Below are positions 1 to 64,000 of a DNA stretch of 64,000 bases, one piece after another. Each line of letters opens with the position of its first letter. Position 1 is the first letter of the stretch. A program made the translations under genes and the position numbers. The stretch is taken from positions 3,844,001 through 3,908,000 of the forward strand of contig NZ_JADEXS020000001.1 in NCBI RefSeq assembly GCF_015207005.2. Reading direction: 5' to 3'. The notes below the pieces were generated by a model. It did no database searches. It was not told where the DNA came from and was given only the letters and a program-made list of their open reading frames with translations. The DNA is from Desmonostoc muscorum LEGE 12446 (lineage in GTDB: Bacteria > Cyanobacteriota > Cyanobacteriia > Cyanobacteriales > Nostocaceae).

Positions 1-2058
1 GTTTATTATGGGCAAGGAAAAGCACCGGGGAATAATGAGTTGACAGCCCATGAGTTAACTCATGTGGTGCAGCAGACAGGCTCAGTACAGTCTCGAATTA
101 ACCGTTATTTGGCAACACCGAATTTTACCTTAAATACATCGGAAACTCCCCAAATCCAGCGTGACGGGGAAGGTAACAATCTCGAACGCTTGAACGAAAT
201 GCTGGATAAGTTTAACGTACCAGAAGAGGATGTCATTAAGTTGTGCGGGCAATTGACCGCTCCAGAAAAAGCCACCGTCCTCGCTGGAGGGTATCGCAGT
301 CGGATGATTGCTGCTCTGAATGTCAGTGAGATGGTGCAAGCCCTGAATAACTTGAATCCGCCTTTAAGTACCAAACTTGAATGGTTGGAAGCCACAACGA
401 CCTTCGGTAGTCGCCAACTGGATTATTCAACGATTCAACCCTGGATTACAGCAGCTCCCCAAGCTGAAAAGGATGCCCTAAAAATCAATTATTGGAAGAA
501 TTTCTTTGTCAATGTCTGTACTAATCAAACAATGGTCACAGCCCTGAATGATTTGGGCTTTGACTTAATCACCAAATTGACCTGGCTGCAAGCCGAAATG
601 ACCGTCACCAGTTTAGAACTGGATTATGCCACCATTAAACCCTGGATTACCGCAGCACCCCAGACTGAAAAGGATGCTCTGAAAACTGACACCTGGAAGA
701 ATTTCTTTGTCAATGTTTGTACCAATGAAACGATGGTCACAGCCTTGAATGATTTGGGCTTTGACTTGCAAACCAAATTGAACTGGCTGGAAGCCGAAAT
801 GACCATTACCAGTTGGGAATTGAGCTACACAACCATTCAACCCTGGATTACCGCAGCGCCCCAGGGTGAAAGGGATGCCTTGAAAACCGACGCCTGGAAG
901 AATTTCTTTGTCAAGGTTTGTACTAATCAAACAATGATTACAGCCGTGAATGATTTGGGCTTTGACTTAATTACCAAATTGACCTGGCTGGATGCCGAAA
1001 TGACTATCACGCGTTTAGAACTAGATTATGCCACCATTAAACCCTGGATTACCGCAGCACCCCAGGGTGAAAAGGATGCGCTAAAAACTGACACTTGGAA
1101 GAATTTCTTTGTTAAAGTCTGTACTAACGACACGATGGTTGATGCATTGATCGATCTGAATTTTGACCTCACCACAAAGCTGACATGGTTGTTGGCAGAA
1201 GGAGTTGGAGATGCTGCACTCGCAAATCTTATCGGCTCTGGAGATATTTTCACAGCCTTAGCTGGTTTGGATGAGGCTCAAATCACACAGCTGCGACGCA
1301 ACAGTGATTTAATAGATGTGCTGCAAAAGCTTATGACCAACGCTGAATTTGCACAATTGGCTGCTAATTTAGTGTTAATTACACCCTCGACAGTTGTAGA
1401 TCGAGTTAACGCCCGTAATGAAGCGCTGCGAATTCTGACCGTCCAGTTGAATAATAAAGAGATTGCCAGAAGTACCATTAATGGCAATATGCAAGTAGTG
1501 ATTATCCCCAGAAATAAGTTATTGACCGATGTCGCGCAATTTGCCGATTTGGCTGGAACAAGCACGTTTGATGGCAGACGGTGGGAAACGGTTCGAGGCG
1601 TCGGCCATGGCAATTATGTGGCCGTAACGGAAGAAAATCTGCTCGGTGGAAATTGTACAGCCACCTTTGGAGGTAATCCTGTTTCTGGAACTTATGCAAC
1701 AGGCTATTCTACGACTAGCCATGAATTTGCTCACGGTCTGCATGATAACTCTTTGACAGATGCCGATCGCCAAATCATTACCAATGCTTACAATGCCCGA
1801 AAAGCCCTGGCCACAGCAAGTCCCACCGATCCAAATCAATGGGTTGATGGTCGAGAAGGGTGCTATGCCTCCCAAACTGACCATGAATTCTTTGCACAAC
1901 TGAGTAACGCATACTTAGGAACCAATACTGGAAACGATCCAAACACCGGAGATCCACGCCACAATGGAAAAGCTTGGGTACAAACCCATGAACCAACTGT
2001 TTTCGCTCTTTTAGACAGAATGTACGCAGGAGGCAGTATACCCAATGCTAATCCATAG
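1..2058 (+). CDS. eCIS-core (DUF4157) protein with tandem repeats and C-terminal HExxH metallopeptidase-like domain (5' partial)
   Basis: The frame is open from base 1, so the start lies outside the window; at least 685 codons are present. The first residues read YYGQGKAPGNNELTAHELTH, the end of an eCIS-core (DUF4157) domain with its HELTH motif. Four 67-residue repeats follow (bases 331-1134, plus the start of a fifth), with recurring WITAAPQ and WKNFF blocks. The C-terminal third carries HEFAHGLH (HEFAH at 1720-1734) and, about 50 residues later, DHEFFAQLSNAYL, which could supply the third zinc ligand of a gluzincin-type peptidase. DUF4157 is known to mark cargo of extracellular contractile injection systems. 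Inference: an effector whose repeats link a loading domain to a protease-like toxic or processing domain. The injection genes themselves are not visible. The family call for the N-terminus is firm; the substrate is unknown. Confidence 0.72.
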   Translation, partial: VYYGQGKAPGNNELTAHELTHVVQQTGSVQSRINRYLATPNFTLNTSETPQIQRDGEGNNLERLNEMLDKFNVPEEDVIKLCGQLTAPEKATVLAGGYRSRMIAALNVSEMVQALNNLNPPLSTKLEWLEATTTFGSRQLDYSTIQPWITAAPQAEKDALKINYWKNFFVNVCTNQTMVTALNDLGFDLITKLTWLQAEMTVTSLELDYATIKPWITAAPQTEKDALKTDTWKNFFVNVCTNETMVTALNDLGFDLQTKLNWLEAEMTITSWELSYTTIQPWITAAPQGERDALKTDAWKNFFVKVCTNQTMITAVNDLGFDLITKLTWLDAEMTITRLELDYATIKPWITAAPQGEKDALKTDTWKNFFVKVCTNDTMVDALIDLNFDLTTKLTWLLAEGVGDAALANLIGSGDIFTALAGLDEAQITQLRRNSDLIDVLQKLMTNAEFAQLAANLVLITPSTVVDRVNARNEALRILTVQLNNKEIARSTINGNMQVVIIPRNKLLTDVAQFADLAGTSTFDGRRWETVRGVGHGNYVAVTEENLLGGNCTATFGGNPVSGTYATGYSTTSHEFAHGLHDNSLTDADRQIITNAYNARKALATASPTDPNQWVDGREGCYASQTDHEFFAQLSNAYLGTNTGNDPNTGDPRHNGKAWVQTHEPTVFALLDRMYAGGSIPNANP
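331..1134 (+). repeat. Four tandem 201-bp (67-codon) coding repeats
   Basis: Units begin at 331, 532, 733 and 934, each with ATG in the same frame, and a partial fifth starts at 1135. Spacing is exactly 201 bp. Units 2 to 4 are nearly identical in protein and close in DNA; unit 1 is more diverged. This looks like recent in-frame duplication within the effector-like gene. Confidence 0.9.
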
Positions 2059-2764
2059 CATTTGCCTCAGAAAAAGCCAAGTCATCCTGATGGCACTTTT
2101 GACAGTATTCTCCATCTTTTTCTGGGAATACAATAAACATCCACAAGGCGATCGATATAGTTATTTCAGTCAGACGAAAGGCAGCACCATGATGAATATC
2201 CAATCTGAAGCCGGAAGCATTCCCCAGCGAGAAATCCGTCACTTTGCTGTATACAAACAAACTCGATTAGCACTGTTAGTTGAAGATAAACCCGGAGTAT
2301 TAATTTCCAGTGCCAGTCCGGCTCCAGGCGGGCCACTCAAACATCCTTTCGTTAATGCCCAAGCAATGGACTCCCGGTATGAAAATGAAATGGGGAGTTT
2401 ATTGAGGCAATCTAACAGCTTTGATGAGTTTATTGGTTTGCTGATTAAACATGAATATGATATTCGCTCGTTTGATTATTTAGATTTGCCGAAAACGTTA
2501 ACCGCAGGATATCGAATTTTTGCCAAAGAAAAATTGTTAGCAGTTATCTGGAAACACCGAGGACAATTTTCAACCCTGACTCAACAACCCGAAAAAGATG
2601 ATCTGATTTTTGACCCTGCTACTTTAACTGTTTATGATGCAGCCTACACTAACTTTTTTTTAAAATATCTGGAAACAAGCTCTGATTTTGAGGAAATTTT
2701 ACAGAAAATGAAATCCGATCGCTTGTCTATTTTTGAAATTGCCGCTCATCTGCAAACAAATTGA
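2045..2764 (+). CDS. Hypothetical protein with N-terminal hydrophobic segment
   Basis: I do not recognise this 239-residue protein. Its first ATG lies 14 bases inside the end of the upstream effector-like gene, in another frame, which suggests translational coupling. Residues about 14-30 (VILMALLTVFSIFFW) form one hydrophobic segment, either a membrane anchor or an uncleaved signal. A later start near the MMNIQS stretch (about base 2189) would remove it. The rest is a soluble mixed alpha/beta sequence with no motif I can name; the C-terminal half (about residues 120-235) is helical and acidic. Because it directly follows a probable eCIS cargo gene it could be an immunity protein, chaperone or second cargo, but this is inference from position only. 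Confidence 0.6.
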   Translation: MLIHSICLRKSQVILMALLTVFSIFFWEYNKHPQGDRYSYFSQTKGSTMMNIQSEAGSIPQREIRHFAVYKQTRLALLVEDKPGVLISSASPAPGGPLKHPFVNAQAMDSRYENEMGSLLRQSNSFDEFIGLLIKHEYDIRSFDYLDLPKTLTAGYRIFAKEKLLAVIWKHRGQFSTLTQQPEKDDLIFDPATLTVYDAAYTNFFLKYLETSSDFEEILQKMKSDRLSIFEIAAHLQTN

Positions 2765-2846
2765 CTGATGAAACTTCATTAAACCATTGTTTGGTATTAG
2801 ACTGTAGTTTATCCAAGAGCGATCGCTCTCTTTTATCCTAGATGCT

Positions 2847-4445
2847 TCAAGCACGAAAACCGTTTCGCAGCATCCCTTGTAACCATTTCAGAGTCTCCTT
2901 CACTTCGCCATGAGCGGGGTAAAGCAACTGCTGACTCAGGGCATTTCGATAAGCCTCTATCGCACCCAAACTATCCCCCAATTCATCTAACGCTCTCCCT
3001 TGCCAGTAATAAGCAGTAGCCGGATCAAATTCCATCAATTTTTCAGCTTGCAGACAAACTTCTTGCCAATACCGCCGACTAACCGCATTATTTCCTAGCA
3101 CTCGATAACTCTCCCCCAGCCAAACTAACCCAGGTACAGATTGCAGATAACCCCCTTTTTCTGGAAAGAACTGCCATCCTTGCACTAATGCCTCTACCGC
3201 TTCTCGGTGTTTTCCCGCCAATGCCAACACCCGTCCATGACAAAACCAAGCATCAGGTAACTGGGGTTGAAGTTGCGTCCCTCGAACAGAAAGACTACAC
3301 CCGCGTTTGATATCTTTAAAGCTTTCTACCAGCACTCGCCCCGCCGTCACCCAAATACTCCAGCGTTCGGGAAAACGCTCAAGCATCTCCTCTATCAAGG
3401 GATGCAGTTCATCTAATCTCCCCGCAGCAGGCAAAATCTCACACAAGGCTAGATAGATTTCACAATTATGGGGATACAGATGATAAGCTTTCAAAATCGC
3501 CTCAGCTGCCCTTTGGTTTTCGCCTGTGTCAGACAAGCACCGCCCATAGTAATACCAACCATTAGGATTATTGGGGTGTTTTTCAGTAAATTGTGCTAGC
3601 ACTGCTACTCCTTGCGCCCAATCTCCTCGGAAAATGTAATAGTATGCCAGGGATTTGTGGAACTGGGCCGCATTTGGAGCCTGTTGTAGAGCAGAGCCGA
3701 TCATCTTTTTAGTCTGCTTGCCTTGTTCACCTGATACCAATCTCATCCGGCAACGCTCATCTAACTGTCGTTGGAGTATCTGGAAATCATCGGGTGCTAA
3801 CTCTATAACTCTGCTCAATCTTTGCCCAGCTGCCTGAAAGTTCCCCATAGCCATCAGTCCGTCATAGCTAAGAATCAAGGCAACAAGATCATCTGGATTG
3901 AGTGACAAGACTGCATCAAAGGCTTGCAAAGCTGCGACAGTATTCTCTATTCCCATATGCACCTGTCCCAAAGCCAGCCAGTGAACTACTTTGTCAGGTT
4001 CTAAGAAAGCAGCAGACTCAAGAGCTTTAATTGCCTGTTGACTGTCACCTTTACAAGCTTTAATCAATCCACGTATATGCTGCCGAGTTGCTTCATTATG
4101 CGACAAAGGTAAGGCATTCTCATAAACCTCTATTGCCTCGGTTTCTTGTCCCATCAGGTGCAAGATTTTCCCCAGTTGCAACCGTGCGTCAAGGAATTGG
4201 GGTTGCCGCTCAATAATTTGACGATACTCCTCAATAGCCTGCTCCCATCGCCCCATCCCATAAAATAATTCAGCTAATTCCAGACGTTTTTTCCATCCTT
4301 GGGGATACTGCTGCATGTACTTACTTAATATTTCGAGTTTTTGGTCTTGTGTAGTTGGTTTTTCATCTGAGAGTAAGTAAGCATTCATCTCCACCGCAGA
4401 GGGTTGGGAGAACTGTACCAAGAATGTGGCAAGGTTTTTAGGCAT
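2847..4445 (-). CDS. Tetratricopeptide (TPR) repeat protein
   Basis: About 530 residues, almost wholly built of 34-residue TPR units. Repeated signatures include WEQAIEEYRQIIERQP, TEAIEVYENALPL, AALQAFDAVLSLNPDD and GAIEAYRNALS. No signal peptide or catalytic domain is visible, so it is probably a soluble scaffold. I chose the internal ATG at 4445 (MPKNLATF); an upstream ATG at 4514 would add 23 residues partly encoded by a HIP1 site. It converges on the preceding uncharacterised gene (83 bases between stops). TPR proteins are common in cyanobacteria and the partner cannot be told from sequence; proximity to the eCIS-type gene may be chance. Confidence 0.85.
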   Translation of the reverse strand: MPKNLATFLVQFSQPSAVEMNAYLLSDEKPTTQDQKLEILSKYMQQYPQGWKKRLELAELFYGMGRWEQAIEEYRQIIERQPQFLDARLQLGKILHLMGQETEAIEVYENALPLSHNEATRQHIRGLIKACKGDSQQAIKALESAAFLEPDKVVHWLALGQVHMGIENTVAALQAFDAVLSLNPDDLVALILSYDGLMAMGNFQAAGQRLSRVIELAPDDFQILQRQLDERCRMRLVSGEQGKQTKKMIGSALQQAPNAAQFHKSLAYYYIFRGDWAQGVAVLAQFTEKHPNNPNGWYYYGRCLSDTGENQRAAEAILKAYHLYPHNCEIYLALCEILPAAGRLDELHPLIEEMLERFPERWSIWVTAGRVLVESFKDIKRGCSLSVRGTQLQPQLPDAWFCHGRVLALAGKHREAVEALVQGWQFFPEKGGYLQSVPGLVWLGESYRVLGNNAVSRRYWQEVCLQAEKLMEFDPATAYYWQGRALDELGDSLGAIEAYRNALSQQLLYPAHGEVKETLKWLQGMLRNGFRA

Positions 4446-4514
4446 AATAATGGTTACTTTAAAATTAATTTGCTCAGCAATTTTTGGGTTGCGATCGCCG
4501 CTTTTCACTTTCAA

Positions 4515-5565
4515 TTTAGTTGTTTGTTTCCGAAAATAAAACCTATAAATCTCATACAGATTTCATATACTTTTGCTTAACCTTTGAAGAAACACTCTTA
4601 GTGGGGAGTGGGGAGTGGGGAGTGGGGAGTGGGGAGTAGGGAGTGGGAAACAAGGTATTTGTTTGATTCATAGCGGGTGGTGCGCCGTTAGTGCATCTGC
4701 TATGATGAAACACTCTTGGTGGAGAGTGGGGAAAGAAGGTGTTTGATTCGTGGGGGTTTGTGCGCCCACGATGGAGCCTTTACATGCAATATTGGGTTGC
4801 CTCCTGCCAATCGCCAAAATCATCTGCTCTTATTTATTCTTTGATGGACGTATAATTTTGAGCGATCGCTTTTCGTCAGCTGCTTCTAAAAATAACAAAA
4901 TCGTTTCTTTAATCCCTGATGAGCGTCAACACCTAGCGGTCTATCCTGATATGAGTCAGAATGTCCCAGGGTCAGCCATAATTATAAGTCTTCAATCCAA
5001 CCTGATACTACACATATGCTCTGAAGAGTTTCTATTCTCTAAATAAATAAAAATGCCCTAGAATGTTGAAAGCTTGCATATTTCAAAATTTTTAATTTTT
5101 GTTAAGAACAAAGTTTATTATCCCAGAATGATTCAAAGCTTTGTTAATTAGGACTTAGATATTTTTTGATTTTAAATAAAGTTATCAAATTAGTCTATAT
5201 TTAGATTAATATATGTTAATTTAAAGTATATTAAACATAATAAGTGATAAAAAAAGGTATCATTTTAAAAATAAATAATATTCTGCAAATTTGGAGAATC
5301 TCAGCTTGGTAAAAATATCTGGGAAAAATTCAAAAGTTAACAACTTAAATTTGTAAAATTCTCTCTACTAATAAAAATGATATAGACAATAAAATTTCTA
5401 TTTTTGAATTAGTATTTTTCCTGATTTACAGATAAAATTTTTAGTTTTTAATACTCATAATTACTACAAAAATAAGCATGATTAACCTTTTGTTGGGTGT
5501 CTCATTTGAGAGGATCGATTTTCCAAATTCTGCTTTTCTAGAAAGAAAGTGATGTTTGAATTTTT
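4515..5565. other. Long AT-rich intergenic region with GGGGAGT repeats
   Basis: About 1 kb with no convincing gene. A heptamer array (4600-4648) opens it. A segment around 4589-4625 recurs in altered form at 4703-4740, starting GAAACACTCTT(A/G)GTGG, and the sequence after each copy is also similar. From about 5050 to 5530 it is strongly AT-rich and may hold the promoter of the ATPase gene at 5566, but no promoter boxes stand out. A 98-codon frame at 4750-5046 crosses these repeats and has no recognisable product. Confidence 0.6.
4600..4648. repeat. Heptanucleotide repeat array, GGGGAGT type
   Basis: Tandem GTGGGGA/GGGGAGT units, about six copies with one variant (GTAGGGA). The same unit, or its complement, recurs near 14749-14790 and 62965-63004. 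Such short tandemly repeated sequences are typical of Nostoc/Anabaena intergenic DNA. Confidence 0.85.
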
Positions 5566-6948
5566 ATGGCAATAGATTTTATCCTTGATATTCTTAATCG
5601 CAAGCTAGTGGAAATCAAAGAAGACCCTCTACATTCCACAGAAATTCTAGTTTTGCAGGGTATATGTGAGAACAAGACCTATGAGGCAATAGCTCAAGAA
5701 GAAAGATATAGCTGCGGTTATATTACCAATGTTGTTGCTCCACGATTGTACCAAAAACTTTCTTTGCTTTTTGGCAGGCGTGTTAACAAAAAAAATTGTC
5801 GGGTGGTGCTGGAATCTTACATAGCAGAACAAGCTACACCCCCAGCAAAGTCAATTAAACTAAATTCTCCAGAGTTTGATCTTGGTATACAGCAAGATGC
5901 ACTTCCTTGTTATCCCAGTGGTTCAGTTCCTCTTAACTCTCCCTTTTACATTGAACATCCTAATATTCAGAAATCGGTTTATGCAGAGATTACAAAACTA
6001 GGAGCATTAGTACGGATTAAAGCTCCAAGGGAAATGGGCAAAACTTCATTAATGCTGAGGATTTTAGATTACGCAGAACGTATGGGATATCGGACAGTTA
6101 GGTTGAACCTTGAGCAAGTCGATCAGACAATTCTCAGTGATGCCAATCTATTTTTGCGGTGGCTATGTGCCAATATTACTCAACAGCTTCAAATGGAGCA
6201 AAAACTAGATGACTATTGGAATAAAGATTTTGGTAGCAAACTGAGTTGTACTTTTTATTTGCGAAACTATGTACTAAATCAAATTGATACTTCCCTGGTT
6301 TTAGCACTAGATGAAGTCAATTATACTTTTGAGCATCCAGGAGTAGCAAAAGATTTTTTTCCCCTGTTGCGTTCGTGGTTTGAAGAAGCTAAAAGATGCA
6401 AAATTTGGCAAAAGCTACGCTTGATTGTGGTGCATTCAACGGAAATTTATGTTCCTTTACAACTTCAGCAATCTCCTTTCAATATTGGGTTACCAATTCA
6501 GTTACCGGATTTTAATTTAGATCAAGTGCAGGAATTAGCTCAACGTTATAGTTTGAAGTGGTCTGATGGTGAAGAAGCAAAGCAATTAATGACAATAATT
6601 GGGGGACATCCAGCACTAATACACATTGCACTTTATTACCTCAGTTCTCAGAGAATAACTCTAGCACAACTCCTAAAAACTGCTCCTACATCCAGTGGAA
6701 TTTATGCTCATCACTTGCAGCGACATTTGACAATCTTGCAAGAACAGCCGGAATTAGCGATCGCTCTTTATAATGCGATTAATGCTAGTGAACCTGTACC
6801 ATTAGAACCCATTATTGCTTACAAGTTAAACAGTATGGGACTGATTAAGTTAGATAACAATAAAGCAATACCTAGCTCTCAACTATATCGGCAATACTTT
6901 CAATCGCTTTCTTCTGATGAAAAAAAACAGATAGTATTTACCAATTAG
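5566..6948 (+). CDS. AAA-like ATPase with N-terminal HTH (vMAP-type, AAA_35-like)
   Basis: 460 residues. Residues about 20-85 resemble the HTH domain found at the N-terminus of cyanobacterial vWA-MoxR-associated proteins (NKTYEAIAQEERYSCGYITN). A linker leads to an AAA-like ATPase domain starting with SPFYIEHP. Walker A is the variant APREMGKTS (residues 153-161) and Walker B is LVLALDEVN (about 244-252). The C-terminal 150 residues are helical and include IGGHPALIHIALYYL, typical of this family. No membrane segment is present. Proteins of this kind are thought to act in NTPase-based signalling or conflict systems; here no vWA, MoxR or protease gene lies beside it, so its role is open. A long AT-rich leader precedes it. 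Confidence 0.78.
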   Translation: MAIDFILDILNRKLVEIKEDPLHSTEILVLQGICENKTYEAIAQEERYSCGYITNVVAPRLYQKLSLLFGRRVNKKNCRVVLESYIAEQATPPAKSIKLNSPEFDLGIQQDALPCYPSGSVPLNSPFYIEHPNIQKSVYAEITKLGALVRIKAPREMGKTSLMLRILDYAERMGYRTVRLNLEQVDQTILSDANLFLRWLCANITQQLQMEQKLDDYWNKDFGSKLSCTFYLRNYVLNQIDTSLVLALDEVNYTFEHPGVAKDFFPLLRSWFEEAKRCKIWQKLRLIVVHSTEIYVPLQLQQSPFNIGLPIQLPDFNLDQVQELAQRYSLKWSDGEEAKQLMTIIGGHPALIHIALYYLSSQRITLAQLLKTAPTSSGIYAHHLQRHLTILQEQPELAIALYNAINASEPVPLEPIIAYKLNSMGLIKLDNNKAIPSSQLYRQYFQSLSSDEKKQIVFTN

Positions 6949-6993
6949 TATAAAAGTCCTAAATTAGTTGTCAGAAAACTCATCCTTCAGCTA

Positions 6994-7096
6994 ATACCAT
7001 TTCACGAAAATCTTGATAGATATAGATTTAACGTAGGGTAGCACAGCTGTGCTACCCTACCGAGGTATGTGTATCAGCTTTAAAGTGAAATGGTAT
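6994..7096. mobile_element. MITE-like element with central 28-bp palindrome
   Basis: The ends are the inverted repeats ATACCATTTCAC and GTGAAATGGTAT. TA dinucleotides lie at the borders, as for IS630/Tc1-type elements. The centre (7033-7060) is a perfect 28-bp palindrome around GCACAGCTGTGC. It has no coding capacity. Confidence 0.65.
7033..7060. repeat. Perfect 28-bp palindrome, core GCACAGCTGTGC
   Basis: Reads identically on both strands (GTAGGGTAGCACAG followed by its complement). A 22-bp version recurs at 53957-53978 and a GC-richer version at 32301-32318, each inside a small element with different ends. Confidence 0.9.
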
Positions 7097-7114
7097 AACG
7101 CCGTCCCCCCTTAC

Positions 7115-7391
7115 TAAGCTACGGTGTACACACAAATCTTCTAGAGTTGCCCTACAGGCTTTCGATCCCCTCACTCGTCGGATAAATTGGGGGCAAAAAC
7201 CTCTTCTTCGTCCTCCTTAAAAAGGAGGATTTAGGAGGATTTGCAATGGTTTCGGTTTGGTAAGCTAAACCACATCTAGTTTGCATAATTTGAAATTGTA
7301 CATTTCTTGTGGGGTGGGCGTCTCGCCCGCCCAGTATATGCAAGTTAAATGCGGAACAGCTTATCACAGATGTGCATACACCGTAGCCTTA
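7115..7391. mobile_element. MITE-like element, about 277 bp
   Basis: The left end reads TAAGCTACGGTGTACACACA and the right end complements it with a one-base indel and a few mismatches (GTGCATACACCGTAGCCTTA). It abuts the neighbouring elements on both sides. The interior has short GGAGGATTTAGGAGGATTT repeats and no gene. Confidence 0.5.
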
Positions 7392-7398
7392 CGAACTA

Positions 7399-7540
7399 GG
7401 GCATGTTTTCAAACTGCTGGTTTAGCCTCCTAACTTTTTAGATCCCCCTAAATCCCCCGATAAATTGGGGGGCTTTAAGAGACTCTTTGCCCCCAAATTT
7501 ATCGGGGGGTTGGGGGATCTAAGACTTTGAAAACACGCCC
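7399..7540. mobile_element. MITE-like element, 142 bp, TA target duplication
   Basis: Terminal inverted repeats GGGCATGTTTTCAAA and TTTGAAAACACGCCC (one mismatch) are flanked by TA on both sides (7397-7398 and 7541-7542). An internal inverted repeat of the AGATCCCCC / GGGGGATCT type lies at about 7440-7520. The structure fits a miniature IS630-type element mobilised in trans. Confidence 0.75.
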
Positions 7541-7652
7541 TACAGGGAAGTAGCAACAATTTCAAATAATGAACAAATGATTTAGGACTGCTATAGTTGA
7601 GATAATTTTTGCTGTTGCAGCTTTTGTTAGTTTTTTTAGTCAACCCAAAAAT

Positions 7653-9980
7653 ATGCTGAATAAACCGATTTTTAACCATTGTTACTTTGTTGATAAAATC
7701 CAACCAGATAAAGTATTTTTACTATCTGAGAGAGATGCAATTTTGTTGAGCGATCGCATTTCTTATTTGCTAGCATCTTTAATCGATGGACATCATGATG
7801 TTGACGAAATTATCGAGAAAGTTCAATTAGAATTACTACCAGATGAAAAATCATTTCCAGACCATAATTCCTTCTTTAAAAATGTTCTTGATATTAGTAT
7901 TAAAGCCCAATCTGGTTTGTTTCAAATGGAAAAACAGGGCTATATTATAGAACAAGAAGATGAAGTGGGATATCAACAATGGGCTACGCCTACGCAATTT
8001 GCTATCTTCTGCAATTATCTGAATATCAAACCTAGCGAAGCTCATCAAAGATTACGATCAACTAAAGTAGCAGTAAAAACCTTCGGTTCCCTTCACGCCG
8101 ACGATTTTATTGCCATTCTCAAATCTCTGGAAATTCAAATAGCCGATGCAGGAGATTTCACAATAGTCTTAACTGACGACTATCTCCACCCAAATTTAGA
8201 TGAGTTCAATCAACAGGCGTTACAGTCTCAATCTCCTTGGATGCTAGTCAATCCTTTAGGAACAATGCTTTGGATAGGACCAATATTTAACGGTAAAAAA
8301 ACCGCTTGTTGGCAATGTCTAGCACATCGCTTACGAGATAATAGACCGGTTCAAGGATTTATTCAAAGACATCAAAACATTTCTACTCCCTTATCTCCTC
8401 CTTTAGGGTTTTTAGCATCTACAGTACAAACCGCTTTAGGAATAGCAGCCACAGAAGTATTCAAGTGGATTGTTCAAGGAGAAAATAAACGTTTAACAGA
8501 GACTATAGTCACCTATGATACCCTCACTTTACAAACCCAAGATCGTGTCTTCGTTAAGCGTCCTCAATGTCCTAGCTGTGGAGAAATGATTAATGGGTTG
8601 ATGAACCAACCCTTACCCGTTGTTTTGGAACACTGCAAAAAAACATTCACCGCAGACGGTGGACACCGTTCTTGTTCACCCGAAGAAACACTGAAAAAAT
8701 ACCAACATCTGATTAGTCCAATTACGGGGGTTGTTCGAGAACTAACCAAGATACCAGGCAATAGCTTAACCCATACTTATGTCGCCAAGCACCATTTTCT
8801 CGGTATCATTGACGATTTAACTAGCCTACGCCAAAATGTTGGAGGTAGAAGTTCAGGAAAAGGTAAAACTGACCTCCAAGCTAAAGCAAGTGGTTTTTGT
8901 GAAGCCATTGAGCGATATTCTGGGGTTTTTCAGGGATACGAAAATAGAAAAAAAGCCAGTTATCACCAACTGAAAGACCAAGGGATTCATCCAAATATTT
9001 GTATGAACTTTAGTCAACAACAATACGAAAATCGAGAAGAATGGAATGCTCAATGTCATGGCTGGTTTCAAAAAGTTCCAGAACCTTTTGATGTGGAAAA
9101 AGAAATTGACTGGACACCAGTTTGGTCATTAACCCACGAAGAGTTTAAATATCTGCCAACCGCTTATTGTTATTATGGCTATCCTGCATCCTTGCAACCT
9201 GATTGTTGGGCAGACTCCAATGGATGTGCAGCAGGTAATACTCTTGAAGAAGCTATTCTTCAAGGTTTTATGGAATTAGTAGAACGCGATTGTGTGGCTT
9301 TGTGGTGGTATAATCGCCTCCAAAAACCCCAGGTAGATTTAGACAGTTTCAATGAACCCTATTTTCTAGCATTGAAACAGTATTACCAGAGCATTGATCG
9401 AGAACTCTGGGTGTTGGATCTAACTAGCGATTTTAATATTCCTACTTTTGCTGCCATTACTCGCAGAATTAATCGAGAAGTAGAAGATATTATATTAGGC
9501 TATGGAACGCATTTTGATGCTAAAGTTGCTCTGGGTAGAGCTTTGACTGAAGTTAACCAAATTCTGCCTAATCTTTTATCGGCAAAAGATGATGGTAGTA
9601 CTCAATATCCTGCATCTGGCGATCGCCTAGCAATACATTGGTGGAAAACTGCAACTTTAGTTAATCAACCGTATCTTATTCCCGATGACACAATTGCGGC
9701 CAAAGTCTATGCAGATTATCCCCAAATTGACAGTCATGATTTGCTAGAAGATATCAAACTGTGTCAACAAATTGTTGAAAAAAATGGTCTTGAAATGCTC
9801 GTTTTAGATCAGACTCGTCCCGATGTAGGATTGAGAGTAGCTAAAGTGATAATTCCAGGAATGCGCCACATGTGGAAGCGTTTAGGTTCAGGAAGATTAT
9901 ATGACGTTCCTGTGAAAATGGGATGGGTGAAAGAGCCATTAGCAGAAAATAAACTTAATCCTTTTCCCATGTGGATGTGA
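7653..9980 (+). CDS. Fused E1-like/YcaO azoline-forming cyclodehydratase (TOMM biosynthesis)
   Basis: 775 residues, the size of the fused cyclodehydratases of cyanobactin-type pathways (PatD/LynD type), which use ATP to turn Cys/Ser/Thr of a precursor peptide into azolines. Residues 1-95 look like the leader-binding domain. An E1-like domain follows with the zinc-type pairs CWQC (about 222-225) and CPSC (about 306-309). The YcaO domain starts near residue 350 and shows the nucleotide-binding block SSGKGKTDLQAKASGFCEA. The C-terminus is Pro-rich (NPFPMWM), like the PxPxP end of active YcaO enzymes. The next gene is an amidohydrolase 243 bases on. No cyanobactin proteases, oxidase or precursor peptide were found nearby, so the substrate is unknown and may be encoded elsewhere. 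Confidence 0.85.
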   Translation: MLNKPIFNHCYFVDKIQPDKVFLLSERDAILLSDRISYLLASLIDGHHDVDEIIEKVQLELLPDEKSFPDHNSFFKNVLDISIKAQSGLFQMEKQGYIIEQEDEVGYQQWATPTQFAIFCNYLNIKPSEAHQRLRSTKVAVKTFGSLHADDFIAILKSLEIQIADAGDFTIVLTDDYLHPNLDEFNQQALQSQSPWMLVNPLGTMLWIGPIFNGKKTACWQCLAHRLRDNRPVQGFIQRHQNISTPLSPPLGFLASTVQTALGIAATEVFKWIVQGENKRLTETIVTYDTLTLQTQDRVFVKRPQCPSCGEMINGLMNQPLPVVLEHCKKTFTADGGHRSCSPEETLKKYQHLISPITGVVRELTKIPGNSLTHTYVAKHHFLGIIDDLTSLRQNVGGRSSGKGKTDLQAKASGFCEAIERYSGVFQGYENRKKASYHQLKDQGIHPNICMNFSQQQYENREEWNAQCHGWFQKVPEPFDVEKEIDWTPVWSLTHEEFKYLPTAYCYYGYPASLQPDCWADSNGCAAGNTLEEAILQGFMELVERDCVALWWYNRLQKPQVDLDSFNEPYFLALKQYYQSIDRELWVLDLTSDFNIPTFAAITRRINREVEDIILGYGTHFDAKVALGRALTEVNQILPNLLSAKDDGSTQYPASGDRLAIHWWKTATLVNQPYLIPDDTIAAKVYADYPQIDSHDLLEDIKLCQQIVEKNGLEMLVLDQTRPDVGLRVAKVIIPGMRHMWKRLGSGRLYDVPVKMGWVKEPLAENKLNPFPMWM

Positions 9981-10000
9981 GTGTTACAGTCAAACAATTT

Positions 10001-10200
10001 TAGATTTTGGATTTTGGATTTTGGATTGAACCCATGCCTGTTGGGGCATTGTTTGTGCTTTCTTAGACATTGGCTATGAAAAAGAGATTCTAGATTGTAA
10101 CCAACATAAATTTCTATATTTGAAAATAGGGACTTTACACAATGTGAAGTTTACAGTTTTGAATTGTTTAATCCAAAATCTAAAATCTAAAATCTAAAAT
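10001..10200. repeat. Inverted pair of GATTTTG(G) heptamer arrays
   Basis: TTTTAGATTTTGGATTTTGG units at 10001-10027 are complemented by ATCTAAA/ATCCAAA units at 10171-10200, so the spacer between the cyclodehydratase and amidohydrolase genes could fold into a long stem. The same heptamers occur at 20846-20876 and 41338-41361. Confidence 0.7.
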
Positions 10201-10223
10201 TTCTTCAGATAATAGGTTTTTAT

Positions 10224-11309
10224 ATGTTAAATGGATATCAAATTATTGATGCTGATTCCCATGTTATTGAGCCTCCATTTTTGTGGGCAAAGTATTTAGA
10301 ACCAAAATTTAAGCACTTTGCTCCTTCCGCAGATATGAAAATTCAAGGAGAAGAAATTGTTGCGAAGATTTCACAGCAAGTCCGCCACCAAGGAAATCAG
10401 CAGATGATGCAGGCTCACCCCAATGCTTATTTCAAGGGTTACGATGCTGAATCTCACATCGAAGCAATGGTACAGATGGGAGTTGATATCGCATTCATTT
10501 ATCCAACCTATGGGTTATGGCTTTGGGCAATTGATGATATGGCACCGGAAGTAGCAGGAGCTTTTACTCATGCTTACAACACTTGGTTATATGAAGAATT
10601 TTGCAGCTATGCTCCAGATAGGCTCAAAGGTGTAGGAGCTATTAATTTTCACGCATCTGAAGAGATGGTGACAGAATTACATCGCATAGGTGAGTTTGGG
10701 TGGAAGGCTGTGTTGTTACGCCCCAACCCAGTTAAAGGAAGAATATTGAGTCACCCCGCATATGAGCCATTTTGGACAGAATGCGAAGAAATGGACATAG
10801 CGGTGGGAATTCATGAAGGAACTCATAGTCGGTTAGCAACCACGGGAGCAGAGCGTTTTGATACTCGTTTTGCTCTCCACGCCTGCTCTCATCCGATGGA
10901 ACAGATGATGGCACTTTTAGCCCTGATTGAAGGGGGTGTTTTAGAGCGTCATCCCCGCTTGAAAGTAGGTTTTCTAGAGTCTGGTTGTGGTTGGTTACCT
11001 CACTGGCTATGGCGACTAGATGAAGAGTACGAGAATTTATATTGGGAGGTTAAAGATAATGTCAAAATGAAGCCCTCAGAGTATTTTCGCCGTCAGTGCT
11101 TTATTGCGATCGCACCTACTGAACCTTACTTACCTGAAATTATCGACTACATTGGCGCTGATAACTTAATCTTCGGCTCTGATTACCCCCACATGGATCA
11201 TCAGCCGAATATTGTGAAAACAGTTCTAGAGCTTGAGGCACAGTTATCTCAAAAAATAGTGCAAAAGATTGTTTGGGATAATCCTCACAATTTTTATAGT
11301 TTAGCGTGA
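10224..11309 (+). CDS. Amidohydrolase-family metal-dependent hydrolase
   Basis: 361 residues of an amidohydrolase (amidohydro-rel, ACMSD-like) TIM barrel. The N-terminal metal site reads DADSHVIEP (a DxDxH variant). Later ligands are in GIHEG (about residue 195), HACSHP (about 220) and the C-terminal GSDYPHMD. No signal peptide is seen. Members decarboxylate or hydrolyse small carbon or amide substrates. It lies between the cyclodehydratase and an unknown gene on the same strand, with 44 bases to the latter, so it is probably part of the same biosynthetic group, perhaps acting on the modified peptide or its building blocks. That role is inferred from position alone. Confidence 0.8.
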   Translation: MLNGYQIIDADSHVIEPPFLWAKYLEPKFKHFAPSADMKIQGEEIVAKISQQVRHQGNQQMMQAHPNAYFKGYDAESHIEAMVQMGVDIAFIYPTYGLWLWAIDDMAPEVAGAFTHAYNTWLYEEFCSYAPDRLKGVGAINFHASEEMVTELHRIGEFGWKAVLLRPNPVKGRILSHPAYEPFWTECEEMDIAVGIHEGTHSRLATTGAERFDTRFALHACSHPMEQMMALLALIEGGVLERHPRLKVGFLESGCGWLPHWLWRLDEEYENLYWEVKDNVKMKPSEYFRRQCFIAIAPTEPYLPEIIDYIGADNLIFGSDYPHMDHQPNIVKTVLELEAQLSQKIVQKIVWDNPHNFYSLA

Positions 11310-11353
11310 AAAGTTCCAAAGTTTGTTAACACTAAATAAGAGGAAATATCATT

Positions 11354-12400
11354 ATGGCAATAGGCTTGAAAGCTACAGATCCACTACAATCAGGGCAGTG
11401 GTATGATGATGATACATATTATCAAATTCTCTTAATTGCTCCTCGTAAAAAGAAAACTGAAGGACAATATTTAGAAACAACAATAGTAGCTCAAAAAAGA
11501 GGAAAATTTAAAGAATATCTGCTTGACGAAAAAACCCAAAAAAATCTCATAGGTTATATTTCAGATGAAGAGGATGTTAATCATAAAAATATAGCTTCCT
11601 ATCTACCTTCTCCTGGAGTAGTTTTTCCCAAAGGTTTTCTGAATGCTTTATTTCCAGATGAGTCTTCAAAAAATAACTCGATAGAAACCAATAATTTTTA
11701 CGATCCAATCCGAACTCTACTGCATACCCGCAAAATATCCCAACTAATTGCCAAAACGTGGCATTGCTACTTAGAAGCCAAAGCCAGTGACCTGTGGTGT
11801 GACTTCGTTAATGGTAAATGGGATGAGATTGACTCTGATATTTTAGATGGTCTCATAGCCAGAGAAATTTTCTTTTTTGATCAACAATCTTCTCCAGACA
11901 ATCTTCTACCAAAGAACCTTGACATTTATTATCCACTAAATAGTCAAAAATTTAGTGCAAAAACCAGGTTTTTGATTTTGCCTAGTAGTAAAGGTTGGCA
12001 AGGAATTACTTTAAGTCTCTTGATGGCAGGCCAAGCATATTATGAGATCACCAAAGATGGACAAACGTACTACCATCAAATTTCTCAACCTATTTTGAGT
12101 ACGGGTGAAATAGTTATTAAGTATGGATTAGAGGTAACTTGGGATAAGTTTAAAGGGGAGATAAAAGAGCTAAAAGTAGACCCAGGAAAGTCTTCTGTTG
12201 CTTATGAAGCTATTATTCCCTATCCTCCCATACCTTCTGAGATTAATCTCTGTCCTGAAAATATTACAAAATGGTCTCAGGCTAAAGATGAGGGTGGAGA
12301 ATTTCCCTTTTATACTAAAGACAAGGATGACGAAAGCTATTTAGTCGGCGTGGAATATTTTTCGCCTCCTTATCCCTATATACCCCTAAGTTGTACTTAG
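11354..12400 (+). CDS. Uncharacterised protein in the cyclodehydratase group
   Basis: I do not recognise this 348-residue protein. It starts at an ATG preceded by a good ribosome-binding site (AAGAGG, about 11337-11342). It has no signal peptide or membrane span and is rich in Lys, Asp, Glu and aromatic residues. Weak landmarks are AKTWHCYLEAKASDLWCDF near residue 135 and a Tyr/Pro-rich C-terminus (SPPYPYIPLSCT). It follows the amidohydrolase by 44 bases and is followed by a strong hairpin at 12451, so it is the last gene of that unit. It is too large and unrepetitive to look like an ordinary TOMM precursor, although its Cys-Thr end is notable. Function is unknown. Confidence 0.7.
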   Translation: MAIGLKATDPLQSGQWYDDDTYYQILLIAPRKKKTEGQYLETTIVAQKRGKFKEYLLDEKTQKNLIGYISDEEDVNHKNIASYLPSPGVVFPKGFLNALFPDESSKNNSIETNNFYDPIRTLLHTRKISQLIAKTWHCYLEAKASDLWCDFVNGKWDEIDSDILDGLIAREIFFFDQQSSPDNLLPKNLDIYYPLNSQKFSAKTRFLILPSSKGWQGITLSLLMAGQAYYEITKDGQTYYHQISQPILSTGEIVIKYGLEVTWDKFKGEIKELKVDPGKSSVAYEAIIPYPPIPSEINLCPENITKWSQAKDEGGEFPFYTKDKDDESYLVGVEYFSPPYPYIPLSCT

Positions 12401-12450
12401 AAAATAGGTAGCATATTCATACCAATTTTCTCTAAGCTTCATAGAATAAA

Positions 12451-12480
12451 CCCCTTTATCTTGCTAGATAAAGGGGCTTT
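12451..12480 (+). terminator. Hairpin terminator after the cyclodehydratase group
   Basis: A perfect 11-bp stem (CCCCTTTATCT / AGATAAAGGGG) with a 4-base TGCT loop, then CTTT. It lies between convergent genes and could act in both directions. Confidence 0.75.
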
Positions 12481-12595
12481 ACTCTGTGCATGTTCATATA
12501 TACAGCAAATTGCAACTTTGTGAGGTGCAGATAATTGTAGGAAACATGGCTGTGCCCCTGCCCCTTTTTCGGGATGCTGCACCAAAAACTCTAAA

Positions 12596-13498
12596 TCATT
12601 TACTAATGACCAATACTAGACCTTCATGGGCTAATAAAGCTTGAGAAAAGGCAGATTTCACATCGGCTTGAACTTTGTCAAGAAAATCATCATGATCGTC
12701 TGGGTGGTGATGAGAAATGACTAACCGTCCGACGCCAGCGCTCAGAGCCACATTGACTGCTACTTGCCAAAGTAAATCAGCAGAGTCATGGTTGTGAGAT
12801 GTTGGAGGAGTGTAGGTGGCATTGGCAATCAACAAGTCAACACCTTGAACGAACTTTAAAATCCGCTCTTGTTCTACTTGCTCTGCATTTTGGTGCAAAT
12901 CTGTGACGTAGGCGACACTATATTCCTGCCAACTAACTCGGTAGCCAACTGACCGCTGAGTTTGATTGATTAATGCAGTTGTAATAATGACATCATCTAG
13001 CTTTACGTCACTGTCTGGAGTGAGATTGTAAAACTGTAATTCCGACTGCATTACCTGCAAAGGATAAGGAAAGTGTGGCTGGAGCATCTGATCGCACAGA
13101 CATTGTTTAATTGAGGCTCCATTTGAGGCAGCTGTGCCGTAAATGTGGAAGCGATTTTCAGCAATAAATGCGGGCGCAAAAAAGGGAAACCCTTGAATAC
13201 GGTTTGATTGAGAATTAGTAAAAAATAAATGGGCTTCTAGTGACTGCTGCACTTCTTGCCAAGCTTTACCCAGTATGCGTAAGCCAGTACCGCCATCAAA
13301 AATCAAGCGTTTCCCGGCTACGTGCATTTCTACACAAGCGGTGTTACCGCCATAACGGCTGGTGCTATCGCTGGGAGTGGCAATCAAACCCCTTACACCC
13401 CAGAATTGCACTAGAAACTGACCGGCTGGACTACTGAGCAGGCTAGTTGATTTTTCAGGTATATTACTCTGGGAACCCGACAACTCAAAATTTGACAT
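12596..13498 (-). CDS. Metallo-beta-lactamase-fold protein lacking the metal ligands
   Basis: 300 residues. The N-terminal core has family landmarks: QFWGVRGLIATP, SRYGGNTACVEMHV and IFDGGTGLRILG. Active relatives then have an H-x-H-x-D-H metal motif just before QGFPFF; here that place reads TNSQSNRIQGFPFF, so all four ligands are replaced. The later Asp ligand region reads LIANATYTP with Asn. The C-terminal HHHPDDHDDF keeps its His residues. The frame is otherwise full length and free of stops, so this looks like a retained pseudoenzyme, perhaps a binding or regulatory protein. It begins 11 bases after panD on the same strand and is likely co-transcribed with it. Confidence 0.82.
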   Translation of the reverse strand: MSNFELSGSQSNIPEKSTSLLSSPAGQFLVQFWGVRGLIATPSDSTSRYGGNTACVEMHVAGKRLIFDGGTGLRILGKAWQEVQQSLEAHLFFTNSQSNRIQGFPFFAPAFIAENRFHIYGTAASNGASIKQCLCDQMLQPHFPYPLQVMQSELQFYNLTPDSDVKLDDVIITTALINQTQRSVGYRVSWQEYSVAYVTDLHQNAEQVEQERILKFVQGVDLLIANATYTPPTSHNHDSADLLWQVAVNVALSAGVGRLVISHHHPDDHDDFLDKVQADVKSAFSQALLAHEGLVLVISK

Positions 13499-13509
13499 TT
13501 TCTTTGAAA

Positions 13510-13893
13510 TTAGACCTTGGTGAGCAGGTCATCGTAGCGGCGCACTTCTAAGAGGCTGTTGTTTTCGTCCACAATGACTACTGTAGGAGAGTAGCTTTTT
13601 AACTCTTCTGGAGTGAACTGCCCGTAAGTCATTATAATCAAGCGATCGCCAATAATGCCTAGACGTGCCGCAGCCCCATTTAACTCAATGACTCCCGAAT
13701 GTGCTGGAGCCGGGATTGCATAAGTAATAAAGCGCTGGCCATTGGCACTATTCACTACTTGCACTTGCTCATAGGGTAAGATGCCAGCTTTTTCCAGCAG
13801 GATGCGATCGATACTGATACTACCCACATAGTTGATATTTGCCCCTGTGAGGGTGCAGTTATGAATTTTTGCCAAAAGGAGAGTACGCTGCAT
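13510..13893 (-). CDS. panD: Aspartate 1-decarboxylase precursor
   Basis: 127 residues, the normal length. This pyruvoyl enzyme makes beta-alanine from aspartate for pantothenate and CoA synthesis. The self-cleavage site is visible as YVGSISID (Gly-Ser at about residues 24-25), and [20 protein letters not shown] matches the conserved core. It starts [19 protein letters not shown], the usual N-terminus. The metallo-beta-lactamase-fold gene follows after 11 bases. Upstream lies a heptamer repeat array. Confidence 0.95.
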
Positions 13894-13951
13894 TTTGGTT
13901 TGGGGTTGGTGGCAGTTTTTACGATCCGTAACAAGCGAAAGTTACAAAAAG

Positions 13952-14041
13952 TTAGGAGTGAGGAGTGAGGAGTGAGGAATAAAAATTCATAACTCTTAAC
14001 TCTTAACTCTTAACTCCTAACTCTTAACTCTTAACTCTTCT
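13952..14041. repeat. Heptamer arrays (GAGTGAG and AACTCTT types)
   Basis: Three GGAGTGA units are followed by about eight AACTCTT units (one AACTCCT) and lie between panD and ppa. The AACTCTT block ends directly at the stop of ppa. Confidence 0.8.
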
Positions 14042-14042
14042 A

Positions 14043-14555
14043 TTATCCTTTATAAGCTTTGACGGATTTTTCTACTAAAGCTGCAACCTTATCTACATCT
14101 TGCCAACCGAGAATTTCAGTCACCTTTTTTTCCAAATTTTTATAACTACGGAAAAATTCAGCAATTTCATCCAAGCGGTGTGGTGCTACGTCTTTCAGGG
14201 ATTTTACTTGAGCGTACCGCGGATCTTTGTCTGGAACACAAAGAATTTTTTCATCGCGATCGCCCCCGTCAATCATCTCTAAAAAGCCGATTGGCCGTGC
14301 GGCAATAATACAGCCTGGAAAGGTTGGCTCATCAATGATCACCATCCCATCTAGGGGATCGCCATCATCAGCCAAAGTATTGGGTACAAAGCCGTAGTCA
14401 TAAGGATATTTTACCGACGAATAAAGTACTCGGTCTAGAGCAAAAGCTTCTAGTTCCTTGTCATATTCGTATTTATTTTTACTCCCGCCTGTAATTTCAA
14501 TCAGAACGTTGATTAGGCCTGGTTTTGGTTGGGCAGGAATACGAGATAAGTCCAC
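14043..14555 (-). CDS. ppa: Inorganic pyrophosphatase
   Basis: 170 residues from a GTG start at 14555 ([14 protein letters not shown]), preceded by GAGGAG at a good distance. The open frame reaches further upstream but through repeat DNA. Soluble family I enzyme that hydrolyses pyrophosphate and so drives biosynthetic reactions. Conserved landmarks are [20 protein letters not shown], the metal-binding [10 protein letters not shown], and DKDPRY. Length and motifs fit cyanobacterial enzymes. Heptamer repeats and a strong hairpin lie upstream. Confidence 0.95.
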
Positions 14556-14739
14556 AAAAAACTCCTCTGATAACAGTGAATTATGGGGGCACTCAGCTTC
14601 GCTCCCCGTGTAGAATTTTAGGGCAATATGGATCTCTTCCCAAGAGATTGGGCATTGGGCATGGAGCATTGGAAGAGGCAGAGGGGCAGAGAGGAAAGAA
14701 CAAGGCACATTGAACTCTCCCCTGCTCCCCTGCCTCCCC

Positions 14740-14790
14740 CACTCCCCCACTCCCCATTCCCCACTCCCCACTCCCCACTCCCCACTCCCC
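14740..14790. repeat. Heptanucleotide repeat array, CACTCCC type
   Basis: About seven CCCCACT/CCCACTC units, the complement of the GGGGAGT unit seen at 4600. It lies upstream of ppa. Confidence 0.85.
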
Positions 14791-14795
14791 TAAAT

Positions 14796-14834
14796 GGAAA
14801 AAGCGTTGCGAAGTTTCCTCGCAACGCTTTTTCC
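14796..14834. terminator. Perfect 16-bp hairpin
   Basis: GGAAAAAGCGTTGCGA, a 7-base loop, then the exact complement ending in CTTTTTCC. It could act as a terminator in either direction or be a repeat-associated hairpin. It lies between the small membrane protein gene at 14938 (minus strand) and ppa. Confidence 0.6.
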
Positions 14835-14937
14835 AAGAGGGTATTATGGATCTGCGCTCTACAACACTCAGACAAAGCGAGCCTGGGTTAAATGGTGTTA
14901 GACATTACCCGCATTGCTTGGTGTTGCGTCCTGTTTG

Positions 14938-15126
14938 TCAATCTTTAGTTCCTTGTAGGTTTTGGATCGCGGGTTGCTGGTTAGTTTGAACATCATTTGA
15001 AGAATAGTGGGCGATGACAAATACGGGTAAGGTAAGAGTCAACAGAGCGATCGCAGTTCCCACAATATCTGCCAACCGATGTGAGTATGTGTCGGCAGAA
15101 TTGGCAGATGGGCTATTTGAATTCAT
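14938..15126 (-). CDS. Small single-span membrane protein
   Basis: 62 residues: a polar Ser/Asn-rich N-terminus, one strongly hydrophobic segment (about residues 19-40, IVGTAIALLTLTLPVFVIAHY), and a polar Gln/Asn-rich tail. The organisation is that of a genuine small membrane protein, and I believe similar proteins occur in other cyanobacteria, but I cannot name it. It contains a HIP1 octamer and reads toward ppa. Confidence 0.55.
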   Translation of the reverse strand: MNSNSPSANSADTYSHRLADIVGTAIALLTLTLPVFVIAHYSSNDVQTNQQPAIQNLQGTKD

Positions 15127-15906
15127 ACAATATTGAAGTTATTCGGATCACTGTGTAGGTCTACTCTCTAAGAGAGTTTTGATGCTATTTTAGCTAGTTT
15201 TAAACTGTAGGATGTGTAGCATTCAAGTAGCTAAACCAGTTTTATAACTGTCATAACAGCTTTTTTATACATTCCATTTTTAATACAAAATTACACAAAA
15301 ATATACCATCTTGGATTTGGCGATTAATATTTTCAAATCTTTATCTGTCTTGTCTAATTAATTGCATAGGCAGAGTCTTTGTTAGCAGCATTAGATATCA
15401 CATTTTTTCGCTGCTTAAAGATTAATTAGGAAAACGTATTTATTAGATACTTCGTAATTATAACATCCTCCAACGCCTTTGATCCGGTGATATTGATGCA
15501 ATTGCTAATTTGTGATATGGAATACAAAACTGTAAAAATAGTGATAGATATTCGCGGTTTTCGATTGTTCTATAGTAGTTACACACACAAATATTTGACA
15601 CCAGAGAAAAAACGGTAACAAATGATTTTTCTCATCACTGATAATGACCGAATAAATACAGATATATCATCTACCTGATGTAGGATATATTCAGTGATAT
15701 CACTAAAATAAATATTTCCTAATTAAAATTCCTAAATCTATTTAAGGTCACAGCAAATTTGTCAATCTATATATAGGTAGAAATAAAAAATGCCTTGAAA
15801 GTAGTCATTGGTCATTAGTCATTGGTCCTTTGTAAAGACAAATGACAAAGGACTAATGACTAAGGACAGCCCCCACTAGTCACAGTGCAATGTTATGGGG
15901 TAGAGC
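15127..15906. other. AT-rich intergenic region
   Basis: About 780 bases, AT-rich, with no gene seen. The right end (15800-15866) has an inverted set of short repeats of the GTCATTAGTC / GACTAATGAC type that can form a long stem beside the stop of the ABC transporter gene, and may serve as its terminator. Confidence 0.5.
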
Positions 15907-17793
15907 TTATAACGCCCTTAGTTGGCGATTTCGCACGCGTTCGGGACTTCCAGTGGGAATTGCAGCGATTAATTTTTGTGTGTATTCTTCTTTGGGTTCT
16001 TGGTAGATGCTTTCGGCTGTGCCTTCTTCGACAATTTGACCGCGATTCATGACTAAAATGCGATCGCTCATGAATTTGACTACACTTAAATCATGAGAAA
16101 TAAAAATATAAGTCAGTTGAAAATCTGACTGTAATTCTTTAAGAAGATTTAACACTTGCGCCTGCACTGACACATCCAGCGCTGAAACTGATTCATCGCA
16201 AATAATAAATTTGGGATTTAATGCCAAAGAACGCGCTATACAAATCCGCTGGCGTTGACCGCCAGAAAACTGATGAGGGTAGCGGTTCATCGCATCTGCA
16301 TTTAAACCCACCCTTTCTAAAAGTTCGGCTACGCGTTCCCGTCGTTGTTGCTTTGTCTTCCCAACGGAGTGGATTAACAACGGTTCCATCACCGCCTCCC
16401 CGACTTTCATCCGGGGGTCAAGGGAACTAAAAGGATTTTGGAAGACTATTTGCATTTCCCGGCGGAGTTTTTGCAACGGTTCTCCTTTGAGGCGAGTAAT
16501 ATCTTGTTTTTCAAAGATAATTTGACCACTCATTGGTTCAATTAATCGCAGCAAGGTTCTACCAAGGGTAGTTTTACCACAACCAGATTCTCCAACTAAT
16601 CCCACTGTTTCCCCTGGTTTGACATCAAAGGAAACGCCATTAACTGCCATACTGTAACGTTTTGTACCACCAAATACCCCACGGACTGGAAAACCAACTT
16701 TCAAGTTGCGAATTTCCAATAGGGGTTGCTTCTCGTTTAAGTTTGCCAATCTTGCAGCAATTTCTTGGCTAGTAACTTGTGGAGGTTGTGCGGGTTCTTT
16801 CGCCTGAATTACTACTTGTCCCGTTGGTGTTTCTTGGGCACTCATGTAGTCGGAAACGGTGAGTAATTTTTGGGGACGGCGGTCAAGTGTGGGGCGACAG
16901 GCTATCAAGCCTTTAGTATATGGATGTTGGGGATTGCTAAAAATTTGTTCGGAAGCACCAGATTCGACAACTTTGCCTTTATACATTACCGCTACTTGGT
17001 CAGCAATTTCGGAAATTAGCCCCAAGTCGTGGGTGATGAAAATCATTGCCATGTCACGACTTTGCTGCAATTCTCGTAACAATTCCAAAATAGTCGCTTG
17101 TACCGTCACATCTAAGGCTGTGGTTGGTTCATCGGCAATTAATATTAATGGGTTGCAAGAAATTGCCATTGCAATCATCACCCGTTGCAACTGACCGCCA
17201 GAAAGTTGATGAGGGTAGCGTTCCAGCATGGCTTCTTTGTGTTCTTTAACCAACTGTGCTAATTTTGGCGTATCTGGTTTCGATGAATTGCTGTCAGTTT
17301 GATGCCAAGTTTCGATATACTGCTGTTGGATCTCTTCATCGCTAGGTAAAAGTTTTACTTCTTGCAGACCTGCGATCGCAATTTGTTTTGCTTCAGCGGC
17401 TGAGACGTTTTGATGCCGCATTATGGCTTCTGTAAGCTGAAACCCAATGTTATAAACCGGATTAAGGGAACTCATCGGTTCTTGAAAAATCATGGCAATG
17501 TCGCCACCGCGGTGTAGCTGCATTTCTTCAGGCGGCAATTTTACCAAATCGATGGGGTTGGCGTTCTCTTGAGGGCGAAACCAGATTTCACCGCCAGCCA
17601 CTCTACCAGGAGTCTGCAACAAACCCATCACAGCTAAGGATGTGACTGATTTTCCGCTTCCCGACTCTCCTACGATTCCTAGAGTCTCACCTCGACGCAA
17701 TTCAAAGGAAATACCATCCAAAGCTCTGACGATATTGCCATCACCGGGAAATTCAACTTGGAGATTGCGAACCTCTAGGACAGTTTCTCTCAT
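15907..17793 (-). CDS. Peptide/nickel-type ABC transporter, tandem ATP-binding protein
   Basis: 628 residues with two complete ABC ATPase domains, a fusion of DppD- and DppF-like proteins (compare GsiA/YejF). Domain 1 (about 1-300) has Walker A GESGSGKS, signature LSGGQLQR and Walker B LIADEPTT. Domain 2 (about 360-620) has [16 protein letters not shown] and FIICDESVS. It energises import of oligopeptides or similar substrates by membrane permeases, working at the inner face of the plasma membrane. No permease or binding protein lies beside it, which is common in cyanobacteria. The start is the first ATG (MRETVLEV); no strong ribosome-binding site is visible. Confidence 0.9.
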
Positions 17794-18345
17794 AGGAGTC
17801 GGGTAGTAATTCTAACTTAAAATTATCTGGATTTTAACAATAGTTTTGATGTGTATGTCAGTAATTTTAGCTTTTGCATTGTTTGTCAGTTTTTTGACTG
17901 CTGAGAGGAGTTGACATCACACTTTCCACAATATACACGCATTTGCGATGTAGAACTGCTTAGGATTTGCGGAAATTGCGATCGCGTCGTGGTATCTTCT
18001 ATGTTCAAAATTCAGTGTTTACATAACTTGCCAGAAACAAATATATTTATGCTTTAGCGGATTATGCTCTTGTAGTCAGTTCTTCTTTTGGCAAAGGTGG
18101 TACTTGGGCTGGTGTAGTGGAAGCCCTTTCCCGACTCAAAGATATCCCAGTTTTTGTACGCTTGCACGCCACTATCTCAGAAGGTAATCAACAACTGCAC
18201 AATCAAGGCGCAAAACCTTTTCCTGCGGGAAACCGCTTTGCGTCTACATGAATTACGCAAGAATAAGGTTTTCGGTCATGTCTTGGGTAAGTCTTGTGTA
18301 TTGATTAATGTCTGATACAACAAATAATAGGAGTTTAACAAGTGT
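17794..18345. other. Intergenic region with DprA-like remnant
   Basis: About 550 bases. The left 230 bases are AT-rich with nothing recognised. The rest is a decayed DprA-like gene (18027-18251) and the leader of the DUF29 gene. Confidence 0.6.
18027..18251 (+). pseudogene. Remnant of a DprA-like Rossmann protein
   Basis: This frame between a TAA (18024) and a TGA (18249) reads RNKYIYALADYALVV, then FGKGGTWAGVVEALSRLKDIPVFVRL and GNQQLHNQGAKPFP. These match the C-terminal half of the Rossmann domain of DprA-like proteins, which bind single-stranded DNA or nucleotides. No start codon or N-terminal half is present, so about 70 residues survive of a much longer gene. Confidence 0.7.
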
Positions 18346-19005
18346 ATGGTGATACAAATAGAACCAAAAACTCAGACTTTATACGACCAAGATTATTACC
18401 TGTGGCTGAGGATGACTATCAATCAACTTCGTGCTGGACAGTTTTTATCTGTGGATTTAGAGAATTTGTTAGAAGAATTAGAAACTATGGGTAGGAGCGA
18501 GAAGCGAGCGGTGAAAAGTCTGTTGATTCGACTTTTTGAACATCTGCTTAAGCTCATATATTGGAATGGGGAACGGGAGCGAAATCAAGGGCATTGGAAA
18601 GGGGAAATCAGGACATTCCGTAGAGAGATTAAGGAGCGACTCAAAGATAGTCCTAGCTTAAAACCTTACATTTTAGAAATAGATGATACAGAAATTAGAG
18701 TAAAAGGTATCAATGCACTATATAAATATCTTGGTTCAACAGCAGCTATGCGATTTTTGACATTGTTACACAAAAATCCTACTGATTATGTAGAAATCTC
18801 TAGAACAATATATCAAGATCAGAGTATAGATGAAATTTTTACTAGAGCAAAACAAAATTGGCAAGATGAATTATATTCAGCGATAGGTTTGATGTCTTCT
18901 CTACGAGAGGCTACGCCAACAAGACGCTCCGCGAAGACCGTAGGCATCGCTTGGAAATTATTTTTACTCAATGTAGCTACATGGATAAAGCAGTTTTTCT
19001 TCTGA
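18346..19005 (+). CDS. DUF29 family protein with repeat-derived C-terminus
   Basis: 219 residues. The first 145 or so are a DUF29 domain: TLYDQDYYLWL, LENLLEELETMGRSEKRAVKSL and RNQGHWKGEIRTFR. DUF29 proteins are abundant in cyanobacteria and uncharacterised. AGGAG at 18329 supports the ATG at 18346. Around residues 185-203 the protein is encoded by an interspersed repeat (18898-18950, CTCTACGAGAGGCTACGCC type) that continues in frame and gives a hydrophobic, aromatic tail not usual for the family. The gene is therefore probably altered at its 3' end. It converges on a Uma2 gene with 9 bases between stops. Confidence 0.75.
   Translation: MVIQIEPKTQTLYDQDYYLWLRMTINQLRAGQFLSVDLENLLEELETMGRSEKRAVKSLLIRLFEHLLKLIYWNGERERNQGHWKGEIRTFRREIKERLKDSPSLKPYILEIDDTEIRVKGINALYKYLGSTAAMRFLTLLHKNPTDYVEISRTIYQDQSIDEIFTRAKQNWQDELYSAIGLMSSLREATPTRRSAKTVGIAWKLFLLNVATWIKQFFF
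18898..18950. repeat. Interspersed CTACGAGA(C/G)GCTACGC repeat inside a gene
   Basis: A copy of a repeat also seen at about 49955-49982, 58913-58982 and 59289-59313. The shared core is CTCTACGAGACGCTACGC. Confidence 0.7.
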
Positions 19006-19014
19006 TAGATCGCC

Positions 19015-19593
19015 TTACCCCCAAATTTTTTGCAGATTCAGTACAAATCCAGGTAAAACATTCTCACCAGAAAGATTTTGAGGTAATTTTAAAACTTCTA
19101 CTTCTTGTCCTGGACGATAAATTTCTACTTCCTTTTTTTTTCGATTGAGCAACCAACCCAATCGACACCCATTTGATTTATACTCATTCATTTTGTCTTG
19201 AACTTTTTTCAAAGTATCAGATGGTGACATAATTTCAATTACAAAATCAGGACATAGAGGAATAAATTTTTCTCTTTGTTCTTTAGTCAAAGCCTCCCAA
19301 CGGGATTTTTCCATCCAAGAAACATCAGGAGAACGGTCAGCACCATTTGGTAAAGTAAATCCAGTTGATGAATCAAAAACTTCGCCAAGTTGATTTTGTT
19401 CATTCCATGATGCTACTTGAAGAATTAAATTAACATTACTTCTCCCGGTTTCTCCTCCCGTCGGTGGCATTAGAATTAATTCTCCTTGGGCGTTGCGTTC
19501 TAATTTTAAATCTGGGTTTTCTTCACACAATTGATAAAACTGCTCTCTTGTGAGTTTAATTACAGAATTAAGATTTAATGTAAGTGCTGTCAT
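19015..19593 (-). CDS. Uma2 family (DUF820) endonuclease-like protein
   Basis: 192 residues with the PD-(D/E)XK-like pattern of the Uma2 family: LKLERNAQGELILMPPTGGETG near the N-terminus, RSPDVSWM near residue 88, PDFVIEIMSPSDTL (the D...E catalytic strand) near 114, and a Lys-containing helix KKVQDKMNEYKSNG. The family is greatly expanded in cyanobacteria and often linked to mobile DNA; the biological role is not settled. It is full length and has its own start (MTALTLNLN). Confidence 0.9.
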   Translation of the reverse strand: MTALTLNLNSVIKLTREQFYQLCEENPDLKLERNAQGELILMPPTGGETGRSNVNLILQVASWNEQNQLGEVFDSSTGFTLPNGADRSPDVSWMEKSRWEALTKEQREKFIPLCPDFVIEIMSPSDTLKKVQDKMNEYKSNGCRLGWLLNRKKKEVEIYRPGQEVEVLKLPQNLSGENVLPGFVLNLQKIWG

Positions 19594-20023
19594 AGGGGTA
19601 TTTCCCGTTTTTGTCGCTGACTAATCTCAAACCTATATCCATTTTGCTCCACACCACAACAAAAGGGAGTGAGATATTAACTTACAATATTTTGCTGGAC
19701 TGAATAATGCTAACCAACATGCCCACCACGGTACTGCTACCCAAGTGTAGGACAATAGGGAATCAGATGTACTTTGGCGATCGCCAATGATGCCTCAGTT
19801 ATAAAATATACTACCTCGGAACTTCCAAATGGTGCATAGAAAATGTTAGCTTTACATGATGGCAAAGTGGGAGTCACACTGAGCTAGCGTTTAGCGTAAT
19901 TGGATCTGAGTAAAGAAATTTCTCAAAATTACCATTAAGGTGCCCAGGATAAATACCAACATATCTTTACCAAACCCGATTAAAATAAATACGCAACTTG
20001 GGCTTCTATAGGAGTATCCAGCC
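19594..20023. other. Intergenic region
   Basis: About 430 bases between divergent genes. One GGCGATCGCC site is present. I see no gene, hairpin or repeat worth naming. Confidence 0.5.
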
Positions 20024-20686
20024 GTGCAGCCGGACTTAATAGGCTTGGAAATTAGCAAGGGAGAACTGAGACGTTTAACTGGGTTCGACCCAGAAGACGT
20101 TTTTCGACCCTCTGTTTTGCGAGATAGCAAGAAGCGATTAGGATTTTTGCTCAATGAAATGCTGGTGACGCTGGCGCTAACCCCAATCATCGTTGGCTTT
20201 ATTTATGCGTTTATTATTCTGCCAACAATTGGGTCTTCAATTAAATTCGGAATTCTTTTACTAATTTTAGTGCCAATCCCCATATTAGTGGGGCGAACCC
20301 TCTGGCGACAGTTGACCTTTCCTGAAGGACTGACAATACTTTTAGATGAAGTTGATAAATATCATGACCTGATTAGCGCCATAGATATCAATGACCAATT
20401 GGCAGCATCAGGGAACGTAGAAAGCAGTATCCATGACCGAGATCAAGTCACCGCCGCCCTGCAACTGATTCGAGAAGATTTAGTCCGCGCTCTGAAAACG
20501 GAACGAATTTTGCGAGATAATAGAAAATTGCTTGCTAACAACCAAGAGTTATTTGTCAATAATTTAGCCAGTCTCCAAGCTTTACAAGTTAGTAGTCAAG
20601 CAGGTGAATACGCTCAACTTTTAAATCAGTCATTGCAGATTGCGATCGATGTGCAAGCAGAAATCCGAAAATTGCACAAAAGTTGA
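20024..20686 (+). CDS. Conserved hypothetical membrane protein
   Basis: 220 residues from a GTG at 20024 (MQPDLIGLEISKGELRRLTGF). Two adjacent hydrophobic segments lie at about residues 46-67 (MLVTLALTPIIVGFIYAFIIL) and 74-92. The C-terminal 115 residues are hydrophilic and helical with repeated Leu and Asn, probably a coiled coil on one side of the membrane. No enzyme motif is seen. It looks like one of the conserved cyanobacterial membrane proteins of unknown function. Confidence 0.65.
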   Translation: MQPDLIGLEISKGELRRLTGFDPEDVFRPSVLRDSKKRLGFLLNEMLVTLALTPIIVGFIYAFIILPTIGSSIKFGILLLILVPIPILVGRTLWRQLTFPEGLTILLDEVDKYHDLISAIDINDQLAASGNVESSIHDRDQVTAALQLIREDLVRALKTERILRDNRKLLANNQELFVNNLASLQALQVSSQAGEYAQLLNQSLQIAIDVQAEIRKLHKS

Positions 20687-20845
20687 ATTGACTTTTTACT
20701 TGCGGATGTATGGCAGGCAATAGGCAAAGAAATTCTTAGCTTTTGCCCTAAACTATGCTTCATCTGCTATTTTTCTGAAAAACAATTGCCCAATTAACCA
20801 ATGATTCCTCGATGATACAGCCTTTGAGTTGAATAGTAGAGTCAA

Positions 20846-20876
20846 TCTAAAATCCAAAATCTAAAATCCAAAATTG
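20846..20876. repeat. ATCTAAA/ATCCAAA heptamer repeat
   Basis: Four AATC(C/T)AAA-type units just before the start of the sugar-kinase gene. The same units occur at 10171 and 41338. Confidence 0.75.
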
Positions 20877-20877
20877 A

Positions 20878-22215
20878 ATGATCAACAAACCCAAAATAAT
20901 TGTCCTAGATGACGATCCTACAGGTTCTCAAACAGTCCACAGCTGTTTACTGCTAATGCACTGGGATGTGAACACTCTACGCAGTGGGTTACAGGATGAT
21001 TCACCGATTTTCTTTGTGTTGACTAATACTAGATCCTTAACCCCAGAGTCTGCTGCATCTGTCACCAAAGAAGTTTGCCAAAATCTGAAAGTTGCTTTGG
21101 AGGCTGAAGGAATTGACGATTTTCTGATTGTCAGTCGTTCTGATTCTACCTTGCGCGGACATTATCCCATTGAAACAGATGCGATCGCTCAAGAACTCGG
21201 CCCTTTTGATGCTCATTTTCTTGTACCTGCATTTTTTGAGGGCGGACGCATTACCCGCGACAGTGTGCATTATTTAATCATTGATGGTGTACCCACCCCA
21301 GTCCATGAAACCGAATTTGCCCGTGATTCAGTCTTCAGCTATCATCACAGTTACTTACCCAAGTACGTCGAAGAAAAAACCCAAGGACAAATTCCGGCTG
21401 AAGCAGTAGAAAGGTTCCTTCTAGCTGATATTCGCGCTGGTAGTCTGGAACGCTTGCTCAAACTGAGTCATAATCAGTGTGCTGTCGTCGATGGCGAAAC
21501 TCAAGCCGACCTCAACCGCTTTGCAATTGACATACTAACCGCGGCAAGTCAAGGTAAACGCTTTTTATTTCGCAGTGCTGCCAGTATTTTAACGGCTTTA
21601 GCCGCTTTACCTCCCCAACCCATCGCTGCCCAAAACATGGCACAGTATGTGCGCCAAGGCAAACCAGGTGCGGTGATTGTTGGTTCCCATGTGAAAAAAA
21701 CTACTCAACAGTTAGAGGCGCTATTGCAAGTAGAGGGAACTGTGGGAATTGAAGTCAATGTGGCGCGACTACTTGACGATCAAACAAATCAATCTGCTAC
21801 ACTCCTAAGGGAAATTCAGGAAAGTACACGGTTAGTACACGAGGCTGGTAAAACACCAGTGATTTATACTAGCCGTCAGGAATTGAGTTTTAAGGATATA
21901 GAGACAAGATTGGAGTTTGGGGCGACGGTTTCAGCTTTATTAATGGATATTGTGCGCGGTTTACCATCTGATATCGGATTCTTAATCAGCAAGGGTGGTA
22001 TTACCTCAAACGATGTCTTGAGTACTGGACTAGCTTTAAATTCAGCCCGCTTACTCGGTCAAATTTTACCTGGTTGTTCAATGGTGCTGACACCATCGGA
22101 TCACCCCCAGTTTCCTGATTTGCCTGTGGTGTTGTTTCCCGGTAATGTCGGTAATGCTGATGCTTTGGGAACGATTTATCAACGGTTGACTAAAACAGCT
22201 TTAAGTGCTGAATGA
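20878..22215 (+). CDS. Four-carbon acid sugar kinase family protein (DUF1537/OtnK-like)
   Basis: 445 residues. The N-terminal domain opens with KIIVLDDDPTGSQTVH and has SRSDSTLRGHYPIETDAI, the substrate-binding signature of this kinase family. The C-terminal nucleotide-binding domain has KPGAVIVGSHVKKTTQQLEAL, GFLISKGGITSNDVLS and VLFPGNVGNADALG. Members phosphorylate four-carbon acid sugars such as threonate or erythronate. No aldolase or dehydrogenase of such a pathway is adjacent, so the substrate is uncertain. The start is the ATG directly after the heptamer repeat. Confidence 0.88.
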   Translation: MINKPKIIVLDDDPTGSQTVHSCLLLMHWDVNTLRSGLQDDSPIFFVLTNTRSLTPESAASVTKEVCQNLKVALEAEGIDDFLIVSRSDSTLRGHYPIETDAIAQELGPFDAHFLVPAFFEGGRITRDSVHYLIIDGVPTPVHETEFARDSVFSYHHSYLPKYVEEKTQGQIPAEAVERFLLADIRAGSLERLLKLSHNQCAVVDGETQADLNRFAIDILTAASQGKRFLFRSAASILTALAALPPQPIAAQNMAQYVRQGKPGAVIVGSHVKKTTQQLEALLQVEGTVGIEVNVARLLDDQTNQSATLLREIQESTRLVHEAGKTPVIYTSRQELSFKDIETRLEFGATVSALLMDIVRGLPSDIGFLISKGGITSNDVLSTGLALNSARLLGQILPGCSMVLTPSDHPQFPDLPVVLFPGNVGNADALGTIYQRLTKTALSAE

Positions 22216-22473
22216 AGATAATGATAATTTTGAACTACTCAGGCCTTTTTTGTCCAAAGTCCAAAATTAGAAGAATGATTACGACAGAGAAAGCACCCAA
22301 AAGCTTATGTAATCAGCCTTTTTTTTCCAGGTGCTACGTGTAGCTTGCTTCAACCTAGCAGTACACAATCGAAAATCTCAAATCCAAAATGTTATAAGGA
22401 TGTTGCTGCATTTTGCAAGTGATCTAATATTGGTAATTATTCGGTGTGTCCCTTGTCTTTTGGCTAGTACCGC

Positions 22474-23517
22474 ATGACTTCTGATTCCGCATTACCCAAT
22501 GTAAAGTCAAATTCTGCACCTCCTAATGCAGAACCAAACTCTATTCATTCCCAGGTAGAGGGAAATTCTATTGTTTCCGATCTAGAATCAGATTCTATCC
22601 TCCCGGACGCTGAGTTAAATTCTGTGCTGCTCTATTTAAAATCAAATACTGAGCTTGCCGATGTAGAGTCAACTCCTGCTAAACCGGATGTAGAGTCAAA
22701 TTCCGCAAACTCTATCCTGACTGATTTAAATAGTAGTGACTTACCATTACCAGGAAATCGGGTCAATCAGAATATTCAAGTCCAGCTGAAAAGTGAAGGG
22801 GGACGACTGTTATTAATTCTACCTCCAGAATCTCAAGTACCTGCTTCAGAACTTAGCTGGTCTGATATTTGGCAACAAACCAGACAGCGCCTGAACGCTG
22901 GCGATCGCTTTCGCATATCCAACACACCTGTGCATCTCATGGCACAAGACCGCTTAGTAGATGCCAGACAACTGCAAGAACTCGCCGAAGCTTTAAGTGA
23001 AGTTCAACTGCGATTAATATCCGTCTCCACTAGTCGGCGGCAAACTGCGATCGCTGCTGTCACATCTGGTTATTCTGTAGAGCAACTACAACCCGTAACT
23101 TCCCTGAATACAGAACCAAAAGCTACAGCCATACCCCAGGCAGATGCCCTTTATTTGGAAATGACTGTACGCTCTGGAGTAGAAATTCGTCATCCTGGCA
23201 CAGTAATTCTCTTGGGAGATTTAAATCCAGGTGGTATTGTAATTGCAGATGGAGATATTATCGTCTGGGGTCGTCTACGGGGAATTGCTCATGCTGGTGC
23301 CGGAGGTAATAGCGAGTGTCTGATTATGGCCTTGCAAATGGAACCAACCCAATTGCGGATTGCAGATGCTGTAGCTAGGGCACCAGAAAAATCGCCGATG
23401 CAGTTTTCCCCAGAGGTGGCACATATTACGCCCCAAGGAATTCGCATCGCTAGGGCTACTGATTTTTCCAGAAACCAATTGACTAAGATCAATCAGCAAC
23501 CCGGAATATTTACTTAA
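22474..23517 (+). CDS. minC: Septum site-determining protein MinC
   Basis: 347 residues. The C-terminal beta-helix domain is clear: RSGVEIRHPGTVILLGDLNPGG, IVWGRLRGIAHAGAGGN and LRIADAVAR. MinC blocks FtsZ assembly away from midcell, with MinD and MinE, which follow. The N-terminal 75 residues are unusual: eight 9-residue units of the S-N-S-x-x-P-D-x-E type precede the conserved part, making this a long variant. The middle (about 110-210) holds the FtsZ-inhibiting part. The gap to minD is 248 bases, so minD may have its own promoter. Confidence 0.93.
   Translation: MTSDSALPNVKSNSAPPNAEPNSIHSQVEGNSIVSDLESDSILPDAELNSVLLYLKSNTELADVESTPAKPDVESNSANSILTDLNSSDLPLPGNRVNQNIQVQLKSEGGRLLLILPPESQVPASELSWSDIWQQTRQRLNAGDRFRISNTPVHLMAQDRLVDARQLQELAEALSEVQLRLISVSTSRRQTAIAAVTSGYSVEQLQPVTSLNTEPKATAIPQADALYLEMTVRSGVEIRHPGTVILLGDLNPGGIVIADGDIIVWGRLRGIAHAGAGGNSECLIMALQMEPTQLRIADAVARAPEKSPMQFSPEVAHITPQGIRIARATDFSRNQLTKINQQPGIFT
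22480..22695 (+). repeat. Coding repeat: eight 27-bp (9-residue) units in minC
   Basis: Residues 3-74 of MinC divide into 9-residue units such as SNSAPPNAE, GNSIVSDLE, SDSILPDAE and SNTELADVE. The pattern is degenerate but the period is constant. Confidence 0.75.
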
Positions 23518-23765
23518 AGAATGAAGGATATGCAGGATGAAATATAGCGATTTTCATGTAGATGGAATACACTACTCTAATCCCTAGCCCTTTTCCCGTA
23601 GCAAAGTGTATTGTACATAACCGAAAAACGCTATAAAAAACACTCATATCTGACTCTCATTTCTTGAGATTCAGACATTTCTTCATACTTGATACGATAC
23701 TTCATACTTTATACTGCAATTTACAGTTTTATATTTCCTGAACCCTCATTGACCGCACTTCTATC

Positions 23766-24572
23766 ATGACTCGCATTATTGTGATTACCTCCGGTAAAGG
23801 AGGAGTGGGTAAAACCACAGTTTCAGCAAATCTGGGCATGGCTTTAGCCAAAATGGGGCGTCAAGTTGCCTTGGTTGATGCGGATTTTGGTCTGAGAAAT
23901 TTGGATTTGCTGCTAGGGCTGGAAAACCGCATCGTCTATACTGCGGTGGAAGTCCTAGCAAGAGAGTGTCGTTTAGAACAAGCCCTAGTCAAAGATAAGC
24001 GACAACCCAATCTCGTACTCTTGCCAGCAGCTCAAAATCGCTCCAAAGATGCAGTCACACCAGAACAGATGAAGTTATTGGTGAATGCACTAGCCCAAAA
24101 ATATCAATATGTAATTATTGATAGCCCCGCCGGCATTGAAAATGGATTTAAAAATGCGATCGGGCCAGCAAAAGAAGCGCTAGTTGTCAGCACACCCGAA
24201 ATTTCCTCAGTTCGTGATGCAGACCGAGTAGTTGGATTACTAGAAGCACAGGGGATTAAGCGTGTTCATTTAATAATTAACCGCATCAGACCCGCAATGG
24301 TGCAAGCAAATGATATGATGTCAGTGCAAGATGTTCAGGAACTTCTCGCCATCCCCTTGATCGGGGTAATCCCTGACGACGAGCGTGTTATTGTATCTAC
24401 CAATCGCGGCGAACCTTTGGTATTAGGGGAAACTCATTCTCTAGCTGGCACAGCCTTTGAGAACATTGCTCGGAGATTGGAAGGGGAAAACGTCGAATTT
24501 CTTGATATTGACTCGTCCCAAGACAACTTCTTCGTGCGTCTTAGAAAGTTGTTCTCGACAAAGATTGTTTAA
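23766..24572 (+). CDS. minD: Septum site-determining protein MinD
   Basis: 268 residues, the usual size. The deviant Walker A is GKGGVGKTT (residues 10-18), and VDADFGLRNLDLLLGLENR and IIDSPAGIE are typical. The C-terminus (NFFVRLRKLF) is the amphipathic helix that binds the membrane in the ATP state. MinD recruits MinC and is released by MinE, giving division-site control. It is 36 bases ahead of minE on the same strand. Confidence 0.97.
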   Translation: MTRIIVITSGKGGVGKTTVSANLGMALAKMGRQVALVDADFGLRNLDLLLGLENRIVYTAVEVLARECRLEQALVKDKRQPNLVLLPAAQNRSKDAVTPEQMKLLVNALAQKYQYVIIDSPAGIENGFKNAIGPAKEALVVSTPEISSVRDADRVVGLLEAQGIKRVHLIINRIRPAMVQANDMMSVQDVQELLAIPLIGVIPDDERVIVSTNRGEPLVLGETHSLAGTAFENIARRLEGENVEFLDIDSSQDNFFVRLRKLFSTKIV

Positions 24573-24608
24573 CCTAATTTTCCAGTCTCGGGCCTAGACC
24601 TATTCGTA

Positions 24609-24899
24609 ATGATTGAACTTCTAGAAAAACTTTTTTCTCGTGGTCCTGATAGCAGTCGAACTCAAGTGAAACGTCGCCTGCAATTGGTGATTGCTCATGA
24701 TCGCGCTGATATCGACCCTCAAACGTTGGAAAAAATGCGGCAAGAAATCCTAGATGTCGTCTGTCGCTATGTGGAAGTTGAGACAGATGGCTTAGAGTTC
24801 TCTTTAGAAAGCAACCAGCGAACCACAGCTTTAATTGCAAATTTACCCATCCGCCGGGTTAAAGGCGCCATACCTGAATGGGAAAGAGGTGATAAGTAG
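24609..24899 (+). CDS. minE: Cell division topological specificity factor MinE
   Basis: 96 residues. The N-terminus [11 protein letters not shown] is the membrane/MinD-contacting part. [16 protein letters not shown] is the conserved MinD-activating helix/strand, and the C-terminal domain includes [16 protein letters not shown]. It stimulates MinD ATPase so that the inhibitor is excluded from the division site. It is last in the minCDE group. Confidence 0.96.
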
Positions 24900-25274
24900 G
24901 CGTAATTTTAATCTTAGTATTTGTTAAGTTAACCTGACGTTATAGTTTCAGTAATTGACACTCCCCGCGCTAATAACCAGATCTTTACGCTAGCACCCAA
25001 ATCATAAAGCCGTCCTTTATGACAGGGTTTTAAACCCAAATTTTTGATAAAGTGCGATCGCCTTAGTTTTGAGCATCACCAATTGCTTTAATTTGTTACG
25101 ACCTTTAATATTCAATGTTTTCCCCGGTTAAATAATAAAAAACCATGCCCACGAAGGGTATGGTTTTCGGACATTACCAATTCGGCATAGATTTATTAGC
25201 CAGACTATGAAGGCTGTTTTACTCCTGAATTCTGTTAGCGCAGCGGGGCGTAGCCCATTCTGAATTCTGCGATC
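24900..25274. other. Intergenic region between minE and a GST-like gene
   Basis: 375 bases between convergent genes. It contains one hairpin (25138-25170) and, near 25236-25258, a GCGCAGCGGGGCGTAGCCC-type interspersed repeat. No gene is seen. Confidence 0.55.
25138..25170. terminator. Probable bidirectional terminator
   Basis: AAAAAACCATGCCC, a short ACGA loop, then AGGGTATGGTTTTC, lying between the convergent minCDE and GST-like genes. The stem has one mismatch or bulge and runs of A/T on either side. Confidence 0.6.
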
Positions 25275-26495
25275 TTAATAAATAGATGCCAACACTTTAT
25301 CTGCTGCTGCCCGAAATGCCGTTGCTGCGCCAGCACTCATATCTCGCGGCGCACAGATGCGATTTCTCACATAGGCAAGAGTAATGGCTCCAACAGCAGC
25401 TAAGATTGGATCGATATTGTCTTTTCCGCCAACTCTACCCCAAGGTAATTGGACATTATTTCCATTAATTAGATAGTCTGCCAGCAATCTGAGGTGAAAA
25501 TCAACTGCTGGTGCGATCGCCGAGATATCATTATTTCCCGCTAAAGCTTGCACACCAGAGTTTTTCAGAATATCTTTAGTCGCAACTTCCCGGTTATCGC
25601 TCAGTCGTTCAGCTGCTTCAGCTCGATATTGAATTTCCTGGCTAGCTGCTGCGTCCAACGGCAAGGGATTTCCCACTGGTGATACACCCCATCTACGGCG
25701 CAGAAGCAAATTATTTGTAGCGTCATCCGACTTCACTCTATGGTATGCAGGACGCTGATTAAGTGCCTCAAACCAAGCATTGATCCGAGGGAAGCGGGGA
25801 TTTCCTTTGATGTGATAGCCTCGGTATACAGGCAAGTTAGCCGCCAATCTATCTAGATGAGGGCTATACATAATGTCTACCAAGCTAAAACTTGAAACAA
25901 AATAGGGGCCAGAGTATTTACCCAAGGCTTGCTCAAGCTCATCTAATTGAGCTTCAAATGCCGCCTGGAAATTTGCTAACTCCTCAGCATCTGTAGGCGT
26001 TTCTCTTAAGAATTTATAGGCAATCTGTCTAAATCCATTGGTTTCGGCATCTTCAATCCACTGTCTAGCAATGGCGTTTTCCTGTGGATCTTCAGGAAGT
26101 AGAGGAGGACTGTTAAATCTTTCTTCTAAAGCCAGGAGAATATCTTTAGATTCGTAGACTAACTTACCTTCAATTTTTGCACCAGGGACAAGGGATGTGG
26201 GAACTAAGTCTCTATACCACTGGGGTATATTACTCAAATCGATAAATTCCGTTGTAAATGGAATTTCCTTTTCTTCCAGGGCAAACCAAACTCGTTCGCA
26301 AAAGGGACACCAGGAATTAGTATCTCGATAAAGCAGGACTGGCGGTTCTGTATTTGGGGAAAGTTTATCTAAACCGCTGGGGATTGGGGCAGTAGAAGGA
26401 GATTGCCCTGGTCTTTTCACCCTACGAGCAGAAGTATTTTTTCTCGCAGTCTCTAAAAGCTCTTCCCAACTGGACACCGTATTTTGAATAGACAT
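25275..26495 (-). CDS. Glutathione S-transferase family protein
   Basis: 406 residues, longer than ordinary GSTs. After a 50-residue polar leader comes a thioredoxin-fold GST N-domain: PVLLYRDTNSWCPFCERVWFALEEKEIPF, with a CPFC motif at about residues 67-70, and LVYESKDILLALEERF. An all-helical GST C-domain follows (about 140-260). The last 130 residues form an extra helical region, ending in a series of Ala-rich helices. The CxxC suggests glutaredoxin-like or omega-class thiol chemistry rather than classical conjugation. It shares strand and a 13-base gap with the methyltransferase-like gene upstream, so the two are likely co-transcribed. Confidence 0.85.
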   Translation of the reverse strand: MSIQNTVSSWEELLETARKNTSARRVKRPGQSPSTAPIPSGLDKLSPNTEPPVLLYRDTNSWCPFCERVWFALEEKEIPFTTEFIDLSNIPQWYRDLVPTSLVPGAKIEGKLVYESKDILLALEERFNSPPLLPEDPQENAIARQWIEDAETNGFRQIAYKFLRETPTDAEELANFQAAFEAQLDELEQALGKYSGPYFVSSFSLVDIMYSPHLDRLAANLPVYRGYHIKGNPRFPRINAWFEALNQRPAYHRVKSDDATNNLLLRRRWGVSPVGNPLPLDAAASQEIQYRAEAAERLSDNREVATKDILKNSGVQALAGNNDISAIAPAVDFHLRLLADYLINGNNVQLPWGRVGGKDNIDPILAAVGAITLAYVRNRICAPRDMSAGAATAFRAAADKVLASIY

Positions 26496-26508
26496 GTTTT
26501 ATCTCGCT

Positions 26509-27186
26509 TTATCTCGCTTTACTAGCAACGCCAGAAAACACAAATAACTGTTGTTCTTTGGGTACAGTCAAATTTTCACCAAGGTAGCGATGAATACCCA
26601 CACCCATATCTCCTGTAGCAGTGAGTTTGAAGTTCACTTCCTCAAATCCAGACGCACGGAAAGTTTTCCGCACATTCTCAGAGTAAGGAATACCCTGAGA
26701 ATGTCCGCGAGTCCAGATCACAAAAGCACCTTCTTTACTCAGAAAACTCAGGTTTTCCAATAAGCGATTCAGTTCACCTTCCTCAGGCAGATTGCCAAAG
26801 ACACCACACACAAGCACAATATCTGCTGGAACTGCTCCTACATAGTTGGCGGCGATAGTTGCATCACCGTTGATGAACTCAATTTGCTTGGCTAAACCCA
26901 AGGATTCTATAGTTGCTCGTCCACGTTCAACTAGATTTGGATTTATTTCCACAAGTCGTGCGTAAACATCCTGCTTACGAGGGTGATTTTTTAAAGTTCC
27001 TAGTAAATCTCGTCCATCACCCGCACAAACACTCACTAAATGGATAGCGCCATCTGGAGATGCATTCAAGCTATAAGCAATATATTCCTGCACGATTTCT
27101 AGACGCTGTTGCAATTTTGGCTCACTCTTGTAGAGGTCGTGCCATTCAAACCAGTCTTTTGGCATAAGGGGCGATTCCCATTTCAT
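26509..27186 (-). CDS. Class I SAM-dependent methyltransferase-like protein
   Basis: 225 residues. HLVSVCAGDGRDLLGTL is the SAM-binding motif I (about residues 50-66), RLVEINPNLVERGRA the acidic motif, and IEFINGDATIA and ADIVLVCGVFGNL later motifs. The substrate cannot be told. An internal ATG seven codons on (MPKDWFEWHD, base 27165) may be the true start. It is 13 bases upstream of the GST-like gene on the same strand, suggesting a small operon. Confidence 0.8.
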   Translation of the reverse strand: MKWESPLMPKDWFEWHDLYKSEPKLQQRLEIVQEYIAYSLNASPDGAIHLVSVCAGDGRDLLGTLKNHPRKQDVYARLVEINPNLVERGRATIESLGLAKQIEFINGDATIAANYVGAVPADIVLVCGVFGNLPEEGELNRLLENLSFLSKEGAFVIWTRGHSQGIPYSENVRKTFRASGFEEVNFKLTATGDMGVGIHRYLGENLTVPKEQQLFVFSGVASKAR

Positions 27187-27616
27187 GCAAATTACCGTAA
27201 AATAAAACTACGTAAAATCGATAAATAATTAGTAGTTTTTGAATGAGCGCAACGATACCATAGAAATTGATCCAAAATCAAGTCTTGTTATAAGTAAGTA
27301 AGGTTTAAGGATCGTGGCTCAAACTTTACCTTGAGGCAAGCCAGCAATAGGTGATAAAGTCAAAATACGATTCTGTTAAATAGCCTTTCAAACTTGCAGA
27401 TAGTAACTTTGCAATCTCCCGAAATTCAAATCAAATCCGCTTTCATGACCAAATCTCTAATTCCGCAACGGCGAGTTGACCAGGAAAATGTCAAAATTAA
27501 ATGAGTTTTGCGTAGGCGCGTTGGCATTGGTGCAGCCCCTTTTAGAGAAGAGAGGCGAATTCTCACCATACCGCCACTTGATTAGCGCAGATTTGAGATA
27601 ACTAAGTTGAGAATTT
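27187..27616. other. Intergenic region before trpS
   Basis: 430 bases between divergent genes. No coding frame or clear structure was seen. A GCGTAGGCGCGTTGGC-type interspersed repeat lies near 27510-27526. Confidence 0.45.
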
Positions 27617-28627
27617 ATGGGCAAGCAACGTGTTCTTTCTGGAGTTCAACCAACCGGCAATTACCATCTAGGCAACTACTTGGGAGCCATTCGCAACTGG
27701 GTAGAAGGTCAGAGCGAATACGAAAATTACCTCTTTGTGGCTGATTTGCACGCAATTACAGTGCCACATGACCGAACACAGTTGGCAGCTGATACCTACA
27801 CTCTCGTTGCTCTGTATCTAGCTTGTGGTCTTGATTTAAATCACTCCACCATTTTTGTGCAATCCCACGTTTCAGCCCACAGTGAACTCACCTGGTTGCT
27901 CAACTGTATTACACCCCTAAACTGGCTGCAAGATATGATCCAGTTTAAGGAAAAGGCCGTCAAACAGGGAGAAAATGTGAGTGCAGGCTTGTTGGATTAT
28001 CCAGTGCTGATGGCAGCTGATATTTTGCTTTACCAAGCGGATAAAGTGCCAGTGGGTGAAGACCAAAAGCAACACTTGGAATTGACACGGGATATTGCAG
28101 CTCGGTTAAATCACCAATTCGGTAAACCAGATCAGCCAGTTCTGAAGTTACCAGACCCTTTGATTCCCAAGGAAGGGGCAAGGGTAATGAGTTTGGCGGA
28201 CGGTACACGCAAAATGTCTAAGTCCGATCCTTCTGACTTAAGCCGCATCAATTTGCTAGATTCACCAGAGCAAATTCAATATAAGATTAAGCGTTGTAAA
28301 ACCGATCCGATTCGTGGTCTAACTTTTGACGATCCGGAGCGTCCAGAGTGCAACAATTTGTTAACTCTGTATACATTGCTTTCTGGTAAAACAAAAGAAG
28401 ATGTAGCAGTTGAGTGTCAGGATATGGGCTGGGGACAATTCAAGCCATTATTCACGGATACGATAATTGAGTCTCTCAAACCAATCCAAGAAAAATATCA
28501 GGCGATAACTGAGGATAAAAGTTACTTGGAGTCTGTTTTGCGGGATGGAGGCGAAAAAGCTAGAGCGATCGCCAATCAAACTTTATCACAAGTAAAAGTT
28601 GCTTTGGGTTACTCTCTACCTCTATGA
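27617..28627 (+). CDS. trpS: Tryptophanyl-tRNA synthetase
   Basis: 336 residues, the normal length. This class I aminoacyl-tRNA synthetase charges tRNA-Trp. The HIGH-like motif is in GNYHLGNYLGAIRNW (residues about 13-27), and the KMSKS loop is intact as RKMSKSDPSDLSRI. SGVQPTGNYHLGN is the diagnostic N-terminus. A single ATG start gives the family N-terminus. Confidence 0.97.
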   Translation: MGKQRVLSGVQPTGNYHLGNYLGAIRNWVEGQSEYENYLFVADLHAITVPHDRTQLAADTYTLVALYLACGLDLNHSTIFVQSHVSAHSELTWLLNCITPLNWLQDMIQFKEKAVKQGENVSAGLLDYPVLMAADILLYQADKVPVGEDQKQHLELTRDIAARLNHQFGKPDQPVLKLPDPLIPKEGARVMSLADGTRKMSKSDPSDLSRINLLDSPEQIQYKIKRCKTDPIRGLTFDDPERPECNNLLTLYTLLSGKTKEDVAVECQDMGWGQFKPLFTDTIIESLKPIQEKYQAITEDKSYLESVLRDGGEKARAIANQTLSQVKVALGYSLPL

Positions 28628-28711
28628 GTTTTACCTTTTGGGTGTGATTTGTTATACCATTTAACAAGAGAGAATTCAGCAATCAGTCGCCAGAATTTTC
28701 CAATTGAATTC

Positions 28712-28740
28712 TGTAGAGACGCGATTAATCGCGTCTCTGC
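28712..28740. repeat. Small palindrome GAGACGCGATTAATCGCGTCTC
   Basis: A 24-base perfect palindrome in the spacer after trpS, followed by several GAATTCTGA repeats. A related GAGACGCGATAAATCGCCGTCTC hairpin occurs at about 34769. These are repeat hairpins common in Nostoc intergenic DNA; this one may also end trpS transcription. Confidence 0.7.
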
Positions 28741-28807
28741 TTCTGAATTCTGAGTTCTGAATTCTGAATTCTAACTTGTTCTTTAATAAATCGAGATTTC
28801 TAATGAT

Positions 28808-29728
28808 ATGCATCATACCCATAGCCCCACTGCCTTTCGTAGAGCCGTGCAAGCAGGTGAATTTCTCGTTACCGCTGAGGTAGCACCTCCGAAAGGGGGA
28901 GATCCAGCCCACATGATCAAAATGGCGGCGACCCTTAAGGGGAGGGTTCATGCCGTCAATATTACCGATGGTAGCCGCGCCGTGCTGCGGATGTCTTCGT
29001 TAGTGGCATCAGTAATTTTATTACAAAATGGTGTCGAGCCAATTTGTCAATTTGCTTGCCGCGATCGCAACCGCATTGGTTTACAAGCTGATTTGATGGG
29101 CGCTCATGCCTTGGGCATACACAATATATTAGCCCTAACTGGTGACACAGTAAAAGCAGGCGATCATCCTGATGCCAAAGCTGTTTTTGATTTGGAAGCT
29201 GTGCGACTGCTGCAAGTGATCCGCAAGCTGAATCAAGGTGTTGATTGCAACGAAAAACCCCTAACTGATGGGGCGCTAGATTTATTTGCTGGCGCTGCAG
29301 TAGATCCACAATCTAAGAGTTGGTCGGGTTTACAAAGTCGATTTGAACGCAAAATCGAAGCCGGAGCGCAATTTTTTCAAAGTCAGTTGATTACCGATTT
29401 TGAACGCCTAGAAAAATTCATGGACACAATTGCTGCTGGCTATAAAAAACCAATTTTGGCAGGAATTTTTCTGTTGAAATCAGCAAAGAATGCCCAGTTT
29501 ATTAATAAGTGTGTTCCGGGTGTAAATATTCCCCAACATATTATTGATAGATTGGCAAAAGCCAAAGACCCTCTTGAAGAAGGAATGAAAATTGCCGCAG
29601 AACAAGTGCAGATAGCGCGGCAATTGTGTCAAGGTGTCCACATGATGGCAGTGAAACGTGAAGATTTAATTGCGCCAATTTTAGATTTAGCTGGAGTTGC
29701 TCCAATTAATCAGTTGGTATCAAGATAA
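28808..29728 (+). CDS. Methylenetetrahydrofolate reductase family protein
   Basis: 306 residues of the MetF-type TIM barrel. The N-terminal strand reads FLVTAEVAPPKGGDP with the catalytic-type Glu; VHAVNITDGSRAVLRMSSL and HNILALTGDTVKAGDHP are family blocks, and AGAQFFQSQLITDFE gives the flavin/folate region. MetF reduces 5,10-methylene-THF to 5-methyl-THF for methionine synthesis. The EVAPPKG form is the subgroup common in cyanobacteria, so the reductant or exact substrate may differ from E. coli MetF. It stands alone on its strand. Confidence 0.85.
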   Translation: MHHTHSPTAFRRAVQAGEFLVTAEVAPPKGGDPAHMIKMAATLKGRVHAVNITDGSRAVLRMSSLVASVILLQNGVEPICQFACRDRNRIGLQADLMGAHALGIHNILALTGDTVKAGDHPDAKAVFDLEAVRLLQVIRKLNQGVDCNEKPLTDGALDLFAGAAVDPQSKSWSGLQSRFERKIEAGAQFFQSQLITDFERLEKFMDTIAAGYKKPILAGIFLLKSAKNAQFINKCVPGVNIPQHIIDRLAKAKDPLEEGMKIAAEQVQIARQLCQGVHMMAVKREDLIAPILDLAGVAPINQLVSR

Positions 29729-30333
29729 AGGAATTAATGCATTTTTGATCAAAGCAGTTGGTTCTTCCATCTGCTTTTTTTTCATATATAGTCCTGTTCT
29801 GGTGTCACCGAATTCGGTTCTTTATAGTTCTTGTGTGATCCATTGTTCCATTGCTGACTTTGATCTGCTTTCGTCCCTTTTTGTACCAAGCACACATTTT
29901 ATCTCTTATGTCAAATTTTATGTTAAGAAATATGTTTATAATGGATAGCTTTTAAATGGGCGTTGCCATATATACTAAGTATCTGGCGATCATTTCTGTT
30001 GTAACATCAAAGACAAGCAGAATTTAGATACACAAAGGGATTCCCAATCCAAAATCTCAAGTCAAAAATGGTATTAGTACTGTTTGATATCTTCAGCACG
30101 TGTTCAAAGTTTGGGTCGTAGTTTTGGCTGCTAATGGTACATACTCATCATCCCTCATACCGAGGTTATGAATTTCAATCACAGTGCAATAACATAAATA
30201 TTCCTTAAGTCTAAACGAAAGCTTACTCAAAGAATGAGGTTTTAATTTGCCAAATTATTGAGAATGTACGAGATCCCATCGATCAACCTCCAAATTCTCA
30301 GCCCTATAAATAGATTATTACTGAGGGGAAAAA
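29729..30333. other. Intergenic region
   Basis: About 600 bases without a credible gene. A GTCAAAA/ATCTCAA-type repeat fragment is near 30050. GAGGGG at 30321-30326 is the ribosome-binding site of the hemerythrin gene. Confidence 0.45.
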
Positions 30334-30807
30334 ATGGCTAAAACTAAAGCAACAGATATTCTCTCATTAATTGAAGCAGAGCATCGACAAGTCGAGCAGC
30401 TTTTTGCAGAAGCTGAAAAAGCTAAGGGAAGCAAATTGCATGAACACTTCAATCAAATCTATAAAGCATTGAGTTTACATGCCAGAACTGAAGAATTAGT
30501 CTTCTACCCAGCTTTGAGAGAATACGAAGAAACTGAACAATATGTTGAAGAAGCTGAAGAAGAACACGAGGAAGTTTCGTTAATTTTAGAAGAAATTAAA
30601 GCTCTTAAACCTACTGATCCTGAGTTTAAGGAAAAAATGAGTGAATTAAAGGAAGCAGTTCAGTATCATGTAGAAGAAGAAGAAAGCGAAATTTTTAGTG
30701 CTGTTCGAGAGTGTATGAATGAGCAAGTTCTAGCTGAACTAGGTCAAGAATTCCAAAAAGCTAAAGCTCAATTGGAACCAGAGATTGAAGCTGCATTAAC
30801 AAGATAA
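30334..30807 (+). CDS. Hemerythrin HHE domain protein
   Basis: 157 residues, all helical. Metal-ligand positions of a hemerythrin-like four-helix bundle are visible: EAEHRQVEQLF (about 14-24), LHARTEELVFYPAL (HxxxE, about 49-62), EEEHEEV (about 74-80), and YHVEEEESEIF (about 109-119). Such proteins bind a di-iron centre and sense or store oxygen, nitric oxide or iron; which applies is not known. The sequence is very acidic. A GAGGGG ribosome-binding site precedes the ATG. Confidence 0.88.
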   Translation: MAKTKATDILSLIEAEHRQVEQLFAEAEKAKGSKLHEHFNQIYKALSLHARTEELVFYPALREYEETEQYVEEAEEEHEEVSLILEEIKALKPTDPEFKEKMSELKEAVQYHVEEEESEIFSAVRECMNEQVLAELGQEFQKAKAQLEPEIEAALTR

Positions 30808-31057
30808 CGTAACTGAAGAAGAATTCAGAAGTCAGAATCATTATTGATGGAAGATTCAAACACGCTATTTATAAGCGCCACTAAAACTTTGATTAAGTGT
30901 GGCGTCTCACTGTTTATTTATGCACGAATCGGACTGCAATTCATCGTGAATTCTGACTCCTGACTCCTGAATTTTTTCTAGATAAACAGCTAGTGCAAAA
31001 TTCGCTGTAATTACTGGATTAGAATTCCCAAGCTATTCTTCATCAAGAGGTATAAAA

Positions 31058-32197
31058 ATGACCACTACAAATGGTAAGCGCAAAATTCGTTACGCTGTTG
31101 TTGGTTTGGGTTGGTTTGCCCAAGAAGCTGCCTTACCTTCTTTTGCCCACGCGGAAAACTCAGAATTAGTCGCACTGGTTTCGGATGACCTCACAAAAAG
31201 AGAAGAACTGAGCAAAAAGTATGGTGTAAAGCGAACTTATTCCTACGAAGAATATGAGGACTGTCTGACAAGCGGTGAGGTTGATGCAGTTTATATTGCC
31301 TTGCCTAATCACTTGCATTGCGAATACACTGTACGGGCTGCTAATCAGGCAATTCATGTGTTGTGTGAAAAGCCAATGGCAATGACAGAAAAAGAGTGTG
31401 AGGCAATGATTAAGGTTGCCAATGATAACGGTGTGAAACTGATGATTGCCTACCGCTTACATTTAGAAGAAGCAAATTTACAAGCAGTGGAAATTGTCCG
31501 CTCAAAGCAAATTGGTGAAGCACGAATTTTCAACTCTGTTTTTACTCAACAAGTAGAAGAGGGCAATATTCGTTTACAAGATGTAACAGGTGGCGGAACG
31601 CTCGATGATATCGGCATTTACTGTATTAATGCTGCACGTTACCTATTTCAAGATGAACCAATTGAAGTATTTGCTGTAGCTGCTAATAAGGGAGAACAAC
31701 GCTTCAGTGAAATCGAAGAAATGACTAGTGTGATCTTGCGCTTTCCCAATGAGCGATTGGCAACGTTTACCTGTAGTTTTGGAGCAGCTAGTGTTTCAAC
31801 TTATCAGATTGTAGGTACTAAAGGAAATTTGCGAGTAGATCCTGCCTATCCTTGGCAGGGAGAACTCAAGCATTACCTAACAATCAATGGTGAAACTCAA
31901 GAGCGTACCTTTGAGCCTCACGATCAACTAGCAGCTGAGTTTACTTACTTCTCTGATTGTATTCTTGAAGATAAAGATCCAGAGCCATCTGGGATTGAAG
32001 GGTTGATCGATGTTAGTATCATTCAAGCGCTTTACGAGTCAATTAAGATTGGTCAACCTGTAAAGATCCAAACTCGCGATGCCTGCGGCGGTAAACTACG
32101 CCATCAACGTCCCACATCGTCTCAAACTATTAAGCGTCCTCCTGTTAAGGAAAACCCAGACTTAGTTCATGCTGCTACACCTTCTGGTCAGTCGTAA
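31058..32197 (+). CDS. Gfo/Idh/MocA family NAD(P)-dependent oxidoreductase
   Basis: 379 residues. The Rossmann fold begins IRYAVVGLGWFAQEAALPSF with a GLGWFA variant of GxGxxG. CEKPMAMTEKECEAM holds the conserved EKP motif, and VTGGGTLDDIGIYCINAARYLF the substrate-domain DxxxH-like region, here DIGIYC. It is similar in layout to glucose-fructose oxidoreductases. It would oxidise or reduce a sugar or sugar derivative with a bound nicotinamide. A basic tail of 40 residues (KLRHQRPTSSQTIKRPP) is extra. GAGG precedes the ATG. Neighbours give no clue to substrate. Confidence 0.86.
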   Translation: MTTTNGKRKIRYAVVGLGWFAQEAALPSFAHAENSELVALVSDDLTKREELSKKYGVKRTYSYEEYEDCLTSGEVDAVYIALPNHLHCEYTVRAANQAIHVLCEKPMAMTEKECEAMIKVANDNGVKLMIAYRLHLEEANLQAVEIVRSKQIGEARIFNSVFTQQVEEGNIRLQDVTGGGTLDDIGIYCINAARYLFQDEPIEVFAVAANKGEQRFSEIEEMTSVILRFPNERLATFTCSFGAASVSTYQIVGTKGNLRVDPAYPWQGELKHYLTINGETQERTFEPHDQLAAEFTYFSDCILEDKDPEPSGIEGLIDVSIIQALYESIKIGQPVKIQTRDACGGKLRHQRPTSSQTIKRPPVKENPDLVHAATPSGQS

Positions 32198-32229
32198 GTT
32201 TAAGTAGCCTTAAATATACACAAGTTATT

Positions 32230-32257
32230 GTAGGGGCACAATATATTGTGCCCCTAC
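32230..32257. terminator. Perfect 28-bp palindrome after the oxidoreductase gene
   Basis: GTAGGGGCACAAT, AT, then the exact complement. It lies 32 bases after the stop of the oxidoreductase gene and may act as a terminator, though no T-run follows. It resembles the 7033 palindrome in outline (GTAGGG...CCCTAC). Confidence 0.5.
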
Positions 32258-32270
32258 TTGTGTCATCTAT

Positions 32271-32356
32271 TTACAGCATTGAACCACAATACCCGATAGG
32301 GGCGCACAGCTGTGCGCCGCTACAACGTGGTCTATTTACCTGAAAATTGCTGTAAT
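32271..32356. mobile_element. Small element with GCACAGCTGTGC core
   Basis: Ends TTACAGCA and TGCTGTAA are inverted, and a GC-rich palindrome GGCGCACAGCTGTGCGCC sits in the middle (32301-32318). The size, about 85 bases, and the central palindrome match the two elements at 6994 and 53911, but the ends differ. Confidence 0.5.
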
Positions 32357-32382
32357 AGAAAACCACTGCATGTCTCTAAACC

Positions 32383-33287
32383 TTAAGGATAAAGACCCCT
32401 GTCAGTCAGCGCTTGAGCCACTCTACCTACCCCCAGTGTATAAGCAGCTAGCCTTAAAGAAACTTGTCGCTTCTTCGACTGCTGAATCACTTGGTGGTAA
32501 GCCTGCACCATCAAATGTTCCATTTCGCGGTTGACGCGTTCCTCATCCCAAAATAGGTAAGAAAGACCCTGCACCCACTCCAAATAACTCACCACTACAC
32601 CGCCAGCATTGGCCAAAATATCTGGTAGGACTGTCACACCCCGCGCCTCTAATGACAAGCTAGCCTCAAGAGTCACCGGTCCGTTAGCTGCTTCGGCGAC
32701 AATTTGCGCCTGCACCTGATTCATATTTTCTTCGGTGATTTGGTTCTCCAAAGCTGCTGGTATCAAGACATCGCAAGGCAAAGTTAATAAATCTGCATTG
32801 CTAATTGCTACCGCTTCCGGAAAACCCAGAATACTCTTGTGATTCTCAGCGGCGTAGGCTTTCAACTTAGGAATATCAAGACCATCTTGGGAAAATACTC
32901 CCCCAGCACTTGTAGAAACAGCGATAATTTTCGCTCCCGCTTCGTATAGTAATTCAGCCGCAGCACCGCCAACATTACCAAAACCTTGAATAACTACTCG
33001 CACTCCCGCCAAGGATTTACCTTGGTCTGCTAGCGCCTCACGGACAACAATCATCGCGCCGCGTCCGGTTGCCATTTCCCTTCCCCTAGAACCACCGATA
33101 GAAATCGGTTTCCCAGTCACAACCCCTGGTACTGCATGACCGACATTTACAGAGTAAGTATCCATCATCCAAGCCATCTCACGGGCGGAAGTACCCATGT
33201 CTGGTGCAGGAATATCTACGGAAGGCCCAATATCTTTAATCAACTCGCTGATATAACGACGGCTAATCCGTTCTAGTTCCCCAACAC
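32383..33287 (-). pseudogene. gdhA: Glutamate dehydrogenase, C-terminal part (gene split by an IS)
   Basis: This part encodes SVGELERISRRYISEL through the C-terminus and continues the N-terminal part at 34228-34612. It has the NAD(P)-binding region (VVIQGFGNVGGAAAELL) and the C-terminal NAGGVVVSYLEWVQ block. Without the element the gene would be 429 residues, normal for a hexameric glutamate dehydrogenase, which interconverts 2-oxoglutarate plus ammonia and glutamate. Read with the IS end, an ATG inside the inverted repeat (base 33306) would give a frame starting MSNGFYSVGELE, so a C-terminal fragment of 307 residues could be translated. That fragment lacks the substrate-binding lysines and should be inactive. 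Confidence 0.92.
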
Positions 33288-33291
33288 TATA

Positions 33292-34227
33292 GAACCCATT
33301 TGACATCTTGTGAGGTTTTGAATTAAGGTACTCCTCAGCATCTAAAATCCAATACTAATGGCGTATTCCAGCAACCTCACTGATGCAGAATGGGAAATTT
33401 TTGAACCCTTATTGCAAGAGATATTACCGACTAAGAAGCAGACTCGACCGACCAACTGGCCAAAGCGAGATATCTTCAATGGAATTCTCTATCAACTAAA
33501 AAATGGATGCAATTGGCAAGACTTACCTAAAGACCTCCCCCCTTATTCCACTGTATATTGGCACTACAAACAGTGGCGAGCAGCCGGGGTATTTGAGGAA
33601 CTGATGAGTGTCTTACATGGACAAGTGCGTGAACAGGTAAAAAAAAAACCGCACTGGACGACATTGATCATCATTGACTCCCAAGCAGTGAAAAATACCT
33701 GCAACGCCAGTGTGGAGTCGAAAGGTTTTTGCTTCTACAAAGCCACCAACGGTATTAAAAGGCATTTGGCTATTGACACCCTTGGGTTTCCCTTTTTTAC
33801 GCTCTGTACTCGCGCCAATGTCTCGGATGATGCCGGATTAATTGAGATGTTTACTCTCAACATCGACTACTTCAAGTCAAAACCTATCGATATTCCCAAG
33901 ATTACTATCCTGCTAGATCATGGGTATCACCCAGAATATTTGACTCAGGAGTTAGAGCGAATTTACCCAGAGATCATGACCAAAATTCAGTTTCAACTTT
34001 CTACGAAACCCTCAAAACAAGAGAAAGCGGCACAAGGAAAATCTGGATTTGTTCCGGCAATAGCTAGATGGGTGATCGAACGCTCCAATGCTTGGATGGA
34101 GCGCTGTAAAATTCTGGTTAAGAACTTTGAACGAACCCTGGTTAGTGCCACTGCCAAACTCAATATCTGCTTCATCAGGCTAATGATTAAGAGGCTTGCA
34201 GCACCTTCTTAGATGTCAAATGGGTTC
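33292..34227 (+). mobile_element. IS5-family insertion sequence, 936 bp, in gdhA
   Basis: The ends are the inverted repeats GAACCCATTTGACATCT (17 bases perfect, then imperfect). It is flanked by TATA on each side (33288-33291 and 34228-34231), a 4-bp target duplication. One intact transposase gene fills it, on the strand opposite to gdhA. Near-perfect ends, an intact transposase and exact reconstruction of the target suggest a recent insertion. Confidence 0.93.
33358..34212 (+). CDS. IS5-family transposase
   Basis: 284 residues, intact, in one frame. The N-terminal IS5-type domain reads LTDAEWEIFEPLLQE, IFNGILYQLKNGCNWQDLP and TVYWHYKQW. The catalytic DDE residues are likely in IIIDSQAVKNT (first Asp), TILLDHGYHP (second Asp) and RWVIERSNAWMERCK (Glu). 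It cuts and pastes the element at its inverted repeats. It starts 66 bases inside the left end and ends 15 bases before the right end. Confidence 0.93.
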   Translation: MAYSSNLTDAEWEIFEPLLQEILPTKKQTRPTNWPKRDIFNGILYQLKNGCNWQDLPKDLPPYSTVYWHYKQWRAAGVFEELMSVLHGQVREQVKKKPHWTTLIIIDSQAVKNTCNASVESKGFCFYKATNGIKRHLAIDTLGFPFFTLCTRANVSDDAGLIEMFTLNIDYFKSKPIDIPKITILLDHGYHPEYLTQELERIYPEIMTKIQFQLSTKPSKQEKAAQGKSGFVPAIARWVIERSNAWMERCKILVKNFERTLVSATAKLNICFIRLMIKRLAAPS

Positions 34228-34612
34228 TATAACGTTTTGGATCGATCGCAATACCACCCTTAGCACCACCATAAGGAATACCCAACAACGCACATTTCCA
34301 AGTCATTAGCATTGCTAGGGCTGAAACTTCCCGCAGTGTCACAGCCGGATGGTAACGAATTCCGCCTTTGTAAGGGCCTAAAACATCAGAGTGCTGCACT
34401 CGATGTCCAGCAAAAACTTGTATTTCTCCATTATCTAATTTCACAGGAATCGAAACTGTTACCACTTTCCGTGGATGGCTGAGAATTTCTATCAATCCCT
34501 GATCTAATCTTAATTCCCTAGCCGCAGCCTCTAAGTAACTACAGGCTTGATCGAATGGACAAATATGCGCTGGAGAAGCAGGTTCCAACGGCAACACAGA
34601 TGCTAAAGTCAT
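34228..34612 (-). pseudogene. gdhA: Glutamate dehydrogenase, N-terminal part (gene split by an IS)
   Basis: Starts MTLASVLPLEPASPAHI. It contains YKGGIRYHPAVTLREVSALAMLMTWKCALLGIP and the GLFV signature PYGGAKGGIAIDP, with the substrate and catalytic lysines. It reads GIAIDPKRY up to the insertion, then enters the IS and stops after RTHLTSKKVLQAS. Joined at the TATA duplication to the distal part, the frame continues RY-SVGELERISRRY without change. As found, the protein would be a 141-residue fragment without a nucleotide-binding domain. Gene order and strand agree with a single original gene. Confidence 0.92.
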
Positions 34613-34764
34613 AAAGTTTTCTCCTAATCGCGGTCTGTGCGCGAACCGGATCTAATATATTGCCTAGCTTATCCTTTTTTTTAGAAAAATAGGATTTTTG
34701 TAGTTTTTGTTACAGTTTTTTATTTTTTACTATGCTAAAGAAGCAAATTAGCTGTTCGGTTAAG

Positions 34765-34838
34765 ACAAGAGACGCGATAAATCGCCGTCTCTACAAAAAT
34801 CAGTCCTTCGTCTTGACGGCGATTTATCACGTCTTACC
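34765..34838. repeat. Nested hairpin repeats of the GACGCGATAAATCGCCGTC type
   Basis: GAGACGCGATAAATCGCCGTCTCTAC is followed within 35 bases by GACGGCGATTTATCACGTC, its near complement, upstream of gdhA and downstream of the fabF-like gene. It may serve as a terminator between them. Confidence 0.55.
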
Positions 34839-36000
34839 TTGACAATGCGATCGCTGCATTATGTCCACCAAAGCCAAAACTCAAACATAATACATGACTA
34901 ATATTACTGAGGCGGGCTGCTGTAACTATGTCTAAATCAAACTCTGGTTGCTGCAATCCCACACAAGGCGGTAAAATTTGATGCTTTAGCCCCATCAAAG
35001 AAAAAGCCACGCCTAAGGCTCCAGATGCTCCTAGTGTATGACCTGAGCTTCCCTTGGTGGAACTAACTGCTACGCCTTGGGGAAACAAACGCTGGATTAC
35101 CATACTCTCCATTTGGTCATTTAGCTGGGTAGCTGTGCCATGAGCATGAATGTAATCGATATCGGCTGGTAATAGACAACTACGTTCTAGACATTGTTTA
35201 ATAGCAGCGATCGCACTTTTGCCCTCAGGTTCCGGTGAATTGCTATGATATGCGTCGTTAGTTAAACCAAAACCGAGAATTTCACCATACACTTTTGCTT
35301 GACGCTGTTTTGCCAACTCTGCTGATTCCAAGACAAACACAGCTGCACCTTCACCTAAAACTAAGCCTTCGCGGTGCAAATCAAAAGGATAAGCGCCAGT
35401 TTTTGCCAAAGCACCCATCTGCTGAAACCCTGCCAAAGTCAAAGGTGTAATTGGTGCTTCCACTGCGCCAGCGATCGCTTGTTGACATTGCCCAGTTTGT
35501 ATGAGCATAGCTGCTTGGGCAATAGATAAAATTCCAGTAGCGCAAGCTGCCATTGGTGCCAAAACTATCCCAGATGCACCAATTTGTCGCGCAGCTGCGA
35601 TCGCGTTCATGTGAGGCAAAGTATCTAGCCAATTTTTTAAAGAGGACGCGGGGATGCGGGGACACGGGGACGCGGAGAAATTCTTTGCGTCCTCATACAT
35701 TTGCCGCGCCGAGACTTCCCAAGATGCTTGAAAAGAGCGACTTGAGCCAATTACTACAGCGCAATCAGCTAAAGGTGGAATTAAGCCAGCATCTTGCAAA
35801 GCGGAAGCAACAACCAGCTGAGTTAACGTTGTCAACTCGGCTGGTTGTTGCCCAATCAAAGCTAGAGGAAGTGGTGTAAGTTCCGGAAATGGTTGAAGTA
35901 ATCGAATTCCAGATTTACCTGCTAGCAAATTTTGCCAACTATCGTCTAAGCTGCCACCCAAGGCAGAAACTAAACCAATACCAGTAACAACAACCTTCAC
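34834..36000 (-). CDS. Beta-ketoacyl-ACP synthase (FabF-like)
   Basis: 388 residues from a GTG at 36000 (VKVVVTGIGLVSALGGS); the frame reaches an ATG at 36042 through repeat DNA. The thiolase-fold catalytic triad is intact: Cys in APMAACATGILS, His in HAHGTATQLNDQMES, and His in KGSSGHTLGASGALG. It condenses malonyl-ACP with an acyl chain in fatty-acid or related synthesis. It is probably a second KAS II-type enzyme, since no other fab genes are adjacent. An in-frame insertion of repeat DNA (35640-35700) adds about 15 residues of the type FSASPCPRIPASS at roughly residues 105-120. Confidence 0.85.
   Translation of the reverse strand: MKVVVTGIGLVSALGGSLDDSWQNLLAGKSGIRLLQPFPELTPLPLALIGQQPAELTTLTQLVVASALQDAGLIPPLADCAVVIGSSRSFQASWEVSARQMYEDAKNFSASPCPRIPASSLKNWLDTLPHMNAIAAARQIGASGIVLAPMAACATGILSIAQAAMLIQTGQCQQAIAGAVEAPITPLTLAGFQQMGALAKTGAYPFDLHREGLVLGEGAAVFVLESAELAKQRQAKVYGEILGFGLTNDAYHSNSPEPEGKSAIAAIKQCLERSCLLPADIDYIHAHGTATQLNDQMESMVIQRLFPQGVAVSSTKGSSGHTLGASGALGVAFSLMGLKHQILPPCVGLQQPEFDLDIVTAARLSNISHVLCLSFGFGGHNAAIALSR
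35640..35700. repeat. GGGGACGCG-type repeat inserted in the fabF-like gene
   Basis: Repeated GCGGGGA(C/T)/GCGGGGACAC units inside the coding region, with GAGGACGC and GCGTCCTC as its inverted borders. The frame stays open on the coding strand. Confidence 0.75.
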
Positions 36001-36073
36001 GAATTTCGATTTTGGGGGATGAGGTAGTATTTTCTTCCTCATCTCCCCCTACTCCCTCATCTCCCTCATCGTC

Positions 36074-36886
36074 TTACTGTCCTGGTGTTTTCAGATTTTC
36101 TGCACCTTGGGTAACTTTAGCAGAGTCGATGCGATCGCCTTGCTGAATTTTGTTGACTACATCGAAGCCTTGAGTGACATTGCCAAACACGGCGTAGTTA
36201 CCATCTAGGAATCCTATATCTGCCAAGGCAAAATAAAACTGTGAAGAAGCGGAATCTGGTTGTTGCGATCGCGCCATTGCTACCGCACCTTGTTTATGGG
36301 GCAATACAACGGGTTGAGCAGTAGCATCAAATGTTTTATTGTAAAGCGGTGTATTTGAGCCTTTTGGTTTAATTTCTAAAGGTATATAACGAATATTTCC
36401 GGTTTTTGGGTCAATATAGCTACCCGTTCCCAATTGATCTACAGGAAATTTTGGGTCTTTGCTTTGGGGATCGCCACCTTGAACAACAAAAGGCTGTGGT
36501 TTTTCCGGAGTTCCGCGCTCAACTCTGTGGAAAGCTAAGCCATTGTAGACACCTTTTTGTACTAAATCTATAAAGTTACCGGCTGTAATTGGGGCGTTGG
36601 TACCGTCTACTTCGATAGTAATCGGCGATCCTTTAACTGTAAGCACCACAGTAGCCTTGCCTTCCAGCCTTGGTAAATTTGCGATTCCAGGAACACTCTC
36701 ATCGATACTTTGAGATACAGACGTTGCTTCAGTAGTTGTCTTGGTACTTGCCTCACTTGCGTTTGAGGTAGCTGTCGATGTTGCAGAAGAAGTATTAGAA
36801 GGGACTTGCTGTGTTGAACATCCTGCCAACATCAAAGCACTGGCGATCGCCAGAGAAAGCAAAAATTGTGAAATTTTCAACCGCAT
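36074..36886 (-). CDS. Cyclophilin-type peptidyl-prolyl isomerase lipoprotein
   Basis: 270 residues. A lipoprotein signal ([20 protein letters not shown], then AGC) is followed by a 50-residue Ser/Thr-rich linker and a cyclophilin domain. Landmarks are [31 protein letters not shown], and [20 protein letters not shown]. It would speed proline isomerisation in proteins outside the plasma membrane or in the thylakoid lumen, tethered by its lipid. It lies 31 bases ahead of the fabF-like gene but need not be co-transcribed with it. Confidence 0.92.
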
Positions 36887-36927
36887 TGCTAGTTACTGAT
36901 TCAACTCAAGTATCTTATCGTTTCAAG

Positions 36928-37055
36928 GGGGGATTGGGGACTGGGGATTGGGTACTGGGGATTGGGTATTCAAAAAAGTTTTTTCTAGCCGCCGTTTTTA
37001 ACCTTCCACTTACTAATCACCACTCCCCAGTCACCAGTCCCCAGTCCCCAATCCC
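36928..37055. repeat. GGGGACT/GGGGATT heptamer arrays on both sides of a spacer
   Basis: GGGGATTGGGGACTGGGG units at 36928-36965 and complementary CCCCAGTC units at 37024-37052, giving an inverted pair between the cyclophilin gene and ycf4. Confidence 0.8.
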
Positions 37056-37625
37056 TCAAAGCCCTTCTAACGGTACTCCCAAAAACCGAGCTAGCTTTGC
37101 GCCTTCTGTTTCTAACTCTGTTAAAGATACGGGTTGTCCGACTCGTGTTAAGGGTATATCTCGACGACCTTTAACGCGGAGATAGAGTGAGCGACGGGGA
37201 TTAAGACCTTCTTTGACAGTTATTCGCACAGATTGCACATCTTCTATGCGGCTATCAATTTGAATTTGACGATTTTTGCCAGGAAATCCCCAACGGAATA
37301 TTTTAATTGTGCCGGTTTCCTGATTAAATTCGTTGTAACCGCCTCCCACATCCCATAAAATTACTAACCATAGGTATGTAGCTAATAGCAAGCCAGCGCT
37401 GCCATATAAGCCCATCACCAATCCTTGAGGGACGAATATCAGTTGAGTTGCATCGGTAACTATGAGTAAATTAATTTTTAGGTAACTGGATATGCCAGCT
37501 AGTAAAAAGCCTGTTGCTCCTAAGGTAACGATAGTTGCCCACCAGTAGTTACTGAACCGACGAGAACCGAGAACGTTTTGATGCAGCAGGCGATCGCCTT
37601 TGTTAATCGTTGTTGATGCCGTCAT
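37056..37625 (-). CDS. ycf4: Photosystem I assembly protein Ycf4
   Basis: 189 residues from the ATG at 37625 (MTASTTINKGDRLLHQ), which matches the normal Ycf4 N-terminus; an upstream ATG at 37670 would add 15 residues. Two membrane helices (about 25-45, WWATIVTLGATGFLLAGIS, and 62-85, LVMGLYGSAGLLLATYLWLV) are followed by a cytoplasmic domain with YNEFNQETGTIKIFRWGFPGK. Ycf4 is a thylakoid scaffold for photosystem I assembly. It is divergent from psbD, with a repeat-rich spacer between them. Confidence 0.95.
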   Translation of the reverse strand: MTASTTINKGDRLLHQNVLGSRRFSNYWWATIVTLGATGFLLAGISSYLKINLLIVTDATQLIFVPQGLVMGLYGSAGLLLATYLWLVILWDVGGGYNEFNQETGTIKIFRWGFPGKNRQIQIDSRIEDVQSVRITVKEGLNPRRSLYLRVKGRRDIPLTRVGQPVSLTELETEGAKLARFLGVPLEGL

Positions 37626-37689
37626 TGAACTACCATTGCCTGTGAGATACTCTCTTTTTAAGTCTGCCATTGAATCGGGATATATTGCA

Positions 37690-37806
37690 ACTGGGTATTG
37701 GGGACTGGGGACTGGGGACTGGGTATTGGGGACTGGGTACTGGGTATTGGGGAAGAGTTTTCCAATCCCTAATCCCCAATCCCTAATCCCCAGTCCCTAA
37801 TCCCAA
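37690..37806. repeat. GGGGACT/GGGTACT heptamer arrays, inverted pair
   Basis: About eight (C/T)TGGGGA units on the left are complemented by AATCCCC/AGTCCCT units on the right; the two can pair. Confidence 0.8.
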
Positions 37807-38175
37807 TTGTTTAGATTTCTGAGAAAAGTTGTGTCAAATTGTAAAAATTCTGATATTCATATTATTAATATACGTTCGTGTTAAATACCTGATTCGCTTG
37901 CGTGTGTCTGGCCAAAACCGAACTAATATGATAAGTTAAGAATCATTAAGTTACCACAAGCTAAGTTACTAGCCAGTGGTACGTGTAATGGCATAGGTCT
38001 GAGAAATGCTGACTTAACTAGGCAGCTAGCTCTCAGAATCTCAGTTGCTTTTAGGCTGTTGAGATTGTCAAAAAAACGTTAATTCCTCACGGCGATCGCT
38101 AAATAAAGGAAACTTTTAAGGCGGCGCTGGTTCAAAAACGTTGCAATTTTAGTAAAAAAAGAGGATTTTAGTCCG
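37807..38175. other. Leader region of psbD-psbC
   Basis: About 370 bases, AT-rich in its first half. It must contain the psbD promoter, but I cannot identify promoter boxes with confidence. GAGG at 38161-38164 is the likely ribosome-binding site. A GGCGATCGC site lies at 38091. Confidence 0.5.
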
Positions 38176-39234
38176 ATGACCATCGCAGTTGGACGCGCCC
38201 CGAGTACAAGAGGGTGGTTTGACGTAGTAGACGACTGGCTCAAGCGCGATCGCTTTGTATTCGTAGGTTGGTCAGGGTTACTACTGTTCCCTTGCGCTTA
38301 CCTAGCACTAGGCGGTTGGCTGACCGGCACAAGCTTCGTCACCTCTTGGTACACCCACGGTTTAGCCTCCTCTTACTTGGAAGGCTGTAACTTCTTGACA
38401 GTGGCAGTATCCACCCCAGCAGACAGCTTAGGACATTCCCTATTGCTATTGTGGGGACCAGAAGCCCAAGGCGACCTCACCCGTTGGTTCCAATTGGGTG
38501 GATTGTGGCCATTCGTAGCCCTGCACGGAGCCTTTGCTTTAATTGGCTTCATGTTGCGGCAATTTGAAATTGCGCGGCTAGTAGGAATTCGTCCCTACAA
38601 CGCCTTGGCATTTTCAGCCCCCATCGCGGTATTCGTCAGTGTATTCCTGATGTACCCCTTGGGACAATCATCTTGGTTCTTTGCCCCCAGCTTCGGTGTG
38701 GCAGGAATCTTTCGGTTTATTTTGTTTGTCCAAGGATTCCATAACTTCACCCTCAACCCCTTCCATATGATGGGGGTAGCAGGTGTGTTGGGTGGTGCGC
38801 TGTTGTGTGCGATTCACGGAGCCACCGTCGAAAACACCTTGTTTGAAGACGGTGAAGCAGCTAACACCTTCCGGGCATTCAATCCCACCCAATCAGAAGA
38901 AACCTACTCAATGGTGACCGCAAACCGTTTCTGGTCACAGATTTTCGGTATTGCTTTCTCCAACAAGCGCTGGCTGCACTTCTTTATGTTGTTTGTGCCA
39001 GTTACAGGCTTGTGGATGGCAGCGGTTGGTATTGTTGGTTTGGCACTCAACCTGCGGGCTTATGATTTCGTCTCCCAAGAATTGCGGGCGGCGGAAGACC
39101 CAGAGTTTGAAACTTTCTATACCAAAAACATTTTGCTGAATGAGGGTATCCGCGCTTGGATGGCTCCTCAAGATCAGATCCACGAACAATTTGTATTCCC
39201 TGAGGAGGTATTACCACGTGGTAACGCTCTCTAA
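38176..39234 (+). CDS. psbD: Photosystem II D2 protein
   Basis: 352 residues, the normal length. It starts [27 protein letters not shown], and [36 protein letters not shown] and [20 protein letters not shown] are the conserved helices that bind P680 chlorophyll, QA and the non-haem iron. D2 pairs with D1 in the photosystem II reaction centre in the thylakoid membrane. The last 17 bases overlap psbC, the classical psbDC arrangement. Confidence 0.98.
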
Positions 39235-40609
39235 TAGACCAAATATTTTAGGCGGCGCTGGACGCGACCAAGAATCTACCGGCTTTGCCTGGTGGTCTGG
39301 TAACGCCCGTTTAATCAACCTATCTGGCAAACTGCTGGGCGCTCATGTTGCCCACGCTGGTTTGATTGTATTCTGGGCTGGAGCGATGACTTTGTTTGAA
39401 GTCGCTCACTTCATTCCTGAAAAGCCCATGTATGAGCAAGGCTTTATCCTCCTACCTCACCTCGCTACACAGGGTTGGGGTGTTGGTGCTGGTGGTGAAG
39501 TCATTGATACCTTCCCCTACTTTGTTGTTGGTGTACTCCACCTGATTTCCTCAGCCGTACTAGGATTTGGCGGTATCTATCATGCCGTCCGTGGTCCAGA
39601 AACCTTAGAAGAATATTCCTCATTCTTTGGTTACGACTGGAAAGACAAAAACAAGATGACCAACATCATCGGCTTCCACCTGATTATTTTGGGAATCGGT
39701 GCGCTGCTGTTGGTGCTGAAGGCAATGTTCTTTGGTGGTTTGTATGACACCTGGGCACCAGGCGGTGGTGATGTTCGTGTCATTACCAACCCGACACTGA
39801 ATCCAGCGGTTATCTTCGGTTATCTGATCAAGTCTCCCTTCGGTGGCGAAGGCTGGATTATCAGCGTCGATAACTTGGAAGATGTTGTCGGTGGTCACAT
39901 CTGGATTGCCTTTATCTTAATTGCTGGGGGTATCTGGCACATCTTCACCAAGCCTTTTGCTTGGTCACGTCGTGCATCCATCTGGTCTGGTGAAGCTTAC
40001 CTCTCCTACAGCTTGGGCGCTCTTTCCCTGATGGGCTTCATTGCCTCCATCTTTGTTTGGTTTAACAACACTGTTTACCCCAGCGAATTCTACGGTCCTA
40101 CTGGTCCTGAAGCTTCTCAAGCTCAAGCCATGACCTTCTTGATTCGTGACCAACGCTTGGGTGCTAACGTCGGTTCTGCACAAGGTCCCACTGGTTTGGG
40201 TAAATACCTGATGCGCTCTCCAACTGGTGAAATCATCTTCGGTGGTGAAACCATGCGCTTCTGGGATTTCCGTGGTCCTTGGCTGGAGCCTCTGCGTGGT
40301 CCCAACGGTCTAGACCTCGACAAAATCAAGAATGATATTCAGCCTTGGCAAGCTCGTCGCGCTGCTGAATACATGACCCACGCTCCTCTGGGTTCTCTGA
40401 ACTCCGTAGGTGGTGTGGCTACCGAAATCAACTCCTTCAACTATGTATCTCCTCGTGCGTGGTTGGCTACTTCTCACTTCGTATTAGGATTCTTCTTCCT
40501 AATTGGTCACTTGTGGCACGCTGGTCGCGCTCGTGCAGCCGCTGGTGGTTTTGAAAAAGGTATTAACCGTGATACTGAGCCAGTAATGTCGATGGACTAC
40601 CTCGACTAG
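39218..40609 (+). CDS. psbC: Photosystem II CP43 protein
   Basis: 463 residues from a GTG at 39218, inside the end of psbD. GAGGAGG (39202-39208) is a strong ribosome-binding site at the right distance, and the N-terminus [13 protein letters not shown] is the conserved one, so longer frames starting upstream are not used. CP43 is a six-helix core antenna protein; the large lumenal loop is seen around [26 protein letters not shown]. It supplies ligands near the Mn cluster ([14 protein letters not shown]). The gene is followed by a clear terminator. Confidence 0.97.
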
Positions 40610-40653
40610 GTGACAAAGTTTCTTTCATCACTGACAATCAATTAGTTTATAGA

Positions 40654-40682
40654 CTCTTGCATCAAAGCAAGAGTTTTTTTTT
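40654..40682 (+). terminator. Rho-independent terminator after psbC
   Basis: Stem CTCTTGC / GCAAGAG, loop ATCAAA, then nine T residues. Located 45 bases after the psbC stop. Confidence 0.9.
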
Positions 40683-40879
40683 GACGCTCCCCGCATTCCG
40701 CTACAGCCTTTGAGACCTAAATGGTGTACTTCACTAACTTGAAATCTGCTGTATAGTACTTAAATAAAAATTAGTAATACTAGTTTCAAAAATGAATACG
40801 GCAAACAGATTTACATAACCCTTTACTAGAAATAAATTTTCAATCCAAAATTGTATAATCTACTGAGGTAATTAATACT

Positions 40880-41065
40880 ATGAGCGAATCAAATTTTATC
40901 GATGCTTTGCGCTGGACAGATGAAGCTAAGGAAAAGTTGCAAAATATTCCCTTTTTTGTTCGTCCTCAAGCGAAAGTTCGAATTGAAGCGTTGGCTCGTC
41001 AAGCTCAGCAAGAAGTTGTGACGGGTGATTTGGTAGAACAGGCTAGGCTTGAGTTTGGACAATAA
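40880..41065 (+). CDS. Small PCP-reductase-domain protein
   Basis: 61 residues. The sequence [27 protein letters not shown] followed by [18 protein letters not shown] matches the small helical domain found at the C-terminus of the ChlB subunit of light-independent protochlorophyllide reductase. Stand-alone proteins of this kind are common in cyanobacteria. It may bind chlorophyll precursors or proteins of that pathway, but no function is established that I can cite. The ATG is the only good start. Confidence 0.85.
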
Positions 41066-41137
41066 AACAGGAGTCAGAATTCAGAATTGCTAAATACTCT
41101 ACATCGGAGACAATTTATAAAGTAAAAATAAAATTAC

Positions 41138-41257
41138 TGTAGTGTGGTGTGTTAGGCGCATATTTCAATGGTTTGTAACGGAAAATTTTGCGAAAGCGGC
41201 TAACGCACCGCCAGATAATACGGTGCGTTAGGCTAAAGCCATAACACACTCTACTTA
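41138..41257. mobile_element. Small inverted-repeat element with TAACGCACC hairpin
   Basis: Ends are roughly inverted (GTAGTGTGGTGTGTTA and TAACACACTCTAC). Inside is a perfect 10-bp stem TAACGCACCG / CGGTGCGTTA (41201-41230) with a 10-base loop. Non-coding. Confidence 0.55.
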
Positions 41258-41364
41258 AGATTTAGTTTATAAATCAACTCTAAATTTATTTAGAGAAATC
41301 TAAACAAAGTTTAGATTTTCTATTTTGACTGAATTCAATCCAAAATCTAAAATCTAAAATTCAG

Positions 41365-42201
41365 TCAGCTTCCTCCCACATTCATTGCTGCTAAAACAGC
41401 TTTCTGGCTAACATCTGTGTAAACACTATTCAAATACTTCATGACCACATCACTAGAAGTTGAATTGACTATATTTTCCTCTTCCTTCGCTAGAGGAATT
41501 GCTCCTAATACATCTAATACCGTCTCGCTACTGGAGGGTGCAATTACTACTAAAGATGACTCTAGTGGCTCATTATATTGCCAGAAAGAGTCAATTTTTA
41601 CCGAGTATTTGTTGTCAGGAATGGACTCTTGAACATTAGGTGTTTCTGACGTGTCGGCTTGAATCTTGCCACTACGTAGCTGCCGTAAATCGCTGATAAT
41701 TTGCTCTTTGGTGCGTCCCCGCAACTGAAATAGCACAAAGGGGTCTTCACTAAAGCGATCGCCTAACTGATAGTATATCGCACCAATATGTTTACAGGGA
41801 TTGGCTTTATCAGGACAAGAGCATTTACTGTGGACATCAGAAAGAGTAAAAGGAAATAAAGAAAGACCATTAGCTGTGAACACTTCTGCTATATTTTGTG
41901 GCATTTCCCCTGCCAACAACTTGGCAGCAAAAATTGCCTTTTGGGACATAGTTTCAATGACATAACCCCACTGTTCATCGCTAAAAGGTTCAAGGGAAAG
42001 GGAAACTTTATAAGGTTCGACTTCACTACCTTGTACTTTAGCCAATACTTTTGCACCCTTAAACTCAATACTTAATACATTTCCTTGGCGTGCATAGTTT
42101 CTAGCACGTTCCAAACGCTTTTTAAAGCGATAGGAATCTAGCAAATCTAGCCATTGCTGCGACCACCATTCTCGACTAGCTTGTAATGTGTAATTAGTCA
42201 T
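41365..42201 (-). CDS. SWIM zinc finger protein
   Basis: 278 residues. The SWIM motif CxCxnCxH is visible as CSCPDKANPCKH at about residues 126-137. The N-terminus (SREWWSQQWLDLLDSYRFKKRLERARNYARQGNV) matches SWIM proteins encoded next to SNF2 helicases. SWIM domains bind DNA or proteins. It is the last gene of a three-gene minus-strand group after a helicase and a nucleotidyltransferase; the gap to the nucleotidyltransferase is 103 bases. It is likely to work with the helicase. Confidence 0.88.
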   Translation of the reverse strand: MTNYTLQASREWWSQQWLDLLDSYRFKKRLERARNYARQGNVLSIEFKGAKVLAKVQGSEVEPYKVSLSLEPFSDEQWGYVIETMSQKAIFAAKLLAGEMPQNIAEVFTANGLSLFPFTLSDVHSKCSCPDKANPCKHIGAIYYQLGDRFSEDPFVLFQLRGRTKEQIISDLRQLRSGKIQADTSETPNVQESIPDNKYSVKIDSFWQYNEPLESSLVVIAPSSSETVLDVLGAIPLAKEEENIVNSTSSDVVMKYLNSVYTDVSQKAVLAAMNVGGS

Positions 42202-42304
42202 AATTTTACCTTGAGATTATTCGATAATATTGAAATTCAGTAATTAATTATGAATTTAGAAGTGCAAATACTAGAAATAAGACTATACCGCTACAACTGT
42301 TCCT

Positions 42305-43144
42305 TCAAAACTTAAAAGTACCCCCAGATAAATTAATCAGTGTATTAATCCAATGCAAATCAGTTTTTGCATCTCGATTTAACCGCAGCATGTCGTGAAG
42401 GTTCATTACTTGGTATTGATATCTATTGAGTAAAGCATTCAATGCATTAAGAATAGATGTCTGATCTAGGGAAGGGTAGGAGTGTTTTAAAACCTCAATT
42501 AACATCTGACTGCCGCGCTGTTCAAAGTGAGCAGATGGGGACATGGAAGAAGAAGGATTTTTGAGGAAATAATCGTCAATTTGCATCATGCTTCCGCGAA
42601 AATTGTCCAGCAGTGATTGTGCATAGAAAAGTTCTCCACGCATGACTCGACGATATACTTCCTCAGCTTGTGCTAGCCCTTTACTGATCAGTCGATTCAC
42701 CTCATTAACATCTAGTGTAAACTCCAAGCCAGAAGAAGCTTCAATAAGTTGGTGTATTAACTTTTTAGGATCATAAATAACTTGAACAGGTTGTAAGTAC
42801 CAAGGCGAGGGCTGAAGATTCTCTGGCTGGTAGTAAAGGACATCGATTTTATTGAATGGATGGAAGTGAGAGACGCAAACCCATCGAATTCCTGCTGGCC
42901 ACTCGTTGTATAGCCATTCTCCCCAATATTTAGGAGCAGAAAAACGCTCATCAAGAAATTGCTCGTATAATTCTGGTTGAACAACAACTCTAAAATCAAT
43001 ATCAGAGAATTCATCCGTTGTCCCTGATGCTATAGACCCTTGAACGAATAAAGCCTCAATACCTTTCTTAACTATAAAATAATCAACGACTTTCTTAAGT
43101 AAATGTTGACGTGCTGAATTTAATTCGTCTGCATTAAGTTTCAT
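42305..43144 (-). CDS. Nucleotidyltransferase-domain protein
   Basis: 279 residues. The polymerase-beta-like motif is intact: VQGSIASGTTDEFSDIDFRVVV (GS, then DxD, about residues 35-56), with a third acidic residue in FNKIDVLYY. The C-terminal 140 residues are helical, like those of aminoglycoside adenylyltransferases. It would move a nucleotide onto a small molecule, RNA or protein; the acceptor is unknown. Its ATG overlaps the stop of the SNF2 helicase gene by four bases, so the two are translationally coupled. Most SNF2-SWIM pairs I know lack such a gene between them. Confidence 0.85.
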   Translation of the reverse strand: MKLNADELNSARQHLLKKVVDYFIVKKGIEALFVQGSIASGTTDEFSDIDFRVVVQPELYEQFLDERFSAPKYWGEWLYNEWPAGIRWVCVSHFHPFNKIDVLYYQPENLQPSPWYLQPVQVIYDPKKLIHQLIEASSGLEFTLDVNEVNRLISKGLAQAEEVYRRVMRGELFYAQSLLDNFRGSMMQIDDYFLKNPSSSMSPSAHFEQRGSQMLIEVLKHSYPSLDQTSILNALNALLNRYQYQVMNLHDMLRLNRDAKTDLHWINTLINLSGGTFKF

Positions 43145-46100
43145 CCTTCATCCTCGTCAATTACTGCGCTGCGGTCAAGTATTAGTAAGTTGCGGAGTTG
43201 GTCTGTATCCATTTCAGTCAACCATTCTTCACCAGCACCTACAACTTGTTCAGCTAGTTGTTTTTTACTTTCAATCATGTCATGTATTTTTTCTTCTAAA
43301 GTGCCAGTACAAACAAATTTATGTACTTGCACATTGCGGGTTTGACCAATACGAAATACTCTGTCTGTAGCTTGATTTTCTACGGCTGGATTCCACCATC
43401 TATCAAAATGGAATACATGATTGGCTCGTGTTAAATTCAATCCTACACCACCTGCTTTCAAAGAAAGAATCATAATCGGTGGTCCTTGGGGATCGTGTTG
43501 GAAGCGATCGATCATTTCCTCCCGTTGTTTTTTGCTGGTACTGCCATATAAAAAGAATATTTCTCGCCCTAGCTGTTTTTCTAGATAAGGTTTAAGTAAC
43601 TTACCCCACTCAGCAAATTGGGTAAAGATTAAAGCACGTCCTGCGCCAGCAGCGCCGTAGGCATCACCTTCTGCTAAAACTTCTTCTAACATTTCTTCTA
43701 GCCGCAACAGTTTGGCTGAATGATGTTGTTCTAATGTGGCTTGTTTCAAATATTGCGCTGGGTGATTGCAGATTTGTTTGAGTTTGATTAGTAAAGCCAA
43801 AATCATCCCCCGACGTTGCAATCCTTCGGCAGATTCAATCTCTGCTAAGGATTGTTCTACTACTTGTTGATAAAGTGCTGCTTGGTCAGCAGTTAAACCA
43901 CAAAATACGGTCATTTCTTGCTTATCTGGCAAGTCTTGAATGATTTGGCGATCGCTTTTCAACCGCCGCAGTATAAATGGCTGAACCAATGAACGTAATT
44001 GGCTCAAAGAAGCCGTATCCCCATACTTTTCAATTGGCATAGCAAATCGCCGCTGGAAAAATTGCCGAGTACCCAAATATCCGGGATTGAGAAAATCTAA
44101 AATAGACCACAATTCTTGGAGTCTATTTTCTACTGGCGTCCCCGTCAATGCAATCCGAAACGTAGCTGGTAACTGCCGCACAGCTTTTGATTGCTTCGCC
44201 TCTGAATTTTTAACATTTTGCGCTTCATCTAAAACAATTATCTGCCAAGAAACACTCTCCAATAACTTGATATCTCTATGAATAAGTGAGTAACTAGTGA
44301 TGACTAAATCATGCTTTTTAACTGCTTCTACAAACGCCTTACCTTTAGGACGTTTATCACCGTGATATTGCAAAACTTTCAGACTTGGGGCAAATTTCTT
44401 GACTTCTCTTTCCCAGTTGCCTAAAACTGAAGTTGGGCAAACTAGCAGAGTTGGATTTTCTAGTGCATCTTGTTCTTTCAGGTGTAGAAGAAAAGCGATG
44501 AACTGCACGGTTTTTCCTAGGCCCATATCGTCCGCCAGACAGGCACCCAAGCCCCAGCGTTCTAAGAAGGACAGCCAAGCAGCACCACGTTCTTGATAAG
44601 GTCGCAACTGCCCCTGAAAGCCTGTTGGTGTGGGCAAAGGTTCAATGGCCTGATTATTGGTTAGCGCCCCAATCAACTCTTGCAATGTGCCAGAGGCTTC
44701 AAAGCTAACCACAGGTAATTTTTCAATTACCTGGGTATCGCCTGTACTCAGACGCAAAGCATCTTCCAAAGAAAGCGCCATTTGGTCTTTGCGGGAAGCG
44801 AAAAAGGTTTGGGCTGTCTTGATGTCTTGGGGTCGCAACTCCACCCACTCGCCATTAATTTCTACCAAGGGGCTATTTAAAGCCACAAGTTTATCAAACT
44901 CGGCTTTGGAAATAATCTGTCCACCGATCGCCAATTGCCATTGGAAATTTAATAAACTCTGCAATCCCAAACGTCCTTGCTTTGTCTTTGGGGTTTCGGC
45001 AGTAATTTTTAAACCCAAACGGTTTGCCCATCCTTCACGGTTCGTCAAACTCGGAGGTAAAATCACTCCCAAACCGCTATCTTCAAACCTCCAAGCCACA
45101 GACTTGATAAACTCGTATGCTTGGATGGGGTTGAGATGAAAAGATTGGGGATATTCTGTTTCTAGACTGGGTGCAAGGACTGGATACAATCGGGAAGCTA
45201 ATCCCAAACCCCGCAAAAATGTTTCTTGCGGTTGGTCAATTGTGCGATTTTCATATACCAGTCTTTCAACTGGATGATTCCAAATTGTTGCCGCATCCAC
45301 CAAATACTCTGGATTGTCAGCTGCTTGCAAGAAATACGCTAATGTCCAATGTGTTTGGCCAGACTCCGGAGAACGCAGTTGAAAACAAGTACGAAACAGA
45401 GTTTTCAGAGTTAATTGGTATTGTAGCGGCATAGTCCAAGCCTTGAGTGCCGCTTCGAGTCGTTCCACTTCAATTGCTTCTGCATTGACTCTACCAGATG
45501 CATTAGTTAAAGCTGGCAACCACTCTCGCACCGCCGCTGGTAAAGAGGCCATGGCCTTGGCTTCCATCGGCGATTGGAAACCCATCATCTCTCGCACTTG
45601 GGCGTTTATCGTACTATTCAGAAATCCCAGCAACAATTCTTGAGGTTCTGTGGGGAAGTCTACAGCTAGGTGAGGGGATGAGGGGGATGAGGGGGATGAG
45701 GGGGATGAGGAAGAATTTACTCCCTTGTCTCCCTCATCTCCCCCATCTCCCTCATCTCTCCCCAGTCCCTCTTGATAAGTGCGACAAACCAACGGCATCT
45801 TTGCAGAAAATTTTTCGAGGCGGGTTCCGTCTACAGCACTGTCTAAGAGTACTTGCCAGGTAGTGGAAAATGCACCATCTGATTGTCGTGCAATTTTTGG
45901 TAAAAACTTACACCGGGAGATTAAATCGAGACTCCAACGGGCAATCTGCGACCAAAAGCGTAAATCTCCCCCCAAAAAGGCATCTTCCCCTTTAGTGGCA
46001 TTGAGGGGAACAGTAGCAAGAAATTTTACTGCTTGGGCGGGGTTGAGACAAAAACCGTCAACTCGCCACGGTTGTAAATATTGCGGTGAGTCTGCTTCCG

Positions 46101-46470
46101 TCCCGAAACTGCCAGAATGCACGGGGAAAATCGCTGCTGTTTCTTTACCAGTGCTTTCTGGTATATAAGTTGGTAGGGCAATTATTTGGGAGTGGGTTGG
46201 CAAAGAAATCTCAGTGGTACTGGTTGCTTTGCGTGTCCGCCCAGTGGTCGCTACAGCAACTTGGGGTTGGTGGATGAAGTTGGCAATTGGCATGTTCTGG
46301 GAACGCAACCACTCGCTTAATTCAACCGATGTCATTGCCAATGGATGTAATGGTATTTCTTCAGATTCACGCGACTCCAAATTTACTCGTGGCGATCGCC
46401 AAGTTTCTCCCCAAATAAATAAGCAACCATTTTGATTTTTTACTAACCAATTTCCGTGTAAAATCGCCAT
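43141..46470 (-). CDS. SNF2-family DEAD/DEAH-box helicase
   Basis: 1109 residues. The N-terminal 600 residues are the variable region of bacterial SNF2 proteins. The helicase core has motif I LADDMGLGKTVQF, motif Ia LLVCPTSVLGNWERE, motif II VLDEAQNVKN, motif III ALTGTPVENRL, and C-terminal motifs SLKAGGVGLNLTRANHV and ATDRVFRIGQTR. It is an ATP-driven double-stranded-DNA translocase. A repeat insertion (45671-45775) adds an acidic then Ser-Pro-rich stretch near residue 240. Heads a group with nucleotidyltransferase and SWIM genes. Confidence 0.94.
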   Translation of the reverse strand: MAILHGNWLVKNQNGCLFIWGETWRSPRVNLESRESEEIPLHPLAMTSVELSEWLRSQNMPIANFIHQPQVAVATTGRTRKATSTTEISLPTHSQIIALPTYIPESTGKETAAIFPVHSGSFGTEADSPQYLQPWRVDGFCLNPAQAVKFLATVPLNATKGEDAFLGGDLRFWSQIARWSLDLISRCKFLPKIARQSDGAFSTTWQVLLDSAVDGTRLEKFSAKMPLVCRTYQEGLGRDEGDGGDEGDKGVNSSSSPSSPSSPSSPHLAVDFPTEPQELLLGFLNSTINAQVREMMGFQSPMEAKAMASLPAAVREWLPALTNASGRVNAEAIEVERLEAALKAWTMPLQYQLTLKTLFRTCFQLRSPESGQTHWTLAYFLQAADNPEYLVDAATIWNHPVERLVYENRTIDQPQETFLRGLGLASRLYPVLAPSLETEYPQSFHLNPIQAYEFIKSVAWRFEDSGLGVILPPSLTNREGWANRLGLKITAETPKTKQGRLGLQSLLNFQWQLAIGGQIISKAEFDKLVALNSPLVEINGEWVELRPQDIKTAQTFFASRKDQMALSLEDALRLSTGDTQVIEKLPVVSFEASGTLQELIGALTNNQAIEPLPTPTGFQGQLRPYQERGAAWLSFLERWGLGACLADDMGLGKTVQFIAFLLHLKEQDALENPTLLVCPTSVLGNWEREVKKFAPSLKVLQYHGDKRPKGKAFVEAVKKHDLVITSYSLIHRDIKLLESVSWQIIVLDEAQNVKNSEAKQSKAVRQLPATFRIALTGTPVENRLQELWSILDFLNPGYLGTRQFFQRRFAMPIEKYGDTASLSQLRSLVQPFILRRLKSDRQIIQDLPDKQEMTVFCGLTADQAALYQQVVEQSLAEIESAEGLQRRGMILALLIKLKQICNHPAQYLKQATLEQHHSAKLLRLEEMLEEVLAEGDAYGAAGAGRALIFTQFAEWGKLLKPYLEKQLGREIFFLYGSTSKKQREEMIDRFQHDPQGPPIMILSLKAGGVGLNLTRANHVFHFDRWWNPAVENQATDRVFRIGQTRNVQVHKFVCTGTLEEKIHDMIESKKQLAEQVVGAGEEWLTEMDTDQLRNLLILDRSAVIDEDEG
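45671..45775. repeat. GAGGGGGAT-type repeat inside the helicase gene
   Basis: GATGAGGGG units on the left and CTCATCTCCCCCATC units on the right form an inverted pair. On the coding strand they encode DEGDGGDEGDKG and SSSSPSSPSSPSS in frame. Confidence 0.8.
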
Positions 46471-46621
46471 TTGTAACTACTCAAATTATCGTAAAATTAA
46501 ATAACTTCAATTAAGATGATTTTATTTTCTACATTTTTGCCACAATAATTATTAATCAGGCATATATTGTATTACAATTATTGCTAATAGTTCATTATCT
46601 ATTAAAAAATATTTATTAATA

Positions 46622-47167
46622 ATGGATTTTCCTCTGGTTCAACTTTTAAAAAATGGCATAAAAGTAGAAATAGATTATATGCATCCTGAAGAAGAAGAGG
46701 TTGTGAGAGCATTATTAAATAGTGTAATTTTTGAAGGTAAAACTTATCCTCAAAAGCAACCTCTATCCCAAGCAGAATTTTCAAGTTACTGGTTAAGCAA
46801 GGATGCCTTTGTTGTTAGGGCATCAATTGTGGATACTACACATAAACCAAAAGAAATATTAGGGGCATTTTATTTAAAGCCAAACTTTCCCGGTCGGTGT
46901 AGCCATATTTGCAATGCTGGTTTTATTGTACAACCCAGATTGCGCGGTCAAGGTATAGGGCGGTTCATGGGAGAGACGATGCTCTCCATCGCAGCAAACC
47001 TGGGCTACGAGGCAGTAATGTTCAATTTGGTCTTTGAAACTAATATAGCTTCAATTACACTTTGGCAGTCCTTAGGATTTGAGATTATTGGACGGGTTGG
47101 GCGTGCCGTGAAGCTTGAAAATGACCAGGTGGTAGACGCGCTGATCTTGTATCGCACTTTGAATTGA
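46622..47167 (+). CDS. GNAT-family N-acetyltransferase
   Basis: 181 residues. The acetyl-CoA-binding motif A is clear: NAGFIVQPRLRGQGIGRFMGE (R-G-Q-G-I-G, about residues 109-114), followed by MFNLVFETNIASITLWQSLGF, the usual motif B. The acceptor is unknown. It is divergent from the SNF2 group; the 150-base spacer between them is AT-rich and without clear structure. Confidence 0.88.
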   Translation: MDFPLVQLLKNGIKVEIDYMHPEEEEVVRALLNSVIFEGKTYPQKQPLSQAEFSSYWLSKDAFVVRASIVDTTHKPKEILGAFYLKPNFPGRCSHICNAGFIVQPRLRGQGIGRFMGETMLSIAANLGYEAVMFNLVFETNIASITLWQSLGFEIIGRVGRAVKLENDQVVDALILYRTLN

Positions 47168-47377
47168 ACGACTTGTTTATCTGGCGTTGCTGAACCAAGG
47201 GATGATTGCAACTTCTAAAATTCTCCCCCTGCATCCCCTGCCTCCCCATCTGACCCCAATTTATCCTACTGTTATGCAACGGTGTTTATCTTTGTATGTA
47301 CCAGAAGTCAGCCATAGTGCATAAATGTTAGGATTGCCACAGAAAGAGAATAGCGAAAGAGAAGGAAAAAAAACTGA

Positions 47378-49534
47378 ATGGCTGAAGTTGATAAGTCAAT
47401 ATCCTTCGATGGACGGGATATTCGACTGAAAGTAGGCCTACTAGCTCCCCAGGCTGGTGGGTCGGTTTTGATAGAATCAGGGGACACAGCTGTTTTGGTG
47501 ACGGCTACGCGATCGCAAGCCAGAGAAGGCATTGATTTTCTTCCCCTCACAGTAGATTACGAAGAAAGGCTATATGCCGCTGGTAGAATTCCCGGAGGAA
47601 TTATGCGGCGTGAAGGTCGCCCACCAGAAAAAACAATTCTTACTAGCCGTCTGATAGATCGTCCCCTGCGTCCTCTGTTTCCTTCATGGTTACGCGATGA
47701 CCTGCAAATTGTCGCCTTAACGCTGTCGATGGACGAGTTAGTGCCACCCGATGTGCTAGCAGTTACAGGTGCTTCAATTGCCACCCTCATTGCTCAGATT
47801 CCTTTTAATGGACCAATGGCAGCTGTGCGGGTTGGTTTAGTGGGAGATGATTTCATCATTAATCCGACTTATGCAGAAATTGAAGCTGGAGACTTGGATC
47901 TGATAGTAGCAGGTTCACCCTATGGTGTGATTATGGTCGAGGCCGGAGCCAATCAACTGCCAGAGCGAGATATTATCGAGGCAATTGACTTTGGTTATGA
48001 AGCGGTGCGGGACTTAATCAAAGCCCAGGAAGATTTAGTCGCAGAACTCGGCTTACAACTAGTGCATGAAGCACCACCAGAAGTAGACCAAACGCTGGAA
48101 AATTATATCCGCGATCGCGCCAATGACGAAATTAAAAAAATCCTGTCGCAATTTGATTTGGGTAAAACCGAACGTGATGCCGCTTTAGATGTCGTCAAAG
48201 AAAAAATTCAAACTGCGATCGCCGAATTGCCAGAAGAAGACCCAATTCGAGTTGCCGCAACTGCAAATAGCAAGGCACTTGGTAACACTTTTAAAGACAT
48301 TACCAAATACTTCATGCGCCGTCAAATCGTCGAAGATAACGTCCGCGTTGATGGTCGCAAACTCGATGAAGTACGTCCGGTTTCTTGTCAAGTTGACCTT
48401 TTACCGAAGCGTGTCCACGGTAGCGGTTTATTTAATCGGGGTTTAACCCAGGTATTATCTGCTTGTACCCTTGGTACACCAGGAGACGCCCAAAACCTCA
48501 ACGACGATTTGCAAATAGATCAACACAAGCGTTATTTGCACCATTACAACTTCCCGCCTTTCTCAGTTGGGGAAACCAAACCCCTACGTGCGCCGGGAAG
48601 ACGTGAAATCGGTCACGGTGCCTTAGCGGAGCGATCGCTGTTGCCTGTACTACCAACAAAAGAACAATTCCCTTACGTGATTCGCGTCGTATCGGAAGTA
48701 CTTTCCTCCAACGGTTCCACCTCAATGGGTTCCGTGTGTGGTTCCACCCTCGCCCTCATGGATGCTGGTGTGCCAATTATCAAACCAGTCAGTGGCGCGG
48801 CAATGGGTTTGATTAAGGAAGGAGACGAAGTGCGTGTCCTCACTGACATTCAAGGCATTGAAGACTTTTTGGGCGACATGGACTTTAAAGTTGCTGGGAC
48901 AGACACCGGGATTACCGCCCTGCAAATGGATATGAAAATCTCCGGTTTGTCTTTAGACGTTATTGCCCAAGCCGTCCACCAAGCTAAATCAGCCCGGTTG
49001 CACATTCTGGAAAAAATGCTCGCTTGCATTAGTGAACCGCGCACAGAAACTTCACCCTATGCCCCACGTCTGTTAACAATCAAAATTGATTCAGACATGA
49101 TTGGTCTAGTCATTGGCCCTGGAGGGAAGACTATTAAGGGGATCACAGAGGAAACTGGTGCAAAAATTGACATCGAAGATGATGGCACTGTAACAATTTC
49201 CGCTGTGGATGAGAGCAAGGCCAAGAAAGCTAGGAACATCATCCAAGGCATGACCCGCAAACTGCACGAAGGGGATGTCTACGTAGGGCGAGTAACTAGG
49301 ATTATACCAATAGGTGCATTTGTCGAATTTCTGCCTGGAAAAGAAGGCATGATTCACATTTCTCAACTAGCCGACTACCGCGTTGGCAAAGTTGAGGATG
49401 AAGTCGCAGTGGGCGATGAAGTGATTATCAAAGTGCGCGAAATTGATAACAAAGGCCGGATTAATCTCACACGCTTGGGTATCCACCCAGATCAAGCAGC
49501 AGCAGCCAGGGAAGCTGCGGCGCTAAATCGTTAA
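47378..49534 (+). CDS. pnp: Polyribonucleotide nucleotidyltransferase (PNPase)
   Basis: 718 residues, full length. Two RNase PH domains ([19 protein letters not shown] in the first; [17 protein letters not shown] and [15 protein letters not shown] in the second) flank a helical domain. A KH domain follows ([26 protein letters not shown]) and an S1 domain ([29 protein letters not shown]). It is a phosphorolytic 3'-5' exoribonuclease and can also add tails. It stands alone and is followed by a hairpin. Confidence 0.97.
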
Positions 49535-49543
49535 ATCGATTTG

Positions 49544-49572
49544 GGATTTTAGATCGATCAAATCTAAAATCC
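49544..49572 (+). terminator. Hairpin after pnp
   Basis: GGATTTTAGAT, a 7-base loop, then ATCTAAAATCC. It starts 10 bases after the pnp stop. There is no T-run, so it may stabilise the 3' end rather than terminate. Confidence 0.5.
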
Positions 49573-49865
49573 GCGATGCCTACTGTGAAGGCATCGCCGT
49601 ATGCTTCTCTAACTATCAAAACAAAAAACTAGTTTTGGTTTGGCGATCGCTATCCAACTTACTAGCGCCTCTTATTTTTAACTTAACTGCAAGTAAAACT
49701 CTACAAATAAAGCTAGCTAATGACGTTTATTATTTGTCATTTGTTATTTATGCTTGGTAAGGTTTTCAACAGTCTTTACTTTTAGTAATATAGTTTTGTT
49801 TATTCTCACTTACTGAATTATCGCTATTTAATTACTCTGAGTAAAAAAAATCAGTCAACTTTATA

Positions 49866-50047
49866 GGGAGCATCCCAATTTTGCCAAAAGGTACAGGACT
49901 GACACAAAAACCCTGTACAAACCTCTTTCCTTGGCGCTCTTCTCTAACGAGACGCTACGCGATGGCGTCCTTGGCGGTTCGTTATTTCATTATTGTTTTA
50001 AGCCAAAATTCCGTATAAAAATAAACTTGCACATTTGGGATGCTCCC
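49866..50047. mobile_element. Element with GGGAGCATCCCAA inverted ends
   Basis: GGGAGCATCCCAA at 49866-49878 is exactly complemented at 50035-50047, 182 bases end to end. It encloses a CTAACGAGACGCTACGCGATGGCG repeat. A single end recurs at 59731-59743 (TGGGATGCTCCCA) before the desaturase gene. Confidence 0.6.
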
Positions 50048-50362
50048 ACTTTATAAACATTAGACAGCTATTTTGTTTGTAGCTTTATTTGATATGATTA
50101 TGGTGCAATCGCCTCTCTTGCCCAAAATTATTGCTTAGCAAGGGTAATTATTTTTCTCCGAGAAAAGAAATAAAAATTGTTATTGCCTTATAATTGAATT
50201 ATTGAAGAAATATTAAATTAGTTAAACGTGCCAAAAACAACACTAATCCGATTGACTTTTAGTAGATAAACAATTATTAACCTATTTGAAAATAAGACTT
50301 GCTATTGAATTCTAAATCTGCAATATTTAAGGATTAAATGTAGAAATCAATACATTAGCATA

Positions 50363-51337
50363 ATGTTAACAACATCTCTAAAAATTCTGAATGAGCATTA
50401 TCAAACTCTGAACAATGAGGGGCAAGATGTCATTCAAGGATTAACTCGAACCCCAAAAAGCTTACCCCCAAAATATTTTTACGACGATCGCGGTTCAGAA
50501 TTGTTTGAACAAATATGTGAATTACCAGAATATTATCCAACACGAACAGAAGCATCTATTTTGCGCCAATATGCCGATGAAATTGCTCAGATAACAGGTG
50601 TTTGTGAACTTGTAGAATTAGGCAGTGGTAGTTCCACAAAAACTCTATTTTTGTTAGATGCTTACGAAAGACTTGCTAGTTACTGTAGATATATACCGAT
50701 TGATGTTAGTCGGGGAATTGTTCAATCTAGTGTGCTAAAGCTACAACAAAAATATCCAGCTTTCTTTATCGAGGGATTAATTGGAACCTACGAACAAGCC
50801 TTAGCAAAACTAGAATCAACTTTTGCATCATCACGGATGATTTTTTTCTTGGGCAGTTCTCTGGGTAATTTTAATCCCCAAGAATGTAATATATTTTTAA
50901 GAAAAATTGCTAAAACTTTACAACCAGGTGATTACTTTTTGTTGGGGATTGATTTACAAAAACCCAAGGAGATTTTAGAGCCAGCTTATAACGATAGTCA
51001 AGGAGTAACGGCTGCTTTCAACTTGAATATGCTTTCCCATTTAAATTGGCGTTTTCAAGGCAATTTTGACCTCCATTTATTCACTCATCAAGCTATTTAT
51101 AATCAAGCTGATGCTCAAATTGAGATGTATCTGCATTGCCAAAAGAGTCATCAAGTATCTCTAGAAGCGCTAGGTTTAGAAGTTTTCTTTGCAGATGGAG
51201 AAAGCATTCTCACCGAAATTTCGCGCAAGTTTGATTTAGCAAATATGCAAAAACAACTGGAGGCACACGGACTTAAAACTTTAAAAATTTGGACAGATCC
51301 CAAGCAGTGGTTTGGATTAATTCTTTGTCAAGCTTAA
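50363..51337 (+). CDS. egtD: L-histidine N-alpha-methyltransferase (EgtD-like)
   Basis: 324 residues. It has the EgtD family blocks PKYFYDDRGSELFEQICELPEYYPTRTEASIL and the SAM site CELVELGSGSSTKTLFLLDA, then FFLGSSLGNFNPQE and YFLLGIDLQKP. EgtD trimethylates histidine to hercynine, the first step to ergothioneine. A sulfoxide synthase gene lies about 600 bases downstream on the same strand, in support. The start ATG gives the expected N-terminus; no strong ribosome-binding site is seen. Confidence 0.9.
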   Translation: MLTTSLKILNEHYQTLNNEGQDVIQGLTRTPKSLPPKYFYDDRGSELFEQICELPEYYPTRTEASILRQYADEIAQITGVCELVELGSGSSTKTLFLLDAYERLASYCRYIPIDVSRGIVQSSVLKLQQKYPAFFIEGLIGTYEQALAKLESTFASSRMIFFLGSSLGNFNPQECNIFLRKIAKTLQPGDYFLLGIDLQKPKEILEPAYNDSQGVTAAFNLNMLSHLNWRFQGNFDLHLFTHQAIYNQADAQIEMYLHCQKSHQVSLEALGLEVFFADGESILTEISRKFDLANMQKQLEAHGLKTLKIWTDPKQWFGLILCQA

Positions 51338-51896
51338 ATCTTGCTTCCTCAAAGTTTAATCCAATAGAGAACTCTGAAACTAGCTCTCCTGAAAAAACGG
51401 CACAACTGTCATCAAAGTACTCCTTAAAAAAAGAGTCAAAATTAAGAATTTTTATTGTTCAGAACTTTGACTACCAACAAAAGGATTTTGAAAGGATTTT
51501 GAAAAAAATTTCTTAGCTCGACTTTATCCATTTTTTGGCAACGCTAAAGCTAAAGAATTAAAGTGGGGGATTAATTTAATTCTCAAAATTGATGGAATTT
51601 GAGCGCGGCAAACAGGCATAATTTGTGCTGCTATTCAGGAAATGCCAAAATCTATTCCAGGCTTTTCTCCATCATGTACAGTGCGGTTTAAAAAAATTGA
51701 AGAAAATGCGCGTGTTATTGAACTTATGGCATTTGTGAATGATGATAATCTCTACTTTGAGGCTGAGAAAAACTTAAATCTAGCAATATTAGAATTGCTG
51801 GAGCAAGAAGAAATTGATTTCCTATATGTGAAATTAGAAACCAGCCCAGAAAAATTTCAAAAAAATATCCCAGCACACAATAATTGAAATGATTCC
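51338..51896 (+). pseudogene. Region of gene remnants between the egtD-like and sulfoxide-synthase genes
   Basis: About 560 bases with short open stretches broken by stops. One reads LARLYPFFGNAKAKELKWGI up to a TGA (about 51516-51602). Another (51642-51887, 81 codons) reads MPKSIPGFSPSCTVRFKKIE and ends LYVKLETSPEKF; it has a weak resemblance to the C-terminal domain of MscS-type channels. Neither is a complete recognisable gene. I read this as decayed sequence, but the 81-codon frame could be a small real gene. Confidence 0.35.
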
Positions 51897-51941
51897 TTGA
51901 TAGTACAGAGCAACCTGATTTATCCGTGGAATCAACCCAAA

Positions 51942-53306
51942 ATGCAAAATCTCAAATTGTTTGACACCATGATTAGTCTGCAATCTGCTAAACCTCCAAA
52001 ACTTGATAGTTGCAATTCTCAAGTCATCCTCGATTACTTTGAGAATGCTTGGCAACTAGAAGATACTCTGATGCAAAGTCTGGTTGGAGAAGATACATTT
52101 TATCTCAATCCCGACCCTCTGAGAAATCCTCTGATTTTTTATCTGGGACATTCGGCTGTTTTCTACATCAATAAATTAATTAGTGTTGGATTATTAGAAA
52201 AACGCCTAAATCCCGACTATGAAATTTTGTTTGAAATTGGAGTCGATCCAGAAAAACCAGAGCAATTGAATGCAGCGATCGCTCATTTGAATTGGCCACA
52301 AGTTGCCGAAACTTGGGAGTATCGCCAACAAGCATATTCTGTAATTTCCGAAGTAATTAAAACAACCCCAATTACTCTGCCAATCCATCCTCATCATTCC
52401 CTTTGGGCATTAATGATGGGAATTGAACACCAGCGTATTCACATTGAAACTTCTTCGATGTTAATTCGCCAACTACCAATTGCAAGAGTCAAACGTCCCC
52501 CAAACTGGAAATATGCTGCTTTTAATGGTTACACTCCTGGGAATGAAATGATCGAAGTTCCGGGAGGGGTAGTAAAACTCGGCAAAGCCTTAGACGATCC
52601 GACTTATGGATGGGATATTGATTATGGCGATCGCACTGTGGAAGTTCAATCCTTTTTAGCCAGTAAATATCTCATTACCAATGGCGAATTTCTCTATTTT
52701 GTCAAGGCTGGTGGCTACGAAAATCAAGACTATTGGGATGAAGAATCTTGGGATTGGAAAATTCAAAATAATATCACACATCCAAAATTTTGGCTCCCTG
52801 AAAATGGGAATTACAAATATCGAGCCATGTTTAATGAAATGGAATTGCCGCTAGATTGGCCTGTCGAAGTCAATCACTATGAAGCAATGGCCTATTGTCG
52901 TTGGCAAGGAAAAGATACTCGGTTGATGAGTGAATCAGAATACCATTTAGCAACTTATAGCAACAGTTTATCAGAAGATATAGATAATTACAATCTCAAT
53001 TTAAAACTTGGCTCACCTAGTCCCGTGGGAATGTTAGAAAGAGGCAAAAATAAGTCTGGATTGTATGATTTGCGAGGCAATGTTTGGGAATGGTTGAGCG
53101 ATAACTTAAATCCCCTTTCCGGATATAAACCTCATTTTCTCTACGAAGAGAATTCTGCTATATTTTTTGACACTAAACATTATATGATGTTAGGAGGTTG
53201 TTGGATAACTAACGGTACAGAAGCTTTAAAATATTATCGCAATTGGTTCCGTCCCAATTTTTATCAACACGCCGGTTTTAGAATTGTTAAAAATATCAAG
53301 CATTAA
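51942..53306 (+). CDS. EgtB/OvoA-type non-haem iron sulfoxide synthase
   Basis: About 454 residues; the frame opens earlier (51897), and starts at 51942 or 51969 are likely. The DinB-like domain begins near ILDYFENAWQLEDTLMQSL and has RNPLIFYLGHSAVFYINKL and the iron-binding EHQRIHIETSSMLIRQL (HxxxHxE). A formylglycine-enzyme/SUMF1-like domain follows: VPGGVVKLGKALDD, FLASKYLITNGEF, MAYCRWQGKDTRLMSESEYHLA, DLRGNVWEWL and the C-terminal WFRPNFYQHAGFRIV. The family joins cysteine to hercynine or histidine. The N-terminal part looks closer to OvoA than EgtB, but there is no fused methyltransferase domain. With the egtD-like gene upstream, ergothioneine synthesis is the more likely role. Confidence 0.82.
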   Translation: MQNLKLFDTMISLQSAKPPKLDSCNSQVILDYFENAWQLEDTLMQSLVGEDTFYLNPDPLRNPLIFYLGHSAVFYINKLISVGLLEKRLNPDYEILFEIGVDPEKPEQLNAAIAHLNWPQVAETWEYRQQAYSVISEVIKTTPITLPIHPHHSLWALMMGIEHQRIHIETSSMLIRQLPIARVKRPPNWKYAAFNGYTPGNEMIEVPGGVVKLGKALDDPTYGWDIDYGDRTVEVQSFLASKYLITNGEFLYFVKAGGYENQDYWDEESWDWKIQNNITHPKFWLPENGNYKYRAMFNEMELPLDWPVEVNHYEAMAYCRWQGKDTRLMSESEYHLATYSNSLSEDIDNYNLNLKLGSPSPVGMLERGKNKSGLYDLRGNVWEWLSDNLNPLSGYKPHFLYEENSAIFFDTKHYMMLGGCWITNGTEALKYYRNWFRPNFYQHAGFRIVKNIKH

Positions 53307-53313
53307 CACCAAC

Positions 53314-53853
53314 ATGATGTTTTACACAAATAATTTGTGCAGAATACTAATAGTTACAGGCATAGCGGTTTTTACATCCTCCATTTATCCCTGTAATGCT
53401 CAGGCTCAATCTTTAACTGAGAAACAAAACATATTACTAGCCCAAAATCTAGGGGGAATAGTACGAAAAATTCCCCTAGAAGAAGTACCAACACCGGCTA
53501 TGTCTGCTGCCAAAACAGTTACCAATGCTGAATTCAACCAAGCCCGAATTGAAATGAAGTCAGATGGTTCATTAATATATATACTCAGGTGAAAGAATCA
53601 ACAAGGCTTTGAAGTTGAAGCACAAGTTACTCCTAATGGGACTATTACACAAGTTGACGAGCAAATAGACGCCAGTGGAGTTCCGGAAATTGCTGTGAAA
53701 TCTTTTAAACGATGGGCACCAAATGACCAATTAGTCAGCATTTGGCGGAGTACCCGTCTGGGAGAATTTTATTATCAATTTGTCATTCAGGATTTTTGGT
53801 TAGAAGTTGCTCCTGATGGCAATGGCGATCGCCATATTGCTAAAAATTTGTAG
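53314..53853 (+). pseudogene. Secreted protein gene with in-frame TGA
   Basis: From the ATG at 53314 a signal peptide (LIVTGIAVFTSSIYPCNAQAQ) leads into a mature part with VRKIPLEEVPTPAMSAAK, then a TGA at 53590-53592. The same frame continues past it as NQQGFEVEAQVTPNGTITQVDEQI and ends FWLEVAPDGNGDRHIAKNL at a TAG (53851). Both halves are coherent and in the same frame, with a PepSY-like pattern of beta strands. A single nonsense change therefore seems to have disrupted an otherwise whole gene of about 179 codons. It sits 7 bases after the sulfoxide-synthase stop. Confidence 0.7.
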
Positions 53854-53910
53854 TTTCAAGATAGTCGAACGCTCAAATCAGGGATTTTACATTGTCAATA
53901 TTACAACTAA

Positions 53911-54010
53911 GGGACTTCCAGAAAATAAATTATCCCAAATTATTTGTACATTTTTCGGGTAGCACAGCTGTGCTACCCTACTATGGAATATTTTTTTCGT
54001 TGGAAGTCCC
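53911..54010. mobile_element. MITE-like 100-bp element with GCACAGCTGTGC core
   Basis: Ends GGGACTTCCA and TGGAAGTCCC are perfect inverted repeats, flanked by TAA on both sides (53908-53910 and 54011-54013). The centre (53957-53978) is the 22-bp palindrome GGGTAGCACAG and its complement, shared with the 7033 palindrome. Confidence 0.75.
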
Positions 54011-54091
54011 TAAGTAGAAAAATAGTTTTCTGATTTGAGATCAAACTCAAAAGCCTATCATCATTCTGATTAAAAATACTACAAGACATTT

Positions 54092-54589
54092 ATGATGAAA
54101 CCAAATCCTATTCCCCCACAACCCGGTCAAGAATCAGTCTGGGATTATCCGCGTCCGGCTGTTTTAGAAGATACTAATAAACATCTGCGGGTAATTTGTA
54201 ATGGTATTGTTTTGGCAGAAACCAACAAAGGTAAAAGAGTTTTAGAAACAAGTCATCCTCCTAGCTATTACTTTCCCGCTGAAGACATTAAACTAGAACA
54301 TCTCATCGAAACGCCGAAAAAAGGTTTGTGTGAATGGAAAGGTCTATATGAATATTATGATGTCAAAGTTGGTGATAAGTATTTAAAATATGCTGCTTGG
54401 CGATATTTTGACCCCACTCCTGATTTTGTTTACATTGAAAATTTCTATGGTTTTATTGCCAATTTAATGGATGCTTGCTATGTCAATGATGAGCTAGTAA
54501 CACCTCAACCTGGTGATTTTTACGGAGGATGGATTACTGCTGATATTGTCGGGCCATTTAAAGGTAGTCCTGGAACAATGTGGTGGTAA
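54092..54589 (+). CDS. DUF427 domain protein
   Basis: 165 residues. The DUF427 fold is marked by VWDYPRPAVLEDTNKHLRVICNGIVLAET, SHPPSYYFPAEDIKLEHLI, CEWKGLYEYYDVKVGD and AWRYFDPTPDF. The protein has no membrane segment or catalytic motif I can name; DUF427 proteins are small beta-rich proteins of unknown role. A second ATG follows at 54095. It ends with GSPGTMWW and is convergent with the HPP gene. Confidence 0.9.
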   Translation: MMKPNPIPPQPGQESVWDYPRPAVLEDTNKHLRVICNGIVLAETNKGKRVLETSHPPSYYFPAEDIKLEHLIETPKKGLCEWKGLYEYYDVKVGDKYLKYAAWRYFDPTPDFVYIENFYGFIANLMDACYVNDELVTPQPGDFYGGWITADIVGPFKGSPGTMWW

Positions 54590-54661
54590 TCCCAATACCA
54601 AAAATGTTTTAGTTTTAATCAAAAATCTCAATTCATATTGCAAATGGAGCAACGCCAAAAA

Positions 54662-55255
54662 TTAGAACCAATACTTGGGATATGTTCTTTCCTGTGCCAG
54701 ATTATTGAATACCACAGCACAGAGTACCAAAATTATCGAACCTTCTAGGGCAGGAGTTAAAAGAAATTGCCAGGATGCTTTCGTCATCATCACAACTAAT
54801 GCAACTGCTCCCGAAGGAGGGTGTAAAGTTGCAGTAAGTTGCATCATACCAATGGCAGTAGCTACTGCCATTCCCATTGCCCAAGGTTCTGAACCGAAAA
54901 AATGCAGAATAGTCAGGCTTACTAATGCCGCCACAAGATTACCACCAATTACATTCCGGGGTTGGGCTAAAGGACTGTCAGGTATACCAAAGATTAATAC
55001 GCTAGTAGCGCCAAAGGGAGCCATCAGCAAAGGAGAATTAGTTTTTACAGAAAGGTAAGCCGTTGCTGCTATTCCAATAAAACTACCGCACCAACTCCAA
55101 AAGATGTGTCTGTGGTGGGGTCTATCTAAACAAAATGAACGCCTAGTTCCACGTATTTTAAAGCAATAGTTTTTCAATTTCTGCTGAACATTTTGATAAT
55201 TCAACCTGGCTAGATAGGTTGAATAAATCCGCCCTTTGGGTAAATAATCTTTCAT
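54662..55255 (-). CDS. HPP family membrane protein
   Basis: 197 residues with a polar 60-residue N-terminus and four hydrophobic segments (about 45-65, 72-92, 98-135, 155-185). The family-defining motif is LHPPSGAVALVVM near residue 140, and FGATSVLIFGIPDSPLAQPRNVIGGNL is the other conserved block. HPP proteins of cyanobacteria are linked to nitrite transport into chloroplasts or cells, but the substrate here is not shown by sequence. Confidence 0.9.
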   Translation of the reverse strand: MKDYLPKGRIYSTYLARLNYQNVQQKLKNYCFKIRGTRRSFCLDRPHHRHIFWSWCGSFIGIAATAYLSVKTNSPLLMAPFGATSVLIFGIPDSPLAQPRNVIGGNLVAALVSLTILHFFGSEPWAMGMAVATAIGMMQLTATLHPPSGAVALVVMMTKASWQFLLTPALEGSIILVLCAVVFNNLAQERTYPKYWF

Positions 55256-55984
55256 AATTCTCCAGAGTAATTACAAACAACAGTCCTCAACACCAGAAGA
55301 TTTCCTGTATTTACTGCCTTAGCTAAAAAAATACCGAAATTATGTCAAGAAACGGAATTTTAAATTAGATTTATCAACTAAGATCCCCGTTTGATGAACA
55401 AAATGTTTCAACCATAAATCAATACGGTTCAGTTAAGGAAATTTATCGGTTGAGGTAGGCAGGGGGAGCAGGGGATGCAGGGGGAGAAAAAAAGGCTTAT
55501 CTGAACCGTATTGAACCATAAATCAGCATTTTTATCAGTAAAAAATTCAAATTCATTGATTTAAAAAGTTTGGTTTCTAGAATATGTCATAATTTCATGA
55601 CATATAAGTTCCACAATATCCTTTGAACCTGACCAAGGAAATACAAAACTTATATAAATAACTAATAATTCTTATAAGATTTCTTTATGCAGTATTGAAA
55701 GTGGCTCATCAAATCCTTAGCGTAACTTTCAGGAACCGATTACTGTCATTCGTACTGTAGTCCAAGATCCCTGGACGACAGAAACCGCTGAAGGTTCGTT
55801 TATCTATGTCCTAGAAGGAATAATTCGTGAATCTATTTTAAAGGTGATTGACGACATTCAAGATGAAATAGAGTAGCATTTTGGCTGGGAAAATTTACGA
55901 TGATTGCAGCAGCGATCGCCTTTACTGATTTAATTTTAGTAGGAGCGATCGCTGCTTTTTACGAGTGAGTTTTGTAACTCAATC
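55256..55984. other. Intergenic region with one short remnant
   Basis: About 730 bases. A GGGGGAGCAGGGGATGC repeat lies at 55459-55486, in a segment flanked by ACGGTTCAG/CTGAACCGT (about 55425 and 55500), another inverted-repeat unit. A 51-codon fragment lies at 55721-55876. No whole gene is seen. Confidence 0.5.
55721..55876 (+). pseudogene. Short coding remnant
   Basis: Between a TAG and a TAG, the frame reads NFQEPITVIRTVVQDPWTTE then GSFIYVLEGIIRESILKVID. It has no start codon. The sequence looks like the tail of a protein, but I cannot name the family. Confidence 0.3.
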
Positions 55985-56782
55985 TCAATTACTAGACGAC
56001 TTGATCGTGCGATCTTCAAAATAAGATACAGGGAACATAATTCCTCGTTTCTTTGTAGGAGGATTCAGCGTCTTGAATACCCTGTCCCAGAATCCTTGAA
56101 TTCCATAGTTTCCCTTGAAACAAGTGTGGTCAAAATCGTGAAAATCTGATGGAACGAAGAATATGGATAAAGAACTATGACCTTCTAGGTTGTAAACATT
56201 GCCTACAATAGTCCAGGCACATAGTTGGGTAATATCATATCCAAATATAAAAATAGGCAAAAGGTCTGTAATAGTAACAATAATATATTCAGTCAAACTT
56301 TTATGTCCAGCAACAAAACTTGATGAATCGGCAAACTCATGATGTTTCAGATGTATTTTCAGCAATAATTTTCTGTGGAGTAGCCAATGGGAAACGTAAA
56401 AACAGAAATCAGCAGTAATTATTCTCATCAAGAACCATCCAAAGTTTAGTAGCAAGCTATTTCCTCTACTGACCTCTGGCGCTAGATAGAGGATAATTAA
56501 AGCTGCTATCAAACTTCTGATTTCCCCAATAATGATACTTTTCGTAGTAAAAGAAGGAAATGATTGTTTTTTGACTTTTTTAACCCTGGCAGTAAATTTT
56601 TCTTTCCAAGCATCATTTTTTTTAATTACTTTTTCGATGAAAAGACCAATGTTATAAAATGATACAGAACCAACAAACCAGTATAAAAGTACCTGAGTTA
56701 TAAAGTTGAGTTTGATATTGTGCAGCAGCCAATAGAATATTTGCTGAACAATTGTGCAACTAATAGTGATTTTTAAATAAAA
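55985..56782 (-). pseudogene. Sterol desaturase/fatty-acid hydroxylase family, frame without a normal start
   Basis: The His boxes are intact: HWLLH (HxxxH), HLKHH (HxxHH) and FHDFDH, then NYGIQGFWDRVF. These hold the di-iron centre of membrane hydroxylases. The reading frame stays open for 266 codons, back to a TAA at 56783-56785, and the upstream 90 codons (QQIFYWLLHN, LLYWFVGSVSFYNIGLFIEK) look like the family's N-terminal membrane part. Yet there is no ATG, GTG or TTG in that part before TTG at 56512, which would delete a needed helix. So either the first exon-like 5' end has been lost or an unusual start is used. A functional gene is possible. Confidence 0.6.
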
Positions 56783-57211
56783 TTAAACCTCAAAACAAAA
56801 ATCAAAAAATTTTTTCATCCCTGCGTCATTGTCGTAGTTATTTGATCCGATTCAATCTTTTTATGGAATCAGATTTTTTGTGCAAGCATAAATTAACATG
56901 AATTCGACGAATTTTTGTGGCTACAAACCTTATAAATAAAGGATTATTGAAGCCAAGGCTGAAAGAAAATCTTCAGCATTACTTGAGAATAAAGTCAACA
57001 ATTGACCTATTCAGGAGTTACTGATTTTATTCTCAATAAGCTCAAGCATCTTTGGTCACAGCTATTTTCTAAACAATATGCTGATCAAAGGTTTTAGGCT
57101 TTAAAGCTCATTGAAATCATATTAAATTCAAGTATACATCATTTTTTACTGCTCCATTTGTTTGATAATGAAGATTTACAATCTTGAACCGGACATGACT
57201 TATGTTCCCAT
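56783..57211. other. Intergenic region
   Basis: About 430 AT-rich bases. I see no gene, hairpin or repeat of note. It separates the transporter fusion gene from the hydroxylase-family frame. Confidence 0.45.
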
Positions 57212-58759
57212 TTAATTGATCAGTTTCTTAGACTTCAGCCACTCATGCACAACTTCTTCAACCGGACGAGATTGATTATCAACTTGATAATTCATTTGTT
57301 GCATTTCTTCAGTGGAAATTAACCCAACTAATTGATTAATAGCTTCTCGTAACTCTGGATATTTTTCCAGAATTGCTTGATTGAATACTGGGACAGCTTC
57401 ATAAGGTGGGAAGTATTTTTTGTCATCTTCTAAAATGACTAAATTTAAAACAGGAATTAAGCCATCTGTAGAATTAGCTGCTATCAAATCTACTTTCTTT
57501 TCTTTTAAGGCTTGATACATCAACCCTAATTCCATTTGCAGGGGAGGTTTGGTAAATTTAAAGCCATAAGTTTTAGCTAACCCTGGATAACCATCTTGCC
57601 GTTCCAGAAATTCATAACCAAATCCTGCTTGCATTTTAGGTGTATATTTAGCAGCTTCAGAAAGGGTTTTAATCTGCCACCGTTTAGCATCTTCACCCCG
57701 GATAATCATCGCAAAGGTGTTGTTAAATCCCAAAGATGGCATGACTTCTAATTGATATTTTTGGCTGTAGTCTTGTTTAATTTTTTCATATACAAGTTGA
57801 GAGTTACTAATAGGTTTCTGTTTTAAAATAGATGTAAAACTCGTTCCAGTATATTCTACATATCCAGCAATTTGCCCTGCTTTGACAGCTTCATGACAGA
57901 TAAAAGTTCCGCCTAAATTTAAGCGCTTATCAACCCTTAATTTAGTATGAGATTCAATTTGTTGAGCCAGTAATTCTCCTAAAATAAATTGTTCCGTGAA
58001 ATTTTTAGAGCCAATAATAATTGTTGGTGGTGTTAGCCAATAAGTAAAGCCAATTAATGCCGCGATTAATAACGTTAATATACTCAAATAAACAACAGTT
58101 CTACGATTAATTGTTATATTTTTTTCTCTTTGCTGTGTCAGATTTTTTTCTAACCATCCCAAGCTAAAATCTGCACCTAACGCAATCAAAGCGGCAGGTA
58201 TCGCTCCAGCTAAAATTAGCTGATTATTCAGGGTGGAAATCCCCCTAAAAATAAACACCCCCAAACCACCGCCGCCAATTGCTGCGGCAATGGTAGCAAT
58301 TCCCACAGAAATAACTGTTGCTACCCTAACTCCTGCCAAAATCACGCCTAAAGCTAGAGGAATTTCTACTTGAAATAGTAATTGGCTGTCTGTCATTCCC
58401 ATCCCTCTTCCCGACTCTCGAATTGCCGGCTCAACACTATTAATGCCGATATAAGTGTTGCGAATTATTGGGAGCAAAGCATAAAGAATCAAGGTGACAA
58501 TAGCCGGAATTTTGCCAATTCCTCCAATGAATGGCACCGAAATTAGAAAGCCAAAAATAGCTAAACTGGGAGTAGTTTGAATAGCGTTAGTGATACCGAT
58601 AATAGGTTGGGCGAGTTTCGGTTGGCGAGTGATGAAAATGCCTAGAGGAATGCCAATGGAAACCGCCACCACCATTGCAATTACAACTAATACTAAATGT
58701 TCTCCGGTGCGGAGGATAATTTCTAAGAAATATCGGTTGAAAAACAAGGTTATCTCCAA
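57212..58759 (-). CDS. Osmoprotectant (glycine betaine/choline-type) ABC permease fused to substrate-binding protein
   Basis: 515 residues. Residues 1-210 form a five- to six-span permease with the EAA-like loop SVEPAIRESGRGMGMTDSQLLFQVEIP. A further span at about 223-243 leads to a substrate-binding domain starting IIIGSKNFTEQFILGELLAQQIE and including GQIAGYVEYTGTSF and VDLIAANSTDGLIPV. Similar fusions take up quaternary amines. The ATPase partner is not adjacent on either side, so it must be encoded elsewhere or be lost. Confidence 0.88.
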   Translation of the reverse strand: MEITLFFNRYFLEIILRTGEHLVLVVIAMVVAVSIGIPLGIFITRQPKLAQPIIGITNAIQTTPSLAIFGFLISVPFIGGIGKIPAIVTLILYALLPIIRNTYIGINSVEPAIRESGRGMGMTDSQLLFQVEIPLALGVILAGVRVATVISVGIATIAAAIGGGGLGVFIFRGISTLNNQLILAGAIPAALIALGADFSLGWLEKNLTQQREKNITINRRTVVYLSILTLLIAALIGFTYWLTPPTIIIGSKNFTEQFILGELLAQQIESHTKLRVDKRLNLGGTFICHEAVKAGQIAGYVEYTGTSFTSILKQKPISNSQLVYEKIKQDYSQKYQLEVMPSLGFNNTFAMIIRGEDAKRWQIKTLSEAAKYTPKMQAGFGYEFLERQDGYPGLAKTYGFKFTKPPLQMELGLMYQALKEKKVDLIAANSTDGLIPVLNLVILEDDKKYFPPYEAVPVFNQAILEKYPELREAINQLVGLISTEEMQQMNYQVDNQSRPVEEVVHEWLKSKKLIN

Positions 58760-59841
58760 ATACGATTCAGTTATTTTAAGTAGGTATATTTATTATCTTT
58801 ACTTATAAAAAATAAATTTATCAAGGAGGTTTATAAAAAATGTATTATATCAAAATAATACGCTTTTTTAGAAAGAATCAGATTTGCAGATATCCATCAC
58901 AGAGCTATACCTTCTCTACGAGACGCTCTTGCTAGCTTGCTTCCCGTTCGCCCTTGGCGTCCCTTAGGGAAGGATACCCTAACGGAAAAGTTTTTGGTCT
59001 ACTGAACATTTAGAATTATTTTATCGCTACCTACTTAGTGAGAGAATTTTTGTGACTCCGGGATTTTTATTGATTACAAATCTTAAAATAACACAGCGAA
59101 TGGTACAATCTGGATTGGATTAATGAGAACTTTCTTTACCTTTTAATTGCAGTGTGGAAAAAGACATGAAATTACGAAAGTCAAATTAAGTAAGTAGGCG
59201 AGAATAAACCAAAGTAAATTAAGTAATGTAAAAAATCTTGAGATTATTTTGTAGTGAGCGGCTCCAGCCATGAAATGAGGACTTTAGTCCTCTCTACGAG
59301 ACGCTACGCGAACACTACAAAACTTTAATTATTGACGCTGCTCTACTTAGTACAATTTACCTAACTAAAAATCCTAAATTCAGAAGGCACTGACTAGACG
59401 CAGGAAAACCAACATTTTCTATGCGATCGCATTTTCTATGGATGTAAAGAAACATTATTCAATCAATTAGTTTAATGAAAACTAAAAATACCTTACTCTT
59501 CAAGATTATCATTTCTGTAACCCTGAAAATTGAGTTTCCTGAAAGCCTTATCTGATTTTGGTCTTGGTGAATTCTACTCTTATTCAAGCTCGTCAATATT
59601 TAGATGTGTTTCCACTGAAGATAAAGTGCTTTTTGTCAATCAATTAAAATACCCAAAATATTCTCAATAAAAATGATAATCGTAGATGGGAAGACAGGGA
59701 AGGCTGCCAATAGCTATAACTTAAGTTTTTTGGGATGCTCCCATTTTGTGTATAATATTTTCTCAGCTAATGAAAAATCTGGATTTTTCATCCAGTAGTA
59801 GTGGGTTGAAAAAGTTTTAATAGTTTAGATAGGTGCTATAA
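58760..59841. other. Long repeat-containing intergenic region
   Basis: Nearly 1.1 kb without a gene on either strand. Two copies of the CTCTACGAGACGCT repeat (58913-58982 and 59289-59313), and one end of the GGGAGCATCCCA element (59731-59743) are present. The first 100 bases may hold the transporter promoter (minus strand), the last 100 that of the desaturase. Confidence 0.55.
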
Positions 59842-60801
59842 ATGGAAAAAATCAGCGGTACTGCTGAGATTTTTCACAAGTTTGAAAACTTTGGTATTGA
59901 CTTAAAAAGCATATCTAAAGTTGACCATGTACACTCTTTTGCAAAGCTATTAACTTATTTTGCTTTGGTAGTTTTTCTGAGTGTTGGAATTATTTTTATT
60001 CAGGATTGGAAATTAATTCTGATACTCCAATTACTCTTGGGAATTACGTTTGCTCATGGCTTAGAATTGCAACATGAGTGTCTTCATCACAATTTTTTCA
60101 ACTCAAAGATATTAAACTGCTTTTTCGGTTTTTTGTTTGGTGTTCCAATGCTTGTTTCATATACTCATTACAGAGTTCAGCATCTACACCATCATAAATA
60201 TTTAGGCACAGAAAAGAATGCTGAGATATTTGACTATGATGAGTCTTCACTAGAAAGCTTCAATAAATTCTTCGTGAGAGCTTGGAACTTTGCAAGAATA
60301 CCTACTTTTTTCCCGACATTATTTAACTTAATCAAAGGTAAATACCCAGAAGTTTTTTCTACTAACAAGGCTAAAAAAGATGTTTTAATTGAATATTTTG
60401 TGCTAGTCACAATTTTTCTAACACTCTTTTCTATTACCGTGTTTAACGTGTCCTTAATACCTCTCAAAATCTGGTTTATACCGTGGTTAGTTTTTGGCGA
60501 ATTTTTTCATTTTCTGATAGAGTTACCGGAACATATATATTGCAATAAGACGACAACAGATGTTTTCTTAAATACTCGTTCAGTTGAAACTCATCCAATC
60601 ATTAGTTACATTACAAATGGCAATAACTATCATGTTGAACATCATCTCTATCCTAGTGTAGCGGTACACAATCTTAAGAAAGTTCATCATCCCATTGTTG
60701 TTATCTTGGTTGAAATAGCAAGGAGCGTTCTTCATGGCGATAAATTTTTGTTTAGCTGGTGCAACGGGATGGGTGGGACAATCCTTGGTAAAAGCGATTG
60801 A
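59842..60801 (+). CDS. Fatty-acid-desaturase-family membrane protein
   Basis: 319 residues with four membrane spans. The three His boxes are HECLHH (residues 78-83), HLHHH (114-118) and HVEHH near residue 265 (NGNNYHVEHHLYPSV), the di-iron ligands of acyl or carotenoid-type desaturases, hydroxylases and ketolases. The substrate is unknown; no head-group domain is present. The last 68 bases overlap the start of the DapB-like gene in another frame, so the two are co-transcribed and probably functionally linked. The tail (GDKFLFSWCNGMGGTILGKSD) is encoded wholly in the overlap and looks unlike the family, so it may be an extension acquired by loss of the original stop. Confidence 0.85.
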   Translation: MEKISGTAEIFHKFENFGIDLKSISKVDHVHSFAKLLTYFALVVFLSVGIIFIQDWKLILILQLLLGITFAHGLELQHECLHHNFFNSKILNCFFGFLFGVPMLVSYTHYRVQHLHHHKYLGTEKNAEIFDYDESSLESFNKFFVRAWNFARIPTFFPTLFNLIKGKYPEVFSTNKAKKDVLIEYFVLVTIFLTLFSITVFNVSLIPLKIWFIPWLVFGEFFHFLIELPEHIYCNKTTTDVFLNTRSVETHPIISYITNGNNYHVEHHLYPSVAVHNLKKVHHPIVVILVEIARSVLHGDKFLFSWCNGMGGTILGKSD

Positions 60802-61534
60802 CGCTCTCGAAGACCTGAATCTCGTGGGAGCCGTTTCAAGAACCCATGCAGATAAGAAATTAAGTGAAGTGCTGACGGATACCTCATTAGATTTGACCAT
60901 CAGCAGTTCCGTCAAAGAAGCTTTGAGAAATCAGTGTAATGTTTTAGTTGATTACACCAAACCGGATGTAGTGAAAAGTAACGTTCTAGAAGCCATCCAG
61001 AACGGAGTGCATGTAGTCATTGGTACTTCAGGACTTACAGATGAAGACTTCGTGCAAATACATGAACAAGCCATGAAGCATCAGGTAGGAGTTTTAGCAT
61101 CTGGCAATTTTGCCATCACGGCGGTACTTCTGCAACGCTTTGCTGAGATAGCAGCTAAGTACACGTCTTACTGGGAGATTTTGGATTATGCTAGCGAAAA
61201 GAAAGTGGATGTTCCGAGTGGAACAGCAAGGGAATTGGCTTCGCGGCTAGGACAGGTTAAACAGCCAATTCCATACCATTCCCTAGATAAAATTCATGGA
61301 CCAAAAGAAAGTAGGGGTGCTACACTCAACGGGACGCAAGTTCACTCGTTACGTTTGCCTGGTTACACTCTGTCAGTGGAAGCCATATTTGGTCTTGCGG
61401 ACGAAAAGCTGATAATTCGGCATGAAGCTGGAAGTAGTGCCGAACCATATGTCAAAGGAACTTTGTTAGCAATTCGCAAAGTGAGTTCCTTTGTAGGACT
61501 AAAAAGGGGTCTTGATAGCATCTTGGAATTATAA
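60734..61534 (+). CDS. DapB-like reductase lacking the catalytic His pair
   Basis: 266 residues of the dihydrodipicolinate reductase family. The nucleotide site reads LAGATGWVGQSLV, and VDVPSGTARELA and GTQVHSLRLPGYTLSVEAIFG are family motifs. In active DapB the segment before this reads E-x-HH-x-x-K-x-D-x-PSGTA; here it is EILDYASEKKVDVPSGTA, so both His are Ala-Ser (residues 153-154) while Lys157 is kept. This removes the usual proton donor. AGGAG at 60721-60725 supports the ATG at 60734, inside the desaturase gene. It is probably a paralogue with a new substrate, not the lysine-pathway enzyme. Confidence 0.85.
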   Translation: MAINFCLAGATGWVGQSLVKAIDALEDLNLVGAVSRTHADKKLSEVLTDTSLDLTISSSVKEALRNQCNVLVDYTKPDVVKSNVLEAIQNGVHVVIGTSGLTDEDFVQIHEQAMKHQVGVLASGNFAITAVLLQRFAEIAAKYTSYWEILDYASEKKVDVPSGTARELASRLGQVKQPIPYHSLDKIHGPKESRGATLNGTQVHSLRLPGYTLSVEAIFGLADEKLIIRHEAGSSAEPYVKGTLLAIRKVSSFVGLKRGLDSILEL

Positions 61535-61657
61535 GTTTTTGGTAAAGGGTAAGGGAAAATGTTATCCTTTTCACCTTTCCCCCTTAACCTTTTCCCGACT
61601 TTTAAAAGAAGTCTAAGCCATTGTGTGTTTAGACTAGTGAAGGTACAACTTCAGTGC

Positions 61658-62677
<1,020 letters not shown>

Positions 62678-62725
62678 TCATTAATTGGCAGGCTTCTGAT
62701 TGTACCTCAAATTGAGTAGCTAAAA

Positions 62726-62810
62726 ACTGGGGATTGGGGATTGGGGATTGGGGATTGAGGATTGGGGACTGGGGACTGGGGACTGGGGACTGGGGACTGG
62801 GGACTGGGTA
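62726..62810. repeat. GGGGATT and GGGGACT heptamer array
   Basis: About five GGGGATT units followed by about seven GGGGACT units, in register. Confidence 0.88.
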
Positions 62811-62962
62811 TTCAGAAAACTTTTCTCTAGTCCCTAGTCCGTAGTCCCTTAACTTTAAAACTTGCATAAATATCTGATCAATCACCGATAAATCTACACA
62901 ATAAATATTTTCAGTATTTTTATAAGATGAAAGTTACTTTATTAACAAAATATTTCCTTCCC

Positions 62963-63004
62963 ATTCCCCATTCCCCACTCCCCACTCCCCATTCCCTACT
63001 CCCC
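62963..63004. repeat. CCCCATT/CCCCACT heptamer array
   Basis: Six units of CCC(A/C)(C/T)T type, mixing ACT and ATT variants. Confidence 0.85.
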
Positions 63005-63106
63005 ACCATTTTAAATGTAAAAAACAATACAAAATTTATGATGACAAATTTGAAACAAATTTGTTAAGAATAGTTACAGCACTCGTTATCCAGAGAAATA
63101 TTTCTT

Positions 63107-64000
63107 ATGGTAAACTCACTTGACAATAACCCAATCCATCAAGTTGTTATTGTTGGCGGTGGTTTTGGTGGACTTTATACCGCAAAAACACTCGCCAAGG
63201 CAGCAGTAAACGTTACTCTGATCGATAAACGCAACTTTCATCTATTTCAACCCCTGCTGTACCAAGTCGCTACAGGTGCTTTATCTCCGGCTGATATTTC
63301 GTCACCTTTGCGTTCTGTACTCAGTAAAAGCAAGAATACAAAAGTGTTGTTGGGAGAGGTGAATAATATCGATGCAGAAGCACAAAAAGTAATTGTGGGC
63401 GACGAAGCAATAGCTTACGATACATTGATCGTTGCCACAGGTGCCAAGCATTCCTATTTTGGCAAAGACAACTGGGAAGAATTCGCCCCTGGTTTGAAAA
63501 CCGTAGAAGATGCCATAGAAATGCGTCGCCGGATTTTTACAGCATTTGAAGCAGCAGAAAAAGAAACCGATCCAGAAAAACGCCGTGCCTGGTTAACTTT
63601 TGTGATTGTTGGTGGTGGTCCTACTGGCGTAGAATTAGCGGGAGCGATCGCAGAACTCGCAAACCAAACCCTTAAAGAAGATTTTCGCAACATCGACACC
63701 TCAGAAGCCCAGATTTTGCTCTTAGAAGGACTCGATCGCATTCTGCCACCTTTTGCACCAGAGTTATCACAAGAAGCCGAAGCATCTCTAACGCGGTTGG
63801 GGGTGGTTGTCCAAACAAAAACATTAGTAACCAATATTGAAAATGATATTGTTACCCTCAAACAAGGGGATGAAGTAAAAGAAATTGCCTCAAAGACAGT
63901 ATTATGGGCAGCAGGTGTGAAAGCTTCGGCTATGGGAAAAGTGCTAGCAGAACGCACAGGTGCCGAATGCGATCGCGCTGGACGCGTTATGGTTGAATCT
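63107..64000 (+). CDS. Type II NADH dehydrogenase-like flavoprotein (3' partial)
   Basis: 298 codons are visible from the ATG at 63107, and the frame runs off the window. The FAD-binding site reads VVIVGGGFGGLYTAKTL (residues 13-29); FHLFQPLLYQVATGALSP is the NDH-2 signature; DTLIVATGAKHSYFG and the NAD-binding VIVGGGPTGVELAGAIAEL follow. NDH-2 enzymes pass electrons from NADH to quinone at the membrane surface without pumping protons. The C-terminal membrane-binding part is outside the window. Confidence 0.93.
   Translation, partial: MVNSLDNNPIHQVVIVGGGFGGLYTAKTLAKAAVNVTLIDKRNFHLFQPLLYQVATGALSPADISSPLRSVLSKSKNTKVLLGEVNNIDAEAQKVIVGDEAIAYDTLIVATGAKHSYFGKDNWEEFAPGLKTVEDAIEMRRRIFTAFEAAEKETDPEKRRAWLTFVIVGGGPTGVELAGAIAELANQTLKEDFRNIDTSEAQILLLEGLDRILPPFAPELSQEAEASLTRLGVVVQTKTLVTNIENDIVTLKQGDEVKEIASKTVLWAAGVKASAMGKVLAERTGAECDRAGRVMVES

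Follow-up and report, generated by a model that had tools for sequence, protein, structure and literature searches.

The window analysed here, a stretch of 64,000 nt, starts at base 3,844,001 of contig C1 in a genome of 9.6 Mb. Its first open reading frame (1-2058, + strand) is open at the 5' edge. In the genome the same frame continues to a start 675 or 687 bases further 5', which gives a protein of 910 or 914 amino acids, and the DNA of genome and window is identical across the compared overlap. Residues are numbered according to the 914-aa form unless the 910-aa form is stated. The following features belong to this gene, hereafter the cargo gene, and to its neighbour:

1-2058, + strand: cargo gene, 3' three quarters; start at G000:C1:3843326 or 3843314 (L009:13326 or 13314)
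1-81, + strand: C-terminal end of eCIS_core (PF13699); the whole match is G000:C1:3843863-3844081
49-63, + strand: HELTH motif of eCIS_core, residues 246-250
292-417, + strand: first repeat copy, diverged and incomplete (17.7 bits)
418-618, 619-819, 820-1020 and 1021-1221, + strand: four 67-residue repeats, modelled as an all-alpha solenoid
1270-2055, + strand: C-terminal zincin domain of predicted PPEP/lethal-factor fold, the stretch modelled
1576-1584, + strand: R755-x-W757 (R755 in 47 of 49 alignment rows, W757 in 43), possible counterpart of Lys101/Trp103 of PPEP-1
1720-1734, + strand: HEFAH (H803, E804, H807), which presumably supplies zinc ligands and the catalytic base
1864-1866, + strand: Y851 (49 of 49 rows), presumably equivalent to the PPEP-1 oxyanion tyrosine Y178
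1885-1887, + strand: E858, seven residues past Y851 and kept in 49 of 49 rows, presumably the third zinc ligand
2045-2764, + strand: conserved neighbour of 239 aa (224 aa from 2090) that opens with a hydrophobic segment; possible immunity protein

An eCIS-core sequence, four 67-residue repeats and a HEFAH peptidase-like domain had been placed in one protein by the preliminary description, and all three are indeed found together. The eCIS_core match (Pfam scan, residues 180-252 of the 910-aa form, 94.8 bits, E 3.5e-27) begins 5' of the window edge, where a DUF4157 match had been predicted, and its last 27 residues, including HELTH, are encoded by window bases 1-81. The HExxH motif is present twice, at 246 (HELTH) and at 803 (HEFAH), with EFFA at 858. 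The four repeats are spaced exactly 67 residues apart and share 47-55 of 67 positions pairwise, and the fifth, partial copy lies 5' of them. In the structure model of window bases 1-2055 (mean pLDDT 86.4, residues 1-57 below 50) they form a solenoid made up of helices only, about five to each repeat. Foldseek gave no convincing solved relative of the repeat block with this long model; the rows listed below the PPEP rows were mostly helical repeat or designed proteins with low TM-scores. An NCBIfam match to Lnu(AN2) that falls on the repeats, scoring 30.6 bits where the cut-off is 340, was taken as chance. A four-repeat helical rod would fit a narrow tube. A profile search detected the repeat in 14 of 65 homologues. 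P0023-P0027 and P0030 belong to these 14 and have no eCIS_core listed, and it therefore appears that repeat and protease also travel together outside the eCIS_core system.

The C-terminal stretch is predicted to fold as a zincin in which HExxH is joined by a distal Glu that never varies, which bears out the peptidase-like domain noticed earlier, and PPEP is the nearest solved fold. Of the lethal factor scores, the higher one belongs to the non-catalytic N-terminal part of that protein and not to its catalytic part. When the window protein was aligned with 48 relatives, H803, E804, H807, Y851 and E858 were invariant in 49 of 49 rows, and since HExxH, Y851 and E858 are kept throughout, a chance origin of the C-terminal HExxH is unlikely. 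HExxH is also invariant in a further alignment (n=11), where the Tyr and the Glu are absent only in P0057, which is gapped there. To judge from the invariance, the model and the fold, H803, H807 and E858 would be the zinc ligands, E804 the base and Y851 the oxyanion residue.

The link to known peptidases that sequence searches give is weak. For the C-terminus, where an HMM search against gluzincin families had been suggested, no Pfam or NCBIfam family was above the cut-off, and no PPEP chain was among the matches listed from PDB sequence searches. At the sequence level the domain matches neither PPEP nor ATLF; its best matches, both weak, are to other zincins, Peptidase_Mx1 (E 0.06) and 9urd (E 0.014). 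Pfam ATLF (PF07737) has no match in the window's protein, and two of the 46 members scanned matched it at E<=1, the best being P0029 with 22.4 bits against a cut-off of 27.4; P0029 also has a weak match to Peptidase_M90. No eCIS_core is listed for 41 of the 48 zincin relatives. An LQRxxGN-like motif, which may be another delivery mark, was seen near the N-terminus in 15 of the 48 (P0005 and within P0010-P0031), one of which (P0005) has eCIS_core.

The domain resembles PPEP-1, -2 and -3, as they are described in passages of PMC12828418, in its fold, its HExxH helix and the Tyr followed by Glu seven residues on, and Arg-x-Trp here may correspond to Lys101/Trp103 of PPEP-1. In the S-loop of the PPEPs a Trp or Tyr and a Lys close over the substrate; the candidates for this role are R755 (47/49) and W757 (43/49). 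There are also differences. According to the same passages the PPEPs are secreted enzymes, whereas our domain forms the end of a cargo; the identity to the PPEP rows of the structural alignment is 15-18%, and the residue before the zinc Glu is variable here but Glu in PPEP-1. CD1597, a PPEP-like protein with HEXXH, is reported to have displayed no Pro-Pro activity.

Close relatives of the whole cargo are few. The protein of Nostoc sp. FACHB-973 is 97.8% identical across 914 aa and that of the MAG Desmonostoc geniculatum HA4340-LM1 97.1% across 916 aa. The zincin domain is present in two of 386 genomes sampled across the phylum, our own counted, and in five of 217 genomes of the family. Three of these five matches are full-length, from our own genome, the same species and the same genus, and two are weak and partial. 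A pattern scan of genome contigs gave six loci, i.e. the two named relatives and four distant ones from other phyla at 24-33%, and a scan of viral contigs with six short patterns confirmed no relative.

The neighbouring ORF starts within the last 14 bases of the cargo gene, or at 2090. It was found in three of 217 genomes, all three with a near-identical cargo at the same distance, and a protein search gave five clusters, one of them 81% identical and with a locus tag next to that of P0002. The N-terminus has a mean hydropathy of 2.01 over 17 residues, and no Pfam match was above the cut-off. Position and membrane segment, with an adjacency seen in few and related genomes, make it conceivable that this is an immunity protein protecting the producer, although this is speculative.

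The expectation that the genome would hold eCIS genes was correct: sheath, tubes, hub, baseplate J, Tail_P2_I, CIS_tube and Pvc16_N were all found. The structural genes are split over two loci 1.5 Mb apart on G000:C1. One, at about 5.47-5.48 Mb, has the genes for tube, hub, CIS_tube, baseplate J and Tail_P2_I; the other, at about 6.99 Mb, encodes the sheath, a Pvc16-like protein and two tube-like proteins. The loci are 1.6 and 3.1 Mb distant from the cargo gene, and sheath, tube or baseplate genes, suggested for the upstream sequence, were not seen on reading the ORFs of about 13 kb 5' of it. One sheath was found in the genome. It matches 8bky, named in the available text of the Streptomyces paper PMC10066040, over the whole length with 414 bits, and Anabaena All3325 over the C-terminal third only with 183 bits. 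The baseplate J protein matches 9gtp, which holds the same sheath sequence as 8bky, and for both proteins, sheath and baseplate J, the closest solved structure is that of the Streptomyces system. As the only sheath is 8bky-like and the baseplate J protein matches 9gtp, the carrier is likely of the Streptomyces type and not thylakoid-anchored. Delivery by a thylakoid-anchored, All3325-type system, a kind mentioned in the preliminary description, was rejected on the sheath comparison. Sheath matches listed for 211 genomes of the family fall into three bands, at least about 1030 bits, about 670-910 bits and below 270 bits, which suggests several classes within one family, sometimes with more than one in the same genome.

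The first 100 or so residues of the cargo form a leader that recurs in 12 further ORFs of the genome. The leader model, which was built from 11 N-termini of the genome and includes a block possibly general to eCIS_core proteins, matches 13 ORFs, 11 by construction and two more. The leaders (first 105 residues) are similar at E<=1e-3 in 78 of 78 pairs, but the payloads, taken past the core motif or residue 135, in one of 78 and over 24 residues. By codons, non-synonymous divergence between nine leaders is lower than synonymous in 35 of 36 pairs, and the closest pair has values of about 0.03 for both. Five of the 13 ORFs have no eCIS_core in the same ORF, for one of which the adjacent ORF has it, and P0002 from Nostoc sp. 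ChiSLP02 combines leader, repeats and zincin with no listed eCIS_core. The leader would mark a protein for loading.

The 13 leader ORFs, all in G000:C1 (e.g. L012:9988, L010:5519, L011:12784 and L035:5165), have unrelated payloads. Part of them were scanned with Pfam, which gave Ntox16 (L012:9988-12123) and OmpA (L010:8288-10327), and L035:5165-6670 has a sub-threshold matrixin-like metalloprotease and no eCIS_core. A second leader cargo, L009:11962-13092, is directly 5' of the cargo gene; it has a partial eCIS_core match and no HExxH, and is missing at the equivalent place in L017 and L018. Its C-terminal part, without a Pfam match, carries what we take to be caspase/CHAT-like motifs. At L013:7630-11894 (- strand) leader and eCIS_core are in two adjoining ORFs, seemingly parts of one cargo gene, and in the same-species genome G479 a leader lies in a longer open frame of 1358 aa. 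The leader cargo L011:14299-15870 has, by reading, about seven near-identical tandem acidic units with EEEEELQMKSLDTSTLQRESLP.

Across the family the leader was found at E<=1e-10 in 65 of 211 genomes, with at most 20 candidates scored per genome. The sheath class of our genome, defined as a best E reported as 0 (77 genomes), is present in 62 of the 65 leader carriers compared to 15 of the 146 genomes without a leader match. With our own genus (47 genomes) left out, which is the one control for kinship in these statistics, the figures are 23 of 25 carriers and 14 of 139 others. Three leader carriers, G125, G423 and G442, have other sheaths only.

Taken together, we consider it probable that the gene is a cargo (effector) of the genome's own Streptomyces-type contractile injection system, composed of leader, eCIS_core, helical repeat rod and a C-terminal zinc endopeptidase of PPEP/lethal-factor fold. 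The 15 genomes with the sheath class and no leader match, and the three with the leader and another sheath, speak against it, as do the failure to see structural genes in the ORFs read 5' of the cargo gene, the missing sequence match to PPEP or ATLF, the lack of Pro-Pro activity in CD1597 and the growth inhibition by Cgo1 (see below), which its metalloprotease motifs are not needed for. The substrate, activity, delivery and immunity that follow are deduced from sequence and models. The leader would bring the cargo into the injection machine, firing would release rod and protease into a target or into the producer itself, and the freed peptidase might cut a protein, possibly at proline-rich sites, from which the neighbour with its hydrophobic segment might protect the producer. 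A wider version would be that the family-wide leader, and not eCIS_core, is the address tag that ties swappable effectors, the protease included, to one class of Streptomyces-type machine, and that the protease is a new PPEP/lethal-factor-fold subfamily whose substrate is a proline-rich protein and whose activity the adjacent membrane-anchored partner restrains; this we put forward tentatively, as the less likely outcome.

It is possible, though we would not favour it, that stress firing of the Streptomyces-type system releases the cargo inside the producing filament and that the protease aids regulated cell death instead of attacking other cells. The sheath and baseplate J are nearest to the Streptomyces system, for which the available text of PMC10066040 describes stress-induced cell death requiring contraction, and a membrane-anchored partner fits the need to restrain self-damage. 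The sheath type does not fix the target, however, and the Streptomyces-named relatives of the domain, one with a papain-fold toxin domain, resemble polymorphic toxins.

The zincin could also be a processing peptidase that frees or matures parts of the cargo, and no toxin. A precedent is found in the portion of Zhang et al. 2012 (PMC3482391) on PVC toxins, where one HExxH class is mostly regarded as releasing peptidases and some C-terminal versions as likely toxins. But the zincin is at the very C-terminus, where the payloads differ among the leader ORFs, a HExxH is already supplied by eCIS_core, and no eCIS_core is listed for most of the relatives (41/48), so we regard this as improbable.

Somewhat less probable still is that the neighbour serves the protease as substrate or pseudo-substrate and is no immunity protein. 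Genes of PPEP substrates can adjoin the gene of the enzyme. An S-S-A-x-P-x-P-x-G segment is kept in all six aligned neighbour rows, with adjacent prolines in two of them (P0069, P0070), but the window's own version has no Pro-Pro bond, two of the six sequences are (near-)identical, and the protein is conserved along most of its length like a folded binding partner.

That the protein is no injection cargo at all, being exported by another route or encoded by a decayed gene, is very doubtful: the structural genes are far off and the relatives with PG_binding_1 or named Streptomyces have no listed eCIS_core, but leader and eCIS_core are both present, leader and sheath class co-occur, and the gene is intact, with 97-98% conservation in L017 and L018.

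The nearest cargo we found described is Cgo1 of AlgoCIS from Algoriphagus machipongonensis, which in the available text of PMC8894135 combines, as here, DUF4157/eCIS_core with a metalloprotease motif at the C-terminus, so that HExxH occurs twice in one protein. That text also gives Cgo1 a disordered N-terminus, similar to that of Cgo2 while the C-termini differ, and a growth inhibition independent of its metalloprotease motifs. Our cargo differs from Cgo1 in the four-copy helical repeat block between the domains, the Streptomyces-like delivery system and the conserved neighbour. Fold class, HExxH and delivery with PVC-metallopeptidase, which is eCIS_core, are shared with the lethal-factor-like Tox-ALFMetallopeptidase of polymorphic toxin systems in the sections of PMC3482391 that treat it. 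The table row there names no cyanobacteria among the lineages and lists Imm-SuFu as immunity, which differs from our neighbour with no Pfam match above the cut-off. The putative cargo Alr3311 and Alr3312 of the thylakoid-anchored Anabaena system are, as described in part of PMC8894136, alike in DUF4157 and in belonging to a filamentous cyanobacterium, but the sheath All3325 of that system matches the only sheath here over its C-terminal third alone. Among titles, beginnings of abstracts and term matches no paper was found that joins a Pro-Pro endopeptidase with contractile injection, DUF4157 or polymorphic toxins. As Cgo1 and lethal-factor-like peptidases of the same delivery class are already in print, judging from those partial texts, the effector type is not wholly undescribed, although the preliminary description had thought this possible.

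In this filamentous cyanobacterium the sheath is of the Streptomyces type, and none of the Anabaena type was found. The payload represents a zinc protease family that is well conserved, whose fold is precise and whose residues to be tested are few. How contractile injection systems select their cargo is an open question in the part of Danov et al. available, and it becomes directly testable here, where the leader is strongly conserved, some natural cargoes lack eCIS_core and the leader is linked to one sheath class. The leader and this link are the part most worth following.
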